IMG/VR virus record: IMGVR_UViG_3300035698_018211
Location: 1 to 26,829 of that record
From: a virus
Length of the DNA: 26,829 bases
Strand: one strand, 5' to 3'
Made by a program: the position numbers and the translations under genes. Below, one piece after another: positions 1 to 26,829 of this stretch. The notes beneath the pieces were generated by a model. The model saw only the letters and a program-made list of their open reading frames with translations. It was not told the origin of the DNA and made no database searches. How positions within the stretch are numbered: the stretch's first letter is position 1; each line of letters opens with the position of its first letter.

Positions 1-2
1 AT

Positions 3-134
3 TCTTTAGATTCTGGAAACATTGAATTGGTTTCAAAAGTATTAAAAAGAATTTCAAAAGGAAAATGTATTGTTGTAATTAGTCATAAACATATTGATGA
101 AATAGAAGCAGATGAAGTTTTATCTTTAAATTAG
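3..134 (+). CDS. ABC-type ATPase, C-terminal fragment (possibly Rad50/SbcC/gp46-like)
   Basis: Only the last 43 codons and the stop are present; the gene starts before the window. The fragment begins SLDSGN, which fits the D-loop after a Walker B motif, and continues to VVISHKH, which fits the H-loop histidine of ABC-class ATPases, followed by a final strand ending in DEVLSLN. The D-loop to H-loop spacing is that of the ABC family. The VISHK wording resembles phage gp46/Rad50 recombination ATPases more than transporters, and no membrane segment is visible, but the fragment is too short to decide. The stop lies 8 bases before the start of the radical SAM gene, so the two are probably co-transcribed. 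Confidence 0.6.
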   Translation, partial: SLDSGNIELVSKVLKRISKGKCIVVISHKHIDEIEADEVLSLN

Positions 135-142
135 GAGAGTAA

Positions 143-1198
143 ATGAACAAAGACAAAATTCAAATTTGTAATTGGTTATTAACAAGAAGATGTAATCTAA
201 AATGTTCATATTGTGCTATTACAAGAAATTATAAAAATAAACCAATTGAATATCCTGATATGAAATATTATCATAAAAATGAAATGTCAACTGAATATAT
301 CATAAATGGATTGAAAAATTTAAAGTTACATAATCCAAATTGTTTTAATATATTTTACGGGGGTGAACCATTTCTTAGAGATGATTTAGCAGATATTATA
401 AACTTTTGTAATAAAGAGAATATATATTATACAATTATTAGTAACAATTCTCCTGAAATTCAACCGAAAATTGAAAGCTTTTTTAAGAAAGTTGATATAG
501 TTTATGGTTTTACTGGATCAGTTGATCCTGTTTTAATTTGTGGTGATCCAAATGATGACAGAACTAAAAAGAGTAGATATGCAATTGAACAATTTTCAAA
601 TTTAAAATCTCGTGTAAAAGATTTAGTTGCTGAAATGACTGTATCAAAAGATAATATTCCATATTTGTTTGATACAATTAAATATTTAACAGAACTTGGA
701 GTATCAACTGATTTAACTTATATTGATATATCAAAGAATGATTATTATGATTTTTCTAATATTCATAGTTCAGATTTATTAGTCTCAAATTCAAGCGATT
801 TAAAAGAAATTATAAATTCAATGATAGAAAATAAATTTGATATTATTTTAAATGAAAAGAATATTGAAATGGCTGAATTAGTTTTACCTTCTAATTATGA
901 TTGTAAATTTGAAGATGGTATTCATAATATAACAATTGACGCTGATGGTTCTTTAAGAACTTGTTTAAGAATTTCAGGAATTAAATCACATAAACTGAAA
1001 TTACATTCTATATTTACAAATGATTCAAATCTTAAATCAGAAGTTAGAGAGTATATCGTTACTGATAAAAAATCATATTGTGAAGGATGTAACTGGACAT
1101 GTGTAGTATTTTCGAAATTTCTTTCTGTTGATGAAAATGTTATTAATGATTTGGGACATTTGGAAAAAAGAGGATTAAAAAATGAAATGGATAAATGA
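143..1198 (+). CDS. Radical SAM protein with SPASM-like C-terminal cysteine cluster
   Basis: The 351-residue protein has the radical SAM motif CNLKCSYC (Cys17, Cys21, Cys24), which binds the 4Fe-4S cluster that cleaves S-adenosylmethionine. A GGEP-type motif (YGGEPF, near residue 73) fits SAM binding. The C-terminal part has Cys254, then a Gly-x4-Cys element ending at Cys274, then Cys313, Cys316 and Cys320. This layout is typical of SPASM/twitch domains that hold auxiliary clusters in peptide- or protein-modifying enzymes. An AGGAG ribosome site lies just upstream of the ATG. The gene overlaps the next one by 17 bases. The substrate is unknown. It is longer than QueE and has the extra cysteine cluster, so I do not assign it to preQ0 synthesis. 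Confidence 0.85.
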   Translation: MNKDKIQICNWLLTRRCNLKCSYCAITRNYKNKPIEYPDMKYYHKNEMSTEYIINGLKNLKLHNPNCFNIFYGGEPFLRDDLADIINFCNKENIYYTIISNNSPEIQPKIESFFKKVDIVYGFTGSVDPVLICGDPNDDRTKKSRYAIEQFSNLKSRVKDLVAEMTVSKDNIPYLFDTIKYLTELGVSTDLTYIDISKNDYYDFSNIHSSDLLVSNSSDLKEIINSMIENKFDIILNEKNIEMAELVLPSNYDCKFEDGIHNITIDADGSLRTCLRISGIKSHKLKLHSIFTNDSNLKSEVREYIVTDKKSYCEGCNWTCVVFSKFLSVDENVINDLGHLEKRGLKNEMDK

Positions 1199-1466
1199 TA
1201 TTACATCCTTTTGGGAGCAAATAAAAGAAAACGAAGAAAGTATTATCAAGTTTGAAAAAAAGGATGGAACTATTCGAAACATGAGATGTACATTAGATTT
1301 TGATAAAATACCTAAAGAAAAAATACCAAAAGGAACTGGATCTACATCACCAGGAATTATTAAAGTTTATGATTTGGAAAAACGTGGTTGGAGATCTGTT
1401 ACATTTGAAAGAGTACTTTGGATAAAAGAATCTAAACAAAATGAAAGATTTTATATCAGGAGATAA
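1182..1466 (+). CDS. WYL_2/DUF2693-like small protein (Sm-like SH3 barrel)
   Basis: This 94-residue protein has the segment FEKKDGTIRNMRCTLDFDKI followed later by YDLEKRGWRSVTFERVLWI. I recognise this arrangement (charged KDGT hairpin, MRCTL strand, then a W-R-S-hydrophobic strand) from the phage family DUF2693, now called WYL_2, predicted to adopt an Sm-like SH3 barrel and common in T4-like and other large phages. The function is unknown; a nucleic-acid or ligand-sensing role is only a guess from the WYL name. The start overlaps the end of the radical SAM gene by 17 bases and has an AGAGGA site, indicating translational coupling. Confidence 0.65.
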   Translation: MKWINDITSFWEQIKENEESIIKFEKKDGTIRNMRCTLDFDKIPKEKIPKGTGSTSPGIIKVYDLEKRGWRSVTFERVLWIKESKQNERFYIRR

Positions 1467-1471
1467 ATGAT

Positions 1472-1843
1472 ATGACAATAATTAGTGAATTATTAGAAGG
1501 ATTTAAAAACAGTGATTTATCAGAAAAAGTTCAGATAATTTGTGATAGAATCGAAAAACAAGAAACAGAAGATGTTTATGAAAAATATAAACCAGATGGA
1601 GTAAATGTATTTTTATGTTTAAATATACCACCATTATTAAAAGGAGAAATTTCATTTCTATGTCTTGAAAGGGAATTCAAAGATCAATTTATAATTTCTA
1701 CATGGACAGGATATTTAACAAAAATTAAAGCGGGCTCAGAAAGAGTTAAAAGAGTTAAAATAATTCAAGTAAAGGAAGAGGAAGCAGAAAAGATATTAAA
1801 GGAATATGCAGAAGTATTAATTCATTACAAAAAGAGAAAGTGA
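1472..1843 (+). CDS. Hypothetical protein, 123 aa
   Basis: Not recognised. The protein has a helical N-terminus, a central predicted beta-rich part (VNVFLCLNIPPLLKG, then FIISTWTGYL), and a lysine- and glutamate-rich helical tail. No signal peptide, membrane span or metal motif is visible. An AGGAG site 9 bases upstream of the ATG supports the start; an ATG five bases earlier runs at once into a stop. The end overlaps the GTG that is an alternative start of the next gene by four bases. Its place at the head of the ubiquitin-like cassette makes an accessory role possible but unproven. Confidence 0.7.
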   Translation: MTIISELLEGFKNSDLSEKVQIICDRIEKQETEDVYEKYKPDGVNVFLCLNIPPLLKGEISFLCLEREFKDQFIISTWTGYLTKIKAGSERVKRVKIIQVKEEEAEKILKEYAEVLIHYKKRK

Positions 1844-1851
1844 GATTAAAT

Positions 1852-4299
1852 ATGTTACAAGAAGAAATAAGAATATCAGATGAATTTACAAATATTTATA
1901 TAACCGAAACCGAAACCGAAAAACCATTGATAAGAAAACAATCTTTTCTTACAAAAGAATTGAAAAATGTATTTAATAGTTCGGGGTATGATGATATTAC
2001 TCCATTAAATTGTAGATATAGTAAAAGATATAAAGATACAACAGCTTTTATAATTGAGGAACAACCAGCATTAAGAACAATTTTTATGAATATGAATTTT
2101 TCTAGTACAATTGAAAAATTGAAGAAAACTGGAAAATTTGAAAAATATAATATTAATGAAAGCGATTATAATAAACCTTTTGAAGAAGAATATCGATTTC
2201 AATTATCGTTTCCATATATTGAATATTTGCTTTTTATAAATAATAATAATTTCAGTTTAAATTATATTTATCTCTTTTTCAGATTATCACCTATTTCTAA
2301 TTTAAATGATTATTTACTCAAAGCAAATTTGTTAAACATAAATAATTCTCAGTTTATTTGTATCGGATCAAATAATACAAATATACAGAATAATGATATA
2401 AATGATATGTCGTCAGCTTGTCAATGTTATATTGATAATTTCTGGTCTAGTCCATTTAATCAAGATTATATTAATAATTATCAAAAATATTCAGAAAAAG
2501 ATGGTTGTGAAGAAATAAGTGATTATATATCATGGCAATATTATTCAAAAATAGATCCTATGTTTATTTTTAAAATGAATTGGATTCCATATGATAAAAA
2601 TTTCGAATATTTATTATCTAGTAATAATACGATAAATTATGATTATGCTGAAATTAAAAATATTATAACAAATGCAAATAAAGAAAAATATTCAAAATCT
2701 AATACACAATTTCTAAAAACTAGATTTGAATCTGATTATTTAGGGGGAATGGAATTATCAGAAGGTGATTCTATATTATTTAAATCTGGAAAAGAATCAT
2801 ATGTTTCACAAATTTTATTAAATGATAATGAATATAAATCAAAAAGTTCAATACTTCAATTGGAAAATGGAAAAGATGTTAAATATAAATTAACATCTGC
2901 ATTTAAAAATTATATTAAAAACCAATATATCAATAAAAATTATTTAGATAATGCTTTATTACCAAATGGACAAGAAATAAAAATAGGTAATATTTTAAAA
3001 ATTGAAACTTCTTTTACTGTTTACAAAAAAATTAAAAGCTTTAGAAAAGGAATTGATAATAGTATAGAAGTATCATTTTGTGATAGAACAAATGATTTTT
3101 ATATTTTAGAAAACATGAATGCAAACTTATATAATATTGAAAATATACAAATTCATGGAAAACAATTAAAAGAAGGAGATAAATTTTATCGAGTTATAAA
3201 TTCATTTATACCAGATGTTTATGGTGTTAATTCTCTTATAATATTTGACGAAATAGAAATAAAAAACAGCGGAAAAATATATTTATTATTTATAAATCCT
3301 AATAATCAGCATGAAAAGTCTTCAATAGAAGAGGTAGAAAATGATACAATTTCTGAAGAATCTTTTTCTAATGCTAGTTATGGAGTAATTAGATCATTTT
3401 TTAAATTATATTCTGTAAATTATAAAATTATAAAAAATAAATGTTTTGTTGATACTAAATATGATAATAGCGAATCGACATTTGAAAATATTTCTGAATA
3501 TCTTTTCAAAGATGACAATAAAACTCTTGAAATTCCTTCTCCATCATTAAATATTTCTTTTAGTATTGGGGATAAAGTTGTAGTTTCTGATTGGAATGAT
3601 CCAATTAATATGCTGATTCCAAAAACTATTATGAGCTTTATTATTAATGAAGAAACTTCCACAATTTCATTTGTGTTAATTGATAAAAAGGAAAATATAA
3701 CACAAGTTCCATATATTGTTGAAAGTTTTATTCATGTTGGAAAAATTAGAAAAATAACAAACTATTGGAATAATATTAATGCTGGATCAAAAATAAAAGC
3801 ACATGAAACAAAAATTAGCAATTTTCCAAAGAAAGATACAAATATAATAATTGGATTTATTACTGATACAGGAATTGATGAACCATTAGTTCTTTGTAGT
3901 AATTGTTGTACTTTATGGTTTAGTGATTTAATTGAAAAATTTACAATCATTCCAGTATCTAATTCTAAATGGAGTAAATATGAACATTGTGAAATAGATA
4001 TTAGTAAAATCAAAATACACCCATCAGATATTATTTCTATAAAAAATGATTCTGAACCATATGGAATTGTAACAGATAATAATAAATGTATAGAAAGGTA
4101 TTATTTACAAAAACGTGGATCTTATTATTGTGAATCAATTGGTCATGATAAACAATTATTTGGAATAATAACACCACGATACACTGTTAACCAACAATAT
4201 GAAATGGGTTTTAAATCTAGTATACCCACCCTACACGGAAGTATAATAGAAACCGAAAATACTTCTATATTCAGTTACTTAAAAGAAAGGAATGTCTAA
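1852..4299 (+). CDS. Large protein with N-terminal E2-like (PRTRC-B-like) region and C-terminal beta-barrel-like repeats
   Basis: From the ATG at 1852 the protein has 815 residues; a GTG at 1840 overlapping the previous stop is an alternative start. Residues of about 115-200 resemble the E2-like protein B of PRTRC cassettes: a strand pair (FQLSFPYIEYLLF), a second strand, then an N-x-FICIGS element with Cys170 where E2-like proteins carry the catalytic cysteine (their VCLG-type motif), then an acidic helix with FWSSPF, matching their FF-x-S-x-F. The rest holds several segments of the form 'I-x-x-GD-hydrophobic' (SEGDSILF, IKIGNILKI, LKEGDKFYRV, FSIGDKVVVSDW) that suggest repeated small SH3-like barrels, plus a CSNCC cluster. 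The family match is by eye and needs profile comparison. Its place directly before the JAMM and E1 genes strengthens it. Confidence 0.6.
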   Translation: MLQEEIRISDEFTNIYITETETEKPLIRKQSFLTKELKNVFNSSGYDDITPLNCRYSKRYKDTTAFIIEEQPALRTIFMNMNFSSTIEKLKKTGKFEKYNINESDYNKPFEEEYRFQLSFPYIEYLLFINNNNFSLNYIYLFFRLSPISNLNDYLLKANLLNINNSQFICIGSNNTNIQNNDINDMSSACQCYIDNFWSSPFNQDYINNYQKYSEKDGCEEISDYISWQYYSKIDPMFIFKMNWIPYDKNFEYLLSSNNTINYDYAEIKNIITNANKEKYSKSNTQFLKTRFESDYLGGMELSEGDSILFKSGKESYVSQILLNDNEYKSKSSILQLENGKDVKYKLTSAFKNYIKNQYINKNYLDNALLPNGQEIKIGNILKIETSFTVYKKIKSFRKGIDNSIEVSFCDRTNDFYILENMNANLYNIENIQIHGKQLKEGDKFYRVINSFIPDVYGVNSLIIFDEIEIKNSGKIYLLFINPNNQHEKSSIEEVENDTISEESFSNASYGVIRSFFKLYSVNYKIIKNKCFVDTKYDNSESTFENISEYLFKDDNKTLEIPSPSLNISFSIGDKVVVSDWNDPINMLIPKTIMSFIINEETSTISFVLIDKKENITQVPYIVESFIHVGKIRKITNYWNNINAGSKIKAHETKISNFPKKDTNIIIGFITDTGIDEPLVLCSNCCTLWFSDLIEKFTIIPVSNSKWSKYEHCEIDISKIKIHPSDIISIKNDSEPYGIVTDNNKCIERYYLQKRGSYYCESIGHDKQLFGIITPRYTVNQQYEMGFKSSIPTLHGSIIETENTSIFSYLKERNV

Positions 4300-5322
4300 A
4301 TGTTTAAAGTATTTATAAATGATGGAAAAGAAGAAATTCCTGATGATGATATTTTCTATATTGTTAGTAAAGAAGGGATCTTCCTAAAAAAGAAAACTGG
4401 TATAATTAATAGTGTGATGCCAGTAGATAAAATTTCAATTTTAAAAGATATAAATTTTATAAACCAAGCATCAATTGATATTCCAAAAATAGGAAGTGAA
4501 GATTTTGCAAAAATTGCAAGTTTCTTTAGAGAAGTTTATAAACAATTTAGTGGTGAATGTATAGCATTAGTTTATTTCAATGAAAAGTTAAAGAAATTTA
4601 AATTTGTAATTCCAATTCAAGAAGTTTCTCATGCTAACTTATCTTATAAAACAGAAAATATTTCAAATTACAATTTAATAGGAGATATTCATAGTCATGC
4701 AAATATGTCAGCATTTCATTCAGGAACAGATGATGCAGACGAAAAAGAATTTGATGGTTTACATATAACACTTGGAAATGTAAATACTGAAAATATTTCT
4801 ATTTCAGCATCAATTGTAGTTAATGGAAATCGTGTTATGATTGAACCAGAAGATTATATTTATGGAATTAAAAAAGCCCCTGTTAAAAAACCTAATGATG
4901 AAAATTTAATGAGAAATGGAGCTATGTTTGATTTTGGATCAAATTATTATAATTTCAATAATTCATACAATGATACAAATAAATATTTAATTGAAGTTTC
5001 AGAACAAAAAAGTAAATTTAATCCAGAGTGGTTATCTAAAGTTTCTAAATTTGCTCCTATTGCTACCAATCATAAAATAGATAATAAAAATTATATAACA
5101 AATCTAAAAAATCTATTCAGTAAGAATTATACAAAATCTTTTCATAAAAAATATGATCCACAATTACTTGATATTAAATCGCCTTGTGAAAATTGTATTT
5201 ATAGAGATTGTAAAGTTGATTTAATGATTGAAGATTTAGAATCTGAAAAAGTAGATGAAACAGATTGGTGGTGGGATGATAATCAAGAATATAATGATGA
5301 ACTTTTGAAAGGAAATTTTTAA
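4300..5322 (+). CDS. JAMM/JAB (MPN) metalloprotease, likely deconjugase
   Basis: The 340-residue protein has a complete JAMM zinc motif: His131-x-His133, seven residues, Ser141, two residues, Asp144, with Glu86 in SGECIAL as the expected upstream catalytic glutamate. JAMM proteases cleave isopeptide bonds of ubiquitin or trim the tail of ubiquitin-like proteins. The N-terminal ~80 residues precede the MPN fold, as in protein A of PRTRC cassettes. The C-terminal ~130 residues are low-complexity and rich in Asn, Lys and Tyr, with a Cys pair (CENCIYRDC) and an acidic end that may bind metal or partners. The ATG follows the stop of the E2-like gene directly, with an AAAGGA site, so the genes are coupled. 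The next gene starts immediately after its stop. Confidence 0.88.
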   Translation: MFKVFINDGKEEIPDDDIFYIVSKEGIFLKKKTGIINSVMPVDKISILKDINFINQASIDIPKIGSEDFAKIASFFREVYKQFSGECIALVYFNEKLKKFKFVIPIQEVSHANLSYKTENISNYNLIGDIHSHANMSAFHSGTDDADEKEFDGLHITLGNVNTENISISASIVVNGNRVMIEPEDYIYGIKKAPVKKPNDENLMRNGAMFDFGSNYYNFNNSYNDTNKYLIEVSEQKSKFNPEWLSKVSKFAPIATNHKIDNKNYITNLKNLFSKNYTKSFHKKYDPQLLDIKSPCENCIYRDCKVDLMIEDLESEKVDETDWWWDDNQEYNDELLKGNF

Positions 5323-6000
5323 ATGCGAATAATAATAATTGGAATTGGAGGAATTGGAACAATTTTAGTTGATAAAATTTCGAGATTTGTAAATTATTCA
5401 AATTTGGAAATTCAAGAAATGATATTGATTGATGGTGATGAATTTGAACCTAAAAATTCTGAGAGACAAGAATTTACTGAATTTGGTCCAAAGGCAGAAA
5501 TCAAAGCTTATGAAATTTCTAAAAAATTCAAATCATTGGGTAAAAGAGTTGGTTCAATAAATTATTATATTACAAATGATAACATAGGAGGAATTATACA
5601 AAATGGTGACATAGTCTTATTATGTGTTGATAATCATACATCCAGAAAATTAGTTTCTGATTATTGTTCAACCCTTCAAGATATTACTATTATTTCTGGA
5701 GGAAATGATTATACAGATGGAAATGTAATGGTTTATGTTAGAAAAAATAATATTGATATTACACCAAAAATTACAAAGTATCATTCAGAAATTAATAATC
5801 CTGAAGACAAACATCCTGAGGAAATGTCTTGTCAAGAACTTGCAAATGTTGAACCACAAATATTCTTTACAAATCTTATGGCAGCAACTTTTATGTGCTG
5901 TGCTTTTTACAATGTTATAATCAAAGAAAATTTTAAATATAGTGAAGTGTATTTTGATATGTTGAGTATGAAAAGCGATTCCAAAGTAAGAGAAGTCTAA
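5323..6000 (+). CDS. E1-like ThiF-family adenylating enzyme
   Basis: The 225-residue protein starts with a Rossmann strand and the GxGGxG loop (residues 7-12), then ILIDGDEFEPKNSERQ with Asp39, Asn45, Arg48 and Gln49 in the positions used by E1 enzymes for ATP and magnesium, then CVDNHTSRK (Asp103, Asn104, Arg108) as the second conserved block. Cys170 in EMSCQEL, followed by a QIFFTN helix, sits where ThiF proteins of PRTRC cassettes have their P-S-C...LFIN element, and is the candidate thioester cysteine. It would adenylate the C-terminal glycine of the ubiquitin-like protein encoded next. It is a minimal E1: no zinc CxxC pairs or C-terminal extension. The start abuts the stop of the JAMM gene, with a GAAAGGA site. 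Confidence 0.88.
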   Translation: MRIIIIGIGGIGTILVDKISRFVNYSNLEIQEMILIDGDEFEPKNSERQEFTEFGPKAEIKAYEISKKFKSLGKRVGSINYYITNDNIGGIIQNGDIVLLCVDNHTSRKLVSDYCSTLQDITIISGGNDYTDGNVMVYVRKNNIDITPKITKYHSEINNPEDKHPEEMSCQELANVEPQIFFTNLMAATFMCCAFYNVIIKENFKYSEVYFDMLSMKSDSKVREV

Positions 6001-6027
6001 AAAAACAAAACTCAAAGGAGATAAATT

Positions 6028-6513
6028 ATGTCTACACGTAAAAGCTTAACCGAAATGACCGTTGCCGAACTTCGCCAGATCTGTAAAAACAGTGGAATTA
6101 CTGGGATGAGTAAAAAGAGAAAAGATATTATCGTTGATGCTCTTTTAGCAAATCAAAATACCGTAGAACCAGTAGCAGAAGTAACTACTGAAAACGAAGC
6201 AGTAGAAGAAACACCGGTTGTTGATGAAAGGGTTAATAGTCTTGATGGAAGTTTTTCAAGTCATTTGTCCAAACCGAATGCAGCTTTTGGAAATAAGGCA
6301 ACAACCACGATTAGAGTTTCTTGTGGTGCATCCTCTGGATCTTTCCCGGTTATTGGAAAAACCGTAGGAGCAGTTGCTGAATTTCTTAGGGAAGTTCTTA
6401 ACGTTGAAAGAATGTCTCGCGGTCTTATTAATGGGGCAGATGTTGAAGATTCTTATATTTTGGCAGAAACGGATACTCTTGAGTTTCTGAAACCTGCTGG
6501 TCGTAAGGGGTAA
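6028..6513 (+). CDS. Ubiquitin-like beta-grasp protein with N-terminal SAP-like domain
   Basis: This 161-residue protein has three parts. Residues 5-42 (LTEMTVAELRQICKNSGI, then KKRKDIIVDALL) form a SAP/Rho-N-like helix-turn-helix that often binds DNA or RNA. Residues 45-70 are an acidic linker. Residues 90-161 look like a beta-grasp domain: TTTIRVSCG, a turn, TVGAVAEFLREVL helix, LINGADVEDSYIL and TDTLEFLKPAGRKG. The protein ends in glycine after Arg-Lys, like the GTKG end of PRTRC protein C, so it may need no trimming. The E1 and JAMM genes immediately upstream support a modifier role. It has an unusually strong AAAGGAG site. Its codons (GTTGCC, CTTCGC, ACCG, CGC) are visibly richer in G+C than those of its neighbours, which points to high expression or a different origin. 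Confidence 0.82.
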   Translation: MSTRKSLTEMTVAELRQICKNSGITGMSKKRKDIIVDALLANQNTVEPVAEVTTENEAVEETPVVDERVNSLDGSFSSHLSKPNAAFGNKATTTIRVSCGASSGSFPVIGKTVGAVAEFLREVLNVERMSRGLINGADVEDSYILAETDTLEFLKPAGRKG

Positions 6514-6541
6514 CATAAGCATTTTCAGTAACTAACTAATA

Positions 6542-6577
6542 TTTTGTGCTGGAGAAGAGTTTTTCTCCGGCACAAAA
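6542..6577. other. 15-bp inverted repeat (hairpin) after the Ubl gene
   Basis: Positions 6542-6556 pair with 6563-6577 through 15 bp, with one G-U pair at 6550/6569 and a 6-base loop. It lies 28 bases after the Ubl stop and just before the ribosome site of the next gene. There is no T-tract after the 3' arm, so it is not a classic intrinsic terminator. It may act as a 3' stabiliser or RNase processing site for the Ubl message, or as a weak terminator. Confidence 0.75.
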
Positions 6578-6590
6578 AGAAAGGATATTT

Positions 6591-6833
6591 ATGGGATATA
6601 GTGGAGACAAAGATAAACTAATAAAGCTTTTAGAACATTTAGGTGATAATGGTTCATTATTGTTATCTATTTTTTCTTATGATGGAGCAAAAGCAAAATT
6701 ACAAATACATAGATCTTTTGAAAAAAAAGATGGTACTATGTCATATGGTAAAATGGGAAGATTAACTCTTGATGAAATGAGATTCTTAAAAGATAATATA
6801 GAACAAATAATTGATATCATGGAGACTAAGTAA
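6591..6833 (+). CDS. Hypothetical small protein, 80 aa
   Basis: Not recognised. I start it at the ATG at 6591, which has an AAAGGA site; a GTG at 6546 in the same frame lies inside the hairpin stem and has no ribosome site. The protein has an N-terminal helix, then beta-rich sequence with a charged turn (KAKLQIHRSFEKKDG), a KMGRLTLDEM stretch and a final amphipathic helix. This could be a compact beta-sheet plus helix fold such as a small nucleic-acid binder, but no motif proves it. It sits between the Ubl and the second ThiF gene and could belong to the conjugation cassette. Confidence 0.75.
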   Translation: MGYSGDKDKLIKLLEHLGDNGSLLLSIFSYDGAKAKLQIHRSFEKKDGTMSYGKMGRLTLDEMRFLKDNIEQIIDIMETK

Positions 6834-6838
6834 TTTCC

Positions 6839-7699
6839 ATGTACAAATCTATAGCAATTATTGGATCTGGTTCACTAGGAAGTTTCATTGCTTATTCAAT
6901 TTCTCAATTAGACCAGATTGAAAAAATTGTATTAATTGATCATGATATTGTTTTACAAAAAAACTTGCGTAATACTAAATATAAAAAGAAAAATATCGGA
7001 AGATTAAAAGTTGATGCTTTAAAAGATATAATTTTAGATATTAGTGATATTGAAGTCAAAACATTTAATAAAAAATTCATTGAAAATAATATGGATTTAT
7101 CAGATTATGATTTAGTTTTAGATTGTAGAGATTTTACATATAATAGAACTACTAATATTCATACGAGATTATATATATCATCAAGATATTTAGTTGTGGA
7201 TTGTAGAAAAAATATTAGTTATGAAAAACAATATAAAGGAAAATATTTAAGCAAATTAACAAAAACTGATTTGAGAAATGCTGGAATAATATTTTCTATT
7301 CTCATAGAAAATAATAAATTAATTGATCTGATTAAGTTTCAAAGTGTAAATAGATTTGATTTAGATTATCTTAAAAATGAAATTCAAAATAATCAAGACA
7401 TCTTATACGAATCAAACAATGAAAATTTTGAAAAACAATTAATCAATCTTCCTGAAAACATAACAAATATTATTAATAGAAATAAACATAATCCAATTGA
7501 TATTTGTATTGGAAATAAAGAAAATCCTATTTATAAACAAATTATTCCCACCAATCTTTTACATGATAGTAAAGATTTAATTAATACTTTAGGAACTGCA
7601 CTTACAATTTCACCAACATTTAATACTTTTATTGTATCCTTCCAAAAAAGAGATGAGCAATATGTTTTAGAATTGATTCCAGAAACCGGAGCCGCATAA
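6839..7699 (+). CDS. Second ThiF/E1-like Rossmann protein
   Basis: The 286-residue protein opens with AIIGSGSLGS (Gly9, Gly11, Gly14), then VLIDHDIVLQKNLRN with Asp34, Asp36, Asn42 and Arg44, then NIGRLKVDALK, then LVLDCRDF. This order is that of the E1/ThiF nucleotide-binding half. The usual NxxRQ is altered (NLRNTKY), and no cysteine is obvious in the thioester position. The C-terminal half has no recognised motif and ends in a beta-rich segment. It may be an inactive partner of the E1 encoded at 5323-6000, as in heterodimeric E1s, or may act on another substrate. The ribosome site is weak, suggesting coupling to the upstream gene. Confidence 0.75.
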   Translation: MYKSIAIIGSGSLGSFIAYSISQLDQIEKIVLIDHDIVLQKNLRNTKYKKKNIGRLKVDALKDIILDISDIEVKTFNKKFIENNMDLSDYDLVLDCRDFTYNRTTNIHTRLYISSRYLVVDCRKNISYEKQYKGKYLSKLTKTDLRNAGIIFSILIENNKLIDLIKFQSVNRFDLDYLKNEIQNNQDILYESNNENFEKQLINLPENITNIINRNKHNPIDICIGNKENPIYKQIIPTNLLHDSKDLINTLGTALTISPTFNTFIVSFQKRDEQYVLELIPETGAA

Positions 7700-7700
7700 A

Positions 7701-8027
7701 ATGATTTCTGTTTCTAAAATTATTGTTCCTAATCGAGTTATCAACCATAATAAAATATATAAAATAACATACATTGCTAATAAGTTTATTATAAGAAATT
7801 ATTCTATTTCATTAGATAAATATAATCAATTTCTTGCTTTATTTATAAAATCAGAACATCCAAATTCAGAAAATGGAGAATTTTGTATACCAAAAGAAAT
7901 GTTTTTAAAACAATGGAATAAATCATTAAAAGAAAGAATGGAAAGAATGTTAAGTACGTTTAATTTGGATAATTGTTTCTATGTTCCATGGAACAATGAT
8001 TTGAAATATATTGAGGAATCATTATGA
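7701..8027 (+). CDS. Hypothetical protein, 108 aa
   Basis: Not recognised. The first half is predicted beta-rich (KIIVPNRVI, KIYKITYI, KFIIRNYSI), the second half helical with a charged segment (KEMFLKQWNKSLKERMERM). The ATG lies one base after the stop of the second ThiF gene, with GGAG ten bases upstream, so the two are translated together. It overlaps the next start by four bases (ATGA). No metal, ATP or membrane motif is visible. Confidence 0.7.
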   Translation: MISVSKIIVPNRVINHNKIYKITYIANKFIIRNYSISLDKYNQFLALFIKSEHPNSENGEFCIPKEMFLKQWNKSLKERMERMLSTFNLDNCFYVPWNNDLKYIEESL

Positions 8028-8230
8028 GTGAAGAAAAAAAGGATTATAAAACAGTAATTTCAAAATTATTAGATAATTTTGAAGAAACTTTAAAATCGGG
8101 AGTTGAAGATTTAGTTGATGTTTCATCAAATACAGCTATTAAGAAAGTTCAAAATATTCTCTCTAAATATAAGGTAATATTACAAGAAAAAGTTAATGAA
8201 GATAGGAGTCCGGATGTCAAAAGAGAATGA
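8024..8230 (+). CDS. Hypothetical small helical protein, 68 aa
   Basis: Not recognised. The protein is short, charged and predicted wholly alpha-helical, with heptad-like hydrophobic spacing (VISKLLDNFEETL, then IKKVQNILSKYKVIL). It overlaps the previous gene by four bases and has a GAGGA site. It is similar in style to the next small gene; the two may pair as a coiled coil. The position just upstream of the RNA polymerase subunits makes a role as a small polymerase partner conceivable, but nothing in the sequence demonstrates it. Confidence 0.65.
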   Translation: MSEEKKDYKTVISKLLDNFEETLKSGVEDLVDVSSNTAIKKVQNILSKYKVILQEKVNEDRSPDVKRE

Positions 8231-8441
8231 TAAGTTAGGAGAAGAATTAAAAGAAATATTTTTAAGAATACAAAAAGAATCTGAGAAAGAAATGGTTAAA
8301 TCAGATATTAAAGAAATTGTTGATGAATTGCTTCCAGAAATTGACAAAATTGTTTCTAAAAAAGTGAAACAACATTTTAAAAGTTTAGCTGATTATACAA
8401 TTGATATGCTAAACAAGTTTTCTAAATCTTTAGAAAAATAG
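8214..8441 (+). CDS. Hypothetical small coiled-coil protein, 75 aa
   Basis: Not recognised. I choose the ATG at 8214 because AGGAG lies at 8204-8208; an in-frame ATG at 8196 has no ribosome site. The protein is nearly all charged helix (ELKEIFLRIQKESEKEM, then IVDELLPEIDKIVSKKVKQH) with a hydrophobic heptad pattern. It overlaps the preceding small gene by 17 bases, and the beta' gene follows 12 bases after its stop, so all are likely in one transcript. Confidence 0.65.
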   Translation: MSKENDKLGEELKEIFLRIQKESEKEMVKSDIKEIVDELLPEIDKIVSKKVKQHFKSLADYTIDMLNKFSKSLEK

Positions 8442-8453
8442 AGGAATGAATTT

Positions 8454-11165
8454 ATGCCATCTTTATTAGACTTTGATATATTTTGTGAATCACTTGAACA
8501 AATAACAACAACAAAAATTTTAACTAAAGGAAAATTTCATTCTGATGGATTATTTTCTGAACAAATATTCGGACCATTAAAAAATTATACATGCCAATGT
8601 GGAATATATCATGGAAAATCTCATAATGGTTCTAAGTGTAATATTTGTAATGTAGATATTGTTCATAGTACTGAAAGAAGAAGAAGATTTGCTAAAATCA
8701 TATTACCGATTCCTGTAGTAAATCCAATTTTTTATAATTTAGTAGCAATGGTTGGTGGATCAAATATAAAAAATGCAATTGATAATTTAATGAGAAATGA
8801 AAAAAGTGTTCTATATAAAGATGGTGATGAATTCATAGTTACTGACCAAGAAAATTTAGAAAGTAATATTCCAACATGGGATAAATTAGAAGCTATTCAG
8901 AAATTAGTTTTTGAATATGCTGAACAATGTCAAGAAGATGAATCCTGGAAATTAATAAAAGATAATATCGACAAATTGTTTATTAATAAAGTGATTGTTT
9001 TACCACCAGATGTAAGACCAATTTCAAAAAGTGGTGCAAATAATGTAAGAGTTGGAGATCAAATAAATAGATATTATGTTCAAATATTAACAAAAAAAGA
9101 ATCAATGTCTGGAACTGTAATTACAATTAATCAAGATAAGAAATTGTTTTATACTTATTTTCGACAATTACAAAAAGATGTTAATGAATTATATGATCAT
9201 GTATTAGGAAAGATGTCAAAAAAAGAAGGGTTAATAAGAGGAAATATTTTAGGAAAAAGAATTGATTTTTCAGGAAGAGCAGTTATTGCTCCAGAACCAA
9301 CTCTTAATTTTGGTGAATGTATTCTTCCTTATTTTATGATTTTAGAAATCTATAAAATTCAAATTGCAAAACGATTAATTGAAATAGGAAGATTTAAACT
9401 TTTAAATAAAGCAATTGATTTTGTTGATGATTGTATTGATACCAAAAACAATATTTTATTTGGATTAAGTAAAGAAATTGTAAAAGGTGAAGTTTGTTTA
9501 TTAAATAGACAACCATCTCTTCATAGATTAGGAATGTTAGGATTTAATATTCAAGTAGGATTAGATTCTGTTATAAAAGTTCATCCAATGGTAACCGGAC
9601 CATTTGGGGCAGATTTTGATGGTGACCAAATGGCTGTGTATATTCCAATTTCTGAAAAAGCTAAACAAGAAATAATTGATAAAATATTTGTTTCTAAAAA
9701 TTTATACAGTCCAGCAGATGGTTCATTATCAACGGTTCCATCCCAAGATATTATTTTGGGAATATATATTTTATCAACAAATTGTTTTCCAGAATTAAAA
9801 TCTGAAATTGAATATAAAGGATCAAAAATATCTTTAGCTTCAAAAGAAATAAATAATTGTTTTCCAAATGATTATAAATTAATAACTGGTTTAATCAGAA
9901 AGAAAGAATTAGTTACAATTTTAAATGAAATTAAAGATTTGTATGATGAAGAGATAACAACAAAAGTTTTAGATAATATCAAAAGAATTGGATTCAAATA
10001 TGCTACATTGTTTGGAACAACAATGACTCTTGAAGATTGTATGATAGAAGGAAGTGAAGAAATTAGAGATTCTATTTATGAATCAGAAAACATTTCAGAG
10101 CAATTACAAAATTCTTCTGATTTATCTATTACTGATATTCTTAGAGATAAATTTAAATATTCGTATTTGATTGATTCAGGAACTAGAGGAAGCTGGACAC
10201 AAATTAAGCAATTGATTTTAACAAGGGGGTTTGTATCAAATTTTGAGGGAGAAATTTTACCTTCTCCTATTAAAAATAGTTTGATACATGGATTAACAGA
10301 AAAAGAATTTTTCAATTCAACATATGGTTGTAGAAAAGGGTTATTGGATGTTGCATTGAATACGGGGATATCTGGATATCTTTCAAGAAAGTTAATATTT
10401 GCATGTGCTAATTTACAAATAAGTTTAGATGTAGATGATTGTGGAACTCAAGATTTGTTAGAAATATTTATCAAAGATGAAAAGAAAGCTAAATCTTTAA
10501 TTGGAAGATATTATAAAAAAGATGAAGAATTAAAACTTATAACAACTAATAATTTTCAAGAGATTATTAATAAAACTATTTCTGTAAGGAGTCCTATATT
10601 TTGTAAGAATGAAAGAATTTGTCATAAATGTTATGGAGATACTTTTGAAAAACTTCATACAAGATTCGTTGGAATTATTGCGGCTCAGACTCTTGGTGAG
10701 AAATCCACCCAGCTTGTTTTGAGAACTTTTCATGAATCGGGTTCAGCAAAAAGTAAACAATCAGAAAATGAATCAACTGAACCAGAAGATATGAAACAAG
10801 ATGACATTATTGCAGATTTAGCAACAGCTTCAAGAATTTTACATAAATTCAAAAACAAAAATATTAAAGAAATCATTGAACAATTATATGAAGTTTATGG
10901 AGGAAATAGTAATATCCTTCATGTACATTTTGAGTGTGTTTTATCTCAATTGATTTGGAATGGTAATAAAAAATGGAGACTACTCGAAAATAGAAATATG
11001 GTTGAAAAAGAATTTTTTAGTGTTCAAACAGTTCCTTCAAAAGAATCATGGGTTTTAGGTTTAGCTTTTAGTAATCCTAAAAAACACACATTAAGAGGAA
11101 TATTATATCCTGGTAATTATAAAGGATTGTTTGATAAGATTTTATCAGGAAAAGGAATAGAATAA
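8454..11165 (+). CDS. DNA-directed RNA polymerase beta' subunit (unsplit, phage type)
   Basis: The 903-residue protein carries the full series of beta' landmarks on one chain. An N-terminal zinc ribbon has Cys47, Cys49, Cys62 and Cys65. GNILGKRIDFSGRAVI is the rudder/double-psi region. LLNRQPSLHRLGMLGF is followed by GADFDGDQM, with Asp387, Asp389 and Asp391 as the magnesium-binding catalytic triad. A second zinc site (CKNERICHKCYGD) is followed by the trigger-loop helix IIAAQTLGEKSTQLVLRTFH at about 739-758. It is shorter than cellular beta' (about 1,200-1,400) but still complete, unlike the split subunits of phiKZ-like phages. With the beta subunit encoded next it would form the catalytic core of a phage RNA polymerase. 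AGAGGA precedes the ATG. Confidence 0.96.
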   Translation: MPSLLDFDIFCESLEQITTTKILTKGKFHSDGLFSEQIFGPLKNYTCQCGIYHGKSHNGSKCNICNVDIVHSTERRRRFAKIILPIPVVNPIFYNLVAMVGGSNIKNAIDNLMRNEKSVLYKDGDEFIVTDQENLESNIPTWDKLEAIQKLVFEYAEQCQEDESWKLIKDNIDKLFINKVIVLPPDVRPISKSGANNVRVGDQINRYYVQILTKKESMSGTVITINQDKKLFYTYFRQLQKDVNELYDHVLGKMSKKEGLIRGNILGKRIDFSGRAVIAPEPTLNFGECILPYFMILEIYKIQIAKRLIEIGRFKLLNKAIDFVDDCIDTKNNILFGLSKEIVKGEVCLLNRQPSLHRLGMLGFNIQVGLDSVIKVHPMVTGPFGADFDGDQMAVYIPISEKAKQEIIDKIFVSKNLYSPADGSLSTVPSQDIILGIYILSTNCFPELKSEIEYKGSKISLASKEINNCFPNDYKLITGLIRKKELVTILNEIKDLYDEEITTKVLDNIKRIGFKYATLFGTTMTLEDCMIEGSEEIRDSIYESENISEQLQNSSDLSITDILRDKFKYSYLIDSGTRGSWTQIKQLILTRGFVSNFEGEILPSPIKNSLIHGLTEKEFFNSTYGCRKGLLDVALNTGISGYLSRKLIFACANLQISLDVDDCGTQDLLEIFIKDEKKAKSLIGRYYKKDEELKLITTNNFQEIINKTISVRSPIFCKNERICHKCYGDTFEKLHTRFVGIIAAQTLGEKSTQLVLRTFHESGSAKSKQSENESTEPEDMKQDDIIADLATASRILHKFKNKNIKEIIEQLYEVYGGNSNILHVHFECVLSQLIWNGNKKWRLLENRNMVEKEFFSVQTVPSKESWVLGLAFSNPKKHTLRGILYPGNYKGLFDKILSGKGIE

Positions 11166-11182
11166 AACCGGAGGAAAATGAT

Positions 11183-14100
11183 TTGAATTTAGTTAATCCA
11201 ACATTTGCTCTTAAAGATAAAAATATTTTTAAGTTGCGCTCAATTGATTATGACAATATGATGAATAAGATTGCAGAAATAGTAAAACCTGTAGAAGAAA
11301 TTGGTTTTACTATTTCTGAATTAGAATTAAAAGACTCAAAAACTTCTAATGGAGAATTACAAAAAACATTAAAGAAAAAAATAGTTATACGATTACAAAA
11401 GGGTGTATCAAATATTGATATAAGTATGTATATACCCAAATTGATAAATGATAATTATGTTGTAATAAGTGGAAGAGACAAAGTTCCATTATTTCAATTA
11501 TATGATCTTCCAGTTATTACAAGAGGAAAACATATAAAGTTAAATACTAATGTATCAAGTTTAATGATTTTTGAATCTAAAAAAGAACCATTTGTATCAG
11601 TTTCATTTATGTCGAAAAAAGTTTCTTTAGCACTACTTGTGTTTGCTTCATATCCAATTCAAGAAATTGTTGATAGATTTGATTTAGATAATGTTAATTC
11701 AGAATTAGCTGAAGATTGTAACATTTATGATAAATTTATTTATGATCTAAAAATTTATTATCAAGAATCTGCTGATTATACACAAGATGATTTTATTTTA
11801 GAAGTAGGAAGAAATTATTCAAAATATAATTCAAGATCAAAAGGAGAAGATATATTATATGGATTAGAATTAATTCCAAAAATTGATATTTTAACTTTTG
11901 AACATTTTAAAACTGATTCTGTTTTAAATGAATTAATTGAAGCAATGAAAATTAGACATATTGATGATACCGTATTTACAAATAAAAGAATAAGATGTTT
12001 TGAATATATGATATTTTCAAGAATCATAAAAGCTATTTATACTTTATGTATTTCATGTAAAAATGCAAGACAACCAAAATTTAATGTGAATTCAACTCAA
12101 ATTTTATCAGATTGTAATATTTCTGAAATAGTTCAATTTGATTTTTCTATTAATCCGATTGAAGAATTAACAAAATTATCAAGAATTAGTTTATTGGGTC
12201 CAGGAGGATTTTCAAGAGATAGTGTTCCGAAACATTTAAGAGATATTCATTCATCAATGTATGGTAGAATGTGTCCAGTTGATACTCCTGATAGAGATAA
12301 TTGTGGTATTTTACAAAGTTTAATTCCAAATGTTATTCTTGAAGATAACATGAAATTTTCAAATGAATATTTAGAAAATCAACCAATTTCAATTTCTGTT
12401 TCAATGGTTCCATTTTTAGAAAATGATGATCAAACCAGATTACAAATGTCATCATCTCAAATGCGACAAGCAATATTATTAAAAACTTTTGAAAAACCTT
12501 TAGTTGCAACAGGATGTGAACATTTATATACCAATCAAACAAAATTTATAAAGATTGCAAAAAAGAATGGGGAAGTAACTTATGTAGGAAATAAATATAT
12601 CATTGTTCAATATGATGATAACGAAGTTGAATTGTTTGATATTGAATATAGAAAAATTTATGTTGAACATATGGATTTTATGCATATTTATGTTTCACAA
12701 GGAGACAAAGTAAAACAAGGAGATATATTAGCCGAGAGTAATTTTTGTAAAGATGGAAATATTGTTTTTGGGAAAAACTTATTGACTACTGTAATGTCTT
12801 ATTATGGAAATAATTATGAAGATGGAATTGTTATTTCTGATAGATTAGTAAAAGAAGAAATAATGAAATCTGTACATTTTTATGATATGTCATTTACAAT
12901 TTCTCCAAATAAAGTTTTGTTATCATTACTTGAGAATCAATATAAACCATTACCAAATAAATTAGAAAGAATTAAAAAGGGTGATCCATATGCAATAATA
13001 AAAAGATTTTCTGAAAATGATATTTGTTCAATTTTTAGAAATAAAAATGAATATTTAGCACATAAAGATTTTATAGTTTCAGAAGTTAATCTTTATGCAA
13101 ATGAATGGAATGATTATATCCCAGGATATAAAGATTGGATAGAAGCAACAATTCAAAAACAAAAAGATGATCAAGTATATATTCAAAAGATTTTGAATGA
13201 AACGCTTGGAGCTAATAAAGCAAAAGAAATAATAAAAGATAATAATTTAGATAAATTTTCCTATACAGGAAAATATAAAGTAAAGGGTGAAAAAATAGAT
13301 GGAATGTTAGTTGAAATGTATGGTATTTATTATAGAAGTATTGAAGTCGGAGATAAGATTGCAAACAGACATGGAAACAAAGGAGTTATTGCAAAAATAG
13401 TAAATCATAAGAAAATGCCACAATTTGAAGATGGTCGTCATGCTGATATTTGTATAAATCCTTTAGGTATTATTTCAAGAATGAATATTGGTCAATTATT
13501 TGAATTAAGATTATCTGAATCAGTTTCAGATCTTAAAAATAATCTTTTCAAGTTAGTAAAACAAAATACAGATCAGGATCTAATAAAATTGTATTTATTG
13601 GATTATATTAAACTGGTTGATAATACAAAAGATGGGTGGTATTATCAACAATTTTCAGAAAAAATTCCTGATGTAATTGATGAAAAATTTGTTAATGATT
13701 TTAATGTTATACAACCTCCTTTTGAAGGAGTTGATTTTGAAAAATTAAGTCAAGCTTGTGCTTATACAGGAACTAAAGCAAAACAAAAAATATACGATCC
13801 AGTTTCTAAAAAATATTTATTGAATGAAATTGAAACTGGAAAAATTTATTTCTTTAGGATGGTTCATATTGCAGAAGATAAATTGTCAGCAAGAGGAATC
13901 GGACCATACTCAAGAAGAACTTTACAACCAACAAATATTAAAAGTAGAAATAAAACAGGAAGAGCCCAAAGAGCTGGTGAAATGGAAATTGCTTGTCTTG
14001 TTGCTCATGATGCTCATGAAAATTTATCTGAGTTCTTTACAACAAAATCTGATTGTATTGATTTGAAAAATGAATATATAAAGAAATTCATAAATACAGA

Positions 14101-14197
14101 TTTATTAATGATTCCAGAAAATGTTGATAAAACACCAGAATCAGTAAAATTGTTAAACTCATATTTTAAAGCAATTGGAGTAGAAAATGCTGAATAG
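11183..14197 (+). CDS. DNA-directed RNA polymerase beta subunit (unsplit, phage type)
   Basis: The 1004-residue protein starts at a TTG with GGAGG at 11170-11174; a nearby ATG is followed at once by a stop. It contains the beta landmarks in order: GPGGFSRDSVPKHLRDIHSS from Gly339 with MCPVDTP following, NLLTTVMSYYGNNYEDGIVI, GDKIANRHGNKGVIAKI with Lys725 and Lys733 matching the active-site lysines of bacterial beta, INPLGIISRMNIGQ, and near the end ARGIGPYSRRTLQPTN with GEMEIACLVAHDA. It lacks large lineage-specific inserts. It follows beta' by 17 bases, the reverse of the bacterial rpoB-rpoC order. No sigma-interacting partner is visible in this window. Confidence 0.96.
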   Translation: MNLVNPTFALKDKNIFKLRSIDYDNMMNKIAEIVKPVEEIGFTISELELKDSKTSNGELQKTLKKKIVIRLQKGVSNIDISMYIPKLINDNYVVISGRDKVPLFQLYDLPVITRGKHIKLNTNVSSLMIFESKKEPFVSVSFMSKKVSLALLVFASYPIQEIVDRFDLDNVNSELAEDCNIYDKFIYDLKIYYQESADYTQDDFILEVGRNYSKYNSRSKGEDILYGLELIPKIDILTFEHFKTDSVLNELIEAMKIRHIDDTVFTNKRIRCFEYMIFSRIIKAIYTLCISCKNARQPKFNVNSTQILSDCNISEIVQFDFSINPIEELTKLSRISLLGPGGFSRDSVPKHLRDIHSSMYGRMCPVDTPDRDNCGILQSLIPNVILEDNMKFSNEYLENQPISISVSMVPFLENDDQTRLQMSSSQMRQAILLKTFEKPLVATGCEHLYTNQTKFIKIAKKNGEVTYVGNKYIIVQYDDNEVELFDIEYRKIYVEHMDFMHIYVSQGDKVKQGDILAESNFCKDGNIVFGKNLLTTVMSYYGNNYEDGIVISDRLVKEEIMKSVHFYDMSFTISPNKVLLSLLENQYKPLPNKLERIKKGDPYAIIKRFSENDICSIFRNKNEYLAHKDFIVSEVNLYANEWNDYIPGYKDWIEATIQKQKDDQVYIQKILNETLGANKAKEIIKDNNLDKFSYTGKYKVKGEKIDGMLVEMYGIYYRSIEVGDKIANRHGNKGVIAKIVNHKKMPQFEDGRHADICINPLGIISRMNIGQLFELRLSESVSDLKNNLFKLVKQNTDQDLIKLYLLDYIKLVDNTKDGWYYQQFSEKIPDVIDEKFVNDFNVIQPPFEGVDFEKLSQACAYTGTKAKQKIYDPVSKKYLLNEIETGKIYFFRMVHIAEDKLSARGIGPYSRRTLQPTNIKSRNKTGRAQRAGEMEIACLVAHDAHENLSEFFTTKSDCIDLKNEYIKKFINTDLLMIPENVDKTPESVKLLNSYFKAIGVENAE

Positions 14198-14209
14198 GAG
14201 GAATTTAAT

Positions 14210-15055
14210 TTGATAGAAACTATTTTACCAGATATTCAACAAACCAAACCATTAATTGAAATGCCCATATTTCAAGTTGGTGTTGATAATGTAGAAGTTC
14301 CATTTTATCTTGAAACCAGAGATAATAAATTCTATTCAATGATTGCTAATGTTTCTATAAGGACGAATCTTAAAGAAAATATAAAAGGAATATCTATGTC
14401 AAGGTTATTATTAACTTTAAAACCTTATTTAGATATCCCTTTAAAAAGATTGCTTATTAAAGAAATTCTTGAAAAATTAAAAATAAATCTTGAATGTGAA
14501 AATGTTAATATGAAATTCGAATTCAAATTACCAATTATAAGAAAATCTTTATTATCAGATAATGAATTTCCAATTTATTATAAATGTAGATTTGAAGGAC
14601 AATTAGTAGATAATGAATTTAAATTCTATCAAGGAGGAACAATACAGTATGCATCATATTGTCCATGTTCAGCAGAGTTATGTAATGATTTAAAGTCAAA
14701 AGGAAGTTCTGGGTTTCCTCATGCACAAAGATCATTTGCATATGTTTTAATTGAATCTGGTGAATCAACTATTTGGTTAGAAGAAATAATTAGTTTAGTA
14801 GAAGATTCTATAAAAACTAAACCGTATCCAATTATAAAAAGAATTGATGAACAAGAAATTGCAAAAATAGCAGCAGATAATCCAATATTTGTTGAAGATG
14901 CAATTAGACAAATATCACAAGCTTTGAATTCAGATAATAAAATTATTGATTGGATTGTGAAATGTAAACACGAAGAATCAATTCATATTTCAAATGCAAT
15001 TGCTATAAATTGGAAAGGAATTGAAAATGGATTTAATGGGAATTATTATTTGTGA
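14210..15055 (+). CDS. folE2: GTP cyclohydrolase IB (FolE2 family)
   Basis: The 281-residue protein fits FolE2 in length and motifs: GVDNVEVPFYL near the N-terminus, KGISMSRLLLTL (family K-G-x-H-M-S-R), and YCPCSAELC with Cys151 as the expected catalytic cysteine, followed by PHAQRSF with His171. It is expected to convert GTP to dihydroneopterin triphosphate, the entry to folate and to preQ0/queuosine. In phages such genes usually serve 7-deazaguanine synthesis for DNA modification, but queD, queE, queC and DpdA-like genes are not in this window. The start is TTG, with AGGAGG at 14197-14202. The family histidine in K-G-x-H is isoleucine here, a change worth noting. Confidence 0.9.
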   Translation: MIETILPDIQQTKPLIEMPIFQVGVDNVEVPFYLETRDNKFYSMIANVSIRTNLKENIKGISMSRLLLTLKPYLDIPLKRLLIKEILEKLKINLECENVNMKFEFKLPIIRKSLLSDNEFPIYYKCRFEGQLVDNEFKFYQGGTIQYASYCPCSAELCNDLKSKGSSGFPHAQRSFAYVLIESGESTIWLEEIISLVEDSIKTKPYPIIKRIDEQEIAKIAADNPIFVEDAIRQISQALNSDNKIIDWIVKCKHEESIHISNAIAINWKGIENGFNGNYYL

Positions 15056-15067
15056 AAAGGAAACTAA

Positions 15068-15406
15068 ATGAAAAGAGAAGATATAATTAATTTATATAAT
15101 AAAGAGAGGAATTATCAGAAAATTGTATTTGGTGAATATGGTAAAAACCCTGCTTTAAATTTAGGAAGTTTTCTTATATTTCTTAGAAATTATTTAGATA
15201 GAGCAAATGAGTCATATACAAAGAATTGGATTGATCAATTACCTTCGTGGTTAGAAAATTGTACAGAAATGCAAAGTCAGGGAAGTGCTCCAATTATGAC
15301 ATATAATATTTTAGTTGAAATTATGACTTTAGCTGGAGCTGCATTAGAAACATATACAAATGTCAATGTAGAAGAGTGGAGAAAAGATTTTTTTAAAAGC
15401 AAATAA
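15068..15406 (+). CDS. Hypothetical all-helical protein, 112 aa
   Basis: I do not assign a function. The protein is predicted helical with a pattern I associate with uncharacterised phage proteins: ERNYQKIVFGEYGKNPALNL, then FLIFLRNYLDRA, LPSWLENCTEM, and IMTLAGAALETYTNVNVEEW. The paired acidic helices (E..Y..FGEY and E..TLAGAALE) recall all-alpha nucleotide pyrophosphohydrolases, but the diagnostic ExxE...ExxD arrangement is not clear, so this is only a suggestion. It follows folE2 by 12 bases with an AAGGA site, consistent with a nucleotide-related operon. Confidence 0.75.
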   Translation: MKREDIINLYNKERNYQKIVFGEYGKNPALNLGSFLIFLRNYLDRANESYTKNWIDQLPSWLENCTEMQSQGSAPIMTYNILVEIMTLAGAALETYTNVNVEEWRKDFFKSK

Positions 15407-15418
15407 AAGGAGAGAACT

Positions 15419-16279
15419 ATGACCGGAGAAAGCTTAGTAGAAATGGTACAAGGAAATGATGAAAATTTGGAATCTCAATCAAATGAAATATCTCCAAATG
15501 AAGAAGTTGCCATTGTTAGTGGAGAAAGTTTAGCAGAAATGGTACAAGAACCCGAAACTGAAGGAAATAGAATTTCAATAGATGATATCGATTTTAATGA
15601 AAATGAAGAAGTTATTACAAATGAAGTTGTTGAAGAAATTCCAAATGAAGAAAATCCTATTGATAAAATTCATGTAACAACCTTTAATGAATGGTTTGGT
15701 CAAAATTTTTCAAGATTCGTAGATGTAAGTCTTGTTCGAGTTTCTTCTGCTGGAGTTGATTCAAACGAAACAATTGTAGTTAAAGTTCCTGATCCAAAGG
15801 GAGGAGAAACTGAAGACGGAATTACAAAATGTAAACTAAGAATTTTTGATGAAGCAGATATTTCGCCTGCATTAGATCTCCCTGGTGATAGTATGAGAGC
15901 ATTTAATGGAGCATATGAAACATTTTATGAAGAACAAGATGAAATGGTTGTTAAAGGATATGGTATTAAAGCTGGGATGATTATTGTTTTTAATAAGAAA
16001 ATTGATGATCTTGTAATTCCGTATTTTACAACAAGGATTAAAAGAAAGGATACTGAAGTAGATATTGTTATACCACCTGAATCATTACAAGAAAAATTAA
16101 ATGAAAATGTTAATCTCGAAACTGTTATTTTATTATACAAACCAATTGAAAAATTTACAGATGGATTGGTTACAATTAAAGATGTAGTAATTTGGTTAAC
16201 CAATAAACAAAAAGAAGTATGGGATGTTAATCATCTTCATAAAATTGATAATGTTATCATTAAACTTTTAACCGACTAA
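15419..16279 (+). CDS. Hypothetical phage protein with duplicated N-terminal GESLxEMVQ motif
   Basis: The 286-residue protein is not recognised. The first ~80 residues are strongly acidic and disordered-looking and carry the nine-residue motif GESL(V/A)EMVQ twice, at 3-11 and 35-43. From about 85 on it is a folded, beta-rich domain with FNEWFGQNFSRFVDVSLVRV, IVVKVPDPKGG, GYGIKAGMIIVFN and VTIKDVVIWLTN. An AAAGGAGAG site precedes the ATG. The gene ends a transcription unit: an intrinsic terminator follows eight bases after the stop. Strong ribosome site and terminator suggest good expression, as for a structural or abundant early protein. Confidence 0.75.
   Translation: MTGESLVEMVQGNDENLESQSNEISPNEEVAIVSGESLAEMVQEPETEGNRISIDDIDFNENEEVITNEVVEEIPNEENPIDKIHVTTFNEWFGQNFSRFVDVSLVRVSSAGVDSNETIVVKVPDPKGGETEDGITKCKLRIFDEADISPALDLPGDSMRAFNGAYETFYEEQDEMVVKGYGIKAGMIIVFNKKIDDLVIPYFTTRIKRKDTEVDIVIPPESLQEKLNENVNLETVILLYKPIEKFTDGLVTIKDVVIWLTNKQKEVWDVNHLHKIDNVIIKLLTD
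15425..15547 (+). repeat. Duplicated 27-bp coding motif (GESLxEMVQ)
   Basis: The 27-base copies lie at 15425-15451 and 15521-15547 in the same frame and differ at only a few positions. They encode the same nine-residue motif with Val/Ala exchange, separated by 23 residues of acidic linker. Confidence 0.8.
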
Positions 16280-16286
16280 TTTATAT

Positions 16287-16319
16287 AGGAGGATTCTTTT
16301 AACAGAGAGTCCTCCTTTT
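16287..16319 (+). terminator. Intrinsic terminator
   Basis: Positions 16287-16299 (AGGAGGATTCTTT) pair with 16304-16316 (AGAGAGTCCTCCT) through 13 bp including two G-U pairs, with a 4-base loop and a T-rich tail. It follows the stop of the upstream gene by seven bases. Confidence 0.88.
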
Positions 16320-16327
16320 AAAAAATC

Positions 16328-17065
16328 ATGAAAATATTAGATCATATTCCCTTTTTTTTAAACGAAGCGTATTTGTATGATATTGTTTCTTGTCATTATC
16401 AAATTTTTAAAAAATACAATTTAAACACTGAAAATATTGATAATATGAATAAATTAGAAAGAAATACTTTTATTGGAAAATTAATGAGAAACAATTCTAA
16501 TTTGATTTCGTTTTTAAGAACTATTACAAATGATAGTATTGATATTTTTATTGAAGATAATTGTATTGATAGTTCTGATATTATTCTTAGACAATATGAT
16601 GGAATTATAACTGATAAATATTATAGGGAAACTGAAAAGAATAATGAAGGAATTATACCAGAGCTAAGATGTACATTTCAACCATTAATTATTTCATCTG
16701 ATAGAAAAAGTTATATTGCTATAGATGAAAATGATAATATAACAATCAAAGGGATATCTAATAAATATGATTATTTAACAAAAATATATAGAAAAATTCT
16801 AAAAATAAATTATGCTAATTTAGAATGTATTTTTAGAAATCTACAAAAAATAAAAGACGATTTATACAATGAAAATAATTTGTTATATTTTTGTATTCCA
16901 GAAAGAGATAATAAATTTTCTGTGTACTTGAAATATTATGGAATAACTGAAATTTCAAAATCAACAATTAAAATGTTAAGTAAAAATGATATAAATATTG
17001 ATACTTATTTTGATTTGTATATAAAACCATTCACTGAAGCAATAACCATATCATTTTTAAAGTAA
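16328..17065 (+). CDS. Hypothetical phage protein, 245 aa
   Basis: Not recognised. The protein is rich in Asn, Ile, Asp and Lys. It starts HIPFFLNEAYLYDIV, has a helical N-terminal half (LERNTFIGKLMRNNSNLISF) and a beta-containing middle (LRCTFQPLIISSDRKSYIAI), and ends in helices. No signal peptide, membrane span or catalytic motif is evident. The ATG lies nine bases after the terminator and has no clear ribosome site: the only AGGAGG is in the terminator stem, about 40 bases upstream. Placement at the head of a new unit before tail genes suggests a structural or assembly role, not proven. Confidence 0.7.
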   Translation: MKILDHIPFFLNEAYLYDIVSCHYQIFKKYNLNTENIDNMNKLERNTFIGKLMRNNSNLISFLRTITNDSIDIFIEDNCIDSSDIILRQYDGIITDKYYRETEKNNEGIIPELRCTFQPLIISSDRKSYIAIDENDNITIKGISNKYDYLTKIYRKILKINYANLECIFRNLQKIKDDLYNENNLLYFCIPERDNKFSVYLKYYGITEISKSTIKMLSKNDINIDTYFDLYIKPFTEAITISFLK

Positions 17066-17080
17066 AGGAGAATTTTAATT

Positions 17081-17173
17081 ATGAAATTTAAAACTGAAAT
17101 TGTTGAGAAGTTTAAAAAGATAGGATTAAAGATTGAATCAGAAGAGTTAGAAAATATTATAGAATGTTGGTGA
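17081..17173 (+). CDS. Micro-ORF, 30 aa
   Basis: A short reading frame, MKFKTEIVEKF onward to a TGA at 17171-17173, has a good AAAGGAG site nine bases before the ATG and sits between two genes with no other explanation for the gap. It encodes a charged helical peptide with alternating Lys and Glu. It could be a real small protein or a remnant; the downstream gene begins 12 bases after its stop. Confidence 0.5.
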   Translation: MKFKTEIVEKFKKIGLKIESEELENIIECW

Positions 17174-17185
17174 AAGGATTGAAAT

Positions 17186-18091
17186 ATGAATTTTGAAGAA
17201 CAGTTTGAACAAATGGGATTAATTGAAAAAGGTGATGGATGTTATTTTTATGAAGATCAATATAGTCAAATAGTATATAAAAAGATTAAAACTATTTCAA
17301 CTTCTGAAATTTTAAATGATATAGAAATTCCTTATTTAGCAATATTTACAAGAAAAAATAATGAGAGTGAATTTGTATATAGAAGCATTGTTTCTCCATC
17401 ATATCAATTCATAGGAAACGATACCTTAAATCAACAATTAAGAAATTCAATCAATGAAGTTGGAACACCAATTCTAATAGAAGAAAATATATTAAACAAT
17501 GATTTAACTTTAATGTATAACCAAATAGTAATAAGTAATTGTCATAATGTACCACAACAAGGAGATATTTATCCAGAGATTATTGTTAGAAATACATATA
17601 ACGGAACTGGTGCTGCAAATATTTCTTTTGGTTTACATATGGATAATTTTGGATTTGGAAATGTTGGTTTTGGATTTGGATTTAAAGATAAAATTTCTAG
17701 TATGAGACAAATTCATTTATTAAATTCTCAAACAAGTCTTAGTACTGCAATCGGTGGATATATAAATGTATTTACAGAAAACATTTCTAGTTTAATAACT
17801 GATAATTTCAATATGGTAATCAGTGAAGAAGAATTATTATCAACTTTAGATCTTGTTGAAAAAATAGGGAAAAATCGGAGAAAAGAAATTTCTTCATTAC
17901 TTGAACAATTATCAACAGATAGTAATGAACCAATGACTGCTTGGAAATTATTTTTAGCTATTATAAGATTTTCATCAGTTGAGAAAAATTTAAATGCAAA
18001 AAACTTAATTGAAAATATTGCTGAAAGAGTATTAGTTGTTCCTGAACAAATGATTAATTCTATGGATGAAATCAATCGTGTGGTGTCATAA
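17186..18091 (+). CDS. Phage protein, possibly DUF932-like
   Basis: The 301-residue protein has an N-terminal part with YRSIVSPSYQFIGNDTLNQQ and DIYPEIIVRNTYNGTGAANI, which resemble, by eye, the 'conserved phage/plasmid protein' DUF932 layout (ribosylation-like YR, S-x-x-Y and N-S-x-x-G elements). A Gly- and Phe-rich patch (FGFGNVGFGFGF) follows, then a helical C-terminus (SLLEQLSTDSNEPMTAWKLF). The function of DUF932 proteins is not known. An AAAGGA site supports the start. The gene ends with an intrinsic terminator, so it closes the second unit of this region. Confidence 0.6.
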   Translation: MNFEEQFEQMGLIEKGDGCYFYEDQYSQIVYKKIKTISTSEILNDIEIPYLAIFTRKNNESEFVYRSIVSPSYQFIGNDTLNQQLRNSINEVGTPILIEENILNNDLTLMYNQIVISNCHNVPQQGDIYPEIIVRNTYNGTGAANISFGLHMDNFGFGNVGFGFGFKDKISSMRQIHLLNSQTSLSTAIGGYINVFTENISSLITDNFNMVISEEELLSTLDLVEKIGKNRRKEISSLLEQLSTDSNEPMTAWKLFLAIIRFSSVEKNLNAKNLIENIAERVLVVPEQMINSMDEINRVVS

Positions 18092-18101
18092 AACCCTTTT
18101 T

Positions 18102-18131
18102 AAAAGAAGAGAAAGATTCTCTTCTTTTTTT
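18102..18131 (+). terminator. Intrinsic terminator
   Basis: Positions 18102-18113 (AAAAGAAGAGAA) pair perfectly with 18117-18128 (TTCTCTTCTTTT), loop AGA, and the 3' arm runs into a further three T. It lies 11 bases after the stop of the upstream gene. Confidence 0.9.
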
Positions 18132-18176
18132 GCACAAATACTTTAAAAAGAGAACAAAATATAAAAGGAATTTGAT

Positions 18177-19442
18177 ATGCCAGAGAAAGAGAGAGTTTAT
18201 ACTTCTACAAGAGGATATGATCTTCAATTAAAAATTAAAGATCTTGATTATACTGGAGATCTAGCCAATGTAATGATTGTTACATCTCTTTCAGCAGCTA
18301 ATCAAGTAATAGTTTTAACAATGAATTTAGATCCAAATGATATAATTCTTGAAGATATATTTGGAGCAGAACCATTAAAATTATCTATTCGTTTATTAGG
18401 ACAAGGAAAAATTCCTATTGAACAAATTGATTTTGAATTAATGTATATCATATCTGATTTCATTACAACTCCAAAACAAAATTTATCAGAAGGAAAACAA
18501 AAAGATCGTGCTCCAATTACAATAACGACTGTTTGTAGAAAAGCATTTAAAACAATGAATACTTTAGTTAATGATGTTTTTACAGGATTTACAATAAGAG
18601 AAATACTTGAAGAATTAGCATCTAATTTAGAAGCAACAGTTGAATATGATTTAGATGGGGAAAATAAAGAAATAATTGATCAATGTTGTATTCCACCAAC
18701 TACATTATATAGAGTAATAAAAGAATATTCTTCAAATCCTGATAGTCCTTATGATGGATATTTAGATCGTTTTTTTGGTTTATTTGATGGAGTTGCTGGA
18801 GTATTTTGTCAATATGATAATAAAATATATATAAAAAATTTAACAAAAAAATTAGATAAATCTCAAACATTTACTATTTATCAATTAGCAAGTGGAACAG
18901 ATAATACAGAAATAATTGATAAAAGTATTGACGGAAAGAATTTTTATACTTATGCTTCTATTAGCAATGACTGGTCAGGAAATGCTAAATATTCAGTTTT
19001 AGCACCAGTTGTTAAATATATTACAATTCCAAAAGATGATTTAGTTTATACAATAACAAAAAATTTAGATGATATTGTGAGTTCATATTCTTGTGCTTAT
19101 AAAAATAAAAAGATAAAAACTGATTCTGATATTTCATCAAATGATACAAGAATAAGATATGATAATGATCCAGGATTTGAAAAGAATGAAACTCTTTTTA
19201 ATTCAAGACTAGGAAGAACATTAGCAGATTTGTCAAGTATGTCTATTGAAATAGAAAAGAATTTGCCTATATTAAATCTTATGAATGTTGGAGAGTGTGT
19301 TAAACTTGTTACTCAAACTTTAGAATATATTGATTTAAGTGGAAAATATATTTTATGGAGTTCAGAATTAAACTTTACTAAAGAAGGTGAATGGCACTCA
19401 ACTGCTAGAATAAATTTATCAAGAACTAACAAAAAAATATAA
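18177..19442 (+). CDS. Probable baseplate/tail hub protein (gp27-like)
   Basis: The 421-residue protein has the feel of phage tail hub proteins: an N-terminal beta-rich domain (YDLQLKIKDLDY, VIVLTMNLDP, LSIRLLGQG), then FTIREILEELASN, a helix that matches the 'T-x-x-E-I-L-x-x-L-A' element of gp27/late-control-D-like proteins, then a helical LYRVIKEYSSN with a YLDRFFGLFDGVAGVF turn and IYIKNLTKKL, and a C-terminal barrel (LNVGECVKL-like and WSSELNFTKEGEWHSTARI). The family name is inferred from this layout. Its position ahead of the terminase and the tape measure supports a tail function. An AAGGA site precedes the ATG. Confidence 0.55.
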   Translation: MPEKERVYTSTRGYDLQLKIKDLDYTGDLANVMIVTSLSAANQVIVLTMNLDPNDIILEDIFGAEPLKLSIRLLGQGKIPIEQIDFELMYIISDFITTPKQNLSEGKQKDRAPITITTVCRKAFKTMNTLVNDVFTGFTIREILEELASNLEATVEYDLDGENKEIIDQCCIPPTTLYRVIKEYSSNPDSPYDGYLDRFFGLFDGVAGVFCQYDNKIYIKNLTKKLDKSQTFTIYQLASGTDNTEIIDKSIDGKNFYTYASISNDWSGNAKYSVLAPVVKYITIPKDDLVYTITKNLDDIVSSYSCAYKNKKIKTDSDISSNDTRIRYDNDPGFEKNETLFNSRLGRTLADLSSMSIEIEKNLPILNLMNVGECVKLVTQTLEYIDLSGKYILWSSELNFTKEGEWHSTARINLSRTNKKI

Positions 19443-19493
19443 TTAATGGTTGAATTGTTGAAATTTATGAGAACAAAATGAAAAGGAATCCTA

Positions 19494-21152
19494 ATGAAAA
19501 ATATAAAAGCAGTTACAGAAAAAACGAATACATATTTAGCTGAGTATATGAAATGTAAACAGGACTTTTTTTATTACTGTACAAATTATGTATTTTTAGA
19601 ACTTGGTGGTGGAGATGTTTTATTTAACCCTTATCAGAAACAAAGAGAATTTATAGAACTTGTTTTGAAAGAACATCATGTAATTGTTTTGAAGAGCAGA
19701 CAACTTGGGTTATCAACAGTTTTACAAGCATTTTCTTCGTGGTTATTAATTTTTTATGATAACATAGTAATTGGAATAATTTCAAAAGATGGAAAAGAAT
19801 CTACTGACTTTGCTCGAAGTATTCGGTCTATGGTCGAAAAACTCCCGGATTGGATTAAACCCCTTAAAGGATCACAAGGTAGAGGTTTTGCAAAAAAATC
19901 AGAACAGAGTTTTTTAATGACTAATGGTTCAAAGCTCTATGTTTCACCAGTTGCTCCTAATGCACCGTCAAAAACTTTACGAGGTCGAGCAATTTCGTTA
20001 CTTCTGATTGATGAAGCCAGTTTCATCAATTACCTAGAAGATGCATGGACAGCAATTGTTCCAGCATTATCAACATCTCAAAAACAGGCTCGAGCAGCAA
20101 ACATCCCTTACGGAACAATTATAGTATCAACCCCAAATAAAACTACAGGACCAGGAAAATGGTATTTTAATAAATATTCGAATGCTATTGCTGGTCATGG
20201 AATGTTTAAACCATTTGTCATACATTGGAAAATGGTACCTGAACTTGCAAATGATCCAACTTGGTATAATACTCAGTGTGAAATGTTTGATAATGATCCA
20301 AGAAAAATAGCACAAGAATTAGAAATGAAATTCCTACCCACTGAAGGATCATTTTTCTCAGCAGATACAGCAGAAAAGATTCAAAATGCAGTCAGAGAAC
20401 CAATAGAGAAAATTAAGATATTCAATGGAGAAATGTGGTGTTGGGAAAAAGCTATTCCTGGAAATCATTATTTAATTGGTGTTGATACAGCAAGTGAGTA
20501 TGGAAATGATAAAAGTGCAATTGTAATTTTTAATTATGAAACATTAGAACAAGTATGGGAATACAAAGGAAAAACAAAAGTAACTGATTTTACAAAAGTA
20601 GTAAAAGTTGCTTGTAGTTTATATAATAATGGGACTGTTGTGATCGAATCTACTGGAGGATATGGAAATCAAGTTGTTGAACAAATAAATGAAGATCCAA
20701 ATTGTATGTTAATGTTATATAAAGAAAAGAGAGGAAAAGATATAATTGTTCCAGGTCTTAGTACAAATACTAGAACAAGACCATTAATGATTGATGCTTT
20801 GTATTCTTATGTAACAGAATTTCCAGAAATAATAAGATCAGAAAGACTCTCTCTTGAATTAGCAGGTTTAGTAAGTAAGAAAAATGGAAGAGTTGAAGCA
20901 GAAGATAACGAATTAAATGATGATTTATCTTTAGCAACAGCATTTGTATTTTATGTTAGAAAATATGATTCTGGTAGATTGATGATTGATTTAGAAAGAA
21001 ATATTGAACAATCTGCTGCAATGTCTGAAATTATGAATATGAATATGAATACATTAGATAAGTTTGAAAATGCAACTATTATGAAACATGTTAAAGATAA
21101 TATAGGTGAATTTAATGGGTTGGTTGATATATTATCATTATACAACAATTAA
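19494..21152 (+). CDS. terL: Terminase large subunit (ATPase and nuclease, T4 gp17-like)
   Basis: The 552-residue protein is the DNA packaging motor. The N-terminal ATPase has a Walker A variant KSRQLGLST (67-75), a Walker B SLLLIDEASF with Asp173 and Glu174, and the coupling motif STP at 212-214. The C-terminal RNase H-like nuclease has Asp331 in LIGVDTASEYG, Glu385 in VVIESTGGYG and the final acidic pair Asp476/Asp477 in ELNDDLSLATAF. Both halves look intact, and length is normal for the family. It cuts concatemers and pumps DNA into the prohead; the small subunit is not seen in this window. An AAGGAATCCTA spacer precedes the ATG. Confidence 0.95.
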   Translation: MKNIKAVTEKTNTYLAEYMKCKQDFFYYCTNYVFLELGGGDVLFNPYQKQREFIELVLKEHHVIVLKSRQLGLSTVLQAFSSWLLIFYDNIVIGIISKDGKESTDFARSIRSMVEKLPDWIKPLKGSQGRGFAKKSEQSFLMTNGSKLYVSPVAPNAPSKTLRGRAISLLLIDEASFINYLEDAWTAIVPALSTSQKQARAANIPYGTIIVSTPNKTTGPGKWYFNKYSNAIAGHGMFKPFVIHWKMVPELANDPTWYNTQCEMFDNDPRKIAQELEMKFLPTEGSFFSADTAEKIQNAVREPIEKIKIFNGEMWCWEKAIPGNHYLIGVDTASEYGNDKSAIVIFNYETLEQVWEYKGKTKVTDFTKVVKVACSLYNNGTVVIESTGGYGNQVVEQINEDPNCMLMLYKEKRGKDIIVPGLSTNTRTRPLMIDALYSYVTEFPEIIRSERLSLELAGLVSKKNGRVEAEDNELNDDLSLATAFVFYVRKYDSGRLMIDLERNIEQSAAMSEIMNMNMNTLDKFENATIMKHVKDNIGEFNGLVDILSLYNN

Positions 21153-21162
21153 GAGGATATAA

Positions 21163-22122
21163 ATGGAAAAACAATTAAATGAAGTTTTTATTCTTCCATT
21201 CAATTTAAAACCAGCGATTAATTTTGATGGAAATCTTTTATATAGTTCTGATAAAGTAAAAAAGAAATATTTAAAAGCATTATCAAAATATAAACAAACT
21301 AAAAGTTCAATTCCTGGTTTAACTAAATTAGTAAATAATAATGAATTGATTCCTTGTTATATAGAAAAGAATGTAGCCAAATTCTTTTTATGGAGAATTT
21401 TTAAATCTAATCCAAAAACAATAGAATATTATGATGAACTTGAAGAAAAGATTGTTACAATTGAAATTGACCCATTAAGAGCAGCTCATTCGGTTATGGG
21501 ATTTTATGCTCCTGAAAAGAAAAAAGTTATATTGTTTGTAAGTAATTTAGCAAATATAATTACTTATGTTTCTAATAATTTTTTGGGACAATTAACAGTT
21601 CATGAATTAGCTCATAAATTAGCTCATGAGAAAAAATCTATCTTTATGTCATACTTTTCTCATATTCTTAATATTTTTTATGAGAATTTATTTATGGATA
21701 TTTTCAAATTGGGTAAACAAATAAATAAAAAAGATATTGTTAATATAGTTAAGTTTTTAATGAAACTTGAAACATCTTCGAAAACACCAGGAAATTCAGA
21801 ACTAATGCAATATCATAAATTATTATTTAATTTGAAAAAATATTCTTTATTAAGTGATGAAGAATTTGAAATTAAAGTAACTGATTATATTAAAATTTGT
21901 AAATATTTTTTGAAAAATTTATCTTTATTTTTTGCTAAGATTAAAAAATACAATCATATTATAGGACCGATATATAAATCTTATGAAAAAATATTTAATA
22001 ATGAATATACTTCAACTGTTTGTATTCAAGAATTATTATATCCATCTGAAATAATTGCTATATCTTCAGAAAAAGCAAATAAAAAAATTGTAGAAAAGAT
22101 CATCAATGGTTTAACTTCTTAA
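21163..22122 (+). CDS. Putative HExxH metallopeptidase, 319 aa
   Basis: The protein contains TVHELAHKLAHE with His147, Glu148 and His151 forming a zincin HExxH motif and His155 as a possible third ligand. The motif is preceded by hydrophobic beta strands (KKVILFVSNLA) and followed by long helices, a layout typical of small metallopeptidases. The family is not one I can name. Located between the terminase and the tape measure, it may process a structural protein or act on the cell during infection; both are inferences. AGAGGA precedes the ATG. Confidence 0.7.
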   Translation: MEKQLNEVFILPFNLKPAINFDGNLLYSSDKVKKKYLKALSKYKQTKSSIPGLTKLVNNNELIPCYIEKNVAKFFLWRIFKSNPKTIEYYDELEEKIVTIEIDPLRAAHSVMGFYAPEKKKVILFVSNLANIITYVSNNFLGQLTVHELAHKLAHEKKSIFMSYFSHILNIFYENLFMDIFKLGKQINKKDIVNIVKFLMKLETSSKTPGNSELMQYHKLLFNLKKYSLLSDEEFEIKVTDYIKICKYFLKNLSLFFAKIKKYNHIIGPIYKSYEKIFNNEYTSTVCIQELLYPSEIIAISSEKANKKIVEKIINGLTS

Positions 22123-22134
22123 AGGGTGTAAACA

Positions 22135-25100
22135 ATGACAGCATACAAACCACCGGTTAGAGATACAACTGAAAGTCAACTCAGAGCAAAGAAGATAAAT
22201 TCTTTATCTGGTCAATTACATATTTTAGAAGAACAACAAGCAATTCATTCAAGAAAAGTTAATGATCAAGTTACAGAATCAGGAAAGAATAATAAAAAAT
22301 TTAAAAAAGATTTTGAGAATTCTGAATTTCAAGATACTCTTCCAGAATTGAATAAGACTATAGGTAAATTGAATAAGACTATTGATTCAGTTGCTACTGG
22401 TGTAATGAATATTACTAAAGGAACAGTTTCTGCAACAAGCAATGTTATTGGTCAATATGGAAAAGTTATTACTGATGATATAGGAATGAATAAACAGAAT
22501 ATGATAGCTATGTCATTAGCACAAGCTTCACCAATTTTTGGTTATTTTGCTGCTAAATTTGTTGAAACAGATATATTCAAAAAAGCTAAAAATAAAATGG
22601 CTGAAAATATCAAAGGAGTATTTACAAGAAAACCAATACAAGAATATTATCCTGAAACAAAAAGTAATTCAATTCCTCAAAGTCAAATAAATGCTAGAGA
22701 TGAATTTACAAGAAAACCAATACAAGAATATTATCCTGAAACAAAAAGTAATTCAATTCCTCAAAGTCAAATAAATGCTAGAGATGAAACAAAAAAATTA
22801 TCATCAATTAATAATAATATTTCTCCAAATTTTGCAAGAATGGAAGATTATGTACAAGAATCTAAAAACAATAAAAAATCAGTTAGTAAAAATTTTATTA
22901 AACCTTTAGATAATAAAAATATAGAAGACCAAAAACAATGGCAAAATAGATTATTTAGAAATATGTCAATCTTTGAAGAATTATTTAAAAAATCCTTTGT
23001 ATCTCCTTCAACATATTTAATTGGAGCAAAAGGAAAATACCGTACAGAATTAAAACGAGCAAGTAAAACAAATAATGTTTTCTTAAAAATTACAAATGTG
23101 CTTAGTCTAATTTACACAAGAGGTATGGTAAAATTAGATAAAATAATTTATATTTTTCAAAAAAAATTCAGAGTATCAGCTAATGAAGTTGGAAATAAAC
23201 CTGGATTAATACCAGATACTCATTCTCAAGATTATTCACAAGAGAAAGATTATAAAAAATCATCAACACGTGAAATTGCTAAAGATTTTGTTGATGCGTT
23301 TAAAAACGCTAAAAATACAAAAGAACAAAAATGGCAAGATAAATTATTAGATGCAACACTTGAATTAAAAGTTGGTTTGATTGGAATGACTTCAAGTTTT
23401 AGAATTGCATGGCAAAAAACATTAACTGAACATCCAGCATTTAAAAATATGGTAATGTTTGGGTCAATTTTAAAAAGCACTTTTATTTCCCCTTTAACAT
23501 TTTTATTTGGAGCTAGAGGAGGATATGCTGGAGAAATACAACAAGCAACTAAAACAAAAAATATTTTTTTAAAAATTACAAATGTACTCAGTCTAATTTA
23601 TACCAGAGGAATGGTAAAATTAGATAAAATAATTTATCTTCTTGAAAAGAAATTCAAAATATCATCTAAAGGTGTAAAAGATAAAAATTGGATAATGTTT
23701 GATATAATTAAGGATTTCTTTTCTGGAAAAAGTAAACCTTTAGATTTATTTGGTATGTTGACAGAGAAATTGGGTTTAGATAAAGAAAGTATGAAGAAAT
23801 CTGGTTTTTCTGATTTAAAAAGTCTTAATCCACTAAATATAATAAAACAGTCAAATTTTAAAGAATGGCATGATAAGAAATTAGAATCATTTACAGAAAG
23901 ATTTGGTAGAAATAGAGAAGAAAGAACTAGTGGAACTGGAGAACCACAACATAGAGTTGGTGGATGGATAAGAAAAACTGGAAGAGCTATTCTTCATAAA
24001 GGTGAAATGGTTATTCCTGCTGAAACAGTTTTTAAATCAATGACTAGTGTTATAAAGTCTGTTGGTGAATTAAAACAAAGAGATAAGAGAAAGAAATTTG
24101 AAAAAGTAAAAGAAGAAGCAAAAAAGAAACATGAAGAAGGTATTGAAAGTGGTATTGGAAATATTGATGAAAAGTTTAATAAGAAGATAGAAAAACGTTC
24201 AAAGAAAATGGACAAGAAGTTAAGCGAGTCTATTGAATATGGTACGAAACAGTTTATGGCTCGTACTGCTAGAATGACTGAATTTAAAGAAGCAGAAGAA
24301 TTAATATCAAATAAAAGAATTAATAGAGTAAAAGAATTTCAGGATATGAATACTGAAAGAAGAAGACAAAATTTAGTTAATGGAGCTTTAAAAGATCAAG
24401 CTAAAATACAAAAGAAGTATAATAAGAAAGCTGAAAAATTTCAAGAAACAATGTTGAAAGGTCATGCAAAATATTTCAAATGGATCTTTAGTAGTTCATT
24501 CAGAGCTAAGAGAAGAGAAGTTAAAGCATTAGATGCTATAAATAAACAGAATGATAAATTAGAAAGAAAAAAAGAAAGAATAGAAAAAGGCGTTAAAAAA
24601 ATTGAAAGGAAAATGAAATATAGAAAAGATGCATTAGAAAATAAAATGAAGTTGATCAAAGAAAAATTTGAAGGAAAACAAGCAACCAGACTTACTAAAA
24701 TTAATGCTAAAGCAGAATACATGAAGAAAAAAGCAGAATGGATAAAGAAAAGACCTGAAATGAAGATCGAAGAACAAAGAGCAAAAGCTCAGATGAAGAT
24801 AGATTTAATAAGATTTAAAGATGAAGCAAAGAAAGCAAAAGTAGATGCAAAACAGAACCAAAAAGATCTAAAAATTGAATTGAAGGAATTAAAAGAAAAA
24901 GAAAGAAAAGCTAGAAATGAGGCATTAAAACAAAGATGGAAAGCATTTGCTGATACTCCAATGAGAATACACAAGCTTTATAAAGCTACAAAAGCTAATT
25001 ATAAACAAAGAATAGAAGAAGCTAAAAGAGGTCAAACATGGCAAAAAACTATTCAAACTCATTTACTAGGAATTAAAGAAAGATTTAGAACTGTAGGAAG

Positions 25101-26829
25101 AACTTTAAAAAATGCTGGTGGTCATTTATGGAGTGTTTTATTGGCTGTTGGTTCTGGTATTTTTAGATTAACTAAAGGACTATTTAGTTTAGGAAAAACA
25201 ATTGCATTAGCTATTAGTGGATTAGTAGGAAAAGGATTACTAACTGCTATTATTCCTTTATTAGCAAAAAGTATGCCTCTATTATTAGCTGGAGCGGCTG
25301 GATATGCAGTTGGTACATTAATTAATAAATTTATAGTTAATCCAATAATCAAAAAATTTAATAAAGACATTGACGAAAAACTAGATAAAGCAAATAATAA
25401 AAGTAGAGGATATTTAAATGCTGCAACCTCAGCAGGAAAAGCGTATAGAGAAGGAACTGGATCAAAAGATGAAGCTATTAAAGGAAATCAACGTATACAA
25501 TTAATGACTGGATTACTTGGTAAAAATCAAGCAACTAGAATAAAAGATTATGGTTCATATACATTTAATGAGGAACAAAAATTTGGTATAATTCAAGCTG
25601 CACAAGAAGAAGTTATGAATGAAAATATAAATGAATATATGAAATATGGTGCAAAACGTGTAAACATGATGAGAACCAAATGGCTTGAATCTGGTGGATT
25701 TAGAGAAGTTCATATGGGGCAAGATCCAAGAGAATATGGAATAGGAAGGGAAAAGACTTTTCTTGCATATTTACAAAAGAATGCTAAACCATTTTTAACA
25801 GAATCTAAAGGAAAACCACTTGGTTCTGTATCTGCTTTTGAAGAATCAAGTGGAAGAGGTGCTGGAACAATTAGTACTGGAAAAGGTGATGCAGGTGGAG
25901 CTTCATATGGAGTTCATCAACTTTCTTCAGAAAAAGGAACTCTTCAAAGATTTATAGCTCAAGCAGGATTACAAGAAGAATTCAAAGGATTAAAACCAGG
26001 ATCAAAGGAATTTAATGAAAAATGGAGAGATATAGCTAATGTCAGTGGGAAAAGTTTTGAAAAATCTCAATATGATTTTATAAAATCTACCCATTATGAT
26101 CCAATGGTTAGTAGATTAAAAAAGAGTGGATTTGATCCTACAAAGAGAGGAAGAGCAGTACAAGAAGCAATTTTTTCAACTGCTGTTCAATTTGGTCCTA
26201 AATCATCAATTGTAGAAAAAGCAATCAATCTTGCTAACATAGAAAATATTAGTGATTCACAAATAATTAAACAATTATATGATGAAAAAGCAAAACTTAA
26301 TGATTGGTTTCCTAGTTCACCAAAATTACATAAAGGGTTAAGAAATAGATTTATAAGAGAAAAACAAAAATTATTAACAATGGCTGAAAATGAAATGAAA
26401 GTAAGTTCAATACCAGAAGCTGGTATAAAAGTAGCAAGTGCAGCTGGAATAAATAAGAGTCAATCTAATAGTCTTATTAGGAAAAAGCGTTTTGATGCTC
26501 GTAATACTAATGAAATGAAAGTAAGTCCAATACCAGAAACTGTTAAAACTGCTGCTATGGCTTCTAAGAAAGGAAGTGCTATATCTAGGAAACGTAAAGA
26601 TTATAGTAGTGGTGTTAATGATTTTGAATATAGTAAATTTGAGAAGAAGGCTCATGATATAAAACGTAATAATATGCGAGATAAAGCTCTTGTTGGTGTT
26701 CGTTCTAAGAAAGGAAGTGCTATTGAATTAGATAGTTCTGGAGTGGTTATAGGACAAAAAGAAATTGCTAATAAACAACATAATGAAAAAACACAGCAAG
26801 CAAATTACACAGCAAAACAATATGGAAAA
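22135..26829 (+). CDS. Tape-measure protein with internal peptidoglycan hydrolase domain (runs off window)
   Basis: The reading frame is open for 1,565 codons from the ATG at 22135 to the window end, without a stop; the start has an AAAGGG site. Early residues are helical and charged. Residues 163-218 hold a perfect 28-residue tandem repeat. Residues 609-626 read GGWIRKTGRAILHKGEMVIP, the classic tape-measure motif. About 643-982 is an extended Lys/Glu-rich coiled coil. Around 995-1075 is a strongly hydrophobic segment (LLAVGSGIFRLTKGLF, then IIPLLAKSMPLLLAGAAGY) likely to insert into a membrane. About 1180-1360 looks like a lytic muramidase/transglycosylase domain (EESSGRGAGTIS with Glu1237, then GGASYGVHQLSS). 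It sets tail length and probably helps DNA cross the cell envelope. Confidence 0.92.
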   Translation, partial: MTAYKPPVRDTTESQLRAKKINSLSGQLHILEEQQAIHSRKVNDQVTESGKNNKKFKKDFENSEFQDTLPELNKTIGKLNKTIDSVATGVMNITKGTVSATSNVIGQYGKVITDDIGMNKQNMIAMSLAQASPIFGYFAAKFVETDIFKKAKNKMAENIKGVFTRKPIQEYYPETKSNSIPQSQINARDEFTRKPIQEYYPETKSNSIPQSQINARDETKKLSSINNNISPNFARMEDYVQESKNNKKSVSKNFIKPLDNKNIEDQKQWQNRLFRNMSIFEELFKKSFVSPSTYLIGAKGKYRTELKRASKTNNVFLKITNVLSLIYTRGMVKLDKIIYIFQKKFRVSANEVGNKPGLIPDTHSQDYSQEKDYKKSSTREIAKDFVDAFKNAKNTKEQKWQDKLLDATLELKVGLIGMTSSFRIAWQKTLTEHPAFKNMVMFGSILKSTFISPLTFLFGARGGYAGEIQQATKTKNIFLKITNVLSLIYTRGMVKLDKIIYLLEKKFKISSKGVKDKNWIMFDIIKDFFSGKSKPLDLFGMLTEKLGLDKESMKKSGFSDLKSLNPLNIIKQSNFKEWHDKKLESFTERFGRNREERTSGTGEPQHRVGGWIRKTGRAILHKGEMVIPAETVFKSMTSVIKSVGELKQRDKRKKFEKVKEEAKKKHEEGIESGIGNIDEKFNKKIEKRSKKMDKKLSESIEYGTKQFMARTARMTEFKEAEELISNKRINRVKEFQDMNTERRRQNLVNGALKDQAKIQKKYNKKAEKFQETMLKGHAKYFKWIFSSSFRAKRREVKALDAINKQNDKLERKKERIEKGVKKIERKMKYRKDALENKMKLIKEKFEGKQATRLTKINAKAEYMKKKAEWIKKRPEMKIEEQRAKAQMKIDLIRFKDEAKKAKVDAKQNQKDLKIELKELKEKERKARNEALKQRWKAFADTPMRIHKLYKATKANYKQRIEEAKRGQTWQKTIQTHLLGIKERFRTVGRTLKNAGGHLWSVLLAVGSGIFRLTKGLFSLGKTIALAISGLVGKGLLTAIIPLLAKSMPLLLAGAAGYAVGTLINKFIVNPIIKKFNKDIDEKLDKANNKSRGYLNAATSAGKAYREGTGSKDEAIKGNQRIQLMTGLLGKNQATRIKDYGSYTFNEEQKFGIIQAAQEEVMNENINEYMKYGAKRVNMMRTKWLESGGFREVHMGQDPREYGIGREKTFLAYLQKNAKPFLTESKGKPLGSVSAFEESSGRGAGTISTGKGDAGGASYGVHQLSSEKGTLQRFIAQAGLQEEFKGLKPGSKEFNEKWRDIANVSGKSFEKSQYDFIKSTHYDPMVSRLKKSGFDPTKRGRAVQEAIFSTAVQFGPKSSIVEKAINLANIENISDSQIIKQLYDEKAKLNDWFPSSPKLHKGLRNRFIREKQKLLTMAENEMKVSSIPEAGIKVASAAGINKSQSNSLIRKKRFDARNTNEMKVSPIPETVKTAAMASKKGSAISRKRKDYSSGVNDFEYSKFEKKAHDIKRNNMRDKALVGVRSKKGSAIELDSSGVVIGQKEIANKQHNEKTQQANYTAKQYGK
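22621..22788 (+). repeat. Perfect 84-bp tandem duplication inside the tape-measure gene
   Basis: Bases 22621-22704 and 22705-22788 are identical over all 84 bases, encoding 28 residues (FTRKPIQEYYPETK...) twice in frame. The identity with no third-position change implies a recent duplication. Confidence 0.97.
22993..23190 (+). repeat. Imperfect long repeat in tape-measure gene, copy A
   Basis: This stretch and 23479-23676 are related at an offset of 486 bases. The core FLKITNVLSLIYTRGMVKLD is identical in both proteins, and the flanks (SFVSPSTYLIGAKG versus TFISPLTFLFGARG) align as well. Confidence 0.85.
23479..23676 (+). repeat. Imperfect long repeat in tape-measure gene, copy B
   Basis: Second copy of the 22993-23190 unit, offset 486 bases in the same frame. 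DNA identity is high over the central part but lower at both ends, so this is an older duplication than the 84-bp one. Confidence 0.85.

Follow-up and report, generated by a model that had tools for sequence, protein, structure and literature searches.

Positions 1840-6513 of the analyzed window, a 26.8-kb DNA fragment of a phage, probably encode a self-contained module for conjugation and deconjugation of a ubiquitin-like modifier (Ubl). The four genes, for an E2-like protein, a JAB/JAMM metalloprotease, an E1-like adenylating enzyme, and the Ubl, lie in that order on one strand and adjoin genes for the beta′ and beta subunits of a phage RNA polymerase. Homology of the encoded proteins, invariance of their active sites, co-conservation of the genes, and a processable Ubl tail were established computationally; conjugation itself and the order of its reactions are inferred, without biochemical evidence. 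Ubl conjugation in bacteria is linked to anti-phage defense and mobile elements, and complete Ubl sets were previously known from bacteria and plasmids. That nearly all members of a phage lineage carry a complete four-gene set is unexpected. A writer-eraser set kept by phages would reverse the picture of Ubl conjugation as an anti-phage or mobile-element trait, and it would offer a compact natural E1-E2-Ubl-protease pathway whose substrate-choosing part is likely built into the E2. It also raises a testable question, namely, which proteins a phage must tag.

Gene order and conservation across the phage clade

The ORFs described here are arranged head to tail on the plus strand. The module is preceded by a gene for a radical SAM/SPASM-like protein (143-1198; PF04055, 1.6e-10), a conserved upstream neighbor, and a FolE2-like gene also occurs near the module. 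The E2-like gene ends at 4299 and begins with either GTG at 1840 or ATG at 1852 (819 or 815 aa), the latter being the likelier start, in agreement with that of the nearest ortholog. It is followed by the genes for the JAMM protein (4300-5322), the 225-aa E1 (5323-6000), and the Ubl (6028-6513), then by those for a 95-aa protein of no known function (6546-6833) and a second ThiF-fold protein (6839-7699; ThiF, 4e-12). Farther downstream are the beta′-like (rpoC-like) polymerase gene, with an ADFDGD motif (8454-11165; phrog_25354, 1.6e-91), the beta-like (rpoB-like) gene (11183-14197; phrog_24349, 3.9e-89), and terminase and tape-measure-like genes. Family profile searches of the neighborhood took in the ten genes at 143-8027. 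Scans for promoters and terminators yielded chance-level signals only.

Distinct phage loci carrying all four genes with order and strand kept numbered 59 beyond the window, on contigs of up to 312 kb. Among loci with enough DNA upstream of the polymerase gene of this clade, 50 of 51 carry the complete set; the exception, L175, lacks exactly the four genes, which marks them as a module. In 59/59 loci, the beta′-like polymerase gene follows the Ubl gene at a distance of 0.75-2.7 kb. Key catalytic residues of the E2, E1, and JAMM proteins are invariant in every informative sequence (about 60 phage loci), and dN/dS between the window and locus L001 ranges from 0.15 to 0.59; as judged from these residues and ratios, the four genes are conserved far beyond chance. 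Thus, the cassette read from the letters alone in a preliminary description is borne out, with its ORFs located as claimed, supported by profile matches, and forming an intact and co-conserved module. Conserved co-occurrence in phage genomes, a check proposed there, was met by the 59 further loci, and the full set beside phage RNA polymerase genes, considered unusual at the time, is the rule in this clade. The label "jumbo-type" (>200 kb) holds by relatedness only: the module-bearing relatives reach 203-312 kb, and the window itself is a fragment.

The two genes that follow the Ubl gene were correctly positioned in that description, but they do not belong to the core module. The 95-aa protein is encoded in only about 11 of 45 loci. 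The second ThiF-fold protein (motifs G9xGxxG, D34, K57, and D95-C96-R97; C terminus ETGAA) occurs in L175, where the Ubl genes are missing, and is absent from L182, which has them, ruling it out as a core E1 partner; its association is stronger with the polymerase genes than with the Ubl module. Upstream in 49/51 loci lies the radical SAM gene, which is kept in L175 despite the absence of the four genes.

In a search for the nearest isolated phages, tblastn against 50,697 phage records gave no match for the E2 and the Ubl and one weak match for the E1. Matches in PADLOC were limited to generic E1-E2 and viperin types. The open-access literature searched contained no account of a complete phage-borne set, and a 2021 survey of jumbo phages does not mention JAB, ThiF, or E2-like proteins (PMC7824862). 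Unlike proteins were aligned together (A13, A14) only to provide a container for family scans.

Active sites and domain architecture of the four proteins

The E2-like protein had been the weakest call; as far as profiles go it now stands firm, its fold being predicted from profile matches and secondary structure. Prok-E2_D (PF14460) is matched by 31 of 38 orthologs at E ≤0.1 (best, 1.2e-6) and PRTRC_B by 12 of the 38 (best, 4.8e-4); the window protein itself matches Prok-E2_D weakly (E 0.003; 17.7 bits, with a gathering cutoff of 25 bits) and PRTRC_B not at all. The putative E2 domain, of Prok-E2_D type, spans residues 88-220 approximately and contains an N166-x7-C174 signature, in which N166 and C174 are invariant among informative phage sequences. 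Eukaryotic E2s have HPN...C with the same N-x7-C spacing. No invariant His is present in the E2 alignment. Residues from about 285 to 819 (~530 residues) are predicted to form a string of SH3-like (KOW/Tudor-type) barrels, which was seen on phage proteins only and not on the E2s of bacterial cassettes. With the AF2 model (pLDDT 82), the best PDB match in Foldseek was SPT5 of DSIF (E 2.6e-6; VIA Z 4-6), a likeness that may just reflect strings of SH3-like barrels or convergence. The E2-domain profile had no match among PDB sequences, and the fold search with the whole model returned no solved E2; the latter says nothing against an E2 fold, since matches to the C-terminal barrels left no place for others. 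In locus L102, a 717-aa gene adjoins a stand-alone 233-aa E2. Its interpretation as a split-off C-terminal module is too weakly supported (hhalign 2.7e-4 over 109 columns, probability 42%) and is not claimed.

For the two remaining enzymes, the earlier assignments are upheld. The JAMM protein matches Prok-JAB (PF14464, 7.5e-6) and PRTRC_A (5.6e-13) and has the motif E86...H131xH133...S141xxD144, with all five residues kept in 63/63 aligned sequences; its C-terminal tail carries a CxxC pair. Its roles as a deconjugase and Ubl processor are inferred and lack biochemical support. The E1 (ThiF, 5.4e-18) displays GxGGxG, D39, N45, R48, K61, D103, and an invariant C170, of which R48, D103, and C170, as well as K57, were found in 62/62 sequences, and its family profile reaches MoeB, Uba4, ThiF, UBA5, and BubCD among PDB entries.

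The Ubl combines a predicted Rho-N/HeH nucleic-acid-binding domain (residues 1-47) with a C-terminal beta-grasp domain (about 88-161) and ends in LKPAGRKG. Orthologs match Rho_N (34/37), ThiS (28/37), and TGS (30/37), and the matches of the family profile in the PDB are mostly to ubiquitin, as well as to MoaD, supporting the proposed glycine-ended beta-grasp protein. For this half, the structural model gave only a weak fold match: the Foldseek list was dominated by Rho-N (Z 8.1, rmsd 1.0, and 47 aligned residues between the modeled N terminus and that of Rho), followed by RCK_C-like rows, with no strong match to the beta-grasp half. The tail type ...GxKG, including the penultimate Lys, is conserved in the phages, and residues extend beyond it in 23 of 59 Ubls (a single Cys in 15 of them, ~66 residues in one; one ortholog has the tail VILTK). 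One phage encodes two Ubls in tandem with the junction ...PAGRKG-ADETATS..., which, together with the extensions, implies that a processing protease is needed. The average GC content of the Ubl gene is 12 points above its surroundings (45 genes), suggesting high expression. A suggested mass-spectrometric search for GRKG remnants on lysines does not stand, since the penultimate Lys is conserved and only one Gly (+57.02 Da) would remain after tryptic digestion. That remnant is isobaric with carbamidomethyl.

Proposed pathway, candidate targets, and alternatives

In the proposed pathway, the JAMM enzyme would cut the precursor of the Ubl just behind its conserved GxKG, and the E1 would adenylate the C-terminal Gly of the Ubl and then capture it on Cys170. 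From there the Ubl would move to Cys174 of the E2 for transfer to target amines, the C-terminal SH3-like array acting as a built-in substrate-recruiting (E3-like) part, and the JAMM enzyme would also take the Ubl off its targets. No E3 or substrate is known, and the target can only be guessed: the likeliest candidate, put forward tentatively, is the transcription complex of the phage (or host) or nearby proteins on nucleic acid. This guess rests on the linkage of the module to RNA polymerase genes, on the likeness of the E2 array to the KOW array of SPT5, and on the Rho-type domain of the Ubl; gene adjacency, however, is no proof of a transcription target. The more specific hypothesis, that an E2 with an SPT5-like KOW array reversibly places a Rho-N-tethered Ubl on the phage multi-subunit RNA polymerase complex (or on nucleic-acid-bound host factors) as a core rather than accessory function, remains speculative.

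Other roles for the module have to be weighed against this one. Anti-phage activity has been described for bacterial Ubl systems (PMC10097602; for Bil, PMC11354881), and a phage-encoded module might tag or untag host proteins, for instance against conjugation by CBASS Cap2 or Bil, with the JAMM enzyme stripping host tags. This use in anti-defense or host takeover is rather unlikely: a full writer with its own Ubl exceeds the needs of a decoy or an eraser, and usual counter-defense genes are patchy, whereas the module is near-universal and syntenic in its clade (50/51). The downstream terminase and tape-measure-like genes and a Ubl gene that is likely highly expressed would suit tagging of structural proteins or packaged RNA polymerase during virion assembly, reminiscent of lambda TAPI/TAPK, which pair a Ubl with a JAB (PMC1779556). 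As described there, however, such lambda-type tail clusters contain no E1 or E2; the module lies directly upstream of polymerase rather than tail genes, and both the KOW-like array and the Rho-N domain speak for a connection with nucleic acid or transcription; a morphogenetic role thus appears improbable.

The affinity of the Ubl profile to ThiS, TGS, and MoaD, the MoeB/ThiF type of the E1, and the nearby radical SAM and FolE2-like genes would be expected if the Ubl carried sulfur in the manner of ThiS, MoaD, or Urm1 and the cassette served thio-modification of RNA, DNA, or a cofactor with those two genes as partners. A sulfur relay would not account for an invariant-Cys E2 domain and a JAMM enzyme in the core module, nor for a radical SAM gene that persists without the four genes in L175, and no rhodanese or cysteine desulfurase profile matched among the ten genes at 143-8027, leaving little room for this reading. 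Lastly, nesting of the phage E1 among bacterial cassettes could indicate a captured and since decayed remnant, an idea hardly tenable given the invariance of key catalytic residues in about 60 loci, the dN/dS range, and the preserved gene order.

Comparison with known systems

By sequence comparison, the nearest relatives of the phage module are bacterial chromosomal E2-JAB-E1-Ubl cassettes, not PRTRC, Bil, or CBASS, and the phage E1 is nested among them in the E1 tree. These cassettes, from Methylomirabilota, Thermodesulfobacteriota/Myxococcota (where profiles recognized JAMM and E1 only), Lentisphaerota, and candidate phyla, encode the same set of proteins, with gene order mostly shared, an E1 about 45% identical, a Ubl tail of type EF[LIVM][KR]xxGxKG, and the E2 Cys kept. 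In contrast to the phage proteins, their E2 is often stand-alone (about 220-267 aa) and never has an SH3-like array, and their Ubl usually lacks Rho-N (except in Uhrbacteria L113/L122). They also have no RNA polymerase neighbor; Methylomirabilota copies are near an AAA ATPase.

PRTRC (TIGR03735-TIGR03737) provides the main NCBIfam matches of the JAMM protein (PRTRC_A) and the E2 (PRTRC_B), and PRTRC_ThiF is one of the ThiF models matched by the window E1, but scores are far under the curated cutoffs (48.9 versus 101.8 bits for A, 30.5 versus 144.75 for ThiF). No PRTRC_C match at E ≤1 was found among 37 phage Ubls, and searches of the ten genes at 143-8027 turned up no ParB, ParM, or other PRTRC gene, with the remainder of the phage genome lying outside the window; PRTRC membership was rejected. 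Bil (BilABCD), Bub, and CBASS Cap2/Cap3 share the logic of E1, E2, JAMM, and Ubl (or substrate), and the E1 profile reaches BubCD structures. Membership in Bil was rejected in view of the absence of the CEHH motif (C, then E, H, and H at +6, +8, and +13; PMC11354881), C174 of the window E2 being followed by IGSNNTNIQNND, and of the location on phage contigs beside RNA polymerase genes rather than in a standalone anti-phage operon; membership in CBASS was rejected because E1 and E2 are encoded separately and the ten genes at 143-8027 include no match to a CD-NTase family. In the cultivated jumbo Acinetobacter phage ME3 (KU935715), JAB-N, ThiF, weak E2-like, and weak Ubl-like matches fall within about 6 kb. 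Unlike the module, this PRTRC_A-like locus is very divergent and scattered, its JAB gene is apparently interrupted, a complete set was not demonstrated, and no RNA polymerase gene is annotated in the 21 kb examined. Phage G gp579, considered because of a BFVD match, was dismissed, as phage G has no E1 or E2 match. The KOW array of SPT5, the best structural match of the E2 model, has no sequence match to the E2-like protein and a VIA Z below 6. Among described operons, type 6d likewise has a separate Ub-like protein with a C-terminal Gly, an N-terminally extended JAB, an E1, and an E2 (PMC1779556). Its E2 has an invariant downstream His, lacking in the phage E2, and its operon includes an extra alpha-helical protein (PMC1779556), whereas the phage module is distinguished by fusion of the E2 to an SH3-like array and of the Ubl to Rho-N.

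Gene layout and active sites of the module

The reading frames proposed in the preliminary description, from the E2-like gene to the second ThiF-fold gene (ThiF2), were borne out, all lying on the plus strand with intergenic gaps of -4 to 32 bases. The E2-like gene has two possible starts (GTG 1840 or ATG 1852), and comparison with the sequence of the nearest orthologue supports the latter (815 aa). Standard profiles recognized the window proteins that had been called JAMM (Prok-JAB, 7.5e-6; PRTRC_A, 5.6e-13) and E1 (ThiF, 5.4e-18). The E2-like call is weak for the window protein alone (Prok-E2_D, 0.003) and gains its support from orthologues, 31 of 38 of which match Prok-E2_D (best 1.2e-6) and 12 of 38 of which match PRTRC_B. 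The ubiquitin-like modifier (Ubl; 6028-6513) combines a Rho-N domain with a beta-grasp.

Across the phage loci (57-63 informative sequences per site set), N166 and C174 of E2, R48, K57, D103, and C170 of E1, and E86, H131, H133, S141, and D144 of JAMM are invariant. N166 and C174 lie eight residues apart, the same spacing that separates the HPN Asn from the catalytic Cys in eukaryotic E2s. Bacterial relatives keep the E2 Cys as well, except in two Uhrbacteria loci, where the second E2 paralogue lacks it. Between the window and the related locus L001, dN/dS by a simple counting method is 0.15 for E1, 0.32 for Ubl, 0.51 for JAMM, and 0.59 for E2.

The E2 protein was modeled with AF2 (pLDDT 82.2). 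In the model, residues 88-220 form a helix, a strand meander, an active-site loop, and helices, a predicted fold consistent with E2, beyond which the chain is beta-rich over a long stretch. A Foldseek search of the whole model against the PDB gave SPT5 chains of RNA polymerase II complexes as top matches (E 2.6e-6), and VIA aligned residues 296-640 with barrels of the Tudor, KOW, and BAH type at Z of 4-6; this modeled likeness may reflect nothing beyond a common arrangement. The profile built from the C-terminal part matched none of the bacterial E2s found here and only two phage-type contigs binned as archaeal (L077 and L078). Phage-type contigs of this clade (L077, L078, and L102) occur inside Thermoplasmatales, Heimdallarchaeota, and Woesearchaeota bins; these are probably binning errors, though an archaeal host is not excluded.

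Conservation among phages and bacterial relatives

IMG/VR was scanned with queries for Ubl, E1, and rpoC; with loci made distinct by E1 sequence, this yielded 59 further loci with all four genes. In every one, the genes run E2-JAMM-E1-Ubl on a single strand, and rpoC (8454-11165 in the window) lies 0.75-2.7 kb downstream. In a set collected through rpoC, a starting point that assumes nothing about the cassette, all four genes are carried by 50 of the 51 loci with at least 9.5 kb upstream. The single exception, L175, lacks exactly these four and retains radical SAM, WYL_2, ThiF2, g108, and g81. In the rest of its 92-kb contig, which is possibly a fragment, Ubl and E1 profiles detected neither a Ubl nor an orthologous E1; this does not prove that the phage as a whole lacks the module. 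Locus L182 has the four genes without ThiF2. The same two profiles found no Ubl or E1 in the 321-kb record of L193, whose polymerase is more distantly related (39%); module-bearing relatives reach 203-312 kb. Most relatives are contigs of unknown completeness, and the loci share ancestry, so that these counts are not independent events.

The region is flanked by a radical SAM/SPASM-like gene (143-1198; 49 of 51 loci), whose product also matches viperin-type models, and a FolE2-like gene (14210-15055). L175 retains ThiF2 (6839-7699) in the absence of the Ubl module. A conserved ETGAA marks the C-terminus of this protein, and an invariant D-C pair takes the place of the D-N of E1. L137, L141, L167, and L191 have a second small gene, located between g3 and the E2 gene, whose product combines a Rho-N domain with an acidic tail and lacks a beta-grasp.

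One scan of bacterial and archaeal genomes detected cassettes on chromosomes. Many of these comprise genes for E2 (often 220-267 aa), JAMM, E1, and a small Ubl whose tail is the same as that of the phages; in several loci, mostly from Thermodesulfobacteriota/Myxococcota, JAMM and E1 were the only components that the profiles recognized. A tree of E1 places all phage sequences except the long-branched L180 in one clade (97/93), together with L078. The sister of this clade is an Uhrbacteria pair sharing the Rho-N/Ubl fusion, and the combined group is nested among bacterial E1s, far from Firmicutes and plasmid E1s. The simplest reading of these sequence relationships would be one early acquisition, then mainly vertical descent, L180 being unplaced.

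Chromosomal-looking loci on two Uhrbacteria contigs (L113 and L122) encode a Rho-N/Ubl fusion alongside a pair of large E2 paralogues (700-1041 aa), of which the second lacks the catalytic Cys (UEV-like). In Methylomirabilota, the chromosomal E2-JAMM-E1-Ubl cassette lies directly downstream of an AAA ATPase gene (L100, L103, L095, L111, L086, and L081), possibly forming a bacterial Ubl-plus-unfoldase system.

Ubl tail and proposed function

The beta-grasp ends in GxKG in nearly every phage Ubl, the exceptions seen being AYDKG (L179 and L197) and PADRKG (L180). Residues follow GxKG in 23 of 59 phage Ubls (short tails other than a lone Cys in seven, about 66 residues in L059), as counted from the printed list with L180 taken as unextended, and L033 has a tandem arrangement of two complete Rho-N/Ubl units; a protease cutting after the last Gly is therefore expected. 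On computational evidence only, the JAMM gene product is expected to be this protease. The commonest extension is a lone Cys after the KG tail, which recurs in 15 of the 59. The GC content of the Ubl gene averages 12 points above its locus (45 Ubl genes in relatives; 0.40 versus 0.26 in the window), no other cassette gene being so elevated, which is possibly a sign of high expression.

Taken together, the parts probably form a complete cycle of activation, transfer, and removal, as judged computationally. The tagged substrate has not been shown. The fixed polymerase neighbors, the SPT5-like array, and the Rho-N domain point to transcription, each being weak alone, and roles in sulfur relay, counter-defence, or virion assembly remain as rival explanations.

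Relation to known systems

Membership of the phage module in PRTRC, Bil, or CBASS was rejected, since the tested defining features were not met. Searches of an open-access library without preprints turned up no account of a complete set encoded by a phage. Acinetobacter phage ME3, which has been cultivated, carries a divergent PRTRC_A-like gene in the same neighborhood as a ThiF gene and weak E2-like and Ubl-like genes, so parts of such systems also occur in phages outside this clade. At this locus (KU935715, 135964-142003; L214), the annotated 'PRTRC system protein A' (144 aa) stops right where the JAMM motif begins (...VVVMDIH), and after its gene come a tRNA and small ORFs resembling those of homing endonucleases; nearby are the ThiF gene ME3_130 and the weak matches ME3_136 (E2-like, 5.9e-5) and ME3_139 (Ubl-like, 3.7e-6). 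The nearest family of the phage module is that of the bacterial chromosomal cassettes detected in the bacterial and archaeal genome scan, the make-up of which is related to type 6d of Iyer et al. (PMC1779556).
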